A stretch of 64,000 nt of DNA from Micromonospora coxensis (GTDB lineage: Bacteria > Actinomycetota > Actinomycetes > Mycobacteriales > Micromonosporaceae), in assembly GCF_900090295.1 (NCBI RefSeq), contig NZ_LT607753.1, positions 1,984,001-2,048,000 on the forward strand. Direction: 5' to 3'. The translations under genes were made by a program, and so were the position numbers. Under the pieces are notes generated by a model, which saw nothing but the letters and a program-made list of their open reading frames with translations, was not told the origin of the DNA and searched no databases. Below are positions 1 through 64,000 of this stretch, one piece after another (the stretch's first letter is position 1; every line of letters starts with the position of its first letter).

Positions 1-1
1 C

Positions 2-682
2 CGGCAGCGGGCCGCGCGGGCGGCGGCCCGGGAGCGCCCGGAGGACTACCGCGACTACGCGCACGTGGTGGTGGACGAGGCGCAGGACGTCTCGCCGATG
101 CAGTGGCGGATGGTCGGCCGGCGCGGGCGGCTGGCGTCCTGGACGGTGGTGGGCGATCCGGCGCAGACCGCCTGGACGGGTGACCCGCAGGAGCTGGACC
201 GGGCCCGGGACCAGGCGCTGGGTCGGCGTCGTCGGCACCGGTTCAACCTCACCACCAACTACCGCAACTCGGCGGAGATCTTCGCGGTGGCGGCGGAGGA
301 GATCCGCCGGGTCCACCCCGACCTGGAGCTGCCGGTCGCGGTCCGGTCCACCGGCGTGGAGCCGGTGGCGCTGACCGTCCCGGCGGCGGAGCTGGCCGCC
401 GCGACGGTGCGGGCCGCGCAGGCGCTGCTCGGCGAGGTGGAGGGCACCGTCGGCGTGATCACGCCGGTGCCGCGCCGGGACGAGGTGGCCGGCTGGCTGG
501 AGGGGACCGCCAACTCCCGGCTCCAGGTGGTGACCAGCCTCCAGGCCAAGGGCATGGAGTACGACGGGGTGGTGCTGGTCCACCCGGGCGAGATCCGCGC
601 CGAGCCCTCCGGCGTACGCACCCTCTACGTGGCCCTCTCCCGCGCCACCCAACGCCTCACCACCATCGAACCCACCCCCTGA
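2..682 (+). CDS. HelD/UvrD-like helicase-family ATPase, C-terminal part
   Basis: The open frame runs in from the left edge, so only the last 226 codons are present. The fragment shows a Walker B box (VVVDEAQD, about residues 22-29 of the fragment), then SPMQWRM, VGDPAQTAW, TTNYRNSAEI, LQAKGMEYDGVVL and finally TLYVALSRATQRL. These are superfamily 1 helicase motifs II to VI in the order found in UvrD/Rep. The QWRM and GDPAQTAW wording is closest to actinobacterial HelD/HelR proteins, which release stalled RNA polymerase and can confer rifamycin tolerance; that closer assignment is inference. The family name is secure. The missing N-terminus should carry the Walker A motif. A long inverted repeat follows the stop codon. 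Confidence 0.85.
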   Translation, partial: RQRAARAAARERPEDYRDYAHVVVDEAQDVSPMQWRMVGRRGRLASWTVVGDPAQTAWTGDPQELDRARDQALGRRRRHRFNLTTNYRNSAEIFAVAAEEIRRVHPDLELPVAVRSTGVEPVALTVPAAELAAATVRAAQALLGEVEGTVGVITPVPRRDEVAGWLEGTANSRLQVVTSLQAKGMEYDGVVLVHPGEIRAEPSGVRTLYVALSRATQRLTTIEPTP

Positions 683-718
683 CCCCGCCCCCGCACCGCT
701 CCCCTCCCCACCCCCCGG

Positions 719-781
719 TTGATCATGAAGTTATTGCCCCCGCGCACCGGCGTGTCGTGGCAATAACTTCATGACCATCAA
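719..781. repeat. Long intergenic inverted repeat (type 1)
   Basis: The left arm (719-738) and right arm (759-781) are complementary over 20 bases, apart from a 3-nt insertion in the right arm. The core CATGAAGTTATTGCC is perfectly matched. The arms are strikingly A+T-rich for this genome, and the 20-nt spacer contains GGCGTGTCG. The repeat lies 37 bp after the helicase gene. It could act as a terminator, but there is no T run, and the sequence looks more like an interspersed palindromic element. Confidence 0.8.
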
Positions 782-795
782 GGGAACGGAGTCAC

Positions 796-824
796 TTGCA
801 CACATAGCTATGTGAGCATAGGTT
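796..824 (+). promoter_or_regulatory. Promoter with operator palindrome for the CDF transporter
   Basis: A -35 box TTGCAC (796-801) and a -10 box TAGGTT (819-824) are separated by 17 nt. The spacer holds the perfect 14-bp palindrome CACATAGCTATGTG (801-814); including flanks, 20 of 22 positions (797-818) are symmetric. A repressor bound here would block RNA polymerase. Given the metal-efflux gene downstream, an ArsR/SmtB- or TetR-type sensor is the natural candidate, but none is encoded next to it. Confidence 0.6.
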
Positions 825-860
825 GGGTGTCGGGTTGGTCCGGCGGCGGAGGGTGTGGGC

Positions 861-1775
861 GTGGGCGCAGGTCATGACCACCACGGGTCGGTCGCGAACG
901 CCGCGCACCGCCACCGGGGCCGGCTCTGGACGGCCTTCGCGCTGCTCGCCGCGCTGATGCTGGTCGAGGCGGTGACCGCCGTCGCCACCGGCTCGCTGGC
1001 CCTGCTCTCCGACGCCGGGCACATGTTCACCGACGTGCTCGGCATCGGGATGGCCCTGGCGGCGATCACCGCCACCCGGCGGGCCGACCGCGACCCGCAG
1101 CGCACCTTCGGCCTCTACCGACTGGAGGTGCTCGCCGCGCTCGCCAACGCGGTGCTGCTCAGCGGCGTCGCGGTCTACGTCCTCATCGAGGCGGTACGCC
1201 GCTTCGGCGACCCCCCGGAGGTGAGCACCGGGCCGATGCTGGCGGTGGCCGTGCTGGGGCTGCTCGCCAACGTCGTCGCCTTCGCCCTGCTCCGCGAGGG
1301 GGCGCGGGAGAGCATCAACCTGCGCGGGGCGTACCTGGAGGTGCTCGGCGACCTGCTCGGCTCACTCGGCGTCATCGGGGCCGCGCTGCTGATCGCCGGC
1401 ACCGGCTGGTGGTGGGCCGACCCGGCGGTGGCGGTGGCGATCGCCCTGTTCATCCTGCCCCGCACCTGGCGGCTCGGCCGGGCGGCCGTCCGGATCCTGG
1501 TGCAGGCCGCCCCGGAGCACCTCCAGGTGACCGCGGTGCACGACCGGCTGGTCGCCGTCCCCGGCGTGGCCGAGGTGCACGACCTGCACGTCTGGACGCT
1601 CACCTCCGGCATGGAGGTGGCCTCGGCGCACCTGACCATGCACCCCGGCGCCGAGGTGGGCGCCGTGCTGGCGGCCGCCCGCAGCGCGCTGCACGAGGAC
1701 TTCCACATCGAGCACGCCACCCTCCAGATCGAGCCGGGAGCGGCGCCGGGGGCCTGCGGCTCGGTCGAATGGTGA
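861..1775 (+). CDS. Cation diffusion facilitator (CzcD/ZitB-like) metal efflux transporter
   Basis: This is an inner-membrane proton/divalent-metal antiporter of the CDF family, expected to export Zn(II), Cd(II) or Co(II). It has a His-rich N-terminus (HDHHG), six predicted membrane helices, the helix-2 motif LLSDAGHMFTD and a C-terminal cytoplasmic ferredoxin-like domain with VHDLHVWTL. In helix 5 the usual HxxxD (HVLGD in CzcD/ZitB) reads EVLGD, so one metal ligand is Glu instead of His. GTG 861 is preferred because GGAGG (848-852) sits 8 nt upstream; an in-frame GTG at 855 is too close to that site. Length (304 aa) is normal. The upstream palindrome suggests metal-responsive repression. 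Confidence 0.92.
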   Translation: MGAGHDHHGSVANAAHRHRGRLWTAFALLAALMLVEAVTAVATGSLALLSDAGHMFTDVLGIGMALAAITATRRADRDPQRTFGLYRLEVLAALANAVLLSGVAVYVLIEAVRRFGDPPEVSTGPMLAVAVLGLLANVVAFALLREGARESINLRGAYLEVLGDLLGSLGVIGAALLIAGTGWWWADPAVAVAIALFILPRTWRLGRAAVRILVQAAPEHLQVTAVHDRLVAVPGVAEVHDLHVWTLTSGMEVASAHLTMHPGAEVGAVLAAARSALHEDFHIEHATLQIEPGAAPGACGSVEW

Positions 1776-1865
1776 TACAAATATCCGGCTATGCGCCTTT
1801 TATCAGGCTTCCCTCCCGTACCCTCAGTCACGAACCGGGCATCAGTCACACCAGTACCGGTAGTC

Positions 1866-2034
1866 TCGGTTCCGGCCTCCGCCAGGCGGCACCCGACGGT
1901 GCCGGCGGTGGCCGCCGCCTAAACGCCCGCCAGGGCGTGCCGGGGAACCAGGTACGTGGGGTGCATCCGCGCCAGCGGTAGGGATCTTCCGTCCCGAACC
2001 CGTCAGCTAACCCGGTCGGCGGCTGACGGAAGGA
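1866..2034 (+). promoter_or_regulatory. Cyclic di-AMP riboswitch (ydaO-yuaA leader)
   Basis: The stretch from GGGGAACCAGGTACGTGGGG through GCATCCGCGCCAGCGGTAGGG to GAACCCGTCAGCTAACCCGG carries the hallmark conserved blocks of the ydaO-yuaA aptamer as found in actinobacteria, where it sits before wall-hydrolase and rpf genes. Visible helices include CTTCC (1986-1990) with GGAAG (2028-2032) and GTCAGC (2002-2007) with GCTGAC (2022-2027). GGTTCCGGC near 1868 can pair with the GCC..GGAACC block. The last helix contains the ribosome-binding site of the next gene. Known OFF-type behaviour on c-di-AMP binding is assumed by homology. The exact 5' boundary is uncertain. Confidence 0.9.
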
Positions 2035-2040
2035 TTGTGC

Positions 2041-3096
2041 ATGCACGTACGACGTACCACTGTCCGACTGGTGGCGGCGGTCGCCGCCACCCTCGCCCTC
2101 GGGGTGTCGTCGGCGCCACCGCCGGTGGCCGCCGCCCCACCCACCACCCGGCTCGCCGCGCCCGGTGACGAGGAGGGCGGCACCCCCGCCCTGCGGGCCC
2201 AGCTCGACGCCGCCAGCAAGGGCTGGATCGACGCCAAGGCCGCGCTGGAGCGCTCCACCCGGCGCCAGCAGGAACTCAACAACCAGCTCAAGACCATCGA
2301 GTCGGAGCTGGCCACGCGCACCGGCAAGGTCGGCGAGATCGCCGGGGTGGCGTACCGCACCGGGCGGCTCGGCCCCGTCTCGGCGCTGCTCAACAGCACC
2401 TCGCCGGAGGGCTTCCTGGACCGGGCCGCCGAGCTGGAGACGGTCGCCAGCAACGAGGACCGCGAACTGCGCAACCTGCTGCGCACCAAGGAGGAGGCCA
2501 CCCGCACCCGGGCCGCGCTCGACACCGAGATCGTCGAACAACGCAAGCAGATCGCGGTGATGGCCAAGCGCAAGCAGCAGGCCGAACGGGCGCTGGCGGT
2601 GGCCGCCGCCGACAAGCCCGCCCCGCGCGCCGACAGCGGCGCCAGCCGGGGCACCTCCACCGCGAACGCCCGGCCGGCGCCGCGCAACTCGGACGGCTCG
2701 TGGCCGCCGGAGTCGTGCAGCGTCAACGACCCCACCCCGGCCAACGGCTGCATCACCCCGCGGATGCTCAACGCGCTCCAGCAGAGCAAGGCGGCCGGCT
2801 TCACCCGGTACGTCTCCTGCTACCGCCCCAGCGGCTCCGGCGAGCATCCCAAGGGCCGGGCCTGCGACTTCGCCGCGCAGAAGAACGGCTTCGGCGGGGA
2901 CGCGACCGGCGGCGACCGGACGTACGGCAACAACCTGGCCGCGTACCACGTCCGCAACGCCGACCGGCTCGGTGTGCTCTACGTGATCTGGTACCGGCAG
3001 ATCTGGCTGCCCAGCAGCGGCTGGAAGTCGTACAGCGGGGCGGGTGGGGACCCGTCCAGCGACCACACCAACCACGTGCACCTGTCGGTGTACTGA
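2041..3096 (+). CDS. Secreted coiled-coil protein with M15/VldE-like C-terminal domain
   Basis: A Sec signal peptide (about residues 1-32) is followed by a long charged coiled coil (about 45-190), a short Ser/Pro/Arg linker, and a C-terminal globular domain with Cys pairs (about 215-351). The C-terminal domain shows EHPKGRACDFA and DHTNHVHLSVY, which resemble the H..D and HxH zinc ligands of VanY/M15-type D,D-peptidases. The layout matches actinobacterial peptidoglycan hydrolases of the NlpC/RipA kind, in which a coiled coil precedes the catalytic domain. ATG 2041 is chosen because GGAAGGA (2028-2034) lies 6 nt upstream. Control by the c-di-AMP riboswitch fits a role in wall remodelling. Enzymatic activity is inferred. 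Confidence 0.85.
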   Translation: MHVRRTTVRLVAAVAATLALGVSSAPPPVAAAPPTTRLAAPGDEEGGTPALRAQLDAASKGWIDAKAALERSTRRQQELNNQLKTIESELATRTGKVGEIAGVAYRTGRLGPVSALLNSTSPEGFLDRAAELETVASNEDRELRNLLRTKEEATRTRAALDTEIVEQRKQIAVMAKRKQQAERALAVAAADKPAPRADSGASRGTSTANARPAPRNSDGSWPPESCSVNDPTPANGCITPRMLNALQQSKAAGFTRYVSCYRPSGSGEHPKGRACDFAAQKNGFGGDATGGDRTYGNNLAAYHVRNADRLGVLYVIWYRQIWLPSSGWKSYSGAGGDPSSDHTNHVHLSVY

Positions 3097-3110
3097 CCCG
3101 TACCGCGTCG

Positions 3111-3138
3111 CGGGGCCCGTCCGTCTGGACGGGCCCCG
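3111..3138 (+). terminator. Rho-independent-type terminator
   Basis: A perfect 12-bp stem (3111-3122 with 3127-3138) and a GTCT loop lie 15 nt after the wall-protein stop codon. There is no T tail, as is usual in high-GC actinomycetes. Confidence 0.75.
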
Positions 3139-3195
3139 CACGTGTGTCCGGTGCCCCGCCCCGGGCGCCGGGGAAGCGGGCGAGCAGCGCGGCGG

Positions 3196-3666
3196 TCAGC
3201 CGGCGACCGGGCCGCCGTCGGCGAGCCGGTCCAGCACCGCGCCGAGCCGGTTGGCCAGCCCCAGGTGCGCGGCACGGGCCTGGCGGAAGGCGTACCCGAA
3301 CAGCGGCGCCGGGGCGGCCAGGGTGATCTCCACGTCCACCCGCAGCAGGCCGTCCTCCTCCTCCCGGATGCGGGTGCGGTTGCGCACGGTCGTGCCGGGC
3401 TGCTGCCGCGCCACCGTGACGATCTCGTCGTCGGTGACCACCAGGACGTCGGCCTGGTACGTGACCGGGAAGCTCAACGGCCCCAGCTCCAGCCGGTCGG
3501 TGATCGCGTAGCTGGCCCGCGCGCCGGGACGGGCCGGCAGCTCACGGACCCGGACGATCAACGGGTGCAGCTCACCCTGCCTGGCGAGATCGCTCAACAG
3601 CGCCACCGCGTCCGCCCGTGAGCAGCGCGCCTGCACCGTGTAGCTGAACGTCTCCCGCCGGACCAC
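3196..3666 (-). CDS. SRPBCC-fold (polyketide cyclase/START-like) protein
   Basis: The 156-residue product starts with a strand reading RRETFSYTVQARCSRADAVALLSDLARQGELHP. It continues with alternating beta strands and ends in a long C-terminal helix (FGYAFRQARAAHLGLANRLGAVL). This is the helix-grip layout of SRPBCC proteins, which bind a hydrophobic ligand in the cavity. No ligand or partner can be named. The second GTG (3666) is preferred over 3678 because GGAGG lies 5 nt ahead of it. The gene stands alone, convergent with the wall-protein gene. Confidence 0.75.
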   Translation of the reverse strand: MVRRETFSYTVQARCSRADAVALLSDLARQGELHPLIVRVRELPARPGARASYAITDRLELGPLSFPVTYQADVLVVTDDEIVTVARQQPGTTVRNRTRIREEEDGLLRVDVEITLAAPAPLFGYAFRQARAAHLGLANRLGAVLDRLADGGPVAG

Positions 3667-3818
3667 TCCGCCCTCCACTCCTCGTCGGTCGCACGATAGT
3701 CCCGTACCGGCGACGGGCTGGCAACGTCGGCGGCGACCGGTCGCGCATGTCGCGGGCGGGGCGGGGAATCCCGCGTCCGGCGACGGCCACGGGAGGCGGA
3801 CATGGGCGGGTACGGCGG

Positions 3819-4796
3819 ATGAGCGGACACGTGATGGTCTTCGCGCCGACGCCCCGGCTGACGGTGACCGTGGACCAGCCCAGCGACCAGCCGGAGCTGC
3901 ACCTGCACCCCGGCGGGCAGGGCGTCTGGCAGGCCCGGATGATCATGTCGCTCGGGGTGCCGGTGGTGCTCTGCACCAGCCTGGGCGGCGAGATCGGCGA
4001 GGTGCTGGAGCCGCTGCTGCTCACCGAGGGGGTGGACCTGCGGGTGGTCCGCCGCGACTCGACGAGCGGCGGGTACGTGCACGACCGGCGCGACGGCGCC
4101 CGGCACGAGATCGTCGACGTGGTCGGCGCGCCGCTGAGCCGGCACGAGCTGGACGAGCTCCACAACCTGTCGCTCGGCGAGGGGCTGCGCGCGCCGGTCA
4201 GCGTGCTCAGCGGCCCCAACGAGCCGTCCCTCGTCCCGGCCGACCTCTACCGCCGGTTCGCCGCCGACCTGGGGGCCAACGGCGGCCGGGTGGTGGTGGA
4301 CCTCTCCGGCCCGCACCTGACGGCGGTGCTCTCCAGCGGCGTCTACTTCCTCAAGGTCAGCCACGAGGAGCTGATCGCCGACGGGCTGGCCGCCGGCGCC
4401 GAGGAGGACCAGCTCACCCGGGCCATGTACGACCTGCACGCGGCGGGCGCCGAGAACGTGGTGGTCAGCCGGGCCGCCGAGCCGGCCCTGGCGCTGGTCG
4501 ACGGGGAGATCTTCGAGGTGGAGATGCCGAGGCTGGAGGCGGCCGACCCGCGCGGCGCGGGCGACTCGATGACCGCCGGGGTGGCCGCCGTGGTCGCCGG
4601 CGGCGGCGACATCCGCACCGCGATCCGTACCGGCGCGGCGGCCGGGGCGCTGAACGTCACCCGGCACGGCCTGGGCACCGGCCGCCTGGACACCATCACC
4701 GGCCTGGTCGACCGGGTCCGCCTGGTCCCCGCCGACAGCCGCCCGCAGGAGCGCACCACCCCGGACGAGCTGGCCGACCGGGTGGTCGACCGATGA
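3819..4796 (+). CDS. PfkB-family carbohydrate kinase (1-phosphofructokinase-like)
   Basis: A cytosolic ribokinase-fold kinase of about 325 aa, expected to phosphorylate a sugar or sugar phosphate with ATP. The N-terminal glycine motif reads HPGGQGVWQAR (canonical GGKGxNxA). The C-terminal signature DPRGAGDSMTAG (about residue 250) carries the catalytic Asp and the anion hole. The change from GGKG to GGQG and the missing Asn make the substrate uncertain. ATG 3819 has no good site of its own. The strong GGGAGG at 3791-3796 instead serves ATG 3802, which opens a 6-codon ORF (MGGYGG) whose TGA overlaps this ATG, so translational coupling is likely. The stop codon overlaps the start of surE by 4 nt. 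Confidence 0.88.
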   Translation: MSGHVMVFAPTPRLTVTVDQPSDQPELHLHPGGQGVWQARMIMSLGVPVVLCTSLGGEIGEVLEPLLLTEGVDLRVVRRDSTSGGYVHDRRDGARHEIVDVVGAPLSRHELDELHNLSLGEGLRAPVSVLSGPNEPSLVPADLYRRFAADLGANGGRVVVDLSGPHLTAVLSSGVYFLKVSHEELIADGLAAGAEEDQLTRAMYDLHAAGAENVVVSRAAEPALALVDGEIFEVEMPRLEAADPRGAGDSMTAGVAAVVAGGGDIRTAIRTGAAAGALNVTRHGLGTGRLDTITGLVDRVRLVPADSRPQERTTPDELADRVVDR

Positions 4797-5617
4797 CGCT
4801 GCGGGTGCTGGTCACCAACGACGACGGGATCGCCGCGCCGGGCATCGAGGCGCTGGCCCGGGCGGCGGCCGACCGGGGTCTGGACGTGGTGGTCGCCGCC
4901 CCGCTGGAGGAGGCGAGCGGCACCAGCGCCTCGATGACCGCGGTGGAGCGGGACGGGCACGTGGTGGTCCGCGAGCACCCGCTGCCCGGGCTGCCCGGGG
5001 TGCCCGCGTACGGGGTGGGCGGCTCCCCCGGGTTCATCGCGCTGATCGCGGTGCACGGCGCGTTCGGGCCGCCCCCGGCGGTGGTGCTCTCCGGGATCAA
5101 CCGGGGCGCCAACGCGGGCCGGGCGGTGCTGCACTCCGGCACGGTCGGCGCGGCGTTCACCGCCGCCGCGAACGGCTGCCGCGCCATGGCGGTCTCCCTG
5201 GACGTGCTCTCCGCCGGCGAGGCCACCGCCGTGAGCGGCGGCGCCGCCGTCTCCACCGCCGCCCGGGTACGCGACGCGGACCGGCACTGGGCCACCGCCG
5301 CGCGGGTGGCGCTGGACCTGCTGCCCCGGCTCACCGCCGGGCCGGTGGAGAGCGTGCTCAACGTCAACGCGCCGGACGTGCCGCACGGCCGGCTGCGCGG
5401 GGTGCGCCGGGCCGGCCTGGCCAGCTTCGGTCAGGTGCAGATGACGGTGGCCGAGGCCGGGCACGGCTTCGTGCGGACGTCGCTGGAGGAACCCGGGCAG
5501 GCGGTGCAGCCGGGCACGGACCTCGCGCTGCTGGCCGAGGGGTACGCCTCGGTCACCGCGGTACGGGCGGTCGTCGAGGCGGCCGACGTCGACCTCTCCG
5601 GGCTGGCCGGGGAGTGA
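4793..5617 (+). CDS. surE: 5'/3'-nucleotidase SurE
   Basis: SurE removes phosphate from nucleoside monophosphates, and from exopolyphosphate in some species, using a divalent metal. The family signatures are present: VTNDDG at the N-terminus (metal-binding Asp pair), SGTSASMTA, VLSGINRGANAGRAVLHSGTVGAA in the middle and SVLNVNAPD later. At 274 aa it is of normal length. Its ATG overlaps the kinase stop codon (ATGA), so the two genes form a translationally coupled pair; the functional link between a PfkB kinase and a nucleotidase is unknown. Confidence 0.95.
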   Translation: MTLRVLVTNDDGIAAPGIEALARAAADRGLDVVVAAPLEEASGTSASMTAVERDGHVVVREHPLPGLPGVPAYGVGGSPGFIALIAVHGAFGPPPAVVLSGINRGANAGRAVLHSGTVGAAFTAAANGCRAMAVSLDVLSAGEATAVSGGAAVSTAARVRDADRHWATAARVALDLLPRLTAGPVESVLNVNAPDVPHGRLRGVRRAGLASFGQVQMTVAEAGHGFVRTSLEEPGQAVQPGTDLALLAEGYASVTAVRAVVEAADVDLSGLAGE

Positions 5618-5629
5618 CGGGTGCGCGGC

Positions 5630-5992
5630 TCACGCGCCGGGCAGGACCTCGGGGGTGGCCGCGCCGGCGAAGTACGGCTCCGGAGCGCCGAAGAGGCCGA
5701 GCAGGCCGGTCACCCAGAGCTGCCGGTGCACGAACCGGCTCGGCTCGGTGACGACCAGCTTCACGCCGCTGACCTCGGCGGTCTGGAAGCCGGCGACCAT
5801 CGCGCTGATGCCGACGGAGTCGATGAAGGTGACGAGTCGCATGTTGAGTTCGATCCGGGACGGACGGCCCTTCGCGAGCACCTCGGCGATCGCCTCACGT
5901 ACCTCGTACGCGGTGTCGACGTCGATCTCCCCTCGAGGAGCGATCTCGATGACACCACCCGGCAGAACCGACTTCACGATCGACAGGCTCAC
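5630..5992 (-). CDS. STAS-domain anti-sigma factor antagonist
   Basis: The 120-aa protein is a single STAS domain: EIAPRGEIDVDTAYEVREAI, then LVTFIDSVGISAMVAGFQTAE, whose Ser in DSVG is the residue phosphorylated by an anti-sigma kinase in SpoIIAA/BldG-type proteins, then VKLVVTEPSRFVHRQLWVTGL. When unphosphorylated, such proteins bind an anti-sigma factor and free a stress sigma factor. No anti-sigma kinase is encoded next to it. The start is GTG 5992, with GGAGGTG just upstream. The gene is convergent with surE, with 12 bp between them. Confidence 0.93.
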   Translation of the reverse strand: MSLSIVKSVLPGGVIEIAPRGEIDVDTAYEVREAIAEVLAKGRPSRIELNMRLVTFIDSVGISAMVAGFQTAEVSGVKLVVTEPSRFVHRQLWVTGLLGLFGAPEPYFAGAATPEVLPGA

Positions 5993-6391
5993 GCGAGCAC
6001 CTCCACTCGCCCGTTCACGGGCGCCTCATCAGTACGCGGGCCGCGACCGAGAGTATTCCTCTCACGGCCTCGGTCGCCACCCCTCGGGATGAGCAATTCG
6101 CGGATCCGGACGGATCGGGCCGTCCTTCGCCGCATTTCTCCTGTTCCTGACCACTTCAACGAGCGACCCGGCGGGGGCGCTCGAACCGTCCCAGGGTAGC
6201 CGCCCCGGTCCACTCCGGCCCGCACCCCGACCGGTGGCGGTCCCCGCCGGCCCGTCCGGCCCTGACCACGATCGACGCGCCGCAGGTCGGGTCGGACGCG
6301 ACACGCGCCCGACGCGCCGCGGGTCACCGTCCTGATTGCCCGGGCCGCCTAGCCTCGGCGGCGAGGGTCCACCACGACGGAAGGACGATCG
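5993..6391. other. Intergenic region, divergent promoters
   Basis: No gene is supported here. The STAS ribosome-binding site is at the left end on the minus strand. On the right, TAGCCT (6350-6355) is a plausible -10 box for the small lipoprotein gene, with no convincing -35 box. The middle contains nothing recognised. Confidence 0.5.
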
Positions 6392-6538
6392 ATGATCAGG
6401 AGACTGCTCGGCCTGGCCGGTGTCGGCGCGTTGCTCGCCCTGGTGCTGGCCTGTGGCTTCGGCGGTGGCGGGGACGACGACGATGACGACGACGGCGACG
6501 ACTTCGCCCGTGGCGTCGCGGTGGTCGCGGTCCGCTGA
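6392..6538 (+). CDS. Small Asp-rich lipoprotein
   Basis: This 48-codon gene begins MIRRLLGLAGVGALLALVLAC: two Arg, a hydrophobic helix and a lipobox (LVLAC, Cys21), so the mature lipidated peptide would be only 28 residues. After GFGGGG comes a run of seven Asp, Gly and two more Asp, then FARGVAVVAVR. GGAAGGA (6379-6385) lies 6 nt before the ATG, an excellent ribosome-binding site, which is the main reason for calling it real. The acidic cluster could bind Ca2+ or Mg2+ at the membrane surface; that is inference. I recognise no family. Confidence 0.6.
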   Translation: MIRRLLGLAGVGALLALVLACGFGGGGDDDDDDDGDDFARGVAVVAVR

Positions 6539-6680
6539 CCGCGCCGCTCGGCACGCAGCCCGGGCGCGGGTTTGGCGCCCGGGCCGACGGGGCACTGGCC
6601 TGGCAGGCGGACCGTGACGCGCCGCAGACGTCGACGTGCGAAGTGCCCGCAGACTTCGGCACCCCGAGGAGGTAACCCAG

Positions 6681-7082
6681 ATGTTCGGCAACAACCTGCT
6701 GGAGCGCCGCAGCAAGCCGGAACGGATCGCCGACCAGGCCTGGCAGCAGCTCGTCACGACGGTCGGGTCCGCCGGCGACAGCGTCCGCGACGCCGCGAAG
6801 TCGGTCCGGGGCGGCAGTCCACTGTCCGACGCGGGCGACCTCGTCGGCTCGGCGGCGGACGAGGCCCGGCGGCGGGCCACCCGCGCCTTCGACGCGCTCG
6901 CCGGGCGCCGCCCGGCGCTGCCGTGGACCCTGCTGATCAGCGCCGCGCTGGTCGGCGCCGCGATCGGCTGGGCCGCCGGCACGGCCGCACGGGCCGCCGG
7001 CAGTCGGGACGGCCGCAGCGTGGACGACATCGAGTTCGTCGACGTGGACCGGCCCAACTCCCCCGCCGGTCTCGACGGCTGA
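6681..7082 (+). CDS. Membrane-anchored hypothetical protein
   Basis: The 133-aa protein has a soluble, helix-forming N-terminal part (LLERRSKPERIADQAWQQLVTTVGSAGDSVRDAAKS), a single membrane helix at about 88-110 (WTLLISAALVGAAIGWAAGTAA) and an acidic tail (DDIEFVDVD). It resembles the short YtxH/DUF3618-like envelope stress proteins common in actinomycetes, but I cannot place it in a named family. GAGGAGG (6665-6671) precedes ATG 6681. It follows the small lipoprotein gene in the same direction, with a 142-bp gap. Confidence 0.75.
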   Translation: MFGNNLLERRSKPERIADQAWQQLVTTVGSAGDSVRDAAKSVRGGSPLSDAGDLVGSAADEARRRATRAFDALAGRRPALPWTLLISAALVGAAIGWAAGTAARAAGSRDGRSVDDIEFVDVDRPNSPAGLDG

Positions 7083-7102
7083 CCGGTCACCCGGACGGCT
7101 CC

Positions 7103-7136
7103 GAGCCCCGGTCGACGGGTTCGTCGGCCGGGGCTC
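7103..7136. terminator. Bidirectional terminator hairpin
   Basis: A 9-bp stem GAGCCCCGG/CCGGGGCTC encloses a nested 4-bp stem. It lies between the convergent membrane-protein and GH15 genes. Confidence 0.7.
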
Positions 7137-7226
7137 CCTGCCGTCCGTACCGTGGTCGCCCTCGACCCGGCCGGTCCGTACGCCGGGGGCGGGGTGGCGT
7201 CCCGGGCGGACGGCGGACGGGCCGCG

Positions 7227-9056
7227 TCACCGCCGGGCGTCGAGGAGCCGGTCCAGGGTGCCGGCGGCGTTGATCAGCGAGAGGTGGCTGAACGCCTGCG
7301 GGAAGTTGCCGACCTGCTCGCCGCTGGGGGCGATCTCCTCCGAGTAGAGGCCGAGGTCGCTGCTGTAGGTGAGCATCTTGTCGAAGGTGAGCCGGGCGTC
7401 GTCCAGCCGACCGGACTCGGCGAGGGCCTGGACGTACCAGAACGAGCACATGGTGAAGGTGCCCTCGGCGCCCGGCAACCCGTCCGGGGAGGCGGCCGGG
7501 TCGTACCGGTAGACCAGGCTGTCGGAGACCAGTTCCTCGTCCATGGCCCGCAGTGTCGACTGCCACATCGGGTCGGAGGGGGCGACGAACCCGACCGCCG
7601 GCATGGCCAGCAGTGACGCGTCCAGCACGTCGGTGGCGTAGTGCTGCACGAACGCCTGCCGCCCCGGATGGAAGCCGCGCGTCATGATCTGCTCGTACGC
7701 GGCGTCCCGGGCAGCCGTCCACCGGGTGGTGTCGCCCGGGCGGCCGTGTCGGCCGGCGAGCCGGATGCCGCGGTCGAAGGCCACCCAGGACATCAGCCGG
7801 CCGTAGGTGAAGTCCTGCCGCCCGCCCCGGGTCTCCCAGATGCCGTCCTCCGGCTGGTCCCAGTGGTCGCAGAGCCAGTCCAGCACCTTCGTGATGTTGC
7901 GCCACTCCTCGTACGAGCCGCGCAGGCCCTCGGCGTCGGCCAGGTGCAGGCAGTTCAGCGCCTCGCCGTAGATGTCCAGCTGCAACTGGGTCGCCGCGTC
8001 GTTGCCGACGCGCACCGGCGCGGAGCCGCGGTAGCCCTCCAGGTGCGGCAGTGTCTCCTCCCCGAGGTCGCGGTCACCGTCCACGCGGTACATGATCTGC
8101 ACCGGTCGGCCGCTCTCCTCGGCGTCCCGGATCCGCTGGGTGAGCCAGTCCAGGTATCCCCGCGCCTCGGCCGTGAAGCCGAGACCGAGCAGGGCGTGCA
8201 CCGAGATGGAGGCGTCCCGTACCCAGGTGAAGCGGTAGTCCCAGTTGCGTTCGCCACCGATCCGCTCCGGCAGGCCGGCCGTCGGCGCGGCGACCAGTCC
8301 TCCGGTCGGCGCGTACGTCATCAGCTTCAAGGTCATCGCCGAGCGCTCCACCATCTCCCGCCACCGGCCGGTGTAGCGGGAGCAGTCGAGCCACCGCCGC
8401 CAGTGGTCCCGGGTCCGCTCGTACATCTCGGTGACCTCGGCCGGGTCGACCACCCGGGCCGGCTCGGGTGACTGGGTGTGCAGCACCACCCCGCCGGTGT
8501 CGCCCTCGTACAGCACACCCGTGGCGGTGACGCCACGCTCGTCGTACCGGAAGTCGCGCTCGTCGAGGAGCATCTGGCCGCGCCGCACCGGGTTGACGGT
8601 GAGGCGGAGGTCCCCACTGCGGAAGACGGTGCCGTGCAGGGTGAAGTCGACCGTGTGCGGCCGGCGGCCGTAGTCGAAGCGGGGCTGGCAGTCCATCCGG
8701 AACCGCATGCTGCCCCGCACCACCCGGATCATCCGGACGACGCAGTGCCGGTCGGTGGCGACCTCCCCGGCCACCGGCATGAAGTCCACCACCTCCCCCA
8801 CCCCGTCCGCGCTGAGGAAACGGGTGATCAGGATCGGCGTGCCGGGCAGGTACAGCTGCTTGCTGACGTAGTCGACGCCGCAGGGCGAGACCTGGAAGTA
8901 CCCGCCCTTCTCGCGGTCGAGCAGGCCACCGAAGATGCTCGGCGAGTCGAACCGGGGCGCGCAGAACCAGTCGAGGGTGCCGTCCCGGGTGATCAGCGCC
9001 GCCGTCTGCAGGTCACCGATCAGCCCGTGGCTCTCCACCGCCGGGTACGAGTCCAC
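7227..9056 (-). CDS. GH15-family glucoamylase/trehalase
   Basis: The 609-aa protein has no signal peptide, so it acts in the cytoplasm. It has an N-terminal beta-sandwich domain (about 1-240) and an (alpha/alpha)6 barrel beginning near GGLVAAPTAGLPERIGGERNWDYRFTWVRDAS. The two GH15 catalytic glutamates are expected in PEDGIWETRGG (general acid) and in YSEEIAPSGEQVGNFPQAF (general base); both are present. In mycobacteria and Streptomyces proteins of this size are trehalases or oligosaccharide glucohydrolases. GTG 9056 is preferred because GGGGGAGG lies 6 nt upstream; TTG 9062 is too close to that site. Confidence 0.92.
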   Translation of the reverse strand: MDSYPAVESHGLIGDLQTAALITRDGTLDWFCAPRFDSPSIFGGLLDREKGGYFQVSPCGVDYVSKQLYLPGTPILITRFLSADGVGEVVDFMPVAGEVATDRHCVVRMIRVVRGSMRFRMDCQPRFDYGRRPHTVDFTLHGTVFRSGDLRLTVNPVRRGQMLLDERDFRYDERGVTATGVLYEGDTGGVVLHTQSPEPARVVDPAEVTEMYERTRDHWRRWLDCSRYTGRWREMVERSAMTLKLMTYAPTGGLVAAPTAGLPERIGGERNWDYRFTWVRDASISVHALLGLGFTAEARGYLDWLTQRIRDAEESGRPVQIMYRVDGDRDLGEETLPHLEGYRGSAPVRVGNDAATQLQLDIYGEALNCLHLADAEGLRGSYEEWRNITKVLDWLCDHWDQPEDGIWETRGGRQDFTYGRLMSWVAFDRGIRLAGRHGRPGDTTRWTAARDAAYEQIMTRGFHPGRQAFVQHYATDVLDASLLAMPAVGFVAPSDPMWQSTLRAMDEELVSDSLVYRYDPAASPDGLPGAEGTFTMCSFWYVQALAESGRLDDARLTFDKMLTYSSDLGLYSEEIAPSGEQVGNFPQAFSHLSLINAAGTLDRLLDARR

Positions 9057-9127
9057 CAGCAACCTCCCCCGTCGCAGGTGTGCCGCGTACCCGCTGTGCC
9101 CGCCGCCAATCGGCGCCGCCGGACGGT

Positions 9128-9167
9128 GACCGGTGCGGGTGAGCGGGGCTGCTCACCCGCACCGGTC
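9128..9167 (-). terminator. Terminator after the xyloglucanase gene
   Basis: A perfect 17-bp stem (9128-9144 with 9151-9167) and a 6-nt loop lie 20 nt beyond the GH74 stop codon. Confidence 0.8.
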
Positions 9168-9186
9168 AGGACGCCGCCGGCCGGCC

Positions 9187-11892
9187 CTAGCGGGCCGGCA
9201 CGGCCGTACAGGTCAGGGTCGGCACCGGGTTGGTGCCGGTCCAACTGCCGATGAAGCCGAAGCTGGTGCTGGCCCCGGCGCCCAGGGCGCCGTTCCAGTC
9301 GGCGTTGCGGACCACCACCTGCGATCCGGTCTGGGTGACCGTGCCGCCCCAGAGCTGGGTCACCTTCTGCCCGGCGGTGTAGTTCCACACCACCGACCAG
9401 GCGCTGGTCGACGAGCCGCCGTTGTTGCGTACCGACACCTCGGCCTGGAAACCACCCTGCCAGGAGCCGGTGACCTTGTAGGTGGCCGTGCAGGCGCCCG
9501 CCGGGACCGGCGTGGTCGGAGCAGGACCGGTCGGCGTCGGGCTCGGCGACGTCGGTGACGGGCTCGGCGAGGTGGGCGTCGGGGTGGGAGTGGTCGGCGT
9601 CGGGCTCGGGGTGCCGCCGAGCCGGTCGGCGACCAGGATGCCGCGACCGTTCGTGCCCAGGTAGACCCGGCCGTAGACCCGCGGGTCACCGGTCAGGGCG
9701 TCGCCGGCGTTGCCGTACTGGTGCTGGTCGTCGTTGATCCGGACCCAGGCCGCGCCGGCGTTGTCCGACCGGTACACCCCGTGCTTGCCGTCCACGGTGC
9801 CGAACAGGTACAGCGCCGGGTACGTCTGCCCGGGGGCCGCCTTGCCGAAGCCGATGTTGCCGGACGTGCTCACCGTGGCGAGCTTGGTGAAGCTGGCCCC
9901 GGAGTCGGACGAGCGCCACAGACCACCGGAACCGGCCAGCCACAGCTCGCCCTCCCGGCCCGGCGCCGCCTTGAGCCGGCCGGTGGCCGGCAGCCCGGTG
10001 GCGGCCGAGGCGGTGAAGCTCGCCCCACCGTTGGTGCTGACGTAGACCTTGCCGCCGCTGAGGCCGTAGAACTTGTTCGGGTTCACCCGGTCGGAGGCGA
10101 TCCGGGCGTTCGCCGGGATGCCGGTGGACGCGGCCCACGAGGTGCCGTAGCCGACCGAGTGGAGCACGGCCGCGCCGGAGTCGCCGGGCGCCCAGACGAA
10201 CCGGCTGCCGTCGGCCCCGGCGGCCACCGTCCCGCCGTTGGTGATGCCGGCCGGCTCACCGCCCTGGAACCAGGTCACCCCGCCGTCGGTGGAGAAGGCG
10301 ACGTGGCTGTCGCCCGGCCGGTCCGCGTCCTTGAAGCTGCCCGCCCGGACGATCACCGCCGGCTTCGTCTCGGCGTAGTCCAGGTCGTGCGGGCCCCAGT
10401 TCGGGCCCCGGTACGTCCAGCCCGGCACCACGTCGAGGTCGTCGTGCCGGAACCCGGCGATGTCCCCGAGGGCGCTGTGCAGCGGGGCGCCGGACGGCGG
10501 GCTGATCAGGTCGAGGACGGCGGTCTCCTCCAGCCCCTTGATCATCGGCTTGATGGTGAACTTCCCGCCGCTGTCCCACTTGGTGAGGTCGGTGGTGCCG
10601 TAGATGGTCGCGCCGGTGCCGTACATCATCCGGTTCGAGTCGTGCGGGTCGATCTCCACCGACTCGTTCATCCAGCCCAGCTTCGGCGAGGTGTCCGGCG
10701 GGGCCGGGTTGTCGTTGCCGAAGGTCAGCCACGGGACGGACGAGGCGTCCATGGTGTAGCGGAAGCTGCGGTTGGGGTAGTTGGTCCAGTCCCAGATCCG
10801 GGTCCAGGTGGCGCCCCGGTCCGTGCTGCGCCAGAACTGCGTGTCCGGCCACCAGGCGACCTGGCTGGCCACCATGATGGTGTCCGGGTCCTGCCGGTCG
10901 ACGGTCAGCCCGGAGTAGCCGAAGGTGTTGCCGCTGTCGGTGGACGGGACGGGGCTGATCCGGGTCCACTGGCCGGTGGCCCGGCTGAGCCGCCACACGT
11001 CACCCTTGCCGCCGTCGTACGGGCCGCCGGTGTCGCTGGTGGCGAGGTAGAGGAACCCGCCCGCGTGGTCGACCACCCCCTTGTGCGGGATGAAGCCGGT
11101 GGGGGCGCCCGGTACCGCCTGCCAGGTCGCACCCGCGTCGGTGCTGCGGTAGACCGGGTTCTGCTTGTCCGCCACCCCGACGTAGATGGTCCGGGTCGCG
11201 GCGCCGGCCGTACCGGTGCTCTTGTCGAAGCTCACCCAGACGACGCCCTGGTTGTTGGCGTCGGCGGCCGGGTAGTTGCCGGCGTTGGGGAAGGCGGTCA
11301 CCCGGGCCCAGGTGGCCCCGTGGTCGGTGCTGCGCCACAACCCGTTGCCGCCCGGCGCGCCGAGGTAGACGATGCCGTTGCGGTTGGGGTCGACGGCGAG
11401 CCGCTCGCCCATGCCCCGGCCGGGCATGTTGCCGCCCAGGTGGAACGGCAGTTCGCTGACCTGCCAGGTGGTGCCCTTGTCCGTGGACCGCAGCACGGCG
11501 CCGTTGTTCGGGTCCCAGCCGTTGGTGTACATGCCGACGGCGGCGTACACCCGGTTGGTCTGCACCGGGTCGGTGGCGATGCTGGCCACCCCGTTCCAGC
11601 CCCACTTGTCGGCGCCGACCCAGTCCAGCAGCGGCGTCCACGACTGGGTGGCCTGCTCCCAGCGGTACGCGCCGCCGATGTCGGTGCGGGCGTAGATCAG
11701 GTTCTTCTCGGTGGGGTTGAAGACGATGCCGGGGACGAAGCCGCCGCCGTCGATCCGGACGTTCTTCCAGGAGTACGGCTCCGCCGCCGCCGCGGCGGCG
11801 GGTGTGGACGGTGCGACGGTGAACTGGACGGCCACCAGGGCCGTCGCGGCGGCGAGCACGGACGTGACCGCGCCGACGAGACTTCTCCGCAT
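9187..11892 (-). CDS. Secreted GH74 xyloglucanase with CBM2
   Basis: The 901-aa secreted enzyme cleaves the beta-1,4-glucan backbone of xyloglucan. A signal peptide (about 1-37, ending in an Ala-rich cleavage region) leads into two seven-bladed propellers built of repeats such as DKGTTWQVSELP, DHGATWARVTAFPN, STDAGATWQAVPG and SDSGASFTKLATV. The GH74 motif NGVASIATDP with its catalytic Asp is present. A Pro/Thr/Ser linker (about 760-800) joins a C-terminal family 2 cellulose-binding module (TATYKVTGSWQGGFQAEV to the end), with the usual Cys near each end and exposed Trp. ATG 11892 has GAGAGGAA upstream. A CebR-type box lies about 140 bp upstream. Confidence 0.94.
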   Translation of the reverse strand: MRRSLVGAVTSVLAAATALVAVQFTVAPSTPAAAAAAEPYSWKNVRIDGGGFVPGIVFNPTEKNLIYARTDIGGAYRWEQATQSWTPLLDWVGADKWGWNGVASIATDPVQTNRVYAAVGMYTNGWDPNNGAVLRSTDKGTTWQVSELPFHLGGNMPGRGMGERLAVDPNRNGIVYLGAPGGNGLWRSTDHGATWARVTAFPNAGNYPAADANNQGVVWVSFDKSTGTAGAATRTIYVGVADKQNPVYRSTDAGATWQAVPGAPTGFIPHKGVVDHAGGFLYLATSDTGGPYDGGKGDVWRLSRATGQWTRISPVPSTDSGNTFGYSGLTVDRQDPDTIMVASQVAWWPDTQFWRSTDRGATWTRIWDWTNYPNRSFRYTMDASSVPWLTFGNDNPAPPDTSPKLGWMNESVEIDPHDSNRMMYGTGATIYGTTDLTKWDSGGKFTIKPMIKGLEETAVLDLISPPSGAPLHSALGDIAGFRHDDLDVVPGWTYRGPNWGPHDLDYAETKPAVIVRAGSFKDADRPGDSHVAFSTDGGVTWFQGGEPAGITNGGTVAAGADGSRFVWAPGDSGAAVLHSVGYGTSWAASTGIPANARIASDRVNPNKFYGLSGGKVYVSTNGGASFTASAATGLPATGRLKAAPGREGELWLAGSGGLWRSSDSGASFTKLATVSTSGNIGFGKAAPGQTYPALYLFGTVDGKHGVYRSDNAGAAWVRINDDQHQYGNAGDALTGDPRVYGRVYLGTNGRGILVADRLGGTPSPTPTTPTPTPTSPSPSPTSPSPTPTGPAPTTPVPAGACTATYKVTGSWQGGFQAEVSVRNNGGSSTSAWSVVWNYTAGQKVTQLWGGTVTQTGSQVVVRNADWNGALGAGASTSFGFIGSWTGTNPVPTLTCTAVPAR

Positions 11893-12032
11893 CTGCGGTT
11901 CCTCTCGGGAATGCCAGGTGTGGTGGGGACGTGACGCCCGGAAGGGTGCGGAGGGCTGCCCTGGCTCCCCGCCGGCATGCTGGCTCCCGCTGCCGAGGAC
12001 TGCGCTCACCGTAGCCCCGGCGAGCGCTAACA

Positions 12033-12046
12033 TGGAAGCGCTCCCA
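12033..12046 (-). promoter_or_regulatory. CebR-type (LacI family) operator
   Basis: TGGAAGCGCTCCCA differs at one position from the palindromic CebR box TGGGAGCGCTCCCA, to which the cello-oligosaccharide repressor of Streptomyces binds. It lies upstream of the GH74 gene and 6 nt beyond the stop codon of the next gene, which suggests cellobiose- or cellotriose-induced expression of the xyloglucanase. Confidence 0.75.
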
Positions 12047-12051
12047 CGCAT

Positions 12052-13812
12052 CTAGGGGTCGAGGTGGTAGACCACCCCGTCGGCGACCTGCTCCCGGCGG
12101 ATCCCCAGTCCGTCGGTGGGACGGTCGGCCGCGTCCTGCCAGGGGGTGCCGACCGCGTACGGGGGCAGCAGCACCACCGTGCGCACCCCCGAAGCCCGCA
12201 GGTACGCCACCGAGTCGGCGTCCGGGAAGCCCAGGGTGGCGTCGCGGGTCCGCCGCTGGCTGGCCGGGGTGAACGAGGCGAACCCGTTGACCGTGCGCGG
12301 GAAGCCGTCGGTGGACCAGAGCATCACGTGGTAGTCGCGGACACCGCCCAACGGCAGCACCAGCACCGGGCCCCGCACCCCGCGCAGCGCCGCCGGCTCG
12401 GCCGGCACCGGCACGTGCGGGGTGCGGTTGACCCCCTCGGCCAGCACCAGCAGCACCGGCAGCGCCAGCAGGGCCCGGGCCGCGCGCCGCCAGTCCCGGC
12501 GACCGGTCGGCACGGGCTCGCGGACGGTCAGCGCCCCGGCGGCGAGCAGGCCGAGCAGCAGCGTCGTCCAGAGCACCAACCGCCCGGGGGTACGGATGCC
12601 GTCCCAGCCCGGCACGTGGCGCACCAGCGTGACGTAGCCGGGATCGCCGTCGCCGCCGAACGTCGTCCCGGCGGCGAGCGCCAGGCTGACCAGCACCCCG
12701 GCGGCGAGCGCGAGCCGGTGCCGCAGCCGCCAGGCGGAGAGGACCAGCCCGGTCAGCGCGAGCGCGACCAGCACCACCCCGGGCAGCAGGGTCATCTCCC
12801 CGGGGAAGCCGAGCGTGGCGCGGGCCGCCTCGTGCCGCGAACCCCAGAGCCAGGACTCGGGCGGGGCGGTCAGGAAGCCCCGCGCCGGCGGGGAGAACAT
12901 CTCGATCTGGGCCACCGTCCGCCGCCCGGCCGGGTGGCGGGCCACCACCTCGAAGTACGGCGCGGCCATCAGCAGGGTCACCCCGGCGAACCCGGTCGCC
13001 CCGGCCAGGTCCGCCAGGAGCAGCCCGCGCGGGGCCGCCGGCCGGGCGCGCCGCCGCCACCAGGTGAGGCCGTACGCGCCGACGACCGTGAGGCAGAGCA
13101 GCGCGAGGACGTACGCGAAGGGCAGGCCGATGCCGAAGCCGAGGGTGACCTGCCAGGCGGCGACCGCCCAGCCGGCCGCCACCCAGCCCGGCCGCACCCG
13201 CTCCGGCCGGTACCCGTGCCGCAGCGACCAGCCGTGCCCCCGGGCGAGCATGGCCAGCGCCAGGGCGATGCCGCCCACGCAGAGCACGTGCAGGTGCCCG
13301 GCCTGGGCCAGCTTCCAGGGCGCGTACGCGAACGAGGCGCCGGCCACCGCCGCCCCCGCCCGACCGGCCCCCACCTGCCGGGCCAGCGCGTACGCCCCGA
13401 CGAACGCCAGCGCGTGGGTCAGCGCGTAGAGCAGGTTGTAGCGGACCACGGCGGCCACCGGTCCCTCCCCCACCAGGGCGAACGGGGCGTAACCGAGCAG
13501 GGTGTCGGAGTAGGCGTAGGTGTACGGCTCGGGGAAGAACGTGTTCGAGTGCCACAGCCGCGCCGGGTCGGTGAGCAGGGCGTGCCCGCCCCAGGCGACC
13601 TGCCAGGCCTGCAACGTCGGGTCGCCGGTGTCCTGCGGGATGGTGCCGGCCGGGTCGCGCAGCGTCGGCCAGGTCATCGTGACGGCCAGCAGCAGCCCGG
13701 CGAGCACGGCCAGGCTCCACTCGTGCCGGGCCGCCCGTGCCGCCCACCCGCCCGCCCGCCGCAGCCCGCGGCCGACGCGGTGGGCGGCCACCCGGAACCG
13801 GTCCCCGTGCAT
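12052..13812 (-). CDS. Large polytopic membrane protein, GT-C glycosyltransferase-like
   Basis: The 586-aa protein starts at ATG 13812 behind GGGAGGGG. After a basic N-terminus it has about ten membrane helices, with an early periplasmic loop reading DTGDPTLQAWQVAWGGHALLTDPARL. It ends in a soluble domain of about 140 residues (VLVLPLGGVRDYHVMLWSTDGFPRTVNGFASF). The acidic motif in the first extracellular loop followed by many helices is how lipid-linked-sugar (GT-C) mannosyl- or arabinosyl-transferases look, but no catalytic pair can be assigned. The neighbours give no further clue. It reads toward the xyloglucanase gene. Confidence 0.7.
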   Translation of the reverse strand: MHGDRFRVAAHRVGRGLRRAGGWAARAARHEWSLAVLAGLLLAVTMTWPTLRDPAGTIPQDTGDPTLQAWQVAWGGHALLTDPARLWHSNTFFPEPYTYAYSDTLLGYAPFALVGEGPVAAVVRYNLLYALTHALAFVGAYALARQVGAGRAGAAVAGASFAYAPWKLAQAGHLHVLCVGGIALALAMLARGHGWSLRHGYRPERVRPGWVAAGWAVAAWQVTLGFGIGLPFAYVLALLCLTVVGAYGLTWWRRRARPAAPRGLLLADLAGATGFAGVTLLMAAPYFEVVARHPAGRRTVAQIEMFSPPARGFLTAPPESWLWGSRHEAARATLGFPGEMTLLPGVVLVALALTGLVLSAWRLRHRLALAAGVLVSLALAAGTTFGGDGDPGYVTLVRHVPGWDGIRTPGRLVLWTTLLLGLLAAGALTVREPVPTGRRDWRRAARALLALPVLLVLAEGVNRTPHVPVPAEPAALRGVRGPVLVLPLGGVRDYHVMLWSTDGFPRTVNGFASFTPASQRRTRDATLGFPDADSVAYLRASGVRTVVLLPPYAVGTPWQDAADRPTDGLGIRREQVADGVVYHLDP

Positions 13813-13992
13813 CCGCCCCTCCCGCGCGCCGATCGCCAGATCCTGCCCGAGCCGGGCCGGGTTGTCGACGCCCGGCCGGCGGCGGGGCTCACCCGGAACG
13901 GGCGAGGGTGACTCACCCCCGGCGGCGACAGGATCGCGGTCGGCGGACCGTACGGCCGCCGGACTGCCCCGATCCTGCGGAGGAGTGAAGGC

Positions 13993-14673
13993 ATGGCCAC
14001 CGCGACCACTGTCACGCGTACCGACCAGGACATCCAGACCGACGTGCTCGACGAGCTGACCTGGGATCCCCGGGTCGGCCCGACCGAGGTGGGGGTGACC
14101 GTCACCGAGGGGGTGGTGACGCTGACCGGCTGGGTGGACAGCTACGCCGCCAAGTGGGCCGCCGAACGGGCCGCGCACCGGGTGGCCCGGGTCCGGGCCG
14201 TCGCCAACGACCTGACCGTCCGGATCGGCCCGTCCTCCGAGCGCACCGACCCGGAGATCGCCTCGGCCGCCGAGCGGGCCCTGGCCTGGGACGCGTTCGT
14301 ACCCGTGGAGAACCTGGAGGTCACCGTGGCCGGCGGCTGGGTGACGCTGCGCGGCACGGTCGAGTGGGAGTACCAGCGCCGGGCCGCCGAGCGGGTGGTG
14401 GGCCGGCTGACCGGCGTACGCGGGGTGAGCAACGGCGTCACCGTCCGGCCGTCGACCCGGCCGTCCGGGGCCGACCTGCCCGACCGGATCGTCGACGCGC
14501 TGGCCCGCAGCGGCGCCACCGAACCGGACCGGATCAGCGTCCGGGTGTACGGCGACACCGTGGTCGTCGACGGGTTGGTCCACTCGGTGACCGAGCGCGA
14601 CGAGGTGGAGCGGGTCGTCTGGTCCGCCCCCGGCATCCGGGAGGTGCACAACCACGTCACGGTGGCGCGCTGA
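13993..14673 (+). CDS. Triple BON-domain stress protein
   Basis: The 226-aa protein carries three BON domains (roughly residues 10-80, 85-150 and 155-226). Each has the pattern of a short helix, V/EVxVxxGxVTLxGxV, and a second helix ending in xVxNxVxV. BON domains occur in osmotic-shock and cell-envelope proteins and bind phospholipid or related surfaces. There is no signal peptide, so it acts in the cytosol or at the inner membrane face. GGAGGAG precedes ATG 13993. The 13-bp palindrome GGGTGACTCACCC (13906-13918) lies 75 bp upstream. It heads a set of redox/stress genes in the same direction. Confidence 0.9.
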   Translation: MATATTVTRTDQDIQTDVLDELTWDPRVGPTEVGVTVTEGVVTLTGWVDSYAAKWAAERAAHRVARVRAVANDLTVRIGPSSERTDPEIASAAERALAWDAFVPVENLEVTVAGGWVTLRGTVEWEYQRRAAERVVGRLTGVRGVSNGVTVRPSTRPSGADLPDRIVDALARSGATEPDRISVRVYGDTVVVDGLVHSVTERDEVERVVWSAPGIREVHNHVTVAR

Positions 14674-14728
14674 GACCACCCGGGCCGGGTGATCCGCCCT
14701 CACCCGGCCCGGCGGCAGGGTGGGAGTC

Positions 14729-15226
14729 ATGAGCGATTCCGACGGGCTGATCCGCCCCGGGCGCCCGGCCCCCGACTTCTCCCTGCCGGCCACGCCGGAC
14801 GGACGGCGCACCGGTCCGGGGCAGTTCCGCGGCCGGCCGGTGGTGCTGGCCTTCTACCCCGCCGACTGGACCCCGGTCTGCGGCGACCAGATGGCGCTCT
14901 ACCAGGCCGCGATGCCGGAGTTCGACCGCTACGACGCGGTGCTGTTCGGCATCTCGGTGGACAGCCTCTGGTCGCACCGGGCGTTCGCCGAGGCCAAGGG
15001 CATCCGGTTCCCGCTGCTGGCGGACTTCGAGCCCAAGGGCGAGGTGTCCCGCCGGTACGGGGCGTACACCGCGCAGGGGCAGTCGGCCCGGGCGCTGGTG
15101 GTGCTCGACCGGGACCAGACGGTGGCCTGGAGCCACCTGTCGCCGCCGGAGGTGAACCCGGGTGCGGACGGCATCCTCGACGCGCTGGAACAGCTCGGCG
15201 CGCAGCGGCGGGTGGTGACCCGGTGA
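14729..15226 (+). CDS. Peroxiredoxin (AhpC/TSA, 1-Cys type)
   Basis: The 165-aa thioredoxin-fold peroxidase reduces hydroperoxides. It shows PDFSLPATPDG near the start and VVLAFYPADWTPVCGDQMALYQ, in which Cys is the peroxidatic residue within the TPVC motif, with the downstream Arg not clearly placed. No second Cys is present, so recycling needs an outside thiol donor. ATG 14729 has GGGTGGGAG upstream. It overlaps the next gene by GTGA, and that gene encodes a CxxC thiol-disulfide protein that could be its electron donor. Confidence 0.93.
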   Translation: MSDSDGLIRPGRPAPDFSLPATPDGRRTGPGQFRGRPVVLAFYPADWTPVCGDQMALYQAAMPEFDRYDAVLFGISVDSLWSHRAFAEAKGIRFPLLADFEPKGEVSRRYGAYTAQGQSARALVVLDRDQTVAWSHLSPPEVNPGADGILDALEQLGAQRRVVTR

Positions 15227-15774
15227 GCAGCACGCCATTGCAGGTCAACGCCCGGCTGCGGGTGCCGGTGGACGGCACCGACCACGTCCGTGGGCCGGTG
15301 GACGCGCCGGTGACCGTGGTGCAGTACGGCGACTTCCAGTGCCGCTTCTGCGGGGCGGCGTACCCGAACCTGGCCGAGGTGCTGCGCCAGCGGGCCGACG
15401 TCGTCCGCCTGGTCTACCGGCACTTCCCGATCGCCAACGTGCACCCGTACGCCGAGGCGGCGGCCGAGGTCGCCGAGGCGGCCGGGCGGCGGGAGCGGTT
15501 CTGGGAGATGCACGACTGGCTCTACGAGCACCAGGACCAGTTGGATCCGGTGCACCTGTCGCTCGGCGTCGAGCAGCTCGGGCTGCCGCCCGACGAGGTC
15601 GACGCCGAGATCGGCCGGCAGGCGTACGCGGACCGGGTGCGCCGGGACTTCGTCGGCGGGATCCGCAGCGGGGTGAACGGCACCCCCACCCTCTTCGTCA
15701 ACGACGTCCGCCACGAGGGCGGGTACGACCTGCCGGAGCTGCTCGCCGCGGTGGACGCGGCCGCCGGCGACTGA
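15223..15774 (+). CDS. DsbA-like thiol-disulfide oxidoreductase
   Basis: The 183-aa protein is a thioredoxin-fold oxidoreductase of the DsbA/Thioredoxin_4 type with the active site YGDFQCRFCGAAYPNL (CRFC). It continues with LVYRHFPIANVHPYAEAAAEVAEAA and the cis-Pro loop VNGTPTLFVN. It has no signal peptide, unlike secreted DsbA, so it works in the cytoplasm. Translation is coupled to the peroxiredoxin gene (GTGA overlap at 15223-15226). Inference: the pair forms a small peroxide-detoxification module. Confidence 0.9.
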   Translation: MSSTPLQVNARLRVPVDGTDHVRGPVDAPVTVVQYGDFQCRFCGAAYPNLAEVLRQRADVVRLVYRHFPIANVHPYAEAAAEVAEAAGRRERFWEMHDWLYEHQDQLDPVHLSLGVEQLGLPPDEVDAEIGRQAYADRVRRDFVGGIRSGVNGTPTLFVNDVRHEGGYDLPELLAAVDAAAGD

Positions 15775-15784
15775 CCCGCCCACA

Positions 15785-15827
15785 CGCCGTCCACCGCCGG
15801 GATCGCACCGCCCGGCGGCGGACGGCG
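15785..15827. terminator. Bidirectional terminator hairpin
   Basis: A 17-bp stem with one mismatch (15785-15801 with 15811-15827) and a 9-nt loop lie between convergent genes. Confidence 0.75.
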
Positions 15828-15891
15828 CCCCCTCGACGACGAACGGAATCGAGGGGTCAGGCCGGTCCGACCGTCCGCCGGGCTCCACCGG

Positions 15892-18582
15892 TCACAGCAG
15901 CCGCAGCTCGCGGGCCCGGCGGACCGCCTCACGGCGGCGGGTCGCGTCGAGCTTGCGGTAGATGTTGCGCACGTGCGTCTTGACGGTGTTGACCGACAGC
16001 GACAGCTCGCTGGCGATCTCCACGTTGGACAGGATGCTCTGCAGGTACCGCAGGATGGTCAGCTCCCGCTCGGTCAGCGGCTCGTCCAGCGCCCGGTCCG
16101 CCCCGACCGGCCCCCGCACGGCCGGGGCCTCGGCGCCCCGGACCAGGTCACTCACCGTCGGCCAGTGCGCGGTGCCGGAGTCCAGGTGGGCGGCGAGCAG
16201 GTCGCGTACCGCCGGCTCGGCGCGGGTGAACACCCGCCGGTACCCCTCCGGCGCGGCCAGGTCGAGCACCCGCTCCAGCAGCCGGCCGGCCCGCCGGTCG
16301 TCGCCGCCGCGCCGGGCCAGCACCGCGTCCAGCACCCCGGCGGCGAGGCGCACCGGCAGCGGCCAGCCCTCGGCGACCGCGCCGTCCCACTCCGGCAGGG
16401 CGTACCCGGCGGCCCGCACGTCGCCGGCCCGCAGCTCCACCCGGGCCAGCGCCACCGCCAGCGCCGGCGCCGGGTCGGGCTCGCGTGCCCGGTCGGCGAT
16501 CAGCCTCCGGGCGGTGTCCACGTCGCCCTGCTCGCCGCGCAGGTCCGCCTCCAGGGCGAGCAGCCGGTCCGCGAGTTCGCCGTCCGGGCGGCCCTCGATG
16601 CGGGCGGCGGCCACCAGCCGGGCCGCGGCGGCGGCCTCACCGGCGTCGCGCAGCAGGGTGGCCCGGCAGAGCGCCGCGGCGGCCGCGCCGGTGCCCTCCG
16701 CGCCGGCCGCGCCGGTCAGGGCGAGCTGCGCGGTGGCCTCCTCGGGCTGGTCACGGTGCAACGCCACCAGCGCCAACGCCAGGTGCGCGTGGGCGCACTC
16801 GGCCCGGCTCGACCAGCCCTGGCAGGGCGGCATCTCCAGCGCCGCCCGGGCGGTCCGCTCGGCCGCGCGCAACTCACCGGCCAGGGCGTGCAGCAGGGCC
16901 AGCCGGGCCGCGCAGACCAGTGCGGTGCGCGCCCGGCCGGCCTCCCGCGCGGCGTCGTACCCGCCGGCCAACCGGGCCGCCGCCGCCCGCAGGTCACCCA
17001 CGGCCAGGTCGACCAGGCCGAGCGCCGCCCCGGCCACCGCCCGCACGTCGGCGTCCTCCCCCGCACCGCTGCGCGGATCGGCGTCCACGGTGGAGCCGGC
17101 CGGGGCGCGGGTGCCCAGCAGCCGGGTGGCGGCGGCGCGGACCTCCCGGTGGTCGCCGGCCAGCCGGGCCAGGCTCAACTCCACCGCGGTGGCCAGCCGC
17201 CGGAACCGGTCCCGGCGCGGGGCGGGCAGGGACTGCGCCGCCGCCACCGCGTCACGCAGCCGGGCCTCGGCCGCCTCGGCGTCCCCGGCGTACGCCCGCT
17301 CGGCGGCGCAGGCCAGCGCCAGCTCCGGGTCGCGGTGGACCGCCTCCGGCGGGGGTGGCGGGGGTGCGGCGACGGCCGGGGCCCGGCGGTCGTACGGGAC
17401 CAGCTCCGGCCAGCCGGTGAGCAGCAGCTCGCTCGCCCGGTCCCACTCCCGCGCGGCCAGGGCGTGCCGCAGCGCCTCGGCGGGGCGGTCGTGTCCGGCG
17501 TACCAGCCGGCGGCGCGCAGGTGCAGCTCCCGCCGGTCCGCCTCGTCCAGCCCGCCGAACTCGTCGCGCAGCAGGTCGGCCAGGAGCGGGTGGGCCCGGT
17601 ACCAGGGCGGGTCGCTGTCGTCGGCGTGCAGGAAGCCACCGTCGCGGGCCAGCCCGGCGAGCACCTGCCCGCCGTCGTCGCGGCCGGTCAGCACGTCGGC
17701 GAGGTCCGCCCGTACGGCCGGGCTGACGGCGGTGCGCCGCAGCAGCTCCCGCGTCTGCGGCGGCAGCCCGCCCAGCACCTCCGTGCGCAGGTACGCCGCG
17801 ACCTCCGGCTGGTCGCCGCCGAACCGCTCCGCCCAGCGCTCCGGGTCCGGGCGCTCCCGGACGGCCAGCGCGGCGAACCGCAGGCCGGCCGGCCAGCCGC
17901 CGGTACGCTCCCGCAGCCGGGTGACCGCCGCCGCGGGCAGCGGCGTGCCGTGCGCGACGAGCAGGTCGGCGACCTCGTCGACGGTGAAGGCCAGCTCGTC
18001 CGGGCCGATCTCGGTCAGCTCGCCGGCCAGGCGCAACCGGTGCAGCGGCAGCGGCAGCTCGCCCCGGGCCCCGACGACCAGCCGCAACCGCCCGTCGGTG
18101 TGCCGCAGCAGGAACTCCAGCCCGGTCAGCGCGGCCGGGTCGACGACCCGGTGCAGGTCGTCCAGGACCAGCACCACCGGCTGCTCCCGGGCGGCCAGCG
18201 CGGCGGCGAGCAGTTCCAGCTGGTCGGGACGGGGCGTGGTGGCCGGCAGCGGCGGCCCCGGCTCGTGCCCGGCCACCCCGTGCAGCGCCGCCGCCAGGTA
18301 CGCCCAGAGCCGTTCCCCGCTGTCGCCCTCCTCGACCTGCACCCAGGCCGGCCCGGGCTCCGACGTGCCGCGCGCCCAGCTGGCCAGGAGGGTGGTCTTG
18401 CCCCAGCCGGCGGGGGCGCGGACCAGGGTGACCGGGCCGGCGGCGCCGGCGTCCAGGCGGGCGGTCAGCCGGGGCCGCAGCAGCAGCGGCTCGGGCGGGG
18501 CGGGCGGGGCCAGCCGGGTGGCGAGCAGCGGCGGACCGGCGGACGCCTCGGCTATCCCGTTCGTGCTGCGCTGCTGCGGCAT
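15892..18582 (-). CDS. LAL/MalT-type LuxR-family ATPase regulator
   Basis: The 896-aa regulator has an N-terminal STAND/NB-ARC ATPase domain with Walker A APAGWGKTTLL (about residues 55-65) and Walker B VVLVLDDLHRV. A long Ala/Leu-rich helical repeat region (TPR-like, about 350-800) follows. A C-terminal LuxR helix-turn-helix ends the protein: LTERELTILRYL, then SNVEIASELSLSVNTVKTHVRNIYRKL. In MalT the ligand (a sugar) and ATP drive oligomerisation and DNA binding; the ligand here is unknown. ATG 18582 was chosen. The gene is divergent from the SRPBCC/dehydrogenase pair, which may be its target. Confidence 0.93.
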   Translation of the reverse strand: MPQQRSTNGIAEASAGPPLLATRLAPPAPPEPLLLRPRLTARLDAGAAGPVTLVRAPAGWGKTTLLASWARGTSEPGPAWVQVEEGDSGERLWAYLAAALHGVAGHEPGPPLPATTPRPDQLELLAAALAAREQPVVLVLDDLHRVVDPAALTGLEFLLRHTDGRLRLVVGARGELPLPLHRLRLAGELTEIGPDELAFTVDEVADLLVAHGTPLPAAAVTRLRERTGGWPAGLRFAALAVRERPDPERWAERFGGDQPEVAAYLRTEVLGGLPPQTRELLRRTAVSPAVRADLADVLTGRDDGGQVLAGLARDGGFLHADDSDPPWYRAHPLLADLLRDEFGGLDEADRRELHLRAAGWYAGHDRPAEALRHALAAREWDRASELLLTGWPELVPYDRRAPAVAAPPPPPPEAVHRDPELALACAAERAYAGDAEAAEARLRDAVAAAQSLPAPRRDRFRRLATAVELSLARLAGDHREVRAAATRLLGTRAPAGSTVDADPRSGAGEDADVRAVAGAALGLVDLAVGDLRAAAARLAGGYDAAREAGRARTALVCAARLALLHALAGELRAAERTARAALEMPPCQGWSSRAECAHAHLALALVALHRDQPEEATAQLALTGAAGAEGTGAAAAALCRATLLRDAGEAAAAARLVAAARIEGRPDGELADRLLALEADLRGEQGDVDTARRLIADRAREPDPAPALAVALARVELRAGDVRAAGYALPEWDGAVAEGWPLPVRLAAGVLDAVLARRGGDDRRAGRLLERVLDLAAPEGYRRVFTRAEPAVRDLLAAHLDSGTAHWPTVSDLVRGAEAPAVRGPVGADRALDEPLTERELTILRYLQSILSNVEIASELSLSVNTVKTHVRNIYRKLDATRRREAVRRARELRLL

Positions 18583-18765
18583 CCGTGCACCCCCGTCGGA
18601 CGCGGTCCTCCCCCGGTCGGCGGCGGTTACCCGGCCCGGGCCGGTTCACCCCTTCGGGGGGAGCCGAGTTCACCCGGGCCGCGCCGACCATGGGCCTACG
18701 CGGGCGACCGGCCGCGCGTGACCGGTCGCCCGTACCGCAACCGACCCGAGCGGCGGGAGGGACAG

Positions 18766-19182
18766 GTGGTACGGATGGGACGGCGGGCCCTGGTGGCGCT
18801 GCGCGCGCGGGTCGTACCCCGGTGGCGACGCCGGCCGGGCGCGGTGGGCGCGGATCCGCGACCGGGCCGCTGGCAGGTGGTGACCGTGGACCGGCCGGCG
18901 GCCGAGGTGCTGCCCGGCGGGCGGTGGCCCGAGCCGCTGCGCCCGCTGGACGGCGCGGTGGAGCTGTGGCTGCGCCCGGCGCCGGGCGGACGCGGCACGG
19001 AACTGGCCGCCCGTCCGCTGGGCGGGGTGGCCACCCTGCCGGGGATGGCCGCCCACCTGGTCGGCGACGATCCCGGCCTGTTCCTGCGGGACACCCTGCG
19101 CCGGGTCAAGCAGCTCGTGGAGACCGGCGAGGTGTTGCGCGCGGACGCCTCGCCGATGGACCGGCCGGCGGTGCCCGGGTGA
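18766..19182 (+). CDS. SRPBCC/cyclase-like small protein
   Basis: A 138-aa soluble protein. Its C-terminal stretch (LRDTLRRVKQLVETGEVLRADASP) resembles the last helix of a group of actinobacterial SRPBCC (cyclase/dehydrase) proteins. The middle reads GRWQVVTVDRPAAEVLPGGRWPEPLRPLDGAVELWLRP. It is shorter than a full SRPBCC domain, and I cannot assign a ligand. GTG 18766 is preferred, with GGGAGG (18755-18760) 5 nt upstream; ATG 18775 is the alternative. Its stop codon overlaps the dehydrogenase start (GTGA), which implies a shared function. A palindrome of 11-bp arms (18701-18732) lies in the upstream region. Confidence 0.7.
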   Translation: MVRMGRRALVALRARVVPRWRRRPGAVGADPRPGRWQVVTVDRPAAEVLPGGRWPEPLRPLDGAVELWLRPAPGGRGTELAARPLGGVATLPGMAAHLVGDDPGLFLRDTLRRVKQLVETGEVLRADASPMDRPAVPG

Positions 19183-20354
19183 GGGCGCTGTGCTGGGAGG
19201 GCGCGAACTCCCTCGCGGTGCGCCAGGTGCCCGACCCGGAGCTGCGCAACGCCCACGACATGATCGTCCGGGTGCGCCGCAGCGCCACCTGCGGGGCCGA
19301 CCTGCCGCTGCTCGACGGGCGCTCGCCGTTCCTCGCCGCCGGGGACGTGCTGGGGCACGAGTTCCTCGGCGAGGTCACCGAGGTCGGGCCGCAGGTGCGC
19401 CGGCACCGGGTGGGCGACCGGGTGGTGGTGTGCGCGGCCGTCGCCTGCGGGAGCTGCTGGTACTGCCGGCAGGGGCTGCACTCCTGCTGCGACAACGGCG
19501 GCGCCTCGACGGCGGTGACCGAGGCCGCCTGGGGGCAGCCCACCGGCGGCTGCTTCGGCCATCCCCGCGCCACGGGCGGCTTCGCCGGCAGCCACGCCGA
19601 GTACGTCCGGGTGCCGTACGCCGACGTCGGGGCGTTCACCGTGCCCGAGACGGTCAGCGACGACCGGGCGGTCTTCGCCTCGGACGCCGCGCCGGCCGGC
19701 TGGATGGGCGCCGAGCTGGGCGAGGTGGGCCCCGGCGACGTGGTGGCGGTCTGGGGCGCGGGCGCGGTCGGGCAGCTGACCGCGCAGGCGGCGACCCTGC
19801 TCGGCGCGGACCGGGTGATCGTCATCGACCGGCACCCGGACCGGCTGCGGATGGCCGAGGCGCACGCCGGGGCCGAGACGCTGAACTTCGAGCTGACCGA
19901 CGTCCCCGCCGAGCTGCGCGAGCGCAGCGGGGGCCGGGGCCCGGACGTCTGCGTGGAGGCCGTCGGGGCGGCCGACGGCGGGGGCCGGCCCGCCTCGCTG
20001 GCCGAGCGGTTCACCGGCCGGCGGGACGGCCCGGTCGAGGACCCGCTCGCCGTACGGGAGGCGGTGCACGCCTGCCGCAAGGGCGGCACGGTCTTCGTCT
20101 CCGGCACCTTCACCGGCTTCGTCGACACCTTCCCGCTGGGGGCGGTGATGAACAAGGGGCTGACCCTGCGCAGCGCCCGGCAGCACGGGCAACGCTGGAT
20201 CCCGATGCTGCTGGACCGGATGGCCCGGGACGAGCTGCGCACCGAGCACCTGGCCACCCACCGGCTCCCGCTGGAGCAGGGCCCGGCCGGGTACGCGCTG
20301 TTCCGCGACCGCGCCGACGGTTGCGTACGGGCGGTCTTCACACCGCAGGGGTGA
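19179..20354 (+). CDS. Zinc-dependent alcohol dehydrogenase (MDR family)
   Basis: The 391-aa medium-chain dehydrogenase has catalytic-zinc ligands in TCGADLPLLDG (Cys in place of the usual early ligand) and VLGHEFLGEV. A structural-zinc loop reads CGSCWYCRQGLHSCC, and the Rossmann motif is VWGAGAVGQLTAQAA. The layout matches formaldehyde/threonine dehydrogenase-like MDR enzymes; the substrate is not deducible. The long insert around GRPASLAERFTGRRDGPVEDP before the cofactor loop is typical of the glutathione-independent formaldehyde-dehydrogenase-like subgroup. It is translationally coupled to the upstream SRPBCC-like gene. Confidence 0.92.
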   Translation: MRALCWEGANSLAVRQVPDPELRNAHDMIVRVRRSATCGADLPLLDGRSPFLAAGDVLGHEFLGEVTEVGPQVRRHRVGDRVVVCAAVACGSCWYCRQGLHSCCDNGGASTAVTEAAWGQPTGGCFGHPRATGGFAGSHAEYVRVPYADVGAFTVPETVSDDRAVFASDAAPAGWMGAELGEVGPGDVVAVWGAGAVGQLTAQAATLLGADRVIVIDRHPDRLRMAEAHAGAETLNFELTDVPAELRERSGGRGPDVCVEAVGAADGGGRPASLAERFTGRRDGPVEDPLAVREAVHACRKGGTVFVSGTFTGFVDTFPLGAVMNKGLTLRSARQHGQRWIPMLLDRMARDELRTEHLATHRLPLEQGPAGYALFRDRADGCVRAVFTPQG

Positions 20355-20383
20355 ATCCGGCTCGCGGGTGGCACACTCGGCGG

Positions 20384-21565
20384 ATGCGCGACGACCGCCC
20401 GTACGACCTCGTCCTGTTCGGCGCGACCGGCTTCACCGGTGGCCTGACCGCCGAGTACCTGGCCCGGCACGCCCCCACCGGGCTGCGCTGGGCGCTCGCC
20501 GGGCGCAACCCGGCGAAGCTGGCGGCGGTCCGCGACCGGCTGGCCGACATCGACCCGGGCCTGGCCGAGCTGCCGCTGCTCACCGCCGACGTCACCGACG
20601 CCGCGTCGGTGCAGGCGGTGGCGGAGAGCGCCCGGGTGGTGGCGACCACCGTCGGGCCGTACGTGCACCACGGCGAGCCGATCGTCGCCGCCTGCGCCGC
20701 GGCCGGCACCGACTACCTCGACATCACCGGCGAGCCGGAGTTCGTCGACCTGATGTACCTGCGGCACCACGCCGAGGCGGTACGCACCGGCGCCCGCCTG
20801 GTGCACACCTGCGGTTTCGACTCGATCCCGCACGACCTGGGCGTCTGGTACACGCTCAAGCACCTGCCGACGGACGGGCCGGTCACCGTGGACGGGTTCG
20901 TCCGGGCCGGGGGCAAGTTCTCCGCCGGGACGTACCACTCGGCGCTGACCGCGTTCTCCCGGTCCGGGGAGATGAGCCGGGCGGCGAAGGCGCGCCGGGC
21001 GGCCGAGCCCCGCCCGGAGGGTCGGCGGGTGCGCGCCGTACCGGGGAAGGTGGGCCGGTCGAAGGAGATCGGCCGCTGGGCGGTGCCGCTGCCGACCATC
21101 GACCCGCAGGTGGTCCGCCGGTCGGCGGCGGCCCGCCCGGAGTACGGCCCGGACTTCCGCTACCGGCACTTCGCCGCGGTGAAGCGGCTGCCCACGATCC
21201 TGGCCGCCGGGGTCGGCATGGCCGGCCTGGTCGGCCTGGTCAAGCTGCCGCCGACCCGGCGTTGGCTGCTCGGCCGGCTCTCCTCCGGTCAGGGGCCGAG
21301 CGCCGAGGTCCGGGCGAAGTCGTGGTTCACGGTCCGGTTCGTCGGCAGGGGCGGGGGCCGCACGGTGCTCACCGAGGTGGCCGGCGGCGACCCGGGATAC
21401 GACGAGACCGCGAAGATGCTGGCCGAGTCGGCGCTCTGCCTGGCCCTGGACGAGCTGCCGTCCACCTCGGGGCAGGTCACCCCGGTCACCGCGATGGGCG
21501 ACGCGCTGCTGGACCGCCTCGTCGCGGCGGGGATGACCTTCCGGGTGCTGGACGGGGCGCGCTGA
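20384..21565 (+). CDS. Saccharopine-dehydrogenase-like trans-enoyl reductase
   Basis: The 393-aa NAD(P)-binding protein begins YDLVLFGATGFTGGLTAEYLARH, a Rossmann motif, followed by WALAGRNPAKL, ATTVGPYVHHGEPIVAACAAAGTDYLDITGE and HTCGFDSIPHDLG. This matches the Sacchrp_dh_NADP family, including the mycobacterial trans-acting enoyl reductase (Rv2953 type) that works on phthiocerol or related lipid intermediates. The same fold occurs in many actinomycetes with unknown substrates. A hydrophobic segment near 285-300 suggests membrane contact. Start is ATG 20384; no strong ribosome-binding site is visible. Confidence 0.88.
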   Translation: MRDDRPYDLVLFGATGFTGGLTAEYLARHAPTGLRWALAGRNPAKLAAVRDRLADIDPGLAELPLLTADVTDAASVQAVAESARVVATTVGPYVHHGEPIVAACAAAGTDYLDITGEPEFVDLMYLRHHAEAVRTGARLVHTCGFDSIPHDLGVWYTLKHLPTDGPVTVDGFVRAGGKFSAGTYHSALTAFSRSGEMSRAAKARRAAEPRPEGRRVRAVPGKVGRSKEIGRWAVPLPTIDPQVVRRSAAARPEYGPDFRYRHFAAVKRLPTILAAGVGMAGLVGLVKLPPTRRWLLGRLSSGQGPSAEVRAKSWFTVRFVGRGGGRTVLTEVAGGDPGYDETAKMLAESALCLALDELPSTSGQVTPVTAMGDALLDRLVAAGMTFRVLDGAR

Positions 21566-21575
21566 TCCGGCGCGC

Positions 21576-21606
21576 TTGACCCTCGACCTGGTGCAGACCA
21601 CAGGAT
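21576..21606 (+). promoter_or_regulatory. MerR-type promoter with 19-bp spacer
   Basis: TTGACC (21576-21581) and CAGGAT (21601-21606) are 19 bp apart, the over-long spacing typical of promoters that MerR-family activators untwist. The +1 would fall at about the GTG of the downstream MerR gene (21614), giving a leaderless, probably autoregulated transcript. Confidence 0.6.
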
Positions 21607-21613
21607 CCTCGGC

Positions 21614-22711
21614 GTGGAGAGCGAGCTGCGCAGCATCGGCGAACTGGCCCGGGCCAGCGGCCTGACGATCAGTGCCCTGCGGTTCTACGACCGCACCGGG
21701 GTGCTCACCCCGGCGCGGGTCGATCCGGTGACCGGTTACCGCTGGTACACCGACGAGCAGGTGGACCCGGCCCGGCTGGTGGCCGGGCTGCGCCGGGTGG
21801 GCCTGCCGCTGGCCGAGATCGGTGTCGCGCTGCGGCACCGGCACGAGCCGGCGGTGGTCGGACGGCTGCTCGACGCGCACCTGCGCCGGCTGGAGGACGG
21901 CCTCACCGACGCCCGCCGTGAACTCTCCCGCGTCCGTGCCCTGCTCGCACCCGAGGAGACCCCGATGACCACCCGACTGTCCCTGTCCCGCGCCGACCTG
22001 GCCGCCGCCGTCGACGCCGTCCGCTTCGCCGTCGGCGCCGACCCGGACCTGCCGGTGCTGGCCGGCGTGCTGTTCGACGTCGAGCCGGACGGCGTACGCC
22101 TGGTCGCCACCGACCGGCACCGGCTGGCCGTGGCCCGGGCCGCCGGCACGGTCGACGGCCCGCCCGTGCGGGCGCTGCTGCCGGTCGACGCCGTGGACGA
22201 ACTGCGGGCCCTGCTCGACACCGGGCACGGGGTGACCCCGGAGGTGAGCGTGGCCCTGACCGCCGGCCGGGTCACCGCCTCGGTCGCCGGCCGCGAGATC
22301 ACCACCACCGCCCTGCCGTACGACTTCCCCGACTACCGCCGGCTGCTGCGCCGGGCGGCCGACGACGGGCCGACCCGACAGGTCCCGGTCGACGCGGCGG
22401 CGCTGCGCGCGGCGCTGCGCGACGCCGCCGCGCCCACCGTCACCCGGGAGCACGAGGGCGTGCCGCTGGCGGTCACCGTGCTCGGCGTCCGCGACGTCGA
22501 CGGGTTGCGCCTGGTCGGCGCGGACGAGCCGACCGGGGACGACCCCGACGAGTTGCGCGTCGGGGTCAACGGGGGTTACCTGCTCGACGCGCTGGACGCC
22601 GCCGGAGCGGCGCAGTTGGTGCTGGAACTGGACGGCCCGATCGCCCCGCTGGCGATCCGTCGCCCGGACGACGCGGACGCCTTCTCCATCCTGATGCCGA
22701 TCCGCCTCTGA
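21614..22711 (+). CDS. MerR regulator fused to a DNA sliding-clamp-like region
   Basis: The 365-aa protein has an N-terminal MerR winged helix (about 6-75: IGELARASGLTISALRFYDRTGVLTP and YRWYTDEQVDPARLV) and the usual dimerisation helix (about 88-112). The C-terminal part (about 122-365) looks like DNA polymerase III beta subunit (DnaN), with AVDAVRFAVGADPDLPVLAGVLF, LVATDRHRLAVARA and FPDYRRLL, ending in MPIRL like the end of DnaN (MPMRL). About 245 residues hold two of the three clamp domains. In the MerR family the C-terminal part senses a ligand; here the clamp-like fold may do so, or may contact clamp-binding proteins. The start is GTG 21614, probably leaderless. Confidence 0.88.
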   Translation: MESELRSIGELARASGLTISALRFYDRTGVLTPARVDPVTGYRWYTDEQVDPARLVAGLRRVGLPLAEIGVALRHRHEPAVVGRLLDAHLRRLEDGLTDARRELSRVRALLAPEETPMTTRLSLSRADLAAAVDAVRFAVGADPDLPVLAGVLFDVEPDGVRLVATDRHRLAVARAAGTVDGPPVRALLPVDAVDELRALLDTGHGVTPEVSVALTAGRVTASVAGREITTTALPYDFPDYRRLLRRAADDGPTRQVPVDAAALRAALRDAAAPTVTREHEGVPLAVTVLGVRDVDGLRLVGADEPTGDDPDELRVGVNGGYLLDALDAAGAAQLVLELDGPIAPLAIRRPDDADAFSILMPIRL

Positions 22712-23311
22712 TCCGCCCGGTCTGTTCCGACCCGCCTCGGCCCGCCTGGCTCGCTCCGGCAGGGCCTGACCCGGCACAACCGGCGGGGGCAGGGCCTGAC
22801 CCGGCCACGTCCCGGCACTGACGCAGCCGGGCCTGCCCCGGCTTGCTCTGCACCCACCCACGCACCGGCGACGCACCGTGGCTGGCGCGTGGGAGGGTGC
22901 AGAGCAAAGCGTGCGATCGAGGCCAGTCGTGCCTGGACAGGTCGAGGGACAGAAGACCTGGTGGGCACGTCCAGGGCTGAGGACACCTCCGCCACGGGCC
23001 AGCACAGCCCGCTCATACAGTCACGGAAGGTGACCGGATTGGGCATGGGGCGACATGGTCACGCAACGTCATCGCCCGCGCGTGGTCGACAACTTCCACA
23101 AGAGCGAGCCGCCGATGCCCGGCACCGGGACGGCGGCGGAGCGGGACAAGCGCACGGGGTGCAGAGCAGAGCGGCCGGCGCACGGCGGGGGCGACAAGGC
23201 GCGGGCGGTCGCCGGGGTCGGCTCCTCCGGGCCGTCCCGGGCGCAGAGGGCCGCGACGGTAGCATCGGGGGGTTACCACCTGACTTCCCGGACGGAGGCG
23301 TACGGAGCAGC
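22712..23311. other. 600-bp intergenic region before serS with repeats
   Basis: No convincing gene was found on either strand. It holds a Gly/Pro-rich direct repeat (GGGCCTGACCCGGC-like, 22763-22803), a long inverted repeat at 22843-22907, and a further single copy of GGGTGCAGAGCA (23157-23168). TAGCAT (23261-23266) is a possible -10 box for serS. The rest shows nothing I recognise. Confidence 0.5.
22843..22907. repeat. Long intergenic inverted repeat (type 2)
   Basis: Arms 22843-22863 and 22887-22907 pair over 20 of 21 positions, with one A.A mismatch. The core is TTGCTCTGCACCC and its complement, with a 23-nt spacer. A third half-copy (GGGTGCAGAGCA) recurs at 23157. It is not followed by a T run, and its position far from a stop codon argues against a plain terminator. 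Confidence 0.8.
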
Positions 23312-24598
23312 ATGCTCGACATGGAGTTGATCCGGAAGGATCGCGAGGCGGTGGCCACCGCACTGGCGAAGCGTCTGGATCCCGCCGAGGTCAATCGGGT
23401 CCTGGACGAGGTCCAGCGGCTCGACCAGGAACGCCGTGCCCTGATCACCGAGATCGACGCCGAGCGGCAGCGCCGCAAGGCCGAGGCGCGGGCGTACGCG
23501 GCGGCCAAGCGCGCCGGCGCCGAGCCGGAGGTCTCCGCGCCGGAGGCCGGCCGGAAGCAGCTCGCGGAGCTGGAGTCCGAGCTGGACGAGGTGCAGTCCC
23601 GGCTGCGCACCACGATGAGCGAGCTGCCCAACCTGCCCGCCGACGACGTCGTCCCCGGCGGCAAGGAGGCCAACCGGGTGGTCCGGACCTTCGGTGCGCC
23701 GCCGGCCATCGAGAAGGTCCGCGACCACGTCGAGTTGAGCCGCGCGCTGGGCCTGGTCGACCACGAGCGGGGGGTCAAGCTCGGCGGCTCCGGCTTCTGG
23801 ATGTACACCGGTCTCGGTGCCCGGCTGGAGTGGGCGCTGCTCAACTGGCTGATCGAGCGCAACATCGAGGCCGGCTACGAGTTCCTGCTCCCGCCGCACC
23901 TGCTGCTGGACACCGCCGGCTTCGCCGCCGGGCAGTTCCCGAAGTTCTACGACGACGTCTACCACCTGGACCGGGAGTCCGCCCCGCGCGGGCAGTTCCT
24001 GCTGCCCACCGCGGAGACGGCGATCCTCGGGGCGTACCAGGACGAGATCCTGGACACCACGGCGCTGCCGCTGAAGCGGTTCGCGTACACCCCCTGCTAC
24101 CGGCGGGAGGCGGCCGGTTCGCACTCCGACGAGCGGGGCACCGTCCGGGGCCACCAGTTCAACAAGGTGGAGATCTTCCAGTTCACCCTGCCGGAGCAGG
24201 CGGACGCCGCGCTGGAGTCGATGGTCGGCCACGTGGAGAGCCTGGTCCAGCAGCTGGGTCTGCACCACCAGACCAGCCTGCTCGCGGCCGGCGACGCCAG
24301 CGCCGCGATGCGCAAGACCCTCGACGTCGAGGTCTGGATGCCGAGCACCGGCAAGTACAAGGAGGTGTCGTCGGTCTCCTGGGGCGGCGACTACCAGGCC
24401 CGCCGGGCGGCCATCCGCTACCGCGAGCCGGGCGGCAAGCAGACCCGCTTCGTGCACACCCTCAACGGCTCGGCGCTGGCCACCAGCCGGCTCTTCCCGG
24501 CCATCCTGGAGCAGTGCCAGCAGCCCGACGGGTCGGTGCTGCTGCCCGAGGTGCTCCGCGACCGGCTGGGCACCGACCGGCTCACCCCGGTCCGCTGA
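23312..24598 (+). CDS. serS: Seryl-tRNA synthetase, divergent form
   Basis: A 428-aa class II aminoacyl-tRNA synthetase that charges tRNA-Ser with serine. An N-terminal antiparallel coiled-coil arm (about 1-110) binds the long variable arm of tRNA-Ser. The catalytic core has the TAE serine loop (LPTAETAIL), motif 2 FAYTPCYRREAAGSHSDERG followed by HQFNKVEIF, and motif 3 LNGSALATSRLFPAILEQCQ. Motif 3 usually reads GLAVGR or LCAVPR; here it is SALATSR. The usual SxSNxxDFQARR is SSVSWGGDYQARR. It is therefore a divergent SerRS, possibly a second copy. Start ATG 23312 (GGAG at 23304-23307). Confidence 0.9.
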   Translation: MLDMELIRKDREAVATALAKRLDPAEVNRVLDEVQRLDQERRALITEIDAERQRRKAEARAYAAAKRAGAEPEVSAPEAGRKQLAELESELDEVQSRLRTTMSELPNLPADDVVPGGKEANRVVRTFGAPPAIEKVRDHVELSRALGLVDHERGVKLGGSGFWMYTGLGARLEWALLNWLIERNIEAGYEFLLPPHLLLDTAGFAAGQFPKFYDDVYHLDRESAPRGQFLLPTAETAILGAYQDEILDTTALPLKRFAYTPCYRREAAGSHSDERGTVRGHQFNKVEIFQFTLPEQADAALESMVGHVESLVQQLGLHHQTSLLAAGDASAAMRKTLDVEVWMPSTGKYKEVSSVSWGGDYQARRAAIRYREPGGKQTRFVHTLNGSALATSRLFPAILEQCQQPDGSVLLPEVLRDRLGTDRLTPVR

Positions 24599-24616
24599 GC
24601 CGCTGACCGGACGACG

Positions 24617-24649
24617 ACGGCGGGGATCGGGTGACCCGATCCCCGCCGT
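24617..24649. terminator. Bidirectional terminator hairpin
   Basis: A perfect 16-bp palindrome (24617-24632 with 24634-24649) lies between convergent serS and the TlpA-like gene. Confidence 0.85.
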
Positions 24650-24706
24650 CCGTGCGTCGTTGGAGCGAACAGCGGCGGCCGCGCGAACAGCGGCGACCGC
24701 GCGGAG

Positions 24707-25327
24707 TCAGCCGGCCAGTGCGGCGACCCGGCGGGTGAGGTCCTCGCCGTCGAGGAAACCCTGGTGGACCACCCTGCCGTCCCGGTCGATGATCAAGAAG
24801 GTGCTCTGCTCGACGATCTCGAAGCGGCGCCAGAGCGTGCCGGCCCGGTCGTCGAGCTGGAGCGTGCCGGCCAGTTCGAACTCGGTGACGAAGTCCTTCA
24901 TGGCCTTCTGCTCGCCGAGGCCGGCGACCCCGACGATCGGCACGGTGTCCCGGTACTTCGGCGCGATCTCGGCCACCGTCCACGCCTGACTGGCGCAGGT
25001 GGCGCACCAGGGCGCCCAGAACCACAGCACCACCGGCTTCCCGGCCAGTCCGGCGGCGGAGAACGGCGTACCGTCGAGGGTCTTCGCGTCGAACCGCAGC
25101 GTGTCCGGCACCTGCGCGGGGGCCGACGGGGCGCCGGTGGCCGGCCCGCCGGACGGCAGTGGCGAGGCGGTGCCGACCGGGACCACTGCCTCGGTGGCCG
25201 ACCGCGCCGGGTCGTCGCCGGCCGCGCACCCGGCGGCGGCGACCAGGACACCGGCCAGCACGGCGGCGGTGGCGACGAGCCGTCCGGGCGGCCGTCGGTC
25301 CGGGCGGTTCCTCCGGTACGACCGCAT
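24707..25327 (-). CDS. TlpA/ResA-like thioredoxin-fold lipoprotein
   Basis: The 206-aa protein has a basic start, a hydrophobic helix and a lipobox (VLVAAAGC), so it is anchored outside the cytoplasmic membrane. A linker rich in Pro and Ala follows, then a thioredoxin-like domain with KPVVLWFWAPWCATCASQAWTV; CATC is the redox-active disulfide, and VEQSTFLIIDRDG holds a Ser-Thr where the cis-Pro usually lies. It would reduce or oxidise thiols of exported proteins. It is the last gene of a three-gene minus-strand operon (22-bp gap to the flavoprotein gene), whose other members could feed it electrons. GAGAGGAG precedes the ATG. Confidence 0.9.
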   Translation of the reverse strand: MRSYRRNRPDRRPPGRLVATAAVLAGVLVAAAGCAAGDDPARSATEAVVPVGTASPLPSGGPATGAPSAPAQVPDTLRFDAKTLDGTPFSAAGLAGKPVVLWFWAPWCATCASQAWTVAEIAPKYRDTVPIVGVAGLGEQKAMKDFVTEFELAGTLQLDDRAGTLWRRFEIVEQSTFLIIDRDGRVVHQGFLDGEDLTRRVAALAG

Positions 25328-25349
25328 CGGCGTCTCCTCTCGGTACTGA

Positions 25350-26819
25350 CTACTTGTTGGCGTCGACGAGCCGCAACGCCAGCTCGGGGCAGACCTTGAC
25401 GGCCTTCATCGCGCCCTCCTTGAGCCAGGTCGGCACGGGCGTGGCGGGGAAGGCGGGGTATCCGTTGTGGTCGAGCCGGATGAAGTCGGGCACGACGTGC
25501 GCACAGAGCCCGTGTCCGTCGCAGCGGGACCAGTCCAGGGTCAGCTTCTGCGGGTTGGCGTCGGGCGCGCCGGGCAGGCTCATCACGCCCTTGACCCGCT
25601 TGCCGCACCCCTCACCGGTGGTGTGCAGGCGCAGGTCCTCGGCGAAGACCTCCATCGCGGACAGCGCGAACCGGGACGTACCGTCGGGGTGGCTGCACGC
25701 GCCACGGCCCTTGACGTCGCCGGCGGCGGCCCGGACGACCTCCACCGGCGCGCTGCCGGAGACCGCCAGGTCGACGGCGCGGGCCAGGTCCGGCAGGCCC
25801 CGTTTGCACGGCCCGCACTGGCCGGCGGACTCCCCGGCCAGGTAGCGGACCACCTGGGCGGCCTCGCCGAGCGGGCAGGTGTCGGTGCCGAGCGGGAGGA
25901 TGATGCCGGCGCCGAGCGTGCCGCCGACCCGGGTCAGGCTCCTGCGGGAGACCTCCGCCCGGTCCGCCGCCTCCGGGGTGATCCAGCGGCCGTGGTAGCC
26001 GCCCATCAGGATGCCCGGGCCCTCCGGCACCTCGCACAGGTCGAGGATCTCGCGCAGCGGGGTGCCCGCGGCGCACTCCACCACCGCGGGGCGCTTCGCC
26101 GCGCCGGTCACGGTGAGCAGCACGGTGCCGGGCTCGTCGTCGGTGCCGAGCGCCGCGTACTCGTACGGGCCGAGCCGGGCGGCGACGGCGAGTTGGGCGT
26201 ACGTCTCGGCGTTGGAGAGCAGCGTCGGCAGGTTCCGGACGCCGGAGTCGCTGGCACGCTTCTTGGTGCCGGGTGGGATGTGCGGCAGCCCGTTGATGCC
26301 GTTGACCAGCGCGCCGCCCTCACCGGAGATGAACCGGTGCGGCACGGTGACGATGCTGGTCTCGACGGGCATCCGGCGCTCGGCGAGGGCCTCGGTGAGC
26401 GACTCCCGCCCGATCAGGTCGTCGGCGACGCAGAGCACGATCTCCTCGGCGTCCAGCGCGTACGCGGCCAGCGCCGCGCCGTCGAGGATCAGGTGCGGCG
26501 CGCGGGTGAGCAGCACCTTGTCCTTCCAGCTCGCCGGCTCGCCCTCGCTGGCGTTGACCACCACCACGGCGGGCAGGTCCTGGCGCTCGCAGGACTCCAG
26601 CACCGCCTTGATCTTGCGGGCGAACGGGAAGCCGGCTCCGCCCTTGCCCTTGAGCTGGATGCTCTCGGCCAGCCGGAGCAGGTTGGCCGGTTCCATCGGG
26701 CCGATCGGTCCGTGCACCATCTCGTGCGCGACCAGGTCGAGCCGGCCGAACTCGGCGAACCCGGCGGTGAGCCGGGGCTCGCCGATGCAGGCCACCGGGG
26801 GAATCTTGGTCCGGTTCAC
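25350..26819 (-). CDS. NuoF-like NADH dehydrogenase flavoprotein fused to a ferredoxin
   Basis: The 489-aa soluble protein has an NuoF (complex I 51-kDa) core: the FMN loop GKGGAGFPFARK (about 58-69), an NADH-binding region with VNASEGEPAS, SLBB-like strands (about 235-300), and the iron-sulfur segment ESAGQCGPCKRG with a further Cys in GRGACSHPDG. In NuoF the first ligand sits in ESCG; here it is Ala, so cluster N3 has only three of four Cys in this stretch. The last 70 residues add a ferredoxin domain CDGHGLC...VKVCPE, whose spacing (C-x5-C) suggests a [3Fe-4S] cluster. The start GTG overlaps the stop of the membrane-protein gene. Confidence 0.9.
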   Translation of the reverse strand: MNRTKIPPVACIGEPRLTAGFAEFGRLDLVAHEMVHGPIGPMEPANLLRLAESIQLKGKGGAGFPFARKIKAVLESCERQDLPAVVVVNASEGEPASWKDKVLLTRAPHLILDGAALAAYALDAEEIVLCVADDLIGRESLTEALAERRMPVETSIVTVPHRFISGEGGALVNGINGLPHIPPGTKKRASDSGVRNLPTLLSNAETYAQLAVAARLGPYEYAALGTDDEPGTVLLTVTGAAKRPAVVECAAGTPLREILDLCEVPEGPGILMGGYHGRWITPEAADRAEVSRRSLTRVGGTLGAGIILPLGTDTCPLGEAAQVVRYLAGESAGQCGPCKRGLPDLARAVDLAVSGSAPVEVVRAAAGDVKGRGACSHPDGTSRFALSAMEVFAEDLRLHTTGEGCGKRVKGVMSLPGAPDANPQKLTLDWSRCDGHGLCAHVVPDFIRLDHNGYPAFPATPVPTWLKEGAMKAVKVCPELALRLVDANK

Positions 26820-28624
26820 TTGGCCTCACCCCGCAGCCCCGCCCAGTACGCCCCGTCCACCTCGGCCGCGCTGGCCCGGCGGCTCCGCCGGCCCCGGCCC
26901 TCGCTGGAGGACCGCATCGCCCGGCGGGAGGCCAGGTCGACCAGGGTGGGAGTGTCGTCGACGGGCAGGTCGTCCCCGGCGTAGCGGGCCGGCGGGCGCC
27001 AGTAGTCCGGCTGCTCCGGCACGTCGTCGTCGACGCTGTGCCGGCCGGCCCCGCTGCGCGGGGTCGCGGAGATCGGCTCGGCCGAGACCGGCGAGGTGGC
27101 CTCCCAGCGGCGGGGGCTGTCCCAGGGCTCCTCGGGCTCGTCGGTGCTCCGGCGGGGCGGTGACGAGTAGCGCGCGGCCAGGTCGTCGTCGTCGCGGCGG
27201 GCGCGCCGACCGGTGGAGGCCGGACGCTCGTCCTCGTCGTCGAGCCGGGCCCGGCGGCCGGTGGAGGCGGGACGCACGTCCTCGTCCTCCAACCGGGCCC
27301 GACGCCCGGTCGACACCGGACGCACGTCCTCGTCCTCCAACCGCGCCCGACGGCCCGTGGAGACCGGACGCACGTCCTCGTCCTCCAACCGCGCCCGACG
27401 GCCCGTGGAGACCGGACGCACGTCCTCGTCCTCCAACCGCGCCCGACGGCCCGTGGAGACCGGACGCACGTCCTCCTCGTAGCGGGACCGCCGGCCGCCG
27501 GAGACGGGGGCGACGTCCTCCTCGCCGCGGCGGCGGGCGGAGCGCTCCTCGTCCCGCCGACGCTCGACGCGCTCCGCCCGCGCGGCGGAGCGGCGGGCGG
27601 CCGGCTCCAGGTCGCGCTCCCGACGCCGCGGCTCCGGCTCCTCGACCTCGCGGCGGGACCGGCCGGCGCGGACCGGCTCGCGCAGGGTGCCCGGCTCGGG
27701 CACCACCGGCACGGTGAACCGGTCGGGGTCGCGTCGCCGGGCCGCGCCCGACTGGCCCCACGAACCGGTGGCGGTGGTCTCCGCCCAGCCGCTGCGGCCG
27801 TCCTCCTCCTCGCCCTTCCTGCGGCCGAGGCCGCCGAGCAGCGTGCGGGCCTTGCCGTCCTCGCTGCCCTTGCCGGTCATCGCGACGTTCAGCACGGCGG
27901 CCTGGTGCTGCTCCCGGCTGCGCCGGCCGAGGTACAGCGAGAACCGGACCAGCAGTGCGATCACCACGAGCACGACGCAGGCCAGGTAGCTCAGGGTCAC
28001 CCAGGACTTGGCGGCGCGGCCGGCGTTGAGGCCGTGGATCAGCGCGAAGGGCCAGGACACGTACGCCATCGAGTGCAGGGAGCGCCAGAACCACTTCGGG
28101 CCGACGCCGGCGAAGCGGACCCGGACGATGCCGGTCCACAGCACGCTGACCATGAGGAACGCGGCGACGGTGCCGAGGCCGACGTAGAGGCCGGAGCCGC
28201 CGATGAACGGCACCACGGCGTCGGTCGGGCCGGCCCGGCCGATCGAGATCTTGGTGATGACGTGGAAGACCAGGCCGGCGACGCCGAGGATGCCGGTGGC
28301 CCGGTGCGCGGACTGCAGCAGCACCCGGTGCGGGATCTGCAGCACGAGCCGGTCGGTGGCGAGCAGCCCCATCATGACGGTGAGGCTGAGCGAGACCAGG
28401 GCCACCACACCGGCGAAGAACTCCGTGAAGACGAAGCCGTACGCGTACATGGCGCCGCCGTTGCCGGACATCTCCACACCCGCCCACAGCAGGCCGAGCG
28501 CGGAGGCGGCCATCAGCGCCATCGCAGACTTCGACACGGTGCGGACACCACGGCTGCTGGTGGTGGTCCGGACGGTCGCCGCCTTCTGGTTCTGCTTTGC
28601 CCGGGCCATCTGCTCCTCGATCAT
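26816..28624 (-). CDS. Ferric-reductase-like bis-haem membrane protein with repeat tail
   Basis: The 602-aa protein has about six membrane helices in residues 30-230. Two helices each carry a His pair 13-14 residues apart: SAHRATGILGVAGLVFH and SLHSMAYVSWPFALIH. This is the bis-haem b pattern of the ferric reductase/NADPH oxidase family (FRD/NOX, YedZ/MsrQ). The protein lacks the FAD/NAD domain of FRD enzymes. Instead, a long cytoplasmic tail (about 245-602) is charged, Arg/Asp/Glu-rich, and holds seven 16-residue repeats of the type RPVSTGRRARLEDEDV. The downstream gene, translationally coupled, is an NADH flavoprotein, so the tail may be the docking arm. Start ATG 28624. Confidence 0.88.
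   Translation of the reverse strand: MIEEQMARAKQNQKAATVRTTTSSRGVRTVSKSAMALMAASALGLLWAGVEMSGNGGAMYAYGFVFTEFFAGVVALVSLSLTVMMGLLATDRLVLQIPHRVLLQSAHRATGILGVAGLVFHVITKISIGRAGPTDAVVPFIGGSGLYVGLGTVAAFLMVSVLWTGIVRVRFAGVGPKWFWRSLHSMAYVSWPFALIHGLNAGRAAKSWVTLSYLACVVLVVIALLVRFSLYLGRRSREQHQAAVLNVAMTGKGSEDGKARTLLGGLGRRKGEEEDGRSGWAETTATGSWGQSGAARRRDPDRFTVPVVPEPGTLREPVRAGRSRREVEEPEPRRRERDLEPAARRSAARAERVERRRDEERSARRRGEEDVAPVSGGRRSRYEEDVRPVSTGRRARLEDEDVRPVSTGRRARLEDEDVRPVSTGRRARLEDEDVRPVSTGRRARLEDEDVRPASTGRRARLDDEDERPASTGRRARRDDDDLAARYSSPPRRSTDEPEEPWDSPRRWEATSPVSAEPISATPRSGAGRHSVDDDVPEQPDYWRPPARYAGDDLPVDDTPTLVDLASRRAMRSSSEGRGRRSRRASAAEVDGAYWAGLRGEAK
27177..27512. repeat. 48-bp tandem repeat array within coding sequence
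   Basis: Seven in-frame units start at 27177, 27225, 27273, 27321, 27369, 27417 and 27465. The units at 27321, 27369 and 27417 are identical on reading, and outer units are progressively more degenerate. Each unit encodes 16 residues of the FRD-like protein tail. The identical central units point to recent expansion by slippage or unequal crossover. Confidence 0.9.
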
Positions 28625-28784
28625 GTCTCACGGCGACGCCGCCACCGGCCGACCTGCTCCTTCATCCAGTACGGACGTCCGGCGCGTACGGATCAGTGCG
28701 GGTGTCGAATTTCTCGCGGGATTTCTCGAACCACCACGGCCCCGGGCGCGTGTAGCGCCCTGCGCAACGACACATGTCCATCCG

Positions 28785-28814
28785 TTGACAGTTCTTGCAA
28801 CGCGCTTGTAACCT
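28785..28814 (+). promoter_or_regulatory. Amylase promoter with operator-like repeats
   Basis: The perfect -35 box TTGACA (28785-28790), an 18-nt spacer and the -10 box TAACCT (28809-28814) form a strong promoter. The spacer and -10 region hold an imperfect dyad TTGCAACGCGCTTGTAA (28795-28811) and three CTTGN elements at 28794, 28805 and 28813. These resemble LacI-type or TTGC direct repeats in Streptomyces amylase promoters. The dyad overlaps the -10 box, so repression without maltose is likely. Confidence 0.65.
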
Positions 28815-28901
28815 TGCCGAAAATTTCAGCACGACTCGCAAGAAGTCGTCAGCTGAGCCCTCCCCCGCGCTGCCACCGTCCCCCGAACCCCAGGAGTACC
28901 G

Positions 28902-30350
28902 ATGCATCGACGTCGATGCCGATCGGCGCTTGTCGCCCTCGGCGCGCTCGCCAGCCTGCTCGTGCCCACCGTCGTCGCGGCACCCCCGGCCGCCGCGGCG
29001 CCGTCCGGCACGAAGAACGTCATCGCCAACCTCTTCGAGTGGAACTGGCCCTCGGTGGCCAGCGAGTGCACCAGCACGCTCGGTCCCAAGGGCTACGGCT
29101 ACGTCCAGGTGTCCCCGCCCCAGGAGCACGTCCGGGGCAACCAGTGGTGGGTGGCGTACCAGCCGGTCAGCTACCGGATCGAGTCCCGCAAGGGCACCCG
29201 GGCGCAGTTCCAGTCCATGGTGAACACCTGCCACGCCGCCGGCGTGAAGGTCATCGTCGACACGGTCATCAACCACATGTCCGGCCAGGACGCCGGCGGC
29301 ACCGGCTGGGCCGGCTCGTCGTACGGGCACTACAACTACCCGGGCATCTACCAGTCGCAGGACTTCCACTACTGCGGCCGCAACGCCGGCAACGAGATCA
29401 CCAACTACAACGACCGGTGGGAGGTGCAGAACTGCGAGCTGGTCAACCTCTCCGACCTCAAGACCGAGTCGGACTACGTGCGGTCGCGGATCGCGGCGTA
29501 CATGAACGACCTGCTCTCCCTCGGGGTGGACGGCTTCCGGCTGGACGCCAGCAAGCACATGCCGGCCGCCGACATCGCCGCCATCAAGGGCAAGCTCTCC
29601 CGGTCGGCGTACATCGTGCAGGAGGTCATCTACGGCGCGGGCGAGCCGATCGGCCCGGGTGAGTACACCGGTAACGGCGACGTGCACGAGTTCCGGTACG
29701 GCAAGGACCTGGCCCGGATGTTCAACAACGAGCGCCTGGCGTACCTGAAGAACTTCGGCGAGGCGTGGGGCTACCTGCCCAACGGCTCGGCGGCGGTCTT
29801 CGTGGACAACCACGACACCCAGCGCGACGTCAGCGGGGTGCTGACGTACAAGAACGGCCGCACCTACGCGCTGGCCAACGCCTTCATGCTGGCCTGGCCG
29901 TACGGCTCCAAGACGGTCCAGTCCAGCTACACCTTCAGCAACCGCGACGCCGGCCCCCCGTCGGACGCCAACAACAAGACCCTGAACACCACCTGCTTCT
30001 CCGGGTGGGAGTGCGAGCACCGCTGGCAGGTCATCGCCAACATGGTCGGCTTCCACAACGCCACCCAGGGCGCCGGGGTCAGCAACTGGTACGACAACGG
30101 CTACCAGCACATCGCCTTCAGCCGGACCGGCAAGGGCTACCTGACGATCAACGACGAGGACTTCGCGGTCAACGGCCGCTCCTACTACGCCGGGCTGCCG
30201 GCGGGCCGGTACTGCGACGTCGTCCACGGCACCTTCAGCAACGGCTCGTGCAGCGGGCCGGTGATCACGGTGGATTCCGCCGGCTGGTTCGCCGCCAACA
30301 TCCCGGCGCACGACGCGGTCGCCATCCACGTGGGCGCCAAGCTGTCCTGA
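28902..30350 (+). CDS. Secreted GH13 alpha-amylase
   Basis: The 482-aa secreted enzyme hydrolyses alpha-1,4-glucan (starch). Signal peptide about 1-33. The TIM-barrel core carries the GH13 regions: DTVINHM (region I), GFRLDASKH with nucleophile Asp215, IVQEVIY with acid/base Glu241, and FVDNHDTQR with Asp305. A C-terminal beta domain follows (about 395-482), with no starch-binding module. The closeness of the four regions to Streptomyces amylases suggests subfamily GH13_32. Calcium-binding residues lie near VINHMS. The gene stands alone between its own regulated promoter and a terminator. Confidence 0.95.
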   Translation: MHRRRCRSALVALGALASLLVPTVVAAPPAAAAPSGTKNVIANLFEWNWPSVASECTSTLGPKGYGYVQVSPPQEHVRGNQWWVAYQPVSYRIESRKGTRAQFQSMVNTCHAAGVKVIVDTVINHMSGQDAGGTGWAGSSYGHYNYPGIYQSQDFHYCGRNAGNEITNYNDRWEVQNCELVNLSDLKTESDYVRSRIAAYMNDLLSLGVDGFRLDASKHMPAADIAAIKGKLSRSAYIVQEVIYGAGEPIGPGEYTGNGDVHEFRYGKDLARMFNNERLAYLKNFGEAWGYLPNGSAAVFVDNHDTQRDVSGVLTYKNGRTYALANAFMLAWPYGSKTVQSSYTFSNRDAGPPSDANNKTLNTTCFSGWECEHRWQVIANMVGFHNATQGAGVSNWYDNGYQHIAFSRTGKGYLTINDEDFAVNGRSYYAGLPAGRYCDVVHGTFSNGSCSGPVITVDSAGWFAANIPAHDAVAIHVGAKLS

Positions 30351-30364
30351 CCCGTTCGACCCGC

Positions 30365-30410
30365 GCCAGGGGCCGCACCCGACGGAATCTCCTCGGGTGG
30401 GGCCCCTGGC
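30365..30410 (+). terminator. Terminator after the first amylase gene
   Basis: A 10-bp outer stem GCCAGGGGCC/GGCCCCTGGC encloses an inner stem, followed by CATTTCTGTG. It begins 15 nt after the amylase stop codon. Confidence 0.75.
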
Positions 30411-30423
30411 CATTTCTGTGCCC

Positions 30424-30429
30424 TACAGT
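30424..30429 (+). promoter_or_regulatory. -10 box of a leaderless promoter
   Basis: TACAGT fits the TAnnnT pattern and ends 6 nt before GTG 30436, so transcription should begin at the start codon. No clear -35 box is seen; the terminator hairpin occupies that region. Confidence 0.5.
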
Positions 30430-30435
30430 TGTTTT

Positions 30436-31362
30436 GTGCTGTTTGACCGTTTGACCTCCCGCTTCGGCGTCGGTCCGCTGGCCACCGCCTTCGGCGTACC
30501 GGCGCTGGTCGCACTCGCCCTGCTGGTCAACTCGGCGCTGCACCACGATGGCGTGTCCCCGCCGGCCGCCCTTGCCCCGCCACCGACGACGATCGCACCG
30601 CCCACTGCGACCACCGCGCCGACCGGACCGCCGAGCGACGAGCCGGTGCCGGTGGCGGGCCCGGTGCCCGCCGGCCTCCCCGTGATCGACTACGACCCCG
30701 CCCCCGGCGGCTTCCCCGCCGACCCGCAGCCCGGCGACACCGCGCCGCTGACCGAGGGTCTGTCGCCGACCCGGCGGATCGCCGCGTACGACGCCCCGGG
30801 CGGACGCCCGCTGGCCCTGCTCGCCCCGACGATCAGCGGCGTCGAGCTGACCATGCCGGTGGTGGCGCGCCGCGCCGGCTGGACGGCGGCGCTGCTCCCC
30901 TCGGCCAACCGGCGCATCGCCTGGCTCCCCGAGGGCGGCTGGAGCAGGGTGTTGCTGCGCGACCAGATCGTGGTGGAACGCAAGCCGCACCGGCTGACCT
31001 GGTACCGGCACGGCGAGGCCGTCGACTCCTGGCCGGTCGCCCTCGGCATGCCGGGACAGCTCACGCCGTTGGGCCGTACCTTCGTCCTCGGCCGCACTCC
31101 CCCGCCCCAGGAGATCTACGGCGGGGTCGACATCTTCGCCCTCGGCGCGATCCCCGACGACCCGGACGCGGTGCCGACCGGCCTGCGCGGCGCGCACATC
31201 GGCCTGCACAGCTGGTACGACGACAGCACGCTCGGCCGGAACGTCACCAACGGCTGCATCCGGCTGACCCGCAACGCCCAGCGCAAACTCCTCGACGAGG
31301 TGCCGCCCGGCACCCCGCTGATCGTGGTCGACGAGCTGCCCACCCCACCACCCACCGCCTGA
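30436..31362 (+). CDS. L,D-transpeptidase (YkuD domain)
   Basis: The 308-aa protein has a membrane anchor/signal helix (about 13-33), a Pro/Thr-rich linker (about 42-85), a SH3-like segment and a C-terminal YkuD catalytic domain (about 170-305). The catalytic motif HIGLHSWYDDSTLGRNVTNGCIRL holds the essential His and Cys. These enzymes make 3-3 peptidoglycan cross-links outside the cell. GTG 30436 is chosen because the upstream -10 box puts the transcript start there (leaderless); GTG 30418 and GTG 30397 would lie in the promoter or terminator. Confidence 0.92.
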   Translation: MLFDRLTSRFGVGPLATAFGVPALVALALLVNSALHHDGVSPPAALAPPPTTIAPPTATTAPTGPPSDEPVPVAGPVPAGLPVIDYDPAPGGFPADPQPGDTAPLTEGLSPTRRIAAYDAPGGRPLALLAPTISGVELTMPVVARRAGWTAALLPSANRRIAWLPEGGWSRVLLRDQIVVERKPHRLTWYRHGEAVDSWPVALGMPGQLTPLGRTFVLGRTPPPQEIYGGVDIFALGAIPDDPDAVPTGLRGAHIGLHSWYDDSTLGRNVTNGCIRLTRNAQRKLLDEVPPGTPLIVVDELPTPPPTA

Positions 31363-31365
31363 ACA

Positions 31366-31410
31366 CGCCCGGTCGGCGCCAACGGCGTTCCCGTTGGCGC
31401 CGACCGGGCG
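31366..31410. terminator. Bidirectional terminator hairpin
   Basis: A perfect 20-bp stem (31366-31385 with 31391-31410) with a 5-nt loop separates the convergent L,D-transpeptidase and DUF3103-like genes. Confidence 0.85.
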
Positions 31411-31432
31411 GCTCGACGCCCGACCGGAGGAG

Positions 31433-32572
31433 TCAGAGCGGCGCCACCCAGTACGGGACGACGTCCATCCAGCCGTTGGCGCCCGCGCCGTGCCTCCGGC
31501 CACTGCTGGTGGTGCTCAGGGTGTACCAGGCGTCCACGAAGTCCGGGTCGTCGGTGTACCAGGAGGTCGGGATGGCGTCCAGGATCGCGTTGACCAGCGG
31601 GGCGTACGCGCCACCGTCCACGATCACCAGCAGCGCGTTGGCGATCGCCTTGACCAGCGCCGAGTAGTTGGTGTCGCCGTCGTCCTCCATCATGACCACG
31701 TCGGCCAGGTTGTACTTGTACGCCGAGAAGTGCACCAGGAGCTGGTTCGGGTAGTACGTCGTGCCGTCGTGGTCCAGGTACGGCATCTGCACCAGGTCGA
31801 CCTTGGCCTTGCCGTCCAGCCCGAACCCGGCCACGACGGTGTAGATCTCGGCCGCACCCTTGATCCAGGGTTCCTCGTCGTCGCTGAGTCGGACCGCGTT
31901 GACCTTGGTGGCCCAGTAGCCGGAGGTGGCGGTGACCCCCGCCTCGGTGGCGCGGGACGCGGGTCCCGTCGAGGCGGCGTGACCGATGCCCCGCCGACTC
32001 AACCCCTCGCGCATCAGCTTCAGGCCGGCGGAGAGCGCCCGCTCGACGTCCACCTCGACCAGGAGCACCGGTCGCTGCGGCACCTGCGCGGCGTCCAGCA
32101 CCACCTCGGCGCCGGAGCGGTCGTAGGCGGTCACCCTCGTCGCCGAGTCGTCGGTCGAGGCGGCGGCCACCAGCGGCGCCTCACCACGAGCCAGCGCCGC
32201 GCGCATGTCCGGGTGGGCCAACCGCAGCTGGAGCAGCGAGCCGGTGTCGGCCGGCAGCCCCTTGGCGATCAGCAGCCGCTGGTTGGCGGCACGCAGGTCG
32301 TCGGCGAGCCGACCGTTCATCTTGACGGCGAGCAGGTCGACCGGGCCGCGCGCGGCGGTGGCGCTCAGGCGGTCGCCGGTGGGCCGGTCGACGACCGCCA
32401 CCTGGCGAGCCACCTCGTCGATGATGGTGAGCACCGGGCCGGCGGCGACGGCCGCCGGTGCCGGGCTGACGTGGTCGGGCCGGGCGTACGCCGGGCCGGC
32501 AACGACCACGGCCAGGGTGGTGGCCGCGATGCCGAGCGACCGGGCGGCGCGACGGAAGGTACGTGGGTTCAC
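31433..32572 (-). CDS. Secreted DUF3103-like hypothetical protein
   Basis: The 379-aa protein has a signal peptide (RTFRRAARSLGIAATTLAVVVAGPAYA) and a large soluble domain with ATSGYWATKVNAVRLSDDEEPWIKGAAEIYTVVAGFG, VQMPYLDHDGTTYYPNQLLVHFSAYKYNLADVVMMEDDG and an acidic C-terminus. This wording matches the DUF3103 family, whose role is unknown; the Asp-rich DHDGTTYY and MEDDGDTNYS segments could bind calcium. GTG 32572 follows GAGGAG. The promoter upstream overlaps the 3' end of the next gene (stop at 32670). Confidence 0.82.
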   Translation of the reverse strand: MNPRTFRRAARSLGIAATTLAVVVAGPAYARPDHVSPAPAAVAAGPVLTIIDEVARQVAVVDRPTGDRLSATAARGPVDLLAVKMNGRLADDLRAANQRLLIAKGLPADTGSLLQLRLAHPDMRAALARGEAPLVAAASTDDSATRVTAYDRSGAEVVLDAAQVPQRPVLLVEVDVERALSAGLKLMREGLSRRGIGHAASTGPASRATEAGVTATSGYWATKVNAVRLSDDEEPWIKGAAEIYTVVAGFGLDGKAKVDLVQMPYLDHDGTTYYPNQLLVHFSAYKYNLADVVMMEDDGDTNYSALVKAIANALLVIVDGGAYAPLVNAILDAIPTSWYTDDPDFVDAWYTLSTTSSGRRHGAGANGWMDVVPYWVAPL

Positions 32573-32644
32573 GTCGGCTCCTCTGCGTGTCCCGGCCACC
32601 GGCCTGTGGGCGGGTGACCGGGGATGTGACGACCGGGAGTCATA

Positions 32645-32673
32645 TAGATATACATGGATAGCGCGAACGTCAA
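32645..32673 (-). promoter_or_regulatory. Promoter for the DUF3103-like gene
   Basis: On the minus strand TTGACG (32673-32668) is followed after 17 nt by TATCTA (32650-32645), inside an A+T-rich patch reading TATATCTATATG. The -35 box overlaps the stop codon of the prolyl-oligopeptidase gene. Confidence 0.5.
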
Positions 32674-34841
32674 GGGTTTGCCGGTGCACCCCACGCGAAC
32701 CCACCACCCCGCTGGACCGCGTCGCCCGACGAGACCTGGCGCGGCAGAGTGGCGGGTCGTCCGGCCAGCTTCCGCCACAGGAACTCCAGCGTCAGCGCCC
32801 ACACGAACGCCCGCTGCTCGCTGTTCGCCGCCGTACCGTGCCCACCTTCGACGTTCTCGTAGTACGCCACCTCGTGGCCGTGCTCGCGCAGCCGGGCCGC
32901 CATCTTGCGGGCGTGCGCCGGATGCACCCGGTCGTCGCGGGTCGAGGTGACGAGCAGCACCGGCGGGTACGACCGTCCGCTGCGGACGTTGTGGTACGGC
33001 GAGTACCGGCGCAGGTAGGACCAGTCGGCCTCGCGGTCCGGGTCGCCGTACTCGGCCATCCACGAGGCGCCGGCCAGCAGTCGGTGGTAGCGCCGCATGT
33101 CCAGCACCGGCACGTGGGCGACGACCGCGCCGAACAGCTCCGGGTACCGGGTCAGCATCACCCCCATCAGCAGCCCGCCGTTGCTGCCGCCCTCGATGCC
33201 CAGCCGCTCCGGCGTGGTGATTCCGCGCGTCACCAGCTCGGCGGCCACCGCGGCGAAGTCCTCGTACGCCCGGGGCCGGCGCTCCCGCAGCGCGGCGTGG
33301 TGCCACCGGGGGCCGTACTCGCCGCCGCCCCGGATGTTCGCCACCACGTAGCTGCCGCCCCGGGCCAGCCAACCCCGGCCGATGCCACCGTCGTGGTGCG
33401 GGGTCAGCGGGATCTCGTACCCGCCGTACCCGGTGAGCAGCGTCGGCCCGCCGGCCACGTCCGGATCCCCCACCACGAAGTACGGCACCCGCGTGCCGTC
33501 GGCCGAGGTGGCGAAGAACTGGCGCACCGCCAGGCCGTCCGGGTCGAAGAACGCCGGCTCGCGCTTGAGCGTCTCGACCGCGCCGCCGACCTGTCCGAGG
33601 CGGAGCGTCGCCGGTGTGAGGAACCCTTCGGAGTCGAGCAGATAGGCGTCGCCGTGGTCCGGGTCGGTCTCCACGATCCGGCTGTGTGCGTCCGCCGGCA
33701 CACCCGCGAGCGGCTGACGCCGCCAGCGCGGCCCGTCGGGCGTCAGCACCTCCAGCCGGCTCCGCACGTCGACGAGGGTGGCCAGGATCAGGTGGTGTCG
33801 CGTCCACGCGTAGCCGCTCAGCGCGGTGCGGTCGTCCGGCCGGAACAGCACCGTCAGCTCCCGCCCACCGGCGAGGAACGCGTCGAAGCGGGTCGCCAGC
33901 AGGGCACCCGCCGGATGCGTGACCCCGTCGACCGGCCAGGGCGAGCGCAACCGGATCAGCAGCCACTCCCGGTGCACGTCCCAATGGGCGTCCTCCGGCA
34001 CCTCGATCCGGATCCGCTCGCCCGCGTCCGTCAGCAGCCAGCTCTCGCTGCGGTAGAAGTCCAGGCTGCGGCCCACGAAGTCACGCTCGAAGCCGGGTGT
34101 CGGGTCGTGCGAGGCGTGGACGGCGACGTCGTCGGGGCGCCCCTCGTGCACGACGACGGCCTCGGACAGCGGGGTGCCCCGCCGCCAGCGCTTGACGACA
34201 CGCGGATACCCGGACGAGGTCAGCGACCCGGGCCCGAAGTCGGTGCCGACGAAGACGTGGTCGGCGTCGATCCAGCAGACATCGGTCTTCGCCTCGGGAA
34301 GGGTGAAGCCGTCCTCGACGAAGGCACGCCGCACCAGGTCGAACTCCCGCACCACGGCCGCGTCGGCGCCACCTCGGGACAGGCTGATCAGGCAGCGGCG
34401 GTAGCCGGGGCGCAGCACCGTCGCCTGCTGCCAGACCCAGTTCTCGCCTTCCTCGGCGGCGAGGGCATCCAGGTCGAGCAGCACGTCCCACTCCGGCTCG
34501 GGCCGGCGGTACTGCTCCAGCGTGGTGCGCCGCCAGATCCCGCGCGGACGCGCCGCGTCGGTCCAGTAGTTGTAGTAGAAGCCGTCCCCGCGCCAGCCGG
34601 GGTAGGGGATGCGGTCCTCGGCGTCGAGCACCTGCCGGATCTCCGCCCGCAGGGCGGCGAACGACTCGCCGCCGGTCAGCGCGGCGACGGTTTCCGCGTT
34701 CCGCTCCCGCACCCACCCGGCGGCGCGCTCACCGTCGAGGTCCTCCAGCCAGAGGTACGGGTCGTCACCCTCGTCGAACAGTGCAGCCACCTTCGCCACT
34801 ATCCCGATGAGCGACCCGGATCCAGGTCCAGATGTCAGCAT
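32670..34841 (-). CDS. Prolyl oligopeptidase (S9 family)
   Basis: The 723-aa cytosolic serine peptidase cleaves short peptides after Pro. The N-terminal propeller (about 60-420) begins with EGDDPYLWLEDLDGERAAGWVRERN, the usual S9A opening. The C-terminal hydrolase domain has GGSNGG (catalytic Ser), TRDDRVHP (Asp) and VEGGHG (His). It keeps YGGYEIPLTP and NIRGGGEYGPRWH as in prolyl oligopeptidase. The ATG at 34841 lacks a clear ribosome-binding site; GTG 34799 (VAKVAALFDE) is a plausible alternative start. It is divergent from the M50 protease gene. Confidence 0.92.
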   Translation of the reverse strand: MLTSGPGSGSLIGIVAKVAALFDEGDDPYLWLEDLDGERAAGWVRERNAETVAALTGGESFAALRAEIRQVLDAEDRIPYPGWRGDGFYYNYWTDAARPRGIWRRTTLEQYRRPEPEWDVLLDLDALAAEEGENWVWQQATVLRPGYRRCLISLSRGGADAAVVREFDLVRRAFVEDGFTLPEAKTDVCWIDADHVFVGTDFGPGSLTSSGYPRVVKRWRRGTPLSEAVVVHEGRPDDVAVHASHDPTPGFERDFVGRSLDFYRSESWLLTDAGERIRIEVPEDAHWDVHREWLLIRLRSPWPVDGVTHPAGALLATRFDAFLAGGRELTVLFRPDDRTALSGYAWTRHHLILATLVDVRSRLEVLTPDGPRWRRQPLAGVPADAHSRIVETDPDHGDAYLLDSEGFLTPATLRLGQVGGAVETLKREPAFFDPDGLAVRQFFATSADGTRVPYFVVGDPDVAGGPTLLTGYGGYEIPLTPHHDGGIGRGWLARGGSYVVANIRGGGEYGPRWHHAALRERRPRAYEDFAAVAAELVTRGITTPERLGIEGGSNGGLLMGVMLTRYPELFGAVVAHVPVLDMRRYHRLLAGASWMAEYGDPDREADWSYLRRYSPYHNVRSGRSYPPVLLVTSTRDDRVHPAHARKMAARLREHGHEVAYYENVEGGHGTAANSEQRAFVWALTLEFLWRKLAGRPATLPRQVSSGDAVQRGGGFAWGAPANP

Positions 34842-35015
34842 GGCGACTCAGCAGTCGTGATATCGGAAGCGCGGCCGAGCCGGACGCCGCCTGGGTCGTC
34901 CCGCCCGGGACGGCTGACCAGATCGACCTCGGGCGGGCGCTCGGAACGGTCATCCGTCGCAGGAGGTGACCTTCCGCCCTGGCATGGGACGTCCTCCCAC
35001 GGGTATGACGGATCC

Positions 35016-36158
35016 ATGAGGGCTAGCTTCCGGATTGGCCGGATCGCGGGCGTACCGGTCGGGGTCAACTGGAGCGTCCTGGTCATCTTCCTGCTGATCG
35101 CCTGGGGGCTGTCGGCGAACCAGTTCCCCCGGGCCTACCCGGACCGGCCGGTGGCCGCGTACGTCGCGGCCGGGCTCGCCGCGGCGGTGGTGTTCTTCCT
35201 CGGCCTGCTCGCCCACGAGGTCTCCCACGCGGTGGTCGCCAAACGCAACGGCCTGCAGGTCGAGGGGATCACCCTGTGGCTCTTCGGCGGCGTCGCCGAG
35301 CTGCGCGGCGAGGCGCCCAACCCGGGCGCGGAGCTGCGGATCGCCGGGGTCGGCCCGCTGGTGAGCCTGCTGCTCGGGTTCTTCTTCGGCGGCATCGCCC
35401 TGGTCCTCACCCTGGCCGGGGCGGAGGGGCTGCTGCTCGGGTCGCTGGCCTGGCTGGCCGGGATCAACGTGCTGCTGGCGGTCTTCAACGTCCTGCCGGC
35501 CGCGCCGCTGGACGGTGGCCGGCTGCTGCGGGCCGCCGTGTGGAAGGCGACCGGGGACCGGACGAAGGCGTCCGTGGTGGCCGCCCGCGCCGGCTGGGTG
35601 CTCGGCGCGCTGCTGATCGGCCTCGGGCTCGTCCAGTTCCTGGTCGGGTTCGGGGTGGGTGGGCTCTGGCTGGCGCTGATCGGCTGGTTCCTGATCGGGG
35701 CGGCCGGTGTGGAGGAGCGGCAGGCCCGGATGGGCAGCGCGCTGGCCGGCGTCCGGGTCGCCGACGTGATGACCCCGCAGCCGCAGACCGCCTCGGCGGA
35801 GATGACGGTCGCCGACTTCGTCGACCACTACCTCTTCGCGTACCGGCACTCGGCGCTGCCGTTGACCGAGGCCGACCGGCCGGTCGGCCTGGTCACCCTC
35901 GACCGGGTACGCGGCATCCCCGCCGACCGGCGCGCCACCACCACCCTCGCCGAGGTGTCCTGCCGGGCCGAGGACCTGGTGCTGGCCCGGCCGGAGGAGG
36001 AACTCAACGACCTGTTGCCCCGACTGAGCGAGTGTGCCGACGGTCGGGCGCTGGTCGTGGTGGACCAGCGGCTGGTCGGCATCGTCTCGCCCAGCGACAT
36101 CAGCCGGGCCGTGCAGCGCGGCAGCCTGCGCCACCAGCTGGCCACCGACCGGCCCTGA
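35016..36158 (+). CDS. Site-2 protease (M50B) with CBS domains
   Basis: The 380-aa membrane metalloprotease cuts within membranes. It has HEVSH (residues 67-71, the zinc ligands and catalytic Glu) in the second or third helix, NVLPAAPLDGGR as the third-ligand motif (about 155-165) and six helices. A C-terminal pair of CBS domains (about 240-375) starts at VADVMTPQPQTASAEM. The CBS pair usually binds adenosine nucleotides, so the protease may respond to energy state. Its relatives in Mycobacterium are Rip-type or standalone SREBP-like enzymes. The start ATG 35016 is supported by the MRASFRIGRIAGVPVGVNW wording common to the family. Confidence 0.94.
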   Translation: MRASFRIGRIAGVPVGVNWSVLVIFLLIAWGLSANQFPRAYPDRPVAAYVAAGLAAAVVFFLGLLAHEVSHAVVAKRNGLQVEGITLWLFGGVAELRGEAPNPGAELRIAGVGPLVSLLLGFFFGGIALVLTLAGAEGLLLGSLAWLAGINVLLAVFNVLPAAPLDGGRLLRAAVWKATGDRTKASVVAARAGWVLGALLIGLGLVQFLVGFGVGGLWLALIGWFLIGAAGVEERQARMGSALAGVRVADVMTPQPQTASAEMTVADFVDHYLFAYRHSALPLTEADRPVGLVTLDRVRGIPADRRATTTLAEVSCRAEDLVLARPEEELNDLLPRLSECADGRALVVVDQRLVGIVSPSDISRAVQRGSLRHQLATDRP

Positions 36159-36293
36159 CCGGCGGGCGCCGGGACGGCACCGGGCCCGGCAGCCTCCACC
36201 ACCGGATGGCCACCCGACCCACCCCGACCGCCAGGCACCGAGCCGACTTCGGCCGGGCCACCTCGTCGCCGCCGGGTCGAGAGGGCGGCCGGG

Positions 36294-36884
36294 TCAGGCG
36301 GGCGGTGGGGTGCGCACCCCGTACACCCGCAGGACGCTGGTCCGCAGCGCGGCGAGGGCGTCGGCGGCGGGCATCCGGCCGGCGGCGGCCTCGGTCCCGG
36401 CGGCGTGCCCGAGCGCGACGGTGGCCGCGATCAGCCAGTCCGGCGACAGGTCCGGGTCGAACTCGCCGGCCTGCTGCCCGCGCCGGATCAGCCGTTCCAG
36501 CCGGTCGAACACCGGCACGTGCAGATCCTCGGCGGCGGCTGCGGGGACGGCGCTGAGCAGCGGGAACCGATCGAAGATCGACCAGCTCACCTCGACCAGC
36601 CGCAGCAGCGCCCCGGCGGCGGGACCCTGATCGAGATCTGCGGCGTCCATCGCCGCGACGGCCTCCTCGGTGAGCCGGTGCGCCACCGCGCCGAGCAGCG
36701 CGTCCCGGGACGGGAAGTGGGCGTAGACGGTCTGCCGGGAGACGCCGGCCGCGGCGGCCACCTCGTCCATGCTGGCCTGTGGCCGGTCGCCGAGCACCCG
36801 CAGCGCCGCGTCGAGGATGGCGGCGACGCTGCGCCGCCCCTCGGCGCGCATCCGTCGCGGCCGTTCCGCCTTCATCTCTGACAC
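36294..36884 (-). CDS. TetR-family repressor
   Basis: The 196-aa regulator has an N-terminal TetR helix-turn-helix (ILDAALRVL, then ASMDEVAAAAGVSRQTVYAHFPSRDALLGAV) and a helical ligand-binding domain (about 75-190). Starts are ambiguous: GTG 36884 sits 8 nt after a TAGCGT (-10), while ATG 36875 is a second choice. It is divergent from the SnoaL/DUF1772 pair. An 11-bp palindrome with 6-bp spacer (36909-36936) in the shared region is the probable operator, so the gene most likely represses the pair and itself. Confidence 0.9.
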   Translation of the reverse strand: MSEMKAERPRRMRAEGRRSVAAILDAALRVLGDRPQASMDEVAAAAGVSRQTVYAHFPSRDALLGAVAHRLTEEAVAAMDAADLDQGPAAGALLRLVEVSWSIFDRFPLLSAVPAAAAEDLHVPVFDRLERLIRRGQQAGEFDPDLSPDWLIAATVALGHAAGTEAAAGRMPAADALAALRTSVLRVYGVRTPPPA

Positions 36885-36908
36885 GGTTGTCAACGCTACC
36901 TCCAACCC

Positions 36909-36936
36909 TTAGCCTTGACAGCATCGTCAAGGCTAA
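36909..36936. promoter_or_regulatory. TetR operator and divergent promoter
   Basis: Two perfect 11-bp arms TTAGCCTTGAC/GTCAAGGCTAA flank a 6-bp spacer. It covers the -10 box TAGCCT (36910-36915, with -35 TTGTCA at 36887-36892, 17-nt spacer) of the plus-strand promoter and the presumed start point. It is placed to block both promoters. Confidence 0.75.
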
Positions 36937-36945
36937 GGAGGCGAC

Positions 36946-37332
36946 ATGACCGCGCTGCCCGGCAACGACCTCGCCGGCTATCTCCGGTCCTACGTCCAGG
37001 AGATGGGCTTCGGCACCGAGGACCCCGAGGTCGTCCTGGACCGCTACCACACCCCGGATCTCGTCTGGCGCAACGACGGGACGGTGCTCGGCCGGCAGCG
37101 GCTGATCGACCACGCCCGACCGGTCCGCCGCACCGCGACCGACGGGCACGTCGACATCCACGACACGCTGGTCGACGGCGACCGGGTCGCGGCCCGCTAC
37201 ACCCTGCACACCGTCTCCCGTGGCCGCCCGGTCACGACCGACATCCACCTCTTCGGCCGGCTCGCGCCCGACGGCCGGCTGTGCCGCATCGACCAGCTCA
37301 CCCGGATCGTGCCCACCGGTACGGCGTCGTGA
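36946..37332 (+). CDS. SnoaL-like (NTF2 fold) protein
   Basis: The 128-aa protein has an NTF2-like fold: LRSYVQEMGFGTEDPEVVLDRYHTPDLVWRNDGTVLGRQRLIDHA, then HDTLVDGDRVAARYTLHT and DIHLFGRLAPDGRLCRIDQLTR. SnoaL-like proteins are small-molecule isomerases, dehydratases or ligand carriers. A strong AAGGAGG (36935-36941) precedes ATG 36946. It overlaps the following DUF1772-like gene by GTGA, and both are controlled by the TetR operator. Confidence 0.85.
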   Translation: MTALPGNDLAGYLRSYVQEMGFGTEDPEVVLDRYHTPDLVWRNDGTVLGRQRLIDHARPVRRTATDGHVDIHDTLVDGDRVAARYTLHTVSRGRPVTTDIHLFGRLAPDGRLCRIDQLTRIVPTGTAS

Positions 37333-37808
37333 CCGACCACCCCCGGCTGCTCCCGGCCGTACGCGGACTCGCGCTGCTCTTCACCGGCCTGCTCGCCGGA
37401 GCCTTCGGTTACGGCGCGGTCAACGTCGTCCAGACCTTCAAGGCCGTCCCGCTCGACGTCCGGCTCACCTTCCACAGCGCGCTGATGCGGATGAACGGCC
37501 CGGTCATCCAGTCCACGATGGCACTGGCGTTCCTCAGCTCACTGGCGCTGGCCGTGCTGGTGCACGGCGCCGCCCGCCGGGTGGCCGCCGCCGCGTCCGC
37601 GCTGGTGGCGGTCTCGTTTTTGGTGACCCGCCTCGGCAACGTGCCGATCAACGGCCGGATCAAGGTGTGGGCGGTCTCCGGCGCGCCGCCCGACCACGCG
37701 GCGATCCTGCGCCGCTGGGAGCTGTTCAACGACATCCGGACCGTCGCCGCCCTGGTGGCGTTCCTGCTGCTGCTCGCCCTGGTCGCCGCGGTGCGGCAAC
37801 CGCGGTGA
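37329..37808 (+). CDS. DUF1772-like integral membrane protein
   Basis: The 159-aa protein has four predicted membrane helices: ALLFTGLLAGAFGYGAVNVVQTF, STMALAFLSSLALAVLVHG, ASALVAVSFLV and TVAALVAFLLLLALVAAV. The loop after helix 3 reads RLGNVPINGRIKVW. The NVPINxxI motif is diagnostic of DUF1772/anthrone oxygenase-like proteins (HypC type), which work with ligand-binding partners such as the SnoaL-like protein next to it. Whether it oxygenates anything is unproven. GTG 37329 overlaps the previous stop codon. Confidence 0.86.
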   Translation: MTDHPRLLPAVRGLALLFTGLLAGAFGYGAVNVVQTFKAVPLDVRLTFHSALMRMNGPVIQSTMALAFLSSLALAVLVHGAARRVAAAASALVAVSFLVTRLGNVPINGRIKVWAVSGAPPDHAAILRRWELFNDIRTVAALVAFLLLLALVAAVRQPR

Positions 37809-37810
37809 GG

Positions 37811-37857
37811 CCCGCCCCGCGTCGCCGCCGGGTCCACCGGCAGCGACGTGGGGCGGG
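37811..37857. terminator. Bidirectional terminator hairpin
   Basis: A 15-bp stem with one G.T pair (37811-37825 with 37843-37857) lies between the convergent DUF1772 and AraC genes. Confidence 0.75.
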
Positions 37858-37863
37858 GTCGGG

Positions 37864-38730
37864 TCAGGCCGCGATCCGCTCCACCGGGATCCACAGCTCG
37901 GCATCCGCCTGCGTGCCGTCCGCCGAGATCCGGGTACGGGAGATCTCCGGCCCCGGCCGGCTGCGGTACGCGTTGGCCGGGAACCACTGGGTGAACACGT
38001 CCCGCCACAGGTGCTGCACCGCCGCCGGGAACTCGCCGGTGGTCTCGAAGACCGCCCACGTCCCGGCCGGCACGGTCACCTGGTCCAGCCCTTCCGGCAC
38101 GTCCGCGCCGGTCACCACGGCGTACCAGTAGTCCAGCTCGACGCCCTCCTCGCGGTCGTCGCCCAGCTTGTCGCTGGCGTGCACGATCCCCGCCGGCTCC
38201 TGGTCGGACAGGGCCTCGATCCGCTCCACCGTCGCCGGGTCGATGCTCCGGACGAACGCCACGATCGCCGGATTCATCCCCTCGTGGACCAGGGGCACCC
38301 GGGCCCGCCTCCCCACCATCCTGAACTCCGCCTTCTCCACCACGCGGTACCGCATGCTGCCACTCCCCTCGACGACGAGACGGAAGGAGAGCCGCTGCTG
38401 CGAGCGCAGGGCCGCGCCCGTACGCCGGGCCTCACCGGGCCCGACCCCGTGCATCGCCCGGAACGCCCGGGTGAACGCCTCGGTCGAGCCGTACCCGTGC
38501 CGGACCGCGATGTCGAGCAGGATCCGTTCGCCGGCCGCCACCTCGGCCGCGGCGATGGTGAGCCGCCGCCGCCGGACGTACTCGGACAGCGGCATCCCGG
38601 CCAGCGCGGAGAACATCCGCCGGAAGTGGTACTCCGACGTCAGCGCGATCCGCGCCAGCTCGGTGACGTCGATCCGCTCGTCCAGGTGGCGCTCGACGTA
38701 CGCCATGGCCTCGTTCAGCCGCTCCAGCAC
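37864..38730 (-). CDS. AraC-family regulator with GyrI-like domain
   Basis: The 288-aa regulator has an N-terminal AraC DNA-binding domain (about 1-105: HLDERIDVTELARIALTSEYHFRRMFSA, then DIAVRHGYGSTEAFTRAFRAMHGVGPGEARR). The C-terminal effector-binding domain (about 120-288) is GyrI-like, with MRYRVVEKAEFRMVGRRARVP, VTVPAGTWAVFETTGEFPAAVQHLWRDVFTQWFPAN and ISADGTQADAELWIPVE. This resembles Rob/SoxS-BmrR fusions that sense small hydrophobic compounds. AGGAGGGAG precedes GTG 38730. Its targets are unknown. Confidence 0.92.
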   Translation of the reverse strand: MLERLNEAMAYVERHLDERIDVTELARIALTSEYHFRRMFSALAGMPLSEYVRRRRLTIAAAEVAAGERILLDIAVRHGYGSTEAFTRAFRAMHGVGPGEARRTGAALRSQQRLSFRLVVEGSGSMRYRVVEKAEFRMVGRRARVPLVHEGMNPAIVAFVRSIDPATVERIEALSDQEPAGIVHASDKLGDDREEGVELDYWYAVVTGADVPEGLDQVTVPAGTWAVFETTGEFPAAVQHLWRDVFTQWFPANAYRSRPGPEISRTRISADGTQADAELWIPVERIAA

Positions 38731-38813
38731 CGGGTCTCCCTCCTGTTGCCGGGATCCACGCTAGGGACGCGACCGGGCGGCGGACCCGACATCCGGTGCC
38801 CGCCACGGTCGGG

Positions 38814-40064
38814 TCAGCGGCGGGGGAAGTAGTGGTCCAGCAGGTCGGTGCGGAACTTGCCGCCCGGATCCCGCTCGGCCAGCAGGTCGAGGAAGTCGGC
38901 GTACCGGGGGAAGGTGGCGGCCACCGCCGAGGGGTCGAGGGTGAAGACCTTGCCCCAGTGCGGGCGGGGCGCGAACGGGGCCAGCCGCCGCTCGACCTCG
39001 GCCACCACCGGCAGCACCGCCGCCGCGTCGTCGACCCAGGTGAAGTGCACGGCGAGCGTGTCCCGGCCCTGGTTGGGGCTCAGCCACAGCTCGTCGGCGG
39101 CGACCGTGCGCAGCTCGCAGACCTGCAGCACCGGGGCGATCCGGTCGCGCACCTCGGCCAGCGCGGCCAGCGCGGCCGGCCCGGCCGCCCGGGGCAGGTG
39201 GTACTCGGACTGGAGTTCGTCGCCGCTGCTCGGGGTGAAGCCGAGCCGGAAGTGCGGCAGCCGCTCGTGCCACGGGCCGGGCTCGCCGAGCTGCGCGGTG
39301 CAGTTGACCGGGTCCATGCCGGGCACCGGGTGGGCGGCCTCGGTGGCCGGCGTCGTCCCGAGCCAGTCGGCGGGCGGGGGCGGCCGGTCGGCGAGCTGCT
39401 TGCGCCACACCATGTCGATCGTCGACGACCGCCAGGAGGTGAACCCGCTGACGCTGTACGCCGAGGCGAACGCCGCGTCGAGGGCGTCGACGGGCAGGTC
39501 GCGCTGCACGTACTGCTGGACGGTGAAGGTGGGCGTCACGTCGAGGGTGACCCGGGTGACGACGCCCAGCGCGCCGAGCGAGACGACGTGGCCGGCGAAC
39601 CGGTCACCGTCGGCCCGGCTCACCGTGACCAGTTCCCCGTCGGCGGTGACCAGTTCCAGGCCGGCCACCGCCGCGGCCAGGTTCCGGTTGCCGTCACCGG
39701 AGCCGTGGGTGCCGGTGACCACCGCGCCGGCCACCGAGATGTGCGGCAGCGAGGCCAGGTTGGCCAGGGCCAGCCCCTCGGCGTGCAGCCGGGTCGCCAG
39801 GTCGCCGTAGCGCACGGCGGCGGCGACGGTCACCGTGCCGCGCTCCCGGTCGATCTCGACGGTGGGCGGCAGCCCGGCGAGGGAGACCAGGTCGCCGGTG
39901 GTGTCGCCGAGCCGGTTGAAGGAGTGGCCGGTGCCGACGGCCCGGATCCGGTCGCCGGCGGCGACGAGCCGGCGCAGCTCGTCCACCGTGGCGGGCCGGT
40001 GGAAGGCCCGGGCGGCGTACGCGACGTTGCCGGCCCAGTTGCGGCGCGGGAGGTCGGTCACCAT
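38814..40064 (-). CDS. FAD-linked alditol/lactone oxidase (AldO-like)
   Basis: The 416-aa flavoprotein has an N-terminal FAD_binding_4 domain (PATVDELRRLVAAGDRIRAVGTGHSFNRLGDTTGDLVSL, then SVAGAVVTGTHGSG) and a C-terminal D-arabinono-1,4-lactone-oxidase domain with PHWGKVFTLDPSAVAATFPRYADFLDLLAERDPGGKFRTDLLDHYF. The His in GTGHSFN and GTHGSG loops are the AldO/xylitol-oxidase signature, where FAD is His-linked. It would oxidise sugar alcohols with O2 to H2O2. ATG 40064 lies 1 nt after the previous gene's stop codon, so the two genes form an operon. Confidence 0.93.
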   Translation of the reverse strand: MVTDLPRRNWAGNVAYAARAFHRPATVDELRRLVAAGDRIRAVGTGHSFNRLGDTTGDLVSLAGLPPTVEIDRERGTVTVAAAVRYGDLATRLHAEGLALANLASLPHISVAGAVVTGTHGSGDGNRNLAAAVAGLELVTADGELVTVSRADGDRFAGHVVSLGALGVVTRVTLDVTPTFTVQQYVQRDLPVDALDAAFASAYSVSGFTSWRSSTIDMVWRKQLADRPPPPADWLGTTPATEAAHPVPGMDPVNCTAQLGEPGPWHERLPHFRLGFTPSSGDELQSEYHLPRAAGPAALAALAEVRDRIAPVLQVCELRTVAADELWLSPNQGRDTLAVHFTWVDDAAAVLPVVAEVERRLAPFAPRPHWGKVFTLDPSAVAATFPRYADFLDLLAERDPGGKFRTDLLDHYFPRR

Positions 40065-40065
40065 G

Positions 40066-40848
40066 TCACCCCGGTTCCTCGATGAGGGCGGCGACGAGGG
40101 CGTCCAGCGCCTCGTCGACCTGGAGCACACTGTATCCGCGGCCGGCGCGGGCCAGGCCGGTCGCCCGGGCCCGGTCGATCTCGGCGCGGGCCGCCCGGCG
40201 CAGGTCCGCGTCGCCGGAGGCGAGCGCGTCGCGTCCCTGCCGGACCAGCGCGTCGACCACGTCGATCCGGTAGCCGCGCAGCGCGACGGTGAAGTCGGGG
40301 TCCGCGAACGTGCTCCGGCGTCGCGCCCGGGCGTCGAGGAAACGGTCGCCCGCGTGGCGGGCCAGCGCCGCCGCCAACTCGTCGGGCGACTCCCGGATCC
40401 CGGCGAGGTCGAGCAGCTCCACCGCCGGCCGGTCGTCGAACGGGTGGCGGGACCGCGCCGGGCCGAGGCGGGTGCCGGGGGCGGGCACCGCGAGCAGGCG
40501 CGGCGCGGCGGGGACGCCGGAGCGGGGCGCCGGCTGGTCGAGCACCACCGCGTCCAGCTCCGGCCAGCCGACGCGGCGGCGCAGGCCGGGCCGCCGGACG
40601 GTCAGCCCGTCGGCGTCGACGACGAACCGGAAGGGGCGCAGGGCGCCGGCGAGCACCGTGCCGCCGAGCGCGATGCCGCCCAGGGCCACCAGCGTCCGCA
40701 GCAGTCCGTGGCCGATCGTCAGCAGCACGACGCCGGCCAGGACGCAGATCAGCGGCAGCACCAGCCGGCCCGCCCGCCGGTGCAGCTCCACGTCGTACCC
40801 CCGTCCGTCTGTCGCATCATCCGACACGCGGTTGTCCGCGGCGTCCAC
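40066..40848 (-). CDS. PH-like membrane protein with DivIVA-type motifs
   Basis: The 260-aa protein has two adjacent membrane helices (about 30-70) followed by a bPH-like domain (FRFVVDADGLTVRRPGLRRRVGWPELDAVVLDQ). The C-terminal third has two short motifs resembling DivIVA: DFTVALRGYRIDVVDALVRQ and GRGYSVLQVDEALDALVAAL. The motif (xRGYxxxxVDxxL) is how DivIVA-domain proteins sense curved membrane, so the protein may connect wall growth with membrane shape. It is transcribed ahead of, and almost touching, the oxidase gene. Function is unknown. Confidence 0.7.
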   Translation of the reverse strand: MDAADNRVSDDATDGRGYDVELHRRAGRLVLPLICVLAGVVLLTIGHGLLRTLVALGGIALGGTVLAGALRPFRFVVDADGLTVRRPGLRRRVGWPELDAVVLDQPAPRSGVPAAPRLLAVPAPGTRLGPARSRHPFDDRPAVELLDLAGIRESPDELAAALARHAGDRFLDARARRRSTFADPDFTVALRGYRIDVVDALVRQGRDALASGDADLRRAARAEIDRARATGLARAGRGYSVLQVDEALDALVAALIEEPG

Positions 40849-40864
40849 GGGGCACCATGGACCG

Positions 40865-41260
40865 ATGAGCAGCTACCGCGATCCCATCCTGCACGGCGAC
40901 GTCTACCCCTCCGAGGAGGAGATGGACCCGACCGGCGTCGGCCTGGAGCCGGAGGCCGCGTCGGCGGCGTACCCGGCGACCACGCCGACGCCGGCCCCCA
41001 CGCCCGAGCCGGAGCCGCCGACGCCGGGGCCCAAGCCGGCCCCGCGCTCCGGCGGCCCGGGCTCGCTGTCGATCGTCACCCACCACCTGGACGGGTCGAC
41101 GCAGGTGGTCACGGACCTGGACGGCGACGGCATCGCCGACGTGGTCCAGGTCGACCTGGACGGGGACGGCGTCCCGGACATCACCTACCTGGACAGCGAC
41201 CGGGACGGGCGGCTGGACACCGTGCGGCGCGAGCCCGGAACCACGGCCCCCTCCCGCTGA
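40865..41260 (+). CDS. Asp-rich Ca-binding-like protein
   Basis: The 131-aa protein starts MSSYRDPILHGDVYPSEEEM. It has a Pro/Thr-rich stretch (TPTPAPTPEPEPPTPGPKPAPR) and three Asp-rich repeats of the type DLDGDGIADVVQV, DLDGDGVPDITYL and DSDRDGRLDTV. The DxDxDGxxD pattern is that of calcium loops in EF-hands, dockerins and thrombospondin type 3. There is no signal peptide, so it may be cytosolic, or exported by another route. Divergent from the membrane-protein gene. I do not recognise a named family. Confidence 0.7.
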   Translation: MSSYRDPILHGDVYPSEEEMDPTGVGLEPEAASAAYPATTPTPAPTPEPEPPTPGPKPAPRSGGPGSLSIVTHHLDGSTQVVTDLDGDGIADVVQVDLDGDGVPDITYLDSDRDGRLDTVRREPGTTAPSR

Positions 41261-41275
41261 CCGCGCAGGGGCGGG

Positions 41276-42205
41276 TCAGAGCTGCGGCGCGACCTCGGCG
41301 GCGACCAGTTCCAGGTGGTCCAGGTCGGTCAGGTCGAGCAGCTGGAGGTAGATCCGCTCGCTGCCCGCCTGCGCGTACCGGCCGATCTTGTCGACCAGCT
41401 CGGCGGGGGTGCCGGCCAGGCCGTTCTCGCGCAGCTCGGCGGGTTCCCGGCCGATCGCCGCGGCCCGGCGGGAGATCTCGGCCTCGTCCCGGCCGCAGCA
41501 CAGCACCAGGGCGTTGGACCAGCGCATGGTGGCCGGATCGCGGCCGATCTCCGCGCACGCCTCGCGGACCCGGCCGAACTGGGCCACGGTGTCGTCGAGG
41601 GAGACGAAGGGGAGGTTGAACTCGTCGGCGTAGCGGGCGGCCAGCCGCGGGGTGCGCTTGGGGCCCATGCCGCCGAGCAGGATCGGCGGGCGGGGCTGCT
41701 GCACCGGCTTGGGCAGCGCGGGTGAGTCGGCCACCGGGTAGTACGTGCCGTCGAAGTCGAACGTCGCGCCGGCCGGGGTCTCCCAGAGCCCGGTGATGAC
41801 CGCGAGCTGCTCCTCCAGCCGGGCGAACCGCTCCCCCAGCGACGGGAACGGGATGCCGTACGCGGTGTGCTCCTCGGCGTACCAACCGGTGCCGATGCCG
41901 AGTTCGACCCGGCCGCCGCTCATCTGGTCGACCTGCGCCACGGTGATGGCGAGCGGGCCGGGCAGGCGGAAGGTGGCCGCCGTCATGAGCGTGCCGAGGC
42001 GGATCCGGGAGGTGTCCCGGGCCAGCCCGGCCAGGGTGGTCCAGGCGTCGGTCGGGCCCGGCTCCCCGCTCACCGCGCCCATCTTCAGGTAGTGGTCGGA
42101 GCGGAAGAAGGCTCCGTACCCGGCGTCCTCGGCGGCGCGGGCCACGGCGAGCAGCTGGTCGTAGCTGGCGCCCTGCTGGGGTTCGGTGAAGATCCGCAGT
42201 TCCAT
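41276..42205 (-). CDS. LLM-class F420-dependent oxidoreductase
   Basis: The 309-aa TIM-barrel flavin/deazaflavin oxidoreductase has the LLM features AVARAAEDAGYGAFFRSDHYLKM, SRIRLGTLMTAATFRLPGPLA, QVDQMSGGRVELGIGTGWYAEEH and PPILLGGMGPKRTPRLAARYAD. Actinobacterial members with SDHY/GIGTGW use F420 instead of FMN. Substrate unknown. The start ATG 42205 is 6 nt after TATGCT (-10), so it may be leaderless. Confidence 0.92.
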   Translation of the reverse strand: MELRIFTEPQQGASYDQLLAVARAAEDAGYGAFFRSDHYLKMGAVSGEPGPTDAWTTLAGLARDTSRIRLGTLMTAATFRLPGPLAITVAQVDQMSGGRVELGIGTGWYAEEHTAYGIPFPSLGERFARLEEQLAVITGLWETPAGATFDFDGTYYPVADSPALPKPVQQPRPPILLGGMGPKRTPRLAARYADEFNLPFVSLDDTVAQFGRVREACAEIGRDPATMRWSNALVLCCGRDEAEISRRAAAIGREPAELRENGLAGTPAELVDKIGRYAQAGSERIYLQLLDLTDLDHLELVAAEVAPQL

Positions 42206-42358
42206 GGTCCGAGCATATGGAGTGGACGGCTCCGTCGCTTCCGGACCGTCGAGACCCTGGACCGCGAAAGGTCTTGCACGCTTTTCATATGCCCGCAGGC
42301 GACTTTACGCCATGCGGCAGCGGGGAAATCCATGGTTCACAATCAGCCCCGTCACTGT

Positions 42359-42428
42359 TACCGTCTCGGGAACCCGAAACTTCTTGCGTAACTTGCAGGA
42401 AATTCACGCCCGCGTGGCAACGCTCCCA
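42359..42428 (+). promoter_or_regulatory. Promoter region of the second amylase gene
   Basis: TTCACA (42336-42341) and TACCGT (42359-42364) are 17 nt apart. Farther on, TTCTTGCGTAACTTGC (42382-42396) shares the TAACTTGC and CTTG elements with the first amylase promoter, with TAACTT (42389-42394) at the equivalent of its -10 box. TGGCAACGCTCCCA (42415-42428) matches the CebR-type box at 12 of 14 positions. Which start is used is not clear. Confidence 0.45.
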
Positions 42429-42450
42429 CTCCGTCCCCGAGGAGAGCACC

Positions 42451-44658
42451 ATGAGGTTCCCCCGCTCGCGTGCCGCCGTACCGGCGGCCGCACTGGCCGT
42501 CGGTCTCGCCGCGGCCACCCTCACCACCGTCGCGGCGGCCGATCCGCAACCGGCCGCCGCCGCCCCCACCGTCCGCGCCAACGGCGACGCCATCGTCCAC
42601 CTGTTCCAGTGGCGGTGGGACTCCGTCGCCGACGAGTGCGAGTCCACCCTCGGCCCCGGCGGCTGGGGCGGCGTGCAGGTCTCGCCGCCGCAGGAGCACG
42701 TGGTGATCGCCAGCGCCGAGGGCGCGACCCACCCCTGGTGGCAGGACTACCAGCCGGTGTCGTACCGGCTGGACAAGACCCGGCGTGGCACGAAGGCCGA
42801 CTTCGTCGACATGGTCGAACGATGTCGGGACCAGGGCGTCAAGGTCTACGTCGACATGGTGCTCAACCACATGAGCGGCAGCGGCTCACAGGGCAACGGC
42901 CCGGGCAGCGCCGGCACCGTCTACTCGAAGTACGGCTACCCCAACCTCTTCGACGACGGCTCCGGCGACAGCTACGGCTACGCCGACTTCGCCTCCTGCT
43001 ACCGGCGGATCAACAACTGGGGCAGCAAGAGCGAGGTGCAGGACTGCGAGCTGCTCGACCTCGCCGACCTCGACACCGCCAACCCCGAGGTACGCCGCAA
43101 GATCGCCAAGTACATGAACGCGGTGATCGACCTCGGGGTGGCCGGCTTCCGGGTGGACGCCGCCAAGCACGTGGCCGAGCCGGAGCTGGCCGACATCTAC
43201 CAGCGGCTGCACGACGTGCCCGGCTTCGGCGGCCGACCGGACATCTTCCAGGAGGTGTACGGCGACGCCACCACCCCGTACACCTCGTACGCCGGCCTCG
43301 GCGCGGTGACCAACTTCGACTACCAGCAGTCGGTCGCCTCGGCGTTCCGCAACGGCGCCATCTCCGGGCTGGCCTCGATGCCGAACTACGGCGGGCTGAC
43401 CGGCGCGCAGTCGATCACCTTCATCGACAACCACGACACCCAGCGGGCCACCCCGACGCTGACCTACAAGAACGGCGCCCGCTACTACCTCGCCGACGCG
43501 TTCATGCTGGCCCACCCGTACGGCCGGCCCCAGCTGATGTCCAGCTACGCGTTCGGCGCGGTCACCGCGCAGGGACCGCCGAGCAGCGCCGACGGCACCA
43601 CGAACGCGACCGACTGCGCCCGCGCCGAGTGGATCTGCGAGCACCGTGACGAGCAGGTCGCCGGGATGCCCTCGTTCCGCAACGCGGTGGCCGGCACCGG
43701 CATCGGCACCGTGGTCACCGACGGCTCCGGCCGGCTCGGCTTCGCCCGGGGCGACAAGGGGTACGCCGCGTTCAACGCCACCGGCAGCGCGTGGAGCCGC
43801 ACCTTCGGCACCGCCCTGCCGGACGGCACCTACTGCAACGTGGCCCGGGGCACCTTCGACCGGGCCACCGGCGCCTGCACCGGCGGCACGGTGACCGTCT
43901 CCGGTGGCGCGTTCACCACCAGCATCCCCGCCGACCGGGCGGTGGCGCTGCACGTCGACGCCCGGGTCGGCGTCGCCTCGCCGTCGCCGACCGCCTCGCC
44001 GTCGCCCAGCGGGTCGCCCTCGCCGAACCCGGACGAGACCCCGACCCCCACCCCGACGACGAGCGCGCCGGCCGGCTTGACCCGCATCACCGCCACCGTG
44101 CAGACCGATCCGGGCCAGGAGGTGTACGTGGTCGGCTCGCTGCCGCAGCTCGGCGCCTGGAACCCGGCCAACGGGGTGAAGCTCGCCACCACCGCCGCCG
44201 GTTACCCCTCGTGGACCGGCTCGGTGAACCTGCCCGCCGACGCGGCGTTCGAGTGGAAACTGGTGAAGGTCGGCAACGGCGGCGTGGTCTGGGAGAACGA
44301 CCCGAACCGCAGCGGCTCGGGCGGCACCGCGCTCGACGCCACCTGGAACCAGCGGACCACGAGCACCCCGGTCGGCGCGCCGGTGAGCTTCCGGGCCACC
44401 GCGCAGACCGTCCTCGGGCAGAACGTCGTCGTGGTCGGCGACATCCCGGCCCTGGGCGGCTGGGACCCGGCGCGCGGGCTGCCGCTGTCGGCGGCGAGCT
44501 ACCCGACCTGGACGGGGAGCCTGACCCTGCCGGCCGGCACCGCCTTCTCCTACAAGTACGTCAAGCGCGCCGACGACGGCACGGTCGTCTGGGAGTCCGG
44601 GGCGAACCGCACGGTCACCGCGACCGGCGCGGTGACACTCACCGACACCTGGCGCTGA
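42451..44658 (+). CDS. Secreted GH13 alpha-amylase with two CBM20 modules
   Basis: The 735-aa enzyme cleaves alpha-1,4-glucan and binds raw starch. Signal peptide about 1-38, catalytic core about 40-500. The GH13 residues are Asp236 in GFRVDAAKH, Glu268 in IFQEVYG and Asp329 in FIDNHDTQR. A Ser/Pro/Thr linker (about 509-541) precedes two family 20 starch-binding modules (about 542-640 and 643-735), each with the VVGxxPxLGxWxPxxGxxL pattern and aromatic residues for starch binding. It differs from the shorter amylase by the modules. ATG 42451 has GAGGAGAG upstream. It is followed by a strong terminator. Confidence 0.95.
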   Translation: MRFPRSRAAVPAAALAVGLAAATLTTVAAADPQPAAAAPTVRANGDAIVHLFQWRWDSVADECESTLGPGGWGGVQVSPPQEHVVIASAEGATHPWWQDYQPVSYRLDKTRRGTKADFVDMVERCRDQGVKVYVDMVLNHMSGSGSQGNGPGSAGTVYSKYGYPNLFDDGSGDSYGYADFASCYRRINNWGSKSEVQDCELLDLADLDTANPEVRRKIAKYMNAVIDLGVAGFRVDAAKHVAEPELADIYQRLHDVPGFGGRPDIFQEVYGDATTPYTSYAGLGAVTNFDYQQSVASAFRNGAISGLASMPNYGGLTGAQSITFIDNHDTQRATPTLTYKNGARYYLADAFMLAHPYGRPQLMSSYAFGAVTAQGPPSSADGTTNATDCARAEWICEHRDEQVAGMPSFRNAVAGTGIGTVVTDGSGRLGFARGDKGYAAFNATGSAWSRTFGTALPDGTYCNVARGTFDRATGACTGGTVTVSGGAFTTSIPADRAVALHVDARVGVASPSPTASPSPSGSPSPNPDETPTPTPTTSAPAGLTRITATVQTDPGQEVYVVGSLPQLGAWNPANGVKLATTAAGYPSWTGSVNLPADAAFEWKLVKVGNGGVVWENDPNRSGSGGTALDATWNQRTTSTPVGAPVSFRATAQTVLGQNVVVVGDIPALGGWDPARGLPLSAASYPTWTGSLTLPAGTAFSYKYVKRADDGTVVWESGANRTVTATGAVTLTDTWR

Positions 44659-44665
44659 ACGACGA

Positions 44666-44694
44666 CGGGGGCGGTCCGCACGGGACCGCCCCCG
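44666..44694 (+). terminator. Terminator after the second amylase gene
   Basis: A perfect 12-bp stem CGGGGGCGGTCC (44666-44677) with 44683-44694 and a 5-nt loop follows the stop codon. Confidence 0.85.
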
Positions 44695-44731
44695 CACTTC
44701 CGACCGCACCTGAACAGCGGGGCCCATCGTG

Positions 44732-45022
44732 ATGGTGTCCGTCGACGCCTTCGCCGTCCTGGCCGAGCCGAACCGGCGGCGAATCCTCGACACGCTCCGA
44801 CGCGCGGAGCACAGCGTCGGCGAACTCGTCGACGCGCTGGGCATGAGCCAGCCGGCCGTCTCCAAGCACCTCAAGGTGCTGCGCGAGGCCGGCTTCGTCA
44901 CCTGCCGCACGGCGGCACAGCAGCGCATCTACCGCCTCGACGTCCGCCCGTTCCGCGCCGTGGACGGCTGGCTGGAGCCGTACCGGGAACTGTGGACGGG
45001 GCACCGTCCCGGCGAGGAGTGA
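44732..45022 (+). CDS. ArsR-family transcriptional regulator
   Basis: The 96-97-aa winged-helix protein reads AVLAEPNRRRILDTLRRAEHSVGELVDALGMSQPAVSKHLKVLREAGFVTCRTAAQQRIYRLD. The ELVDALGMSQPAVSKHL helix-turn-helix is typical of the metal-independent ArsR subgroup used with SRPBCC proteins. One Cys is present, but no metal-site pattern. ATG 44732 was chosen; GTG 44729 and 44735 are alternatives. It stands between two terminators, without a visible target gene. Confidence 0.88.
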   Translation: MVSVDAFAVLAEPNRRRILDTLRRAEHSVGELVDALGMSQPAVSKHLKVLREAGFVTCRTAAQQRIYRLDVRPFRAVDGWLEPYRELWTGHRPGEE

Positions 45023-45080
45023 GGCCGACCCGCCGCCGGGTGCCGGGACGGCCGGGCTCAGGGGCTGCGGCGGGGGCGGT

Positions 45081-45112
45081 GGCCCGCCCGGCGCGGGCGC
45101 GTCGGGCGGGCC
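45081..45112. terminator. Terminator hairpin
   Basis: A 10-bp stem GGCCCGCCCG (45081-45090) pairs with 45103-45112, between the convergent ArsR gene and the glycosidase-like gene. Confidence 0.6.
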
Positions 45113-45130
45113 GGGTCGGGCGGGCGTCGC

Positions 45131-46168
45131 TCAGACGTACGGCCGGGTCGCGTACGCCGCCCGCAGCGCGGCCAGCCCGCTCGCCTTGGGCGACAGCGTC
45201 CCCCAGCCGGAGTTGAAGTAGTTGGTGCGCACGATCCGGGGACCCCGCTCGGCGTTGAGCTGCGCGATCGCCGCAGGCACCGTGGCGATCCAGGCGGCCT
45301 GGTCGGGGAACTCGGCGACCCGCACCCCCCACTCGGCGACGATCACCGGACGGGAGAGCGCCACCGGCCCGAGGTCGGCGACCGCCCAGTCCTTCGTCCG
45401 GCGGAACCGGCCCAGCGCGGTGTGGCCCGGGTCGATGGCGTAGACGTTCCACTGCAGGAAGTCCAGCCGGGACATCAACGACTCCGGGTGGGTACGCCGG
45501 AAGCAGGCCCGGTCGAAGCCGCCCGAGCCGACGGAGAAGGTGGTGCCGGCGGGCAGCGAACGGGCCTTGAACCAGTTGACGATGTAGGTCATCGCCTGCA
45601 CCGCCCGGGCGTCGGAGTCCGCCCAGTCGTACGCCACCCCGGACTCGGTGGTGCCGAACTCGTGGTCGGTGTCCAGTTCGGAGGCGAGCTGGATGGTCAC
45701 CGGGAAGCCCATGGTGCGGTACTGCGACAGCGCCCGGGCGAACAGCCCGTCGCAGAGGCCGGCGAGCACCTGGCCGTACCCGTACGCCCTCGGCCAGGTC
45801 GTCCCCGGACGCTGCTGGATGGTCATCGCGGGCGCCGGGACGGTGTAGCTGACGCCGTCCACGGTGAAGGTCTGCGGGCCGGTGTTGGCGGCGCCGTAGT
45901 GCTTCAGCTCCAGCACCATGTTGATCGCGACGCCGTTGCGCCCGAGGGTGAGCAGCCAGGGCTTGTTCCAGCCGGGGAAGAGGTAGCCGTCGGCGAAGCT
46001 GCGGTACTGGGTGAGCGAGCGGAAGTTGCCGCCGGCCATGTCGGCCGTCGGGTCGCCGTTGCCGGAGAGGTAGTAGCCGCCCAGCACCGGCGGGGCGACG
46101 GTGTAGTCGGCGGTGGTGGTCGCGGTCCGCCCGCCGGAGTCCCGGACGGTGACGGTGACCCGGGGCAT
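45131..46168 (-). CDS. Glycosidase-like protein with Ig-type start
   Basis: The 345-aa protein opens with a short Ig-type strand pair (MPRVTVTVRDSGGRTATTTADYTV), then a TIM-barrel-like domain: GYYLSGNGDPTADMAGGNFRSLTQYR. Two acidic motifs fit retaining glycosidase residues: LASELDTDHEFGTTESG (acid/base candidate) and SRPVIVAEWGVRVAEF (nucleophile candidate), as in GH26 or GH5-like enzymes. No signal peptide is visible. Translation starts at ATG 46168, whose A/T overlaps the stop codon of the Ig-like gene, so both proteins are made together. The closest lifestyle would be a phage-tail-like or surface adhesin, but no other tail genes are present. Confidence 0.65.
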   Translation of the reverse strand: MPRVTVTVRDSGGRTATTTADYTVAPPVLGGYYLSGNGDPTADMAGGNFRSLTQYRSFADGYLFPGWNKPWLLTLGRNGVAINMVLELKHYGAANTGPQTFTVDGVSYTVPAPAMTIQQRPGTTWPRAYGYGQVLAGLCDGLFARALSQYRTMGFPVTIQLASELDTDHEFGTTESGVAYDWADSDARAVQAMTYIVNWFKARSLPAGTTFSVGSGGFDRACFRRTHPESLMSRLDFLQWNVYAIDPGHTALGRFRRTKDWAVADLGPVALSRPVIVAEWGVRVAEFPDQAAWIATVPAAIAQLNAERGPRIVRTNYFNSGWGTLSPKASGLAALRAAYATRPYV

Positions 46169-46437
46169 CACGCCACCGCCCGGTAGACGGCCACCGTGCC
46201 GGTGTCGGAGATCCTGGTCCAGGTCCGCCCGGAGTCGTCGGAGACGGTGACGGTGAGCGGGTCGATGACGGCGGTGACGCTGACCGGGGCGCTGCTGTTG
46301 CCCTGGGCGTCGGTCACCACGATCGTGACGGTGACCGGTCGGGTGTCCGGGTCGCCGTAGGTGACGGTGAGGGTCATCAGATCGCCCGGGGAGTAGGTCG
46401 AGGCGTTGAGGCTGGCGCTGACGGTGGGAGCGGCCAT
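46168..46437 (-). CDS. Small Ig-like domain protein
   Basis: The 89-aa protein is a run of beta strands, TVSASLNASTYSPGDLMTLTVTYGDPDTRPVTVTIVVTDAQGNSSAPVSVTAV and TVTVSDDSGRTWTRISDTG, i.e. one bacterial Ig-like domain without a signal peptide. It starts at ATG 46437, behind a purine-rich GGAGGGGGCGGAG site. Its TGA overlaps the ATG of the glycosidase-like gene (ATGA). It could be an accessory subunit, or the N-terminal half of the next protein separated by a frameshift; the latter is possible because the start of the downstream protein repeats the same strand pattern. Confidence 0.6.
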   Translation of the reverse strand: MAAPTVSASLNASTYSPGDLMTLTVTYGDPDTRPVTVTIVVTDAQGNSSAPVSVTAVIDPLTVTVSDDSGRTWTRISDTGTVAVYRAVA

Positions 46438-46858
46438 CTCCGCCCCCTCCTTCCTTGCTCGTGCGCGGCGGGCAGCCGCCCGCGCGCGCCCGGTCGTCCC
46501 CGCGGGGAGTGCCGTCGTGACGGCGTCGACCGGAGGTGGGATGACGTCGGTGTCCGGACGGGCTGACGCCGTCGGCGGTGCCGGGCGGCGTCGGCCGGGC
46601 CACGACCGGGGCGCGGACGCGGTCGGACCGGCGGGAACCGGGTCCACCGGGCGGCGTCGGAGCCGGGCTCGGCGGTGCGGCGTCCGACGACGGCCACAGG
46701 GCCGCCGTCGGGGCCGGCGGGAGGGGACGTGGCCCGCCGTCGCAGCCTCTCCACCTGCATAAACAATGCTCCGGGAGGGGGTACGGCGTCCTGTCGGCCA
46801 TCCGTCCGCCGGACTGTCGCCCCGCTGGTTGCGCGGCGGCGAACCGCGGTCGGGAGGG
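46438..46858. other. 421-bp intergenic region
   Basis: Only Arg/Gly/Pro-rich shadow frames are open here. TAAACAA near 46762-46768 (minus strand TTGTTTA) is the most A+T-rich spot and could belong to the promoter of the Ig-like gene. Nothing else is recognised. Confidence 0.4.
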
Positions 46859-47602
46859 TCAGCCCTCGGCGGGCACGGCGGCGGCGCGGGTCGCGTCGAC
46901 GACGGCCACCGCCTTCGAGGGCAGTCGCGCCGTCGAGCGGAGGAAGAGGGTGTGCCGGTCGCCGATGCCGTCCTCGGCCGTGATCTCGATGTCGAGGGTG
47001 TCGACGACCGCGAGGGCCCGGTACGAGAACCGGCCCAGCCGGAAGCCGTCGGTGGCCCGCTGCTGCGGTACGACCGGGGCCCGACCCAGCCAGAACAGCT
47101 CGACGTCCGCCGGGCCCAGCCCGTGGGCGCGCAGCTCGTCCTCCAGGTCGGGCAGCCACCGGAACCGTCGCGTGCCGTCCGCGCCGTGGAACGACACGCT
47201 CCAGGTGACGGCGAGGATCTGCGCGTGCCCGGGCCCGCCGTTGTGGAAGTACAGCGACCAGGCGTACCCGGCGGTGTCCTCCTCCACCCAGGAGTACCCG
47301 AAGTGCGGCCGCATCGTCCGGGCGAACTGGGCCCGGGCCAGCATCAGCCCACCGAAGACCGCGAGCAGGTTCGCCGTGGTGGGCAGGTCGACCACGGAGA
47401 GCCGCCACGGCAGGTCCCGGGCGTCGACGGTCGCGTTGGCGCGGACCGCCTCCCAGAGGAAGTTCACCGCCAGCAGCACCATGACGGCGGCGGGCAGGGT
47501 GACGAACAGTCGGGACCGGTGGACGGTGTGCCAGTGACGGTCGACCGCGCCCGCGCCGGCCCGCCGGTGCACGGCCGCCTCGGTGTCGTCACGTCTGCTC
47601 AC
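46859..47602 (-). CDS. Membrane protein of unknown function
   Basis: The 247-aa protein has two membrane helices near the N-terminus (SRLFVTLPAAVMVLLAVNFLW and LPTTANLLAVFGGLMLARAQF) and a long extracytoplasmic or cytosolic beta-rich domain (GYSWVEEDTAGYAWSLYFHNGGPGHAQILAVTWSVSFHG, ending in SKAVAVVDATRAAAV). GTG 47602 has GGGAG upstream and is preferred over the farther 47650. No named family is recognised. It stands alone on the minus strand. Confidence 0.65.
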   Translation of the reverse strand: MSRRDDTEAAVHRRAGAGAVDRHWHTVHRSRLFVTLPAAVMVLLAVNFLWEAVRANATVDARDLPWRLSVVDLPTTANLLAVFGGLMLARAQFARTMRPHFGYSWVEEDTAGYAWSLYFHNGGPGHAQILAVTWSVSFHGADGTRRFRWLPDLEDELRAHGLGPADVELFWLGRAPVVPQQRATDGFRLGRFSYRALAVVDTLDIEITAEDGIGDRHTLFLRSTARLPSKAVAVVDATRAAAVPAEG

Positions 47603-47692
47603 AGCGACTCCCTGTGCCGGGGTGCCCGGCAGCGTACCGACGCGCCGCAACCGCCCCGGCCCCGTCGGTGCGGACGCCGGCCGGCCGCCGGG

Positions 47693-48088
47693 TCAGCCGG
47701 CGCGGCGCCGGCGGGCCAGGTCGGCGAGGACGCTGACCAGGGTGGTCCCGGTGGCCGTCCCGATCAGGACGAGCGCCGCCCCGACCACCCAGAGACCGCT
47801 GCTGTCGGTGGCCGCGGCGTGTCCCGCCCAGGCGCTGGTGAACGCCACCGTCATCACCGGGGCCACCAGCCACGGGCGGAGCCGCCGGCCGGCGACGGCG
47901 GCGACCACGGCCAGGGTGAGCACGCAGCCGGCCACCTGCCACCACGAGTACGGGCCGCTTGTCGCGCCGGTCTCCGGGTCGGTCGTGTAGCCGGTGTCCC
48001 AGCTCAGCCAGGCCGCCCAGGTCGCGACAGTCACGGCCGCGAGGATCAGGCCACCGAGGAGGGTACGGGTACGCGGGGTGTCGGTCAC
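47693..48088 (-). CDS. Small four-helix membrane protein
   Basis: The 131-aa protein has four membrane helices: LLGGLILAAVTVATWAAWLSW, WWQVAGCVLTLAVVAAVAG, LVAPVMTVAFTSAWAGHAAA and LWVVGAALVLIGTATGTTLVSVL. GTG 48088 follows GGAAGG and is preferred over the upstream ATG 48139. No family is recognised. Confidence 0.65.
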   Translation of the reverse strand: MTDTPRTRTLLGGLILAAVTVATWAAWLSWDTGYTTDPETGATSGPYSWWQVAGCVLTLAVVAAVAGRRLRPWLVAPVMTVAFTSAWAGHAAATDSSGLWVVGAALVLIGTATGTTLVSVLADLARRRRAG

Positions 48089-48220
48089 GCCCCGATCCTT
48101 CCCGCTGCGGCCGCCGGACGGTTGAGCACCCGTACTCACGATCGGACCGAGGTGGGGCGTCCACCACGCCGACCGGCTCTGCTCGCACCTGTCCCGCGTC
48201 GCGCCCGGCCCGGCGGCGGT

Positions 48221-48817
48221 TCAGCTCCGGGCGGCCGCCGGCGTCGCCATCAGCTCGACCTCGGCGGTCCGCGACCGCTCGATCCGCCGGGCCAGGTCCC
48301 GCACCCGCTCGCTGACGCCGGCGCGCACCTGCGCCCGGGCCAGGTCGGCCGCCGTGCGCTGGTGCGCGCCGAGCACCTCGCGCAGCACCCGGTCCACCTG
48401 GCCGGCCGGGGCCGCGCGGAGCCGGGCCAGTCCGCGCGGGGCGTCGCTGTGCCCGGAGTGGTCGTGCGCGGCGGCGGCGGCCAGCGCCGAGGGGCCGGCC
48501 TCGGAGAGCCAGCGCCGCATGGTGGCCAACTCGTCGGCCTCGGTCACCTCGATCGCGGCGACCAGGGTCCGCAGCTCGGCGTCCGCGACCCGGGCCCGAC
48601 CGAGCCGGACGATCTCCAGCGTCTCCGTCGTGTGCGCCACCATCATGCTGAGGAACAGCACGTCGATGCCGCTGCTCGGGACGTCCCCGCCCGGCGCGGC
48701 GGCCGGGGCGGTCGCGGCCGGAGCGGAGCCCGGGGCGGTCGCGGGCGCGGGCCCGCCCGCGCAGCCGGCGGTGGCGAGCAGGGCCACGGTCAGGGTGGTG
48801 GCGATCAGCCGGGGCAT
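48221..48817 (-). CDS. DUF305 lipoprotein
   Basis: The 198-aa lipoprotein has a lipobox (LLATAGC) and a Pro/Ala linker. The DUF305-type four-helix core contains IDVLFLSMMVAHTTETLEIVRLGRARVADAELRTLVAAIEVTEADELATMRRWL. DUF305 proteins usually carry MxxHHxxA; here the first helix reads MMVAHTTETL, with only one His. A second His patch (AHDHSGH) follows. These proteins are ferritin-like envelope proteins of unknown role, often next to copper genes. Start ATG 48817. Confidence 0.85.
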   Translation of the reverse strand: MPRLIATTLTVALLATAGCAGGPAPATAPGSAPAATAPAAAPGGDVPSSGIDVLFLSMMVAHTTETLEIVRLGRARVADAELRTLVAAIEVTEADELATMRRWLSEAGPSALAAAAAHDHSGHSDAPRGLARLRAAPAGQVDRVLREVLGAHQRTAADLARAQVRAGVSERVRDLARRIERSRTAEVELMATPAAARS

Positions 48818-48893
48818 GCCAGTTCCTCCGTCGCGGGTGCCGGGATCGGGTCCGGGTGCGGCACACCGCCGAGCGTGGGCCGCACCCGGAGGG

Positions 48894-49637
48894 TCAGACC
48901 TGGGTCCAGAGCGCCGGCACGTTCGGCGGCTCCCAGCCGGCGATGGCGGTGTGCGCCTGCCGGCAGCGGTACGTCAGGCCGCTGTAGGTGACCTGGTCGC
49001 CGACCTGGTAGGAACGGCCCGCGGTCCAGGTGCCGCCCGGTGCCGGCGTGCCGGTCGGGCTCGCCGTCGGGCTCGCCGTCGGGGTGGGTGACGGGCTGGT
49101 CGGGGTCGGCGTGGGCGTCGAGCCACCGCCGCCGATCTGGAGGTCCACGCAGGAGTAGAAGGCGTTGGCGGTGTCGGCGATGTTCCAGATGGCGAGGAGC
49201 TTCTGCCGGCCGGAGAAGCCGCCCAGGTTGACGGTGTGCGAGACGGTCGCGCCGGGCTGCTGCCCGCCGCCGTTGACGACCGCGACCCGGGTGCCGCCGA
49301 TCCAGTACTCCCAGTTGCTGGTGGCGTGGCGGGCGGTGTTGACCCAGGTGAAGGTGACCGAACTACCGACGGAGGTGGCCGGCCAACCCCGGCTGTCGTC
49401 GTTGAGCACGGCGAACTGGGGGATGCCGGCGTGGCAGCTGCGCAGGCCCTTGGGGCCTTCGACGCTCTGCGGCTCGTACTTGATCTGGCCGCAGTCGGGC
49501 ACCCGGTTCTGCGCGCAGAGCGCCTGCCGGCTGGGCGGTGACGAGACGTAGCCGTGCGCCTGGGCGGGCGCGGCGACGGCCAGGGTGGACGCGACGACAC
49601 CGGTCGTCACGAGCGGGATGGTGATCCTTCGACGCAT
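48894..49637 (-). CDS. AA10 lytic polysaccharide monooxygenase with CBM5/12
   Basis: The 247-aa secreted copper enzyme oxidatively cleaves chitin or cellulose. The signal peptide ends AQA, so the mature protein starts with His28 (HGYVSSPPSR), the N-terminal copper ligand; the second histidine-brace ligand is His104 in NTARHATSNWEYW. The LPMO core runs to about 170, followed by a Pro/Thr/Ser linker and a C-terminal chitin-binding module (about 203-247, WTAGRSYQVGDQVTYSGLTYRC). A wholly chitin-directed role is likely given the CBM5/12. ATG 49637. Confidence 0.95.
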   Translation of the reverse strand: MRRRITIPLVTTGVVASTLAVAAPAQAHGYVSSPPSRQALCAQNRVPDCGQIKYEPQSVEGPKGLRSCHAGIPQFAVLNDDSRGWPATSVGSSVTFTWVNTARHATSNWEYWIGGTRVAVVNGGGQQPGATVSHTVNLGGFSGRQKLLAIWNIADTANAFYSCVDLQIGGGGSTPTPTPTSPSPTPTASPTASPTGTPAPGGTWTAGRSYQVGDQVTYSGLTYRCRQAHTAIAGWEPPNVPALWTQV

Positions 49638-49680
49638 GGTGGCAGCTCCTCGGGGGACGACTGGCTGCGGGAGATGCCCA

Positions 49681-49725
49681 CCAAGTTAAATTAAACCTTG
49701 TTAACAGTAAAGACCCCTGTCGATA
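49681..49725 (-). promoter_or_regulatory. A+T-rich promoter region of the LPMO gene
   Basis: A 30-bp A+T-rich patch (TTAAATTAAACC and GTTAACAGTAAAG on the plus strand) stands out in this G+C-rich genome and lies about 45 bp before the LPMO start. On the minus strand it reads GTTAACAAGGTTTAATTTAAC, with a GTTAA/TTAAC inverted pair. A regulator site is likely, though none is identified. Confidence 0.4.
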
Positions 49726-49748
49726 AAGTCGTCACCACCCGGCGCGAA

Positions 49749-49790
49749 CGCTGCGGGGCACGTCGGGTCGACCCGACGTGCCCCGCAGCG
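49749..49790 (-). terminator. Perfect 42-bp palindrome, terminator of the lipase gene
   Basis: Arms of 21 bp (49749-49769 and 49770-49790) are exactly complementary, with no loop bases to spare. It lies 13 nt beyond the lipase stop codon. Confidence 0.75.
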
Positions 49791-49803
49791 CTGCCCGACG
49801 AGG

Positions 49804-50655
49804 TCAGGTCGACGTCTGGTAGTAGCAGGCGTTCCTGGCCCAGCGGATCGGACCGACCCGGGTGCCCCAGGAACTCCAGCCGTCGGCGGTGGCCGTGTGC
49901 CAGTACCGCGCCAGGTAGCTGCCCGTCGCCGTGCGCAGTTCGGTGTGGTCCAGGCCGTCGTCGTACTGGATCTTGTGCTGGGCGCTCATCGCGACACCGG
50001 AGGCGGCGTCCACGTCCCCGTCGTCGAAGGACGAGACGACCGTCCAGTCGGTCCCCATCGCCGACTGCGGACGGCTCGCCAGGCCGCTGAGGAAGCTGCT
50101 GCCGGCCTGCATCTCCTTGCACTGCAACCAGAGGGTGAGACTGCACCAGCCGGCGAACGTCGCGCCGGCGTGCGGGGTGCCCAGCGTCACCACGTCCTCG
50201 ACGTAGACGTAGGGCGGGTAGCCCGTGGTCCCCTTGGCCACCTCGGTGAGAGCCGAGCGGATCACCAGCCCGCCCATGGAGTGACCGACCACGTCGACCT
50301 TGACGCCCTTGGTCGAGTAACGGTGGTAGATCTCGTTGGCCAGGGCCCGGCCGACCGTCTTGATCGACGTCGAGGTGGTGTCGCCGTTGTACATGATGTC
50401 GCAGTTGGTGTTGCCCGAGTAGTAGCCGAACGTCGTCAGGTCACCCGTCCAGCCGGTGTCCGTGAACACCGGCGTCACGGCCGACCAGTACGCGTCGCAG
50501 TCCGCGTTGCCGTCGGGGCTCCAGCCATGGATGAAGATGACCGGGTTCGCCACGCCGTTGGCCCGCGCCGGGGCGGCGAGCGCGGGCGTCTGCGCCACGA
50601 GCGTGAGCCCTCCGGTGAGCAGCAGAGTGGCGAGCAGCGCCAACGTTCGTCGCAT
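49804..50655 (-). CDS. Secreted lipase/esterase (alpha/beta hydrolase)
   Basis: The 283-aa secreted hydrolase has a signal peptide ending in PALA, the oxyanion-hole segment VIFIHGWSPDGNADC, and the nucleophile elbow VVGHSMGGLVI (catalytic Ser in GHSMG). EDVVTLGTPHAGATFAG and MQAGSSFLSGLA are typical of Streptomyces LipA/lipase-2 type enzymes. The Asp and His of the triad lie later, the His perhaps in GLDHTEL. It would release fatty acids from lipids outside the cell. ATG 50655, with a moderate ribosome-binding site. Confidence 0.9.
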   Translation of the reverse strand: MRRTLALLATLLLTGGLTLVAQTPALAAPARANGVANPVIFIHGWSPDGNADCDAYWSAVTPVFTDTGWTGDLTTFGYYSGNTNCDIMYNGDTTSTSIKTVGRALANEIYHRYSTKGVKVDVVGHSMGGLVIRSALTEVAKGTTGYPPYVYVEDVVTLGTPHAGATFAGWCSLTLWLQCKEMQAGSSFLSGLASRPQSAMGTDWTVVSSFDDGDVDAASGVAMSAQHKIQYDDGLDHTELRTATGSYLARYWHTATADGWSSWGTRVGPIRWARNACYYQTST

Positions 50656-50869
50656 CTGTCCGTCCTTGTTCACGTGAGCCGGGAGCCGCGCACCTGGCGG
50701 GCCTGCCGTGAGCGGCGCTCGGCATTGTTCCTCACCACGGACTCGTCGGTCCATACGCGAGATCCCGCACGTCAGGGCCGCGATCGGGCCGGCACGGACC
50801 ATCGCCGGTCCCGGGGGCGGGACCCGTGGCCGGTCCGACGACCTGCGCCCGTGTCCTAACCTGGCGACC

Positions 50870-52024
50870 GTGCGAAGCAGCAGGAGATCAGGCGATCTGA
50901 TCGCGGAGGCCCAGGCCGACGCCGAACGGGAGCGCGTCGAGCAGGAGCGGGTGGACGCGACCCCGGAGCGGGACGGGGACGGCACCGTCCCCCGGTCGAC
51001 GACGGACGCGGCGAGACCGGGCCGGCACGCCGGCCACTGGCTCGTCGGCCTGTTTCCGCTGGCATTCCTCGGTCACCTCGTGGTGCAGGTGGTCTTCGGT
51101 GCCGAGGGGCGGGCCTGGTTCCAGGAGCGGGCCTGTGCGACCAGCGGCTGCACCGGCCCGGCCATGACGGTGGTGGGCTGGCTGCTGATCGCGCTGCCGT
51201 TCCTCCTGGTGGTGCCGTACATCGCCTACTGGTCCCGGCTGAACCCACCGGCCCGGGCCGCCGGCCTCGTGGTCGTCGTCCCCCTCGCCGTGGCCGGGCT
51301 GCTCTTCGTGCCCGGGCGAGGCAGTTCCCTCGACGAACTGGTCGACGGCCCCGGCTCGGACGCCCTGGCCACCGGCATCACCTGGGCCGGCGTCGGCATC
51401 GCCGTCGGTGTGCTCGCCCTGCTCGTGGTCAGCGTGATCGCGGCGCGGCGGAGAGCGGTGCTGCCGAAGCTCTGGTCGACGCTCACCACCATCGGCGCCT
51501 GCGTGGCGATGCTCGGGGTGGCGCTCGGCCGGGTCGCTCCGGTCCCGGTGACGGCCGCGCAGGCGCTTCCCGAGCGGACCTTCACCGCCGCCGGGGACAC
51601 CCTGACCCGGACGGCGGCCCGGGACCAGCCGGGCTGTGCCGGAGTGCTCCCCGACGAAGGGCTCCTCGACGGCTGCCTGCGTACCGTGGAGGGAACCTGG
51701 ACCACCGACGACAGCGACGCCGTGGTGCACCTCGCGGCGGTCTTCTTCCCGAGCGAGTCGATGGCACGGGACCGCCGGGCCGGCCTGCCCGACGACGTCG
51801 CGCAGACCGGAGTGACCGGCGACGTCCTCACGGTCGAGTCGGTGTCGGGGAGCTGGGTGCTGTTCAGCAGCGTCGGGCACGCCGACGGGCGGACGATCGC
51901 CGAGGCCGACCGGGGCTGGCTGCTCTGGTCGTCCGGCCAGGTCGCCTACCGGTTCATCGGTCACCAGGTCGGGTTCCTGGTCGCGCCCTCGCCGAAGAAC
52001 GGCATCGGCCCGCGCACCCCGTGA
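50870..52024 (+). CDS. Integral membrane protein with extracytoplasmic domain
   Basis: The 384-aa protein starts at GTG 50870, 7 nt after TAACCT (50857-50862), so it is probably leaderless. A charged cytoplasmic N-terminus (RSSRRSGDLIAEAQADAERERVEQERVDATPERDGD) precedes four membrane helices (about 50-235). A secreted C-terminal domain (about 240-384) has RTAARDQPGCAGVLPDEGLLDGCLRTVEGTW, with a likely disulfide, and ends in PRTP. The family is not recognised. It is divergent from the lipase gene. Confidence 0.75.
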   Translation: MRSSRRSGDLIAEAQADAERERVEQERVDATPERDGDGTVPRSTTDAARPGRHAGHWLVGLFPLAFLGHLVVQVVFGAEGRAWFQERACATSGCTGPAMTVVGWLLIALPFLLVVPYIAYWSRLNPPARAAGLVVVVPLAVAGLLFVPGRGSSLDELVDGPGSDALATGITWAGVGIAVGVLALLVVSVIAARRRAVLPKLWSTLTTIGACVAMLGVALGRVAPVPVTAAQALPERTFTAAGDTLTRTAARDQPGCAGVLPDEGLLDGCLRTVEGTWTTDDSDAVVHLAAVFFPSESMARDRRAGLPDDVAQTGVTGDVLTVESVSGSWVLFSSVGHADGRTIAEADRGWLLWSSGQVAYRFIGHQVGFLVAPSPKNGIGPRTP

Positions 52025-52203
52025 CCTTCCGCAGTCGACGGTGGACGAGTCGCGCCACCGGTACTCCTCAGCCGGCCCGGCGCACGTGGTCTGATCCGGC
52101 GCTGGTCGCGCCCTCCGACACGGTCAGGTGGGGGATACCGCACCCGGCCGGGTGCCGATAGTGTCCACGGGTCGCACAATCCGTTCATCCGGAGGGCTCC
52201 GTC

Positions 52204-53394
52204 ATGAGGATCGGACTTCCGTGGCTGCCCCGAACGGTCGCCACCGTGCTGCTCCTTCTCGGAGGGGTCGCCGTGCCCGCCGCGTCCGCCTCGGCGGCGC
52301 CGGCGGGGGCGGACCTCACCGCTGAGCTGGCCGGCGGGACGATTCCGCTGGGAGTCACGAAGAAGACGCTCCACCTGAAGATCAGCAACCGGGGCGACGC
52401 GACCCCGACCCGGGTCGTCGTCCGGGTCGACGCGTCGGACCTGGACCGGTTCGACTTCAGGATCTCGCTCTGGCCGACCGGCGGGCCGCGTGACTGCGAC
52501 GGCGATTTCTCCGGCTGGTACTGCCAACTGCTGCCGGACCAGCTTCCGGGGCCGGGCGAGACGGTGGAGCTGCCCATCCTCGCCACCGTCCAGGCCGAAG
52601 AGCCCCTCGCGGGCCGGATCAAGGTGACGGTCGAGGTCAGACCGGAAGACACGAATCCGGCCGACAACATGAAGTGGTTCCCGATCGAGGTGGTGGACAA
52701 CCCCGAAGCCGACCTCTCGGTGGTCGCGCCGGACGTGACGCAGTCGGTGCGGGTCGCGCCCGACGGCAGCCTGAAGTCCACCGGCACGTTGAATCCGGGC
52801 GAGACGGGCGCGGTGCGCTACACGATCGCCAACCAGGGGCGGAAGCCGGTCGGTGGCGTCAAGGTCGAGCTGCGCGCGCCCACGGGCGCGACGTTCACCA
52901 GGCCGCCGGGCGAATGTGTCCTCGGTGACGCCGGGCGTACGGCGGTCTGCACCTACGACCGGCTGGCCCTCGTTCCCGTCGACCAGGACACCAACCCCAA
53001 GGACAAGGTCCACTCCGCCGTCGAGCTGTACCACCTGGTGACGGTGCCGGCCGCCACCAAGGCGCCGGTCACGTTGCGGGACGGATCCGTCCGGGTCGAG
53101 GGCCTGAGCGAGGCGCGGTCGGAGCGTTCCGCCCCGGCGCGGAGCGAGCTTCCCGCGAACGCCGTCGCCGTACCGGCGGCCGACGTGGACGACAGCGACA
53201 ACCAGGACGGGTTCGCGATCGTGGTGGCCGCGAAGAGCAGCGGCGGAGGTAGTGGCGGCAACCCCGGTGGCGGTGGTGGCGGCCTGCCGATCACCGGGTC
53301 CCCGACCGGGCTGATCGCCGGGGCCGGCCTCGCCATGCTGGTGGGTGGCGGCGTGCTGCTGCTCTTGACCCGACGGCGCCGGGCCGTCCGATGA
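52204..53394 (+). CDS. LPITG wall-anchored protein with Ig/DUF11-like domains
   Basis: The 396-aa protein has a signal peptide (about 1-30) and two Ig-type beta domains (about 33-165 and 170-290; e.g. LKISNRGDATPTRVVVRVDASDL and VRYTIANQGRKPVGGVKVELRAPTGATF). A Ser/Gly-rich spacer follows, then the sorting signal LPITGSPTGLIAGAGLAMLVGGGVLLLLTRRRR. The LPxTG box, helix and Arg tail are the classic class of sortase substrates, so the protein is covalently attached to peptidoglycan. GGAGG precedes ATG 52204. TAGTGT (52159-52164) is a possible -10 box. Confidence 0.9.
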   Translation: MRIGLPWLPRTVATVLLLLGGVAVPAASASAAPAGADLTAELAGGTIPLGVTKKTLHLKISNRGDATPTRVVVRVDASDLDRFDFRISLWPTGGPRDCDGDFSGWYCQLLPDQLPGPGETVELPILATVQAEEPLAGRIKVTVEVRPEDTNPADNMKWFPIEVVDNPEADLSVVAPDVTQSVRVAPDGSLKSTGTLNPGETGAVRYTIANQGRKPVGGVKVELRAPTGATFTRPPGECVLGDAGRTAVCTYDRLALVPVDQDTNPKDKVHSAVELYHLVTVPAATKAPVTLRDGSVRVEGLSEARSERSAPARSELPANAVAVPAADVDDSDNQDGFAIVVAAKSSGGGSGGNPGGGGGGLPITGSPTGLIAGAGLAMLVGGGVLLLLTRRRRAVR

Positions 53395-53832
53395 CCCTCG
53401 ACGGATGACCGGTGCCGGCGGCGCGCCACCGGCCTCAGGGCCCCGGCCTCCGGGCCGACGGCCCGTTACGGATGACCGTGGTGTGCTGCCCGCGAATCCT
53501 CTCCCGCTTCGCCGCCGAGGTGCTTGCTTGCGGGTTGGGGGCGACGGGTGGAGCCGTCGTGGGGTCCGGTCAGTACGACGTGACCGCTGTATCCGGGACC
53601 GAGGACGATGGTCGCCCGGCTGGTGGGTGGGGCGCTGAAGGCACTGCTCTCCACCGCTGGTATCGCAGGAGTGAAGTCCGGCCCGCCGAGGTCTCCGGCG
53701 TCCGCCGCGTCACCGTCACCCATGACCACTCCTCCGTCATCGACTCTGCGTACGCCCAGGGGCCCGGGGAACCCGCCGATGCGATCCGACCCCTGGCATG
53801 CAGGATATGTTGCCTTCCACTATATTGGGTGA
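53395..53832. other. 438-bp intergenic region, mixed composition
   Basis: No gene is convincingly supported. A 74-codon frame (53608-53832) ends exactly where the PadR gene starts, but its ribosome-binding site is poor. TATATT (53821-53826) is the -10 box of the PadR gene, in an A+T-rich patch. Some of the stretch has looser codon patterns than its left-hand neighbour. Confidence 0.4.
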
Positions 53833-54180
53833 GTGAGTTATCGAGTGATGACAGAACCGGCCTTCTTCATCCTCACCGCGTTGCTCGACGCTCCGCGCCA
53901 CGGCTACGGGATCGTCGCGGAGGTGGCGGAACTGTCGCGCGGCCGGGTGCAGCTGAAGATCGGCTCCCTGTATGGGGCATTGGACCGACTCGTCGGTGAC
54001 GGCTTGGTCGAGCTGGACCGCGAGGAGGCATGGCAAGGACGGTTACGCCGGTATTACCGGGTGACCGAGCAAGGCCGCGACGCCCTCGACGCGGAGGCTC
54101 AACGGCTGGCCGCCAATGCGCGCCTCGCCTCGATCCGGTTACGCGACCGGCGGAACCCGATCCCAGGGACGCCGTCGTGA
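53833..54180 (+). CDS. PadR-family transcriptional regulator
   Basis: The 115-aa regulator has a winged helix-turn-helix: EPAFFILTALLDAPRHGYGIVAEVAELSRGRVQLKIGSLYGALDRLVGDGLVELD, then RRYYRVTEQGRDAL. PadR proteins usually repress an adjacent membrane-protein gene. GTG 53833 sits 6 nt after TATATT, so it is probably leaderless. It overlaps the following gene (GTGA). Codon use is looser than in neighbouring genes, with more TAT, CGA and ACA. Confidence 0.9.
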   Translation: MSYRVMTEPAFFILTALLDAPRHGYGIVAEVAELSRGRVQLKIGSLYGALDRLVGDGLVELDREEAWQGRLRRYYRVTEQGRDALDAEAQRLAANARLASIRLRDRRNPIPGTPS

Positions 54181-55235
54181 GTCGGCTGGAGGAGCGCTAT
54201 CGCTTCCTCTTGCGAGTGCTGCCCGCCGCCTACCGACAGGATTGGGAAGACGACATGGTCGCCGCCTTCCTGGACAGCATGGAAACCGACGACCCCGAGA
54301 CCACCGCGTACGTCGCAGACTACGGCCGGCCGAGCCTGTCGGAGGTCGCCAGCATCGTGTCTCTCGCGGTTCGGCTGCGTCTCGGCGGGGCTGACGCGCC
54401 ACCCCGCTCATACGCCTGGGGACAAGCCGTGCGACTGGCGACCCTGATGGCGATGCTGACCCACGCCGTCATGGTCACCGCCAGTATCGCCGTCACACTG
54501 TGGCTCTCCGGGAAGATCGCCTGGTTGCCGACTCCCGCACCGGAATTGGCGCTCACTCCATCGTCGACCATCTGGCGCACCACGTGGGACCTCGCCGGCT
54601 ACGCCTGGTTGCCGGCCTACATCGCGCTCGTCCTCGGACACCGACGCGTGGCCCAGGCAGTCGCCCTGCTCGCCGTGGTGCCTCCCGCCATCACCACCGC
54701 CGTGGAACAAGCCGCCGGTGACGTACCGCTGTCCGTGTCGCCCTGGGCCATGCGGCTCATCGACGTCTTCCTGCTACTCGCCATGGCGGCCTTCCACCAC
54801 GGCGCCCCACCTGTGCAGCGCCGGCCCTGGCTCGTCGCGCTGCCGATCGGCATCCTCCTCGTCCCCGTGCCGCTGTTCACCATCCAGGCAATCGAACCGG
54901 CGCTGAGGCTGCTGGACTGGCCGGGCCTGTTGTGCGCGGCGGTCACTGCCGCCATGGTGATCCACCTGACCGTTCGGGTATCCCGTGGCCCATCCCGCAC
55001 ACTGCCATGGTCACTGGCGTTCACCCTGCTCGCGGTAACCACGCTCGCCCTGCGAGCCGCAACCCTGCCGGACTACCACGACCAGGCACAGCGCAGGACA
55101 CTCGCCACGATCGCATCGGTGGAGGTCATCGCCGTTCTTGCGGTAGGCGTACCGCTCGCGGTGCTAGCCGTTCGAACGCTGCGCCGACTGCCACCCGTCC
55201 TCGCCACCGCCCCGAGACCCACCACACCGCAGTAG
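54177..55235 (+). CDS. Integral membrane protein paired with PadR
   Basis: The 352-aa protein begins with a helical cytoplasmic segment (LEERYRFLLRVLPAAYRQDWEDDMVAAFLDSMETDDPETTAYVADYG), as in permease-prefix domains. It then has about nine membrane helices. The PadR-plus-membrane-protein arrangement is common in actinomycetes, where the membrane protein is a target or partner of PadR. Start GTG 54177 overlaps the PadR stop codon. No transport motif is seen, so the function is unknown. Confidence 0.8.
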   Translation: MSRLEERYRFLLRVLPAAYRQDWEDDMVAAFLDSMETDDPETTAYVADYGRPSLSEVASIVSLAVRLRLGGADAPPRSYAWGQAVRLATLMAMLTHAVMVTASIAVTLWLSGKIAWLPTPAPELALTPSSTIWRTTWDLAGYAWLPAYIALVLGHRRVAQAVALLAVVPPAITTAVEQAAGDVPLSVSPWAMRLIDVFLLLAMAAFHHGAPPVQRRPWLVALPIGILLVPVPLFTIQAIEPALRLLDWPGLLCAAVTAAMVIHLTVRVSRGPSRTLPWSLAFTLLAVTTLALRAATLPDYHDQAQRRTLATIASVEVIAVLAVGVPLAVLAVRTLRRLPPVLATAPRPTTPQ

Positions 55236-55353
55236 GGACTCGCCGACCTCGGCGCCACCGGTCCGAGACGCAACCCCCCTCGGACCACTCGGCGTCCCGC
55301 ACGACCACGGCCACTCCACCGCACCACACACGTTTTCCCAGCTCACACGCTGC

Positions 55354-55430
55354 TGGTGGGGCGGGCGGGACTCGAACCCGCGACCGAGGGATTATGAGTC
55401 CCCTGCTCTAACCGGCTGAGCTACCGCCCC
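55354..55430 (-). tRNA. tRNA with CAU anticodon (tRNA-Ile2 or elongator tRNA-Met)
   Basis: On the minus strand the sequence begins GGGGCGGTAGCTCAGCCGGT and forms a full cloverleaf. The acceptor stem is GGGGCGG/CCGCCCC, the anticodon loop CTCATAA (CAU), and the T-arm GCGGGTTCGAGTCCCGC. The 3' CCA is encoded. The anticodon stem (GGGGA/TCCCT, with a G.T at 27-43) and the variable region resemble Escherichia coli tRNA-Ile2 more than elongator tRNA-Met, so TilS-modified Ile2 is my preferred reading. Confidence 0.95.
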
Positions 55431-55560
55431 GATACCGCGCCGGATCGTAACCCGCGCGACGGATCACCGGCCACCACCGAAACGGCACGAACGATCACCC
55501 GCGCCAGCACGATGGGCTACGCGAGGATAACAGTCAGCAGCCGACCGGGATGCCCCGCGA

Positions 55561-56802
55561 TCACCCCGGCGCGCGCAACTGGGCGAGGACCGCGCCAGCC
55601 GTACGCCAGCCGCTGGCCAGCGCGCCCTGGATCGACGGGCTGTCCCGGTGGTCGCCGGCCACGTAGAGACCGTCGCCGAGGGCCACCGGCTTGCGCAGCC
55701 GTCCCTGCGGCGGCGGCGCGGCGGGCAGCGCGTCGGGGACCGCGACGGTGGTGAGGTGCTCCCAGTCCGCAGTGGAGCGGCCGTAGAGCCGGTCGAGTTC
55801 ACGGCGGATCACCGGCTCGGGCGGGGCGGACGGGCCGACCACCGAGGTGGCGATCAGGTGCCGCCCGGCGGGCGCGTAGCCGGGCGCGGCGTTGCTGACC
55901 ACCACGGTGTTGGCGACCAGTTCCCGGCGGTCGCCGTCGAGCAGCAGGATCGGCTCGTCCAGCGGCGCCTCGGGCGCGGCGTGGTAGTAGGTGGTGTAGC
56001 TGTGCATGCGTACCCGGGCCAGGGTGGGCAGCAGGGTGCCCGCCGCCGGCGGGTCGACGGCGACCACGACGGCGCGACAGGCGATGTCGCCGGCCGGGGT
56101 GCGGACCCGGCCGGGCGCGACCTCGGCGACCGGGGTGTCCAGGGTGACCAGGTCGGCCGGCAGCGGGGCGGCGACGGCGGCGGGCAGCGCGCCCATGCCG
56201 CGCGCCGGCAGGCCGATGCGGCCGCGGGCGAAGGAGCGCAGGATCATCGCCAGCACGTGACTGGAGGTCTCCAGTTCCCGGTCGATGAGGACGCCGGAGA
56301 GGAACGGCCGCAGCAGTTCCTCGATGATGGCGGCGGAGAGCCCGGCCCGGCGCAGCGCGGCCTCGCTGGTGGTCTCCGGGGCGTCGAGCAGCCGGCTCTT
56401 CGGCAGGGTGGCGCAGCCGGCGGCGAGGGTGGCGAAGCGCAGCCGGTCGAGCAGCGAGCCGACGCCGGCCAGCGCGGTGCCGGGCGCGCCGCCGGGTTCG
56501 CGCAGCGGGTTGACCAGCCGGACGAGTCGCTCGCCGCGCCGCAGCAGCACCCCGGAGGTGAACCAGCCCAGGTCGAGGGTGTCCAGGTCGAGCAGGGTGC
56601 CCAGCCGGGGGTAGGCGGTGTTGAGCACCTGGAAACCGCGGTCGAGCAGATAGCCGTCGACGGCGTCGGTGGCGACCCGGCCGCCGAGCCGGTCGCCCGC
56701 CTCCAGCAGCCGCCAGGGCACGCCGGCGCGGTGCAGCCGGCGGGCGGCGGCGAGGCCGGCGAGGCCGCCGCCGACGATGACGACGTCCGTCTCAGCGCGC
56801 AT
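55561..56802 (-). CDS. FAD-dependent oxidoreductase (PPOX/phytoene-desaturase-like)
   Basis: The 413-aa flavoprotein starts with an FAD Rossmann motif (DVVIVGGGLAGLAAARRLHRAGVPWRLLEAGDRLGGRVATD) and ends with the FAD-binding GDGLYVAGDHRDSPSIQGALASGWRTAGAVL, as in protoporphyrinogen oxidase, phytoene desaturase and amine oxidases. The substrate domain in the middle is not specific. Its ATG 56802 lies inside the last codons of the MMPL gene (11-bp overlap), which implies a common product. It could act on a lipid or carotenoid precursor exported by the neighbour; that is inference. Confidence 0.88.
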   Translation of the reverse strand: MRAETDVVIVGGGLAGLAAARRLHRAGVPWRLLEAGDRLGGRVATDAVDGYLLDRGFQVLNTAYPRLGTLLDLDTLDLGWFTSGVLLRRGERLVRLVNPLREPGGAPGTALAGVGSLLDRLRFATLAAGCATLPKSRLLDAPETTSEAALRRAGLSAAIIEELLRPFLSGVLIDRELETSSHVLAMILRSFARGRIGLPARGMGALPAAVAAPLPADLVTLDTPVAEVAPGRVRTPAGDIACRAVVVAVDPPAAGTLLPTLARVRMHSYTTYYHAAPEAPLDEPILLLDGDRRELVANTVVVSNAAPGYAPAGRHLIATSVVGPSAPPEPVIRRELDRLYGRSTADWEHLTTVAVPDALPAAPPPQGRLRKPVALGDGLYVAGDHRDSPSIQGALASGWRTAGAVLAQLRAPG

Positions 56803-58918
56803 CGCCGGCCTCCGTCGGGGTCCGGGCCGCGCGGGACAGCCGGCTGGGCCACCAGACCTTCGGCCCGATGTCGTACGCCAGCGCGGGCACCAGCAACGAG
56901 CGGACCACGATGGTGTCCAGCAGTACGCCGACCGCCACCGCCACCCCCAGTTCCACCAGCACCACCAGCGGCAGTACGGCGAGCGCGGAGAAGGTCGCGG
57001 CGAGCACGATCCCGGCGGAGGTGATCACGCCGCCGGTGACGGCGAGGCCGGCCAGCACTCCGGGCCGGGTGCCCCGCCTGACCGACTCCTCCCGGACCCG
57101 GCTCATCAGGAAGATGTTGTAGTCGATGCCGAGGGCGACCAGGAAGACGAAGGCGAAGAGCGGGAAGGACGCGTCGACCCCGGGGAAGCCGAAGAGGTAC
57201 CGGAAGATCAGCGCGCAGAGCCCCAGGGTGGCCAGGAACGACAGCACCACGGTCGCGATCAGCAGCACCGGGGCGACCAGGGCGCGCAGCAGCAGGGCCA
57301 GGATGACGGCGATCACCACCAGCACCACCGGGATGATCACGTTGCGGTCCCGGGTGGACGCGTCGGAGGTGTCCACGTTGATCGCGGTGAACCCGCCGAC
57401 GACCGAGTCGGAGCCGGGTACCCGGTGCACCGCCTCGCGCAGGTCCCGGATGGTCCGCTCCGCGCCGTCGCTGTCCGGCGGGTCGGCCAGGGTCGCCTCC
57501 AGCTGCACCCGGCCGTCGACGACCTTCGGCGGCGTGTCCGGGGCGGGCGGGCCGGTCCGGTCGCCCTGGCCGACCGGGCGGACGGCGGCGACCCCGGGGA
57601 CGCCCTGCGCCACCCGGGCCACCTCCTGCGCGGTCTCCTGCCGGGTGAAGATCGTCGCCGGGCTGCCGGTGCCGGCCGGGTAGTGCCGGGCGATCACCTC
57701 CTGCCCGGCCACGGAGTCGGTGCGCTCGGTGAACAGGTCGGACTGGCCGAGGGTGGTGGCGCCGAGCTGGGTGACGCCGACGGTGAGCAGGGCCAGCGCC
57801 ACCGTGGTGACGATCCAGACCGGCCGCGCGCGGCGGGCGACGAATCGCGCGATCCGGCTCCAGATGCCGTGCTCGGTGTGCGGGTCGGCCCGGTCGGCCT
57901 CGGGCCGGCGCGGCCAGAACGCCCACCGGCCGCCGAGCACCAGTAGCGCCGGCAGGAAGGTGAGCATGACCAGCAGGGTGGCGGCGATGCCGATGGCGGC
58001 GACCGGGCCGAGCGCCCGGTTGGAGTTCAGGCTGGACAGCAGCAGGCAGAGCAGGCTGACGATGACGGTGGCCCCGGAGGCGACGATGGCCGGGGCGGCG
58101 CCCTTCCAGGCGGTCCGCATCGCGTCCCAGGGGCGCTCGTGCCGGTGCAGCTCCTCCCGGTACCGGGCGATCAGCAGCAGCGCGTAGTCGGTGCCCGCGC
58201 CGAAGACCAGCACGGTGAGGATCCCCTGCGCCTGCCCGTTCAGCTTGATCACGTCGTCGCGCGCCAGCAGGTAGACGAAGACCGACGCCAGCGCGTACGA
58301 CGTGCCCGCGGCCAGCAGCGGGAAGATCCAGAGCACCGGGCTGCGGTAGACGACGAGCAGGATGACCAGCACCACGACGAGGGTGACCAGCAGCAGCGGC
58401 CCGTCGATCGCGGTGAACACCTCGATCAGGTCGGCGAGCAGCCCGGCCGGGCCGGCGACGTCGACGGTGAGCCCGTCCCGGTCGTCGCCGGCGATGGCCC
58501 GTAACTCGTCGACGACCCGGCTGATCTCCTCGCCCTCGGAGTCGTCGATCGGGACGACCACCTGCAACGCCTGGCCGTCCTGGCTGGGGATCGGTGGCGG
58601 CAGCGGCCCGACCACGCCGGGGACCTGGGCGAAGCGGGCCGCGTCGGCGGTGGCGCGCTGCGTGTCGGCCTCGGTGATGCCGGCCGGTCGCTCGTAGACC
58701 ACCAGGGCGGGCGTGGTCGGTTCGTCGACGAAGCCGGCGGCGAGTTCCTGGGCGCGGGTGGCCTCGGCGTCGGTGGGCAGGAACGAGGCGTTGTCGTTGG
58801 TGGCGACCTCGCCCAGCTTGCCCGAGTACGGCCCCGCGATCCCGCCGACGACCAGCCAGCCGAGCACGACCGCCACCGCGATCAGCGTGGCCGTCCAGCG
58901 GCCCCGTCCTCCGGCCAT
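56792..58918 (-). CDS. MMPL-family (RND) transporter
   Basis: The 708-aa RND-superfamily exporter has 11-12 membrane helices in two halves. Each half has a first helix and an external loop (about 30-160 and about 390-500), and five packed helices with GAGTDYALLLIARYREEL and ALGIDYNIFLMSRVREES. These correspond to the (G)xDYxxxxxxRxRE motif of mycobacterial MmpL proteins, which use Asp-Tyr pairs for proton relay. They export glycolipids or fatty-acid derivatives. ATG 58918 was chosen over 58945 because only the former has a purine-rich ribosome-binding site; TAGACT near 58961 is a likely -10 box. Confidence 0.94.
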   Translation of the reverse strand: MAGGRGRWTATLIAVAVVLGWLVVGGIAGPYSGKLGEVATNDNASFLPTDAEATRAQELAAGFVDEPTTPALVVYERPAGITEADTQRATADAARFAQVPGVVGPLPPPIPSQDGQALQVVVPIDDSEGEEISRVVDELRAIAGDDRDGLTVDVAGPAGLLADLIEVFTAIDGPLLLVTLVVVLVILLVVYRSPVLWIFPLLAAGTSYALASVFVYLLARDDVIKLNGQAQGILTVLVFGAGTDYALLLIARYREELHRHERPWDAMRTAWKGAAPAIVASGATVIVSLLCLLLSSLNSNRALGPVAAIGIAATLLVMLTFLPALLVLGGRWAFWPRRPEADRADPHTEHGIWSRIARFVARRARPVWIVTTVALALLTVGVTQLGATTLGQSDLFTERTDSVAGQEVIARHYPAGTGSPATIFTRQETAQEVARVAQGVPGVAAVRPVGQGDRTGPPAPDTPPKVVDGRVQLEATLADPPDSDGAERTIRDLREAVHRVPGSDSVVGGFTAINVDTSDASTRDRNVIIPVVLVVIAVILALLLRALVAPVLLIATVVLSFLATLGLCALIFRYLFGFPGVDASFPLFAFVFLVALGIDYNIFLMSRVREESVRRGTRPGVLAGLAVTGGVITSAGIVLAATFSALAVLPLVVLVELGVAVAVGVLLDTIVVRSLLVPALAYDIGPKVWWPSRLSRAARTPTEAGDAR

Positions 58919-59046
58919 TTCCACCCGTCCCTCGAATCGACGCATCAATCGACGCAGCGGGAGTCTAAGTCGACATCGACCATCCTGCCGCCCGAGCCCA
59001 CCGGCCGGGGCGGAAACCACCGCACCGCCGCCACCCCGGACCGCCT

Positions 59047-59105
59047 CCGTTTGCGGCGTGTCGCGACGTCACGAGTTCCCGGACACCGCGACACGCCGCA
59101 AACGG
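59047..59105. repeat. Long intergenic inverted repeat (type 3)
   Basis: Perfect 19-bp arms CCGTTTGCGGCGTGTCGCG (59047-59065) and 59087-59105 flank a 21-nt spacer. It shares GGCGTGTCG with the spacer of the first repeat (719-781). It lies between the MMPL promoter and tRNA-Asn, downstream of neither gene, so it is not a simple terminator. Confidence 0.85.
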
Positions 59106-59186
59106 GGTGGGCCGGCGGGCTGGAGGCGGGGGTGGACGACAGAAACGCCCGTCGGCGTGGGCCGACGGGCGTGGCGTGGAGCTGAG

Positions 59187-59259
59187 CTCCCCCGTTTGGA
59201 CTCGAACCAAAAACCTGCCGGTTAACAGCCGGCTGCTCTGCCAATTGAGCTACGGGGGA
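59187..59259 (-). tRNA. tRNA-Asn (GTT)
   Basis: The minus strand begins TCCCCCGTAGCTCAATTGGC and makes a cloverleaf: acceptor TCCCCCG/CGGGGGA, anticodon loop CTGTTAA (GUU) and T-arm TTTGGTTCGAGTCCAAA. The discriminator is G, and CCA is not encoded. Length 73 nt is normal. Confidence 0.97.
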
Positions 59260-59568
59260 CCGCTTGTCACCTCACTCGCGGATCTCTCCGGCGCTCGGCG
59301 ACGGCACAAGAGTACAGGACTCCCCGGGGGTTCGGTCCAGGGGGTTACCCCATGACGTTCCACCGCCGCACCGATCGGCGGGCCGTCACCGCCGCACCGC
59401 CGACGTGCGGAATAATACGGACAAATAGTCATCCCGGCACCACCAGGTATGAGCGCGGAGCAGGATGGGTAGTTAGCTGCCGACAGAGGACGCAGGCGCG
59501 AACAGGTCGGACCGGTCCGGGAGATCCCGGACGGGAACGGCGGAGCGTCAGGTACGGAAGGAGCCGCC
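59260..59568. other. 309-bp upstream region of the YtxH-like gene
   Basis: It contains an A+T-rich patch (GGAATAATACGGACAAATAG, 59410-59429). A stress-sigma-like pair GGTATG (59446-59451) and GGGTAG (59467-59472) is separated by 15 nt, resembling a sigma-B promoter. No gene is seen. Confidence 0.4.
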
Positions 59569-59961
59569 ATGCGCGGAAAGATCATGTTTCTTGGCGGGCT
59601 GGCTGCGGGCTTCGTCCTGGGCGCCCGTGCCGGCCGGGAGAAGTACGAGGAGCTGGTCGTTCGGGGCCGCAAGGTGCTCGACCACCCGACCGTCCAGGAG
59701 GCGGCGGGTGTCGCGCAGGCCCAGGCGACCCGGCTCTACTCCGAGGGCAAGGACAAGCTCGGCCAGTCCAAGCTGGGCGAGAAGCTGGGCGGCAACGGCA
59801 GCAAGCCGGGTCTGACCGCGGCGGACGACGCGTTCGCGGGCACCCCGGCCACCGTCGGGGCCAAGACCAGCAGCACCGGCTCGACCAGCTCCACCAGCTC
59901 GTCGGCCAGCACCCCGAAGCCCAAGGCGCCCGGTTCGGGCACCAACGGCAGCACCATCTGA
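59569..59961 (+). CDS. YtxH-like stress protein
   Basis: The 130-aa protein starts MRGKIMFLGGLAAGFVLGARAGREKYEELVV, a single glycine-rich helix near the membrane. It continues as an amphipathic helix (PTVQEAAGVAQAQATRLYSEGKDKLGQS) and ends in a Ser/Thr-rich, low-complexity tail (TSSTGSTSSTSSSASTPKPK). The start resembles the YtxH family, which is induced by general stress in Bacillus and is common in actinomycetes. AAGGAG precedes ATG 59569. Upstream, a GGGTAG element suggests stress-sigma control. Confidence 0.78.
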   Translation: MRGKIMFLGGLAAGFVLGARAGREKYEELVVRGRKVLDHPTVQEAAGVAQAQATRLYSEGKDKLGQSKLGEKLGGNGSKPGLTAADDAFAGTPATVGAKTSSTGSTSSTSSSASTPKPKAPGSGTNGSTI

Positions 59962-59977
59962 TCGTCCGTACGCCGCT

Positions 59978-60007
59978 CGGGCCGGTCGCCGTCTGGCGAC
60001 CGGCCCG
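59978..60007. terminator. Bidirectional terminator hairpin
   Basis: A perfect 13-bp stem CGGGCCGGTCGCC (59978-59990) pairs with 59995-60007 across a GTCT loop, between convergent genes. Confidence 0.85.
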
Positions 60008-60016
60008 ACGCGTGTC

Positions 60017-60844
60017 TCAGGCGTCCCGCCGCACCAGCCGGACGACCGCCGCCCCGAGCAGCACCAGCAGCCAGCCGACGAAGACCGCCAGGCCGGCCCC
60101 CGGCGAGAGCAGCTGCGGGTCGGACGAGATCGACATGAACGCCTGCCCGGCGTTCGACGGCAGGTACGGAGAGATCGTCTCCGACCAGCTCTCCGGCAGC
60201 AGCGAGACCACTCCGGGCAGCACCAGCAGCAACGCCACCAGGCTGGTCAGCGCGCCGGCGGTGGTGCGCAGCAACGCGCCCAGCGCCATGCCGAGCACGC
60301 CGACCCCGGCCAGGTGGAACGCCGTACCGAGCACGGCGCGCAGCACACCCTCGTCGCCGAGGGAGATGCCCTCGTCACCCAGGACGGCCTGCCCGCCGAG
60401 GAAGGTCAGCAGCACGGTCGGCACCAGCGCGACGAGGCAGACCCCGGCGAGGACCGCCACCTTCGCGCCCAGCACCGGCCAGCGCCTCGGCACGGCGGCG
60501 AGCGAGGAGCGGATCGTCCCGGTGGTGTACTCCCCCGCCATCAGCAGCACTCCGAGGGTGCCGACGAGCAACTGGGCCAGGTTCACCCCGCCGAGGCTGG
60601 CGCCGAGCGGATCCAGCGAGGACGGTCCGCCCGGCGGGGCCGGCGTGCCGGGCTCGATCGTCGCGTCCGACAGGAAGGCGGAGAACCCCAGGCCGAGCGC
60701 GGTGAAGACGACCACCGTGGCGGCCAGCAGGAGCAGGGACGACCGCAGCGTCCGGAACTTGATCCACTCGGAGTGGACCACCCGCCACCAGGTGACCCGG
60801 GCGTCGGTGGGGACGGGAACGCGGGTGGGGGTGGCGGTGGTCAT
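60017..60844 (-). CDS. ABC transporter permease (ABC-2 type)
   Basis: The 275-aa membrane protein has about six helices: LRSSLLLLAATVVVFTALGLGF, GVNLAQLLVGTLGVLLMAGEYTTGTIRSSLA, KVAVLAGVCLVALVPTVLLTFLGG and later ones. It includes the ABC-2 hallmark GEYTTGTIRSSLAAVPRR. The start ATG 60844 overlaps the stop codon of the ATPase gene (ATGA). Together they form an export pump, perhaps for a toxic or membrane-active compound. Confidence 0.92.
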   Translation of the reverse strand: MTTATPTRVPVPTDARVTWWRVVHSEWIKFRTLRSSLLLLAATVVVFTALGLGFSAFLSDATIEPGTPAPPGGPSSLDPLGASLGGVNLAQLLVGTLGVLLMAGEYTTGTIRSSLAAVPRRWPVLGAKVAVLAGVCLVALVPTVLLTFLGGQAVLGDEGISLGDEGVLRAVLGTAFHLAGVGVLGMALGALLRTTAGALTSLVALLLVLPGVVSLLPESWSETISPYLPSNAGQAFMSISSDPQLLSPGAGLAVFVGWLLVLLGAAVVRLVRRDA

Positions 60845-61779
60845 CGGGTGCTCCTTCCGGTGGCGACCGGCCGGGCGGCCTCGCCGTGGTACTCGACGGC
60901 GTCGCGGGTCATGGTCATGAACGCCTCCTCCAGGGAGGCCTCGGTGGCGGTCAGCTCGTGCAGGGTGAGGCCCGCCGCGGCGGCCCGGTCGCCGATCTGA
61001 TCGCGGCTGAGCCCGGTCACCTCCAGCAGCCCGGGCTCGCCGGCGGTCACCGTCACGTCCGGCCCGAGGAGCAGGTCGCGCAGGGTGGCCGCCTGCGGGG
61101 AACGGACCCGTACGGTGGTCCGCGACGCCTGCCGGGTGAACTCGGCGAGGGAGACGTCGGCGATCAGCCGCCCCCGGCCGACCACGATCAGGTGCTCGGC
61201 GGTCTGCGCCATCTCGCTCATCAGGTGCGAGGAGACGAAGACCGTCCGCCCCTCGACGGCCAGGCCCTTGAGCAGCGCCCGGATCCACCGGATGCCGTCC
61301 GGGTCGAGGCCGTTGACCGGCTCGTCGAGCATCACCACCTGCGGGTCGCCGAGCAGCGCGGCGGCGATGCCGAGCCGCTGCCCCATGCCGAGGGAGAAGC
61401 CGCCGGCCCGTTTGCCGGCCACCTCGCGCAGGCCGACCAGGTCGATCACCTCGTCGACCCGCCGGCGGCCGATGCCGTTGGTGGCGGCCAGGGCGAGCAG
61501 GTGGTTGCGGGCCGACCGGCCGGGGTGCACCGCCTTCGCCTCCAGCAGCGCGCCGATCTCCCGCAACGGCGCGGGGTGTTCGGCGTACCGGCGGCCGTTG
61601 ACAGTCACCGTGCCGGTGGTCGGGGCGTCCAGGCCGAGGATCATCCGCATCGTGGTGGACTTGCCGGCGCCGTTGGGGCCCAGGAAACCCGTGACGATCC
61701 CGGGCTCCACCCGGAAGGACAGCGAGTCCACGGCCGTCTTGTCGCCGTAGCGCTTGCTCAGGTCGGTCGCTTCGATCAT
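60841..61779 (-). CDS. ABC transporter ATP-binding protein
   Basis: The 312-aa ATPase has Walker A GFLGPNGAGKSTTMRMI (about 32-48), ABC signature FSLGMGQRLGIAAALLG, Walker B VVMLDEPVNGLDPDGI and H-loop VFVSSHLMSEM. The C-terminal extension (about 225-312) is typical of the DrrA/CcmA drug-resistance type. ATG 61779. The inverted repeat TACCGCGACCGCGGTA (61841-61856) upstream is a candidate for control by the adjacent response regulator. Confidence 0.95.
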   Translation of the reverse strand: MIEATDLSKRYGDKTAVDSLSFRVEPGIVTGFLGPNGAGKSTTMRMILGLDAPTTGTVTVNGRRYAEHPAPLREIGALLEAKAVHPGRSARNHLLALAATNGIGRRRVDEVIDLVGLREVAGKRAGGFSLGMGQRLGIAAALLGDPQVVMLDEPVNGLDPDGIRWIRALLKGLAVEGRTVFVSSHLMSEMAQTAEHLIVVGRGRLIADVSLAEFTRQASRTTVRVRSPQAATLRDLLLGPDVTVTAGEPGLLEVTGLSRDQIGDRAAAAGLTLHELTATEASLEEAFMTMTRDAVEYHGEAARPVATGRSTR

Positions 61780-61840
61780 GCGACCAACGGTCGCCCGCGT
61801 ACCCGGGTCGTGGCGTCGGCCGGGCGCAGACAATCGCGCG

Positions 61841-61856
61841 TACCGCGACCGCGGTA
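61841..61856. promoter_or_regulatory. Inverted repeat upstream of the ABC genes
   Basis: TACCGCG and CGCGGTA flank a central AC in the 112-bp gap between the response-regulator stop codon and the ATPase start. The site is where a NarL-type regulator would bind to activate the exporter. Confidence 0.4.
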
Positions 61857-61891
61857 TCCGGGCCGGGCGGCTACCGCGCCGGCAGGTGTGC

Positions 61892-62572
61892 TCAGCGGGC
61901 CGGCGGCGGCGTGACCCGGACCAGCCCGCTCTGGTACGCGATGACGACGAGCTGGGCCCGGTCCCGGGCACCCAGCTTCATCATCGCCCGGTTGACGTGG
62001 GTCTTGGCGGTCAGCGGGGAGACCACCAGCCGCTCGGCGATCTGCTCGTTGGACAGTCCCGCCGCCACCAGCGTGACCACCTCCCGCTCCCGTTCGGTGA
62101 GCACCCGCAGCCGCTCGGGGCCGGCCTGCGGCTCCGGCTCCGGCTGGGCCAGGAACCGGGCGATCAGCCCACGGGTGGCCTTCGGGGACAACAGGGCGTC
62201 CCCGGCCGCGACGGTACGGATGGCGTCGAGCAGCTCGGCCGGCTCCACCCCCTTGCCGAGGAAGCCGCTGGCTCCGGCGCGCAGCGCCTGGAAGACGTAC
62301 TCGTCGACCTCGAAGGTGGTCAGGATGAGCACCCGTACCCCGGCCAGGTCCTCGTCGGCGGTGATCGCGGCGGTGGCGGCCAACCCGTCCATCTCGGGCA
62401 TCCGCACGTCCATCAGCACCACGTCGGCGCGGGTGGCGCGGGCCAGCTCGACGGCCTCCCGCCCGGTGGCCGCCTCCCCGACGACCACCAGGTCGGCGGC
62501 GGAGTCGATGAGCACCCGGAACCCGGCCCGCAGCAGTTTCTGGTCGTCGGCGAGCAGCACCCGGATCGTCAC
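61892..62572 (-). CDS. NarL/LuxR-type response regulator
   Basis: The 226-aa regulator has a receiver domain: VLLADDQKLLRAGF, then RADVVLMDVRMPEMDG (phospho-acceptor Asp in LMDVRMP), and LTTFEVDEY, with Lys in FLGKGV. A C-terminal LuxR helix-turn-helix ends it (LTEREREVVTLVAAGLSNEQIAERLVVSPLTAKTHVNRAMMKL). It is phosphorylated by the histidine kinase, with whose stop codon its GTG overlaps (GTGA). Likely target: the adjacent ABC exporter. Confidence 0.95.
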   Translation of the reverse strand: MTIRVLLADDQKLLRAGFRVLIDSAADLVVVGEAATGREAVELARATRADVVLMDVRMPEMDGLAATAAITADEDLAGVRVLILTTFEVDEYVFQALRAGASGFLGKGVEPAELLDAIRTVAAGDALLSPKATRGLIARFLAQPEPEPQAGPERLRVLTEREREVVTLVAAGLSNEQIAERLVVSPLTAKTHVNRAMMKLGARDRAQLVVIAYQSGLVRVTPPPAR

Positions 62573-63822
62573 TCGGCCTCCTCCTCCGGGGCGGGCAGCT
62601 CGGCGCGGACCAGCCAGCCCCCGCCGGGGCGCGGGCCGGCGGCGAAGGTGCCGCCGACCGTCTCGGCGCGCTCGCGCATCCCGAGCAGGCCGAGGCCGGT
62701 GCCGGGTCGCACGTCGGCGGTCGTGGCGGTGCCGAGCGCGCTGCCGGATCCGGTGTCGCCGCCGGGCACGGCGCCGCCGTCCGCTCCGGCCGGCTGCGGG
62801 GTGCCGTCGTCGCGTACCTCGATGGTGACGCCGTCGGGGTCGTAGCGCAGGCGGACCGCGACGGCCGCGCCCGGCGCGTGCCGGTGCGCGTTGGTCAGCG
62901 ACTCCTGGATGATCCGGTACGCCGCGACGTCCACCGCCGTGGGCAGCGGCCGGGGTTGGCCGGCCACGGTCCACCGCACCGGCTGCCCGGAGCTGAACCC
63001 CTCCACCAGCGCGTCCAGCCGGTTGAGGCTCGGGGCGGGCTCGGTCGGCGCGTCGGGCTCCTCGGCGCCGCGCAGCACACCGAGCAGGGTGGCCAGCTCG
63101 TCGAGGACGGTCCGGCCGGCGGCCCGGACGTGCCCGAGCGCCTCCTCGGCCGCGTCGGGCTGCCCGCGCAGCAGATGCCCGGCCACCCCGGCCTGCACGT
63201 TGATCAGCGCGATGTGGTGGGCGACCACGTCGTGCAGCTCCCGGGCGATGCGCAGGCGCTCCTCGGCGACCCGCCGCAGCGCCTCCTCCTCCCGGGTCTG
63301 CTCGGCCCGGCGGGCCCGTTCCTCCAGCACCGCCACGTACGCCCGCCGGCTGCGCACCGCGTCGCCGAAGGCCACCGCGACGCCGAACCAGAGCAGCAGC
63401 ACCACCACGGCCGGGTCGAGCCAGGGCACGCCGAGGGTGACCACGGCCGCGACTCCGACCGCCAGCGCGCTGGCCGCGCCGGCCGCCGCGGCGGTCCGCC
63501 GGTCGGTCCGGGTGGCGACCGTGTACGCGGCGATCGCCACGACGAGCACGAAGGGCCCCCGGGCCAGGCCGGTGAGCTGCCCCAGCACCACGGCGACGGT
63601 GGTCACGGCGAGCACCGGCAACGGGTGGCGCCGACGCAGCGTCAACGCCCCGCAGCCGAGGGCGGCGAGCAGCACCCCGCCGGCGGTGAGCGGGACCCGG
63701 GGCGGCCCGCCGGGCGGGCTCAGCGGCAGCAGGCTCGCCACGAACAGCGCGACGGCGAGCACCGCGTCGGCCACCGCCGGGTGCGCCCGCGCGACCCGAC
63801 GCCACTGTGCGAGGCGTCCCAT
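62569..63822 (-). CDS. Sensor histidine kinase (HisKA_3 type)
   Basis: The 417-aa kinase has a membrane part of about six short helices (about 15-160), as in DesK/LiaS sensors. The dimerisation box ERLRIARELHDVVAHHIALINVQAGVAGHLL carries the phospho-His (ELHDVV). The ATPase domain has an N box (QESLTNAHRHAPGA) and a G box (GTGLGLLGMRERAETVGG). Start ATG 63822 is 7 nt after TACGTT (-10), so the gene is probably leaderless. The promoter region holds GGGTGAGTCACCC (63847-63859), a palindrome also found upstream of the BON gene. Confidence 0.94.
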   Translation of the reverse strand: MGRLAQWRRVARAHPAVADAVLAVALFVASLLPLSPPGGPPRVPLTAGGVLLAALGCGALTLRRRHPLPVLAVTTVAVVLGQLTGLARGPFVLVVAIAAYTVATRTDRRTAAAAGAASALAVGVAAVVTLGVPWLDPAVVVLLLWFGVAVAFGDAVRSRRAYVAVLEERARRAEQTREEEALRRVAEERLRIARELHDVVAHHIALINVQAGVAGHLLRGQPDAAEEALGHVRAAGRTVLDELATLLGVLRGAEEPDAPTEPAPSLNRLDALVEGFSSGQPVRWTVAGQPRPLPTAVDVAAYRIIQESLTNAHRHAPGAAVAVRLRYDPDGVTIEVRDDGTPQPAGADGGAVPGGDTGSGSALGTATTADVRPGTGLGLLGMRERAETVGGTFAAGPRPGGGWLVRAELPAPEEEAE

Positions 63823-63938
63823 GCGGCCCAACGTACGGCAGCCGCCGGGTGAGTCACCCGGCGCATCGCCGGGCCGTCCCGCACCGCTGCCGAGGAGCCG
63901 GACCGGCCGGTGGCCGCGGTGTCCCGGGCCCCGCACAG

Positions 63939-63979
63939 CCGTACCGCCCCGCCGCGGGGAGAGCGGCGGGGCGGTACGG
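63939..63979. terminator. Terminator hairpin near the right edge
   Basis: A perfect 17-bp stem (63939-63955 with 63963-63979) and a 7-nt loop. It probably ends a minus-strand gene beyond the window edge: TCA at 63992-63994 reads TGA on that strand, preceded by two sense codons (Lys, Arg). Confidence 0.8.
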
Positions 63980-64000
63980 GAGCGGGCAGGGTCAGCGCTT

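Follow-up and report, generated by a model that had tools for sequence, protein, structure and literature searches.

A conserved FRD/NuoF-ferredoxin gene pair in actinomycetes and an adjoining TlpA lipoprotein that follows CcdA in Micromonospora

A ferric-reductase/NOX-type membrane protein (FRD) and a NuoF-like protein carrying a fused ferredoxin, encoded next to each other in a Micromonospora genome, are one genuine conserved unit (hereafter, the haem pair), and the presence of TlpA, the thioredoxin-fold lipoprotein encoded beside them, follows CcdA much more closely than it follows the haem pair. We assign a probability of about 0.64 to the reading that these are two side-by-side units, i.e., a haem pair fed by NADH and a TlpA1 served by CcdA. 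The first-pass annotation had proposed a single three-gene relay, in which electrons of NADH pass through FMN, Fe-S clusters and haems to thiols outside the membrane; its first two genes stood as a unit; the lipoprotein as the endpoint was not supported. The TlpA-CcdA pattern illustrates how a gene can resemble part of the pathway of the operon next to it and yet track another partner.

Gene layout and encoded proteins

The window analysed is a stretch of 64,000 nt from a Micromonospora genome assembled in one contig of 6.77 Mb. As first described, the three minus-strand genes overlap or nearly touch one another, with 4 nt shared by the FRD and NuoF-ferredoxin ORFs and 22 nt between NuoF-ferredoxin and tlpA (Table 1). 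The set is flanked, on the opposite strand, by an alpha-amylase gene upstream and by serS downstream; none of the window neighbours (alpha-amylase, serS and a YkuD protein) is an iron or respiratory gene, and ccdA adjacent to tlpA is absent. The output of the automatic gene caller mis-framed several genes and was excluded from all counts. The window also contains a fusion of a MerR regulator with a region resembling the beta clamp of DNA polymerase III (PF13411 and PF02767, both over cut-off); relatives of this fusion occur no more than about 4.5 kb from the haem pair at seven of the 27 family loci.

Table 1. Coordinates of the features in the window (first six rows) and elsewhere.
Feature	Position	Strand	Remarks
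FRD (ferric-reductase/NOX-type membrane protein) gene	26816..28624	-	602 aa, ORF confirmed
NuoF-like FMN/NADH protein with fused Fer4_15 ferredoxin	25350..26819	-	489 aa, ORF confirmed
TlpA1, DsbF/MPT53-like thioredoxin-fold lipoprotein	24707..25327	-	206 aa, ORF confirmed
48-bp tandem repeat, 6.2 copies	27182..27480	-	within tail part of FRD gene
Gap from tlpA stop to serS stop, 108 bp	24599..24706		no ccdA in window
MerR/beta-clamp-like fusion	21614-22711		
Separate cluster FRD-FAD-NAD / FMN_bind-like / ApbE	L233:6240-9025 (G000:C1 ~1919-1922 kb)		~90 kb from the haem pair
Second TlpA-CcdA pair of the window's genome	L234, C1:5277784-5279230		
DUF4142 protein	L205:7518-8213		
FRD paralogue	L055:5174-6888		DUF4142 before FRD

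In profile searches, the window FRD was placed in no family of Pfam or NCBIfam. In particular, PF01794 did not match it; three of the 14 members of alignment A2 gave matches with E values no higher than 1, the best being 4e-4, and the values obtained on L036 (18.1 bits) and L223 (17.7 bits) are weak matches to the right profile, under its cut-off of 28. The FRD model has six long helices and places two His pairs in the third and the fifth (model helices 97-127 and 177-200), namely H107/H121, 14 residues apart, and H184/H197, 13 residues apart. This spacing, which had been read from the window alone, was recovered, and the four residues are invariant in 31/31 sequences (alignment A3). The core spans approximately residues 1-252 and the remainder is a long charged C-terminal tail, where the 48-bp repeat encodes DEDVRPVSTGRRARLE-like units. 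Since Met6 (ATG at 28609) is present in 14/14 sequences (alignment A2), the true start may be located there, five codons inward. The best structural matches of the model were SpNOX, STEAP2/4/1, cytochrome b6f, b561 and NOX5; the FRD profile, compared with the sequences of solved structures, gave a single match (E 0.14), to an unrelated phosphatase. From the four invariant His we infer a putative two-b-haem protein of NOX/STEAP/MsrQ-like type. NOX proteins bear the FAD/NADPH domain on the same chain as the membrane part; unlike them, the window FRD has a separate NuoF-ferredoxin chain as its input.

The second protein is indeed an NADH-type flavoprotein fused to a ferredoxin: PF01512 (95.6 bits, cut-off 31.2), PF10589 (48.5 bits, cut-off 23.5) and, at the C-terminus, Fer4_15 (PF13459) are all over cut-off, the ferredoxin showing a Cx2Hx2C motif. 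The NCBIfam equivalog for NuoF, TIGR01959, was not reached (145.2 bits versus a cut-off of 558.65). The nearest solved sequences to the NuoF part are Complex I NuoF, HydB and the beta subunits of NAD-dependent formate dehydrogenases. Unlike Complex I NuoF, the protein carries the extra C-terminal ferredoxin and has Ala or Ser in place of the first N3 Cys, so that the four-Cys N3 ligand set (CxxCxxC...C) is incomplete, leaving an unusual three-Cys N3-like site. At this position, Ala332 in the window, the two solved NuoF relatives compared have Cys. Alignment A4 partly selects for Ala332, as SAGQCGPC was one of the two patterns by which the collection scan worked; of 27 loci found without using that motif, 26 have Ala here and one has Ser.

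TlpA1 matches AhpC-TSA/Redoxin over cut-off (AhpC-TSA 45 bits), and contains, judged by eye, a WCATC motif and a lipobox-like AAAGC, in agreement with its first description as a CATC thioredoxin-like lipoprotein. Its nearest solved relatives are M. tuberculosis DsbF (3ios, E 6e-32) and DsbE/MPT53 (1lu4). These have QP, whose proline we take to be the cis-Pro, where the TlpA1 family has QS (EQST; 7/7 aligned sequences), i.e., a Ser at the cis-Pro position. According to PMC3853704, DsbF and MPT53 act as oxidants in the folding of hirudin, and either Rv2874 (DsbD) or Rv2877c is proposed as their membrane partner.

Conservation of the haem pair and its known relatives

Among 101 Micromonospora genomes, 85 have both FRD and NuoF-ferredoxin, 12 have neither and four are discordant, these last being drafts of 80 to 800 contigs. 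A family scan of 61 genomes retrieved 28 full-length NuoF-ferredoxin loci (E below 1e-190) in 27 genomes, with an FRD match upstream in 28/28; 27 of the 28 were inspected in detail. FRD was likewise found in 79 of the 80 best named loci, out of at least 563 relatives, and the 80th ends at a contig end. The closest named relative of the window locus, among the matches listed, is M. halophytica. At the level of the phylum (296 genomes), 12 genomes matched at E 1e-90 or better, including six of the eight listed genomes of a large-genome genus, probably Streptomyces; in the six loci inspected there the haem pair adjoins a LeuS-like gene and no constant third gene was seen. The haem pair was also found in Actinomadura, Dactylosporangium and Sphaerisporangium. 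SCO2572/SCO2573 may be the counterparts, a guess from synteny, and the open-licence literature searched gave no match for them. The majority of the Micromonospora genomes searched have the haem pair, as do several other actinomycete groups, and neither family collection has a name for the membrane half found in the window.

According to a published survey (eLife 2021, PMC8238504), MsrQ-like clusters that are linked to ApbE and include a NuoF-like protein, broadly present in Actinobacteria, comprise an FRD protein with two predicted haem sites and a PF10589 NuoF-like input. There, clusters were defined by nearby ApbE or FMN-binding genes, and the NuoF-like protein occurs in 31 gene clusters among 1797 MsrQ-like ones. 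We searched for ApbE by tblastn with one ApbE query (E 1e-4). It was found beside FRD in 0/107 class-1 loci (the window, L019-L044 and L127-L206), within the available flanks. Among more distant loci, the same query matched L045-L053 (9/9), L058, L226 and L230, just upstream of a compact FRD, and found no ApbE in L054-L057 and L227-L229; a Fer4_15 stretch separate from NuoF was confirmed in L046, L050, L058 and L228. These class-2 loci (ApbE-FRD-NuoF-ferredoxin) match the description of MsrQ-like clusters with NuoF in PMC8238504, whereas the window's class differs from it in that no ApbE was found and the ferredoxin is fused on NuoF. The haem pair is a relative of the published ApbE-linked MsrQ-like/NuoF clusters, without ApbE and with a fused ferredoxin.

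PF04205 (FMN_bind) gave no match near the class-1 pair in the 61-genome scan, a scan that missed one gene of the window's genome: the zero for that genome is a miss, because an FMN_bind-like gene scoring just below the cut-off (21.2 of 22 bits) lies between an FRD-FAD-NAD gene and ApbE in a separate cluster (Table 1). A flavinylated acceptor next to the haem pair was searched for beside class-1 pairs and not found.

TlpA and CcdA

TlpA adjoins the haem pair in 7/27 family loci, in 57/63 Micromonospora loci (two of the 57 damaged) and in 41 of the best 80 named loci out of at least 563. All these 41 belong to Micromonospora/Verrucosispora or to Actinoplanes and kin, and neither group has TlpA throughout. 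No TlpA match stands beside the haem pair in the other 39 of these best 80, two of which have less than 500 bases downstream. The expectation of the first-pass annotation that the three genes would be found together holds, therefore, for the first two, but not for the third outside some lineages. The place after tlpA is occupied by ccdA in 44/63 Micromonospora loci (42 ccdA, and two partial and without TlpA), and ccdA follows the haem pair in 30 of the best 80 named loci, one without TlpA. The window's genome has a second TlpA-CcdA pair elsewhere (Table 1); each of the two CcdA proteins falls narrowly short of the PF02683 cut-off.

When presence was tabulated over the 101 genomes, TlpA and CcdA matches agreed in 100 (88 both, 12 neither): CcdA was matched in 88/88 genomes with TlpA and in 1/13 without, there as a partial gene. 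Between TlpA and the haem pair there is only a weak link (80/8/9/4, p 0.05). Eight genomes have the haem pair and neither a TlpA nor a CcdA match; eight have TlpA and CcdA and no haem pair, one of these (G082) being a 990-contig draft with a CcdA1 piece. The operon TlpA is present in 79 genomes: a second CcdA (CcdA2) was found in 18/18 of those without a local ccdA and in 2/61 of those with one. Fisher p values ignore kinship. The independent-pair test, which takes it into account, was performed on the NuoF tree of 63 loci, where local CcdA needs 10 changes; in six independent pairs, CcdA1 and CcdA2 were opposite in 5.6/6 on average (median p 0.03). The two-unit reading is preferred because TlpA follows CcdA and only weakly the haem pair, and because loss of the local CcdA pairs with CcdA2. 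The three-gene relay as one unit was rejected as the main reading by the 101-genome table and the NuoF tree.

Some genomes depart from this pattern or are soft spots of the tables. In G108 and G098 (loci L079, three frames, and L236, two frames), both counted among the 61 genomes with a local ccdA, ccdA1 is frame-broken, no CcdA2 was found and TlpA1 reads on; since a broken CcdA1 is there without CcdA2, both count against the CcdA rule unless they are assembly errors, and the two ccdA1 may be either broken genes or such errors. The CcdA1 of G139, though matched in two pieces, is one frame with an insertion, and in G110, G070 and G128 the sequence breaks off at a contig end. The operon TlpA is damaged in G109 and G113. 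The locus of G109 (L067) is the closest relative of the window; its tlpA lies in pieces in two frames and it has no local ccdA.

Proposed electron path and outside acceptor

In the two-unit reading, the first unit would be an NADH dehydrogenase module on the cytoplasmic side, attached to a b-haem conduit that spans the membrane. Electron transfer, which we infer at every step, would begin with a hydride passed from NADH to FMN, as the NuoF fold and motifs suggest; single electrons would proceed to the N3-like cluster and the fused ferredoxin, to judge from the Cys/His pattern, and then to the inner haem, the outer haem (both predicted from the four invariant His) and an acceptor outside the membrane, probably different between lineages. 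Such a path from NADH through FMN and Fe-S to b-haem is plausible and, if true, the haem pair would send NADH electrons outside without the ApbE/FMN route known for such clusters. The second unit would be the TlpA1 lipoprotein exchanging thiols with a CcdA and adjoining the first in Micromonospora, Actinoplanes and kin; in the window, TlpA1 would have lost its own ccdA and is probably served by the genome's second CcdA.

MsrPQ and DsbD deliver reductant across the membrane to outside proteins, DsbD by means of cysteines and not haem; neither msrP nor dsbD was found beside FRD among the window neighbours. There are hints that the haem pair feeds exported proteins that vary by lineage. In 20 of the 131 loci searched, DUF4142 has the haem pair, or an FRD standing alone, as its neighbour; in 17 of the 20 it lies downstream of NuoF, and 14 of the 20 are from Actinomadura. 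DUF305, a Rieske lipoprotein and Lipoprotein_15 lie beside the haem pair at one locus each. It is possible, on this evidence, that the haem pair, like MsrQ-like/NapH-like modules, feeds an exported protein encoded beside it (one of these, or TlpA) or elsewhere, which is compatible with the two-unit view and, for TlpA, would add to CcdA and not replace it; however, single-locus neighbours may be chance, and the six loci of the probable Streptomyces genus share no third gene.

Equally tentative is an acceptor that is no dedicated protein at all, namely oxygen (with NOX-like superoxide formation), ferric iron or a quinone. NOX and STEAP rank among the top structural matches and many loci are without a constant exported partner, but amylase, serS and YkuD, the neighbours in the window, are not iron or respiratory genes.

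We consider unlikely a wider reading, in which the haem pair serves actinomycetes in general as an electron port across the membrane, fed by NADH and independent of flavinylation, with an outside partner that changes from lineage to lineage (DUF4142, DUF305, Rieske lipoprotein, TlpA), and in Micromonospora can reduce the adjacent thiol lipoprotein, haem to disulfide, in parallel with CcdA. The last step of the original relay, from the haems to the TlpA thiols, is poorly supported, and a haem-to-disulfide transfer would probably be unusual. A haem pair that directly reduces the lipoprotein in place of the lost CcdA, and thereby supplies extracytoplasmic thiols with electrons of NADH, would fit the tight spacing of the three genes in one operon, the TlpA1 intact in 14/15 loci without adjacent ccdA, the two genomes retaining TlpA1 with only a frame-broken CcdA1 and the recurrence of exported proteins beside the haem pair in other lineages, but is very improbable given the second CcdA in all 18 genomes lacking the local one, the eight genomes with TlpA and CcdA and no haem pair, and the 39 of the best 80 named loci (of at least 563) without a TlpA match.

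As for the DUF4142 proteins, the open-licence literature searched gave nothing combining them with a ferric reductase. An FRD paralogue preceded by DUF4142 was observed at one locus, with no NuoF found beside it (Table 1). The DUF4142 protein of L205 and those of 19 other loci have conserved Glu and His residues (LWE, QH, AAHG, HM), and our guess is that this neighbour may be a ferritin-like metal protein.
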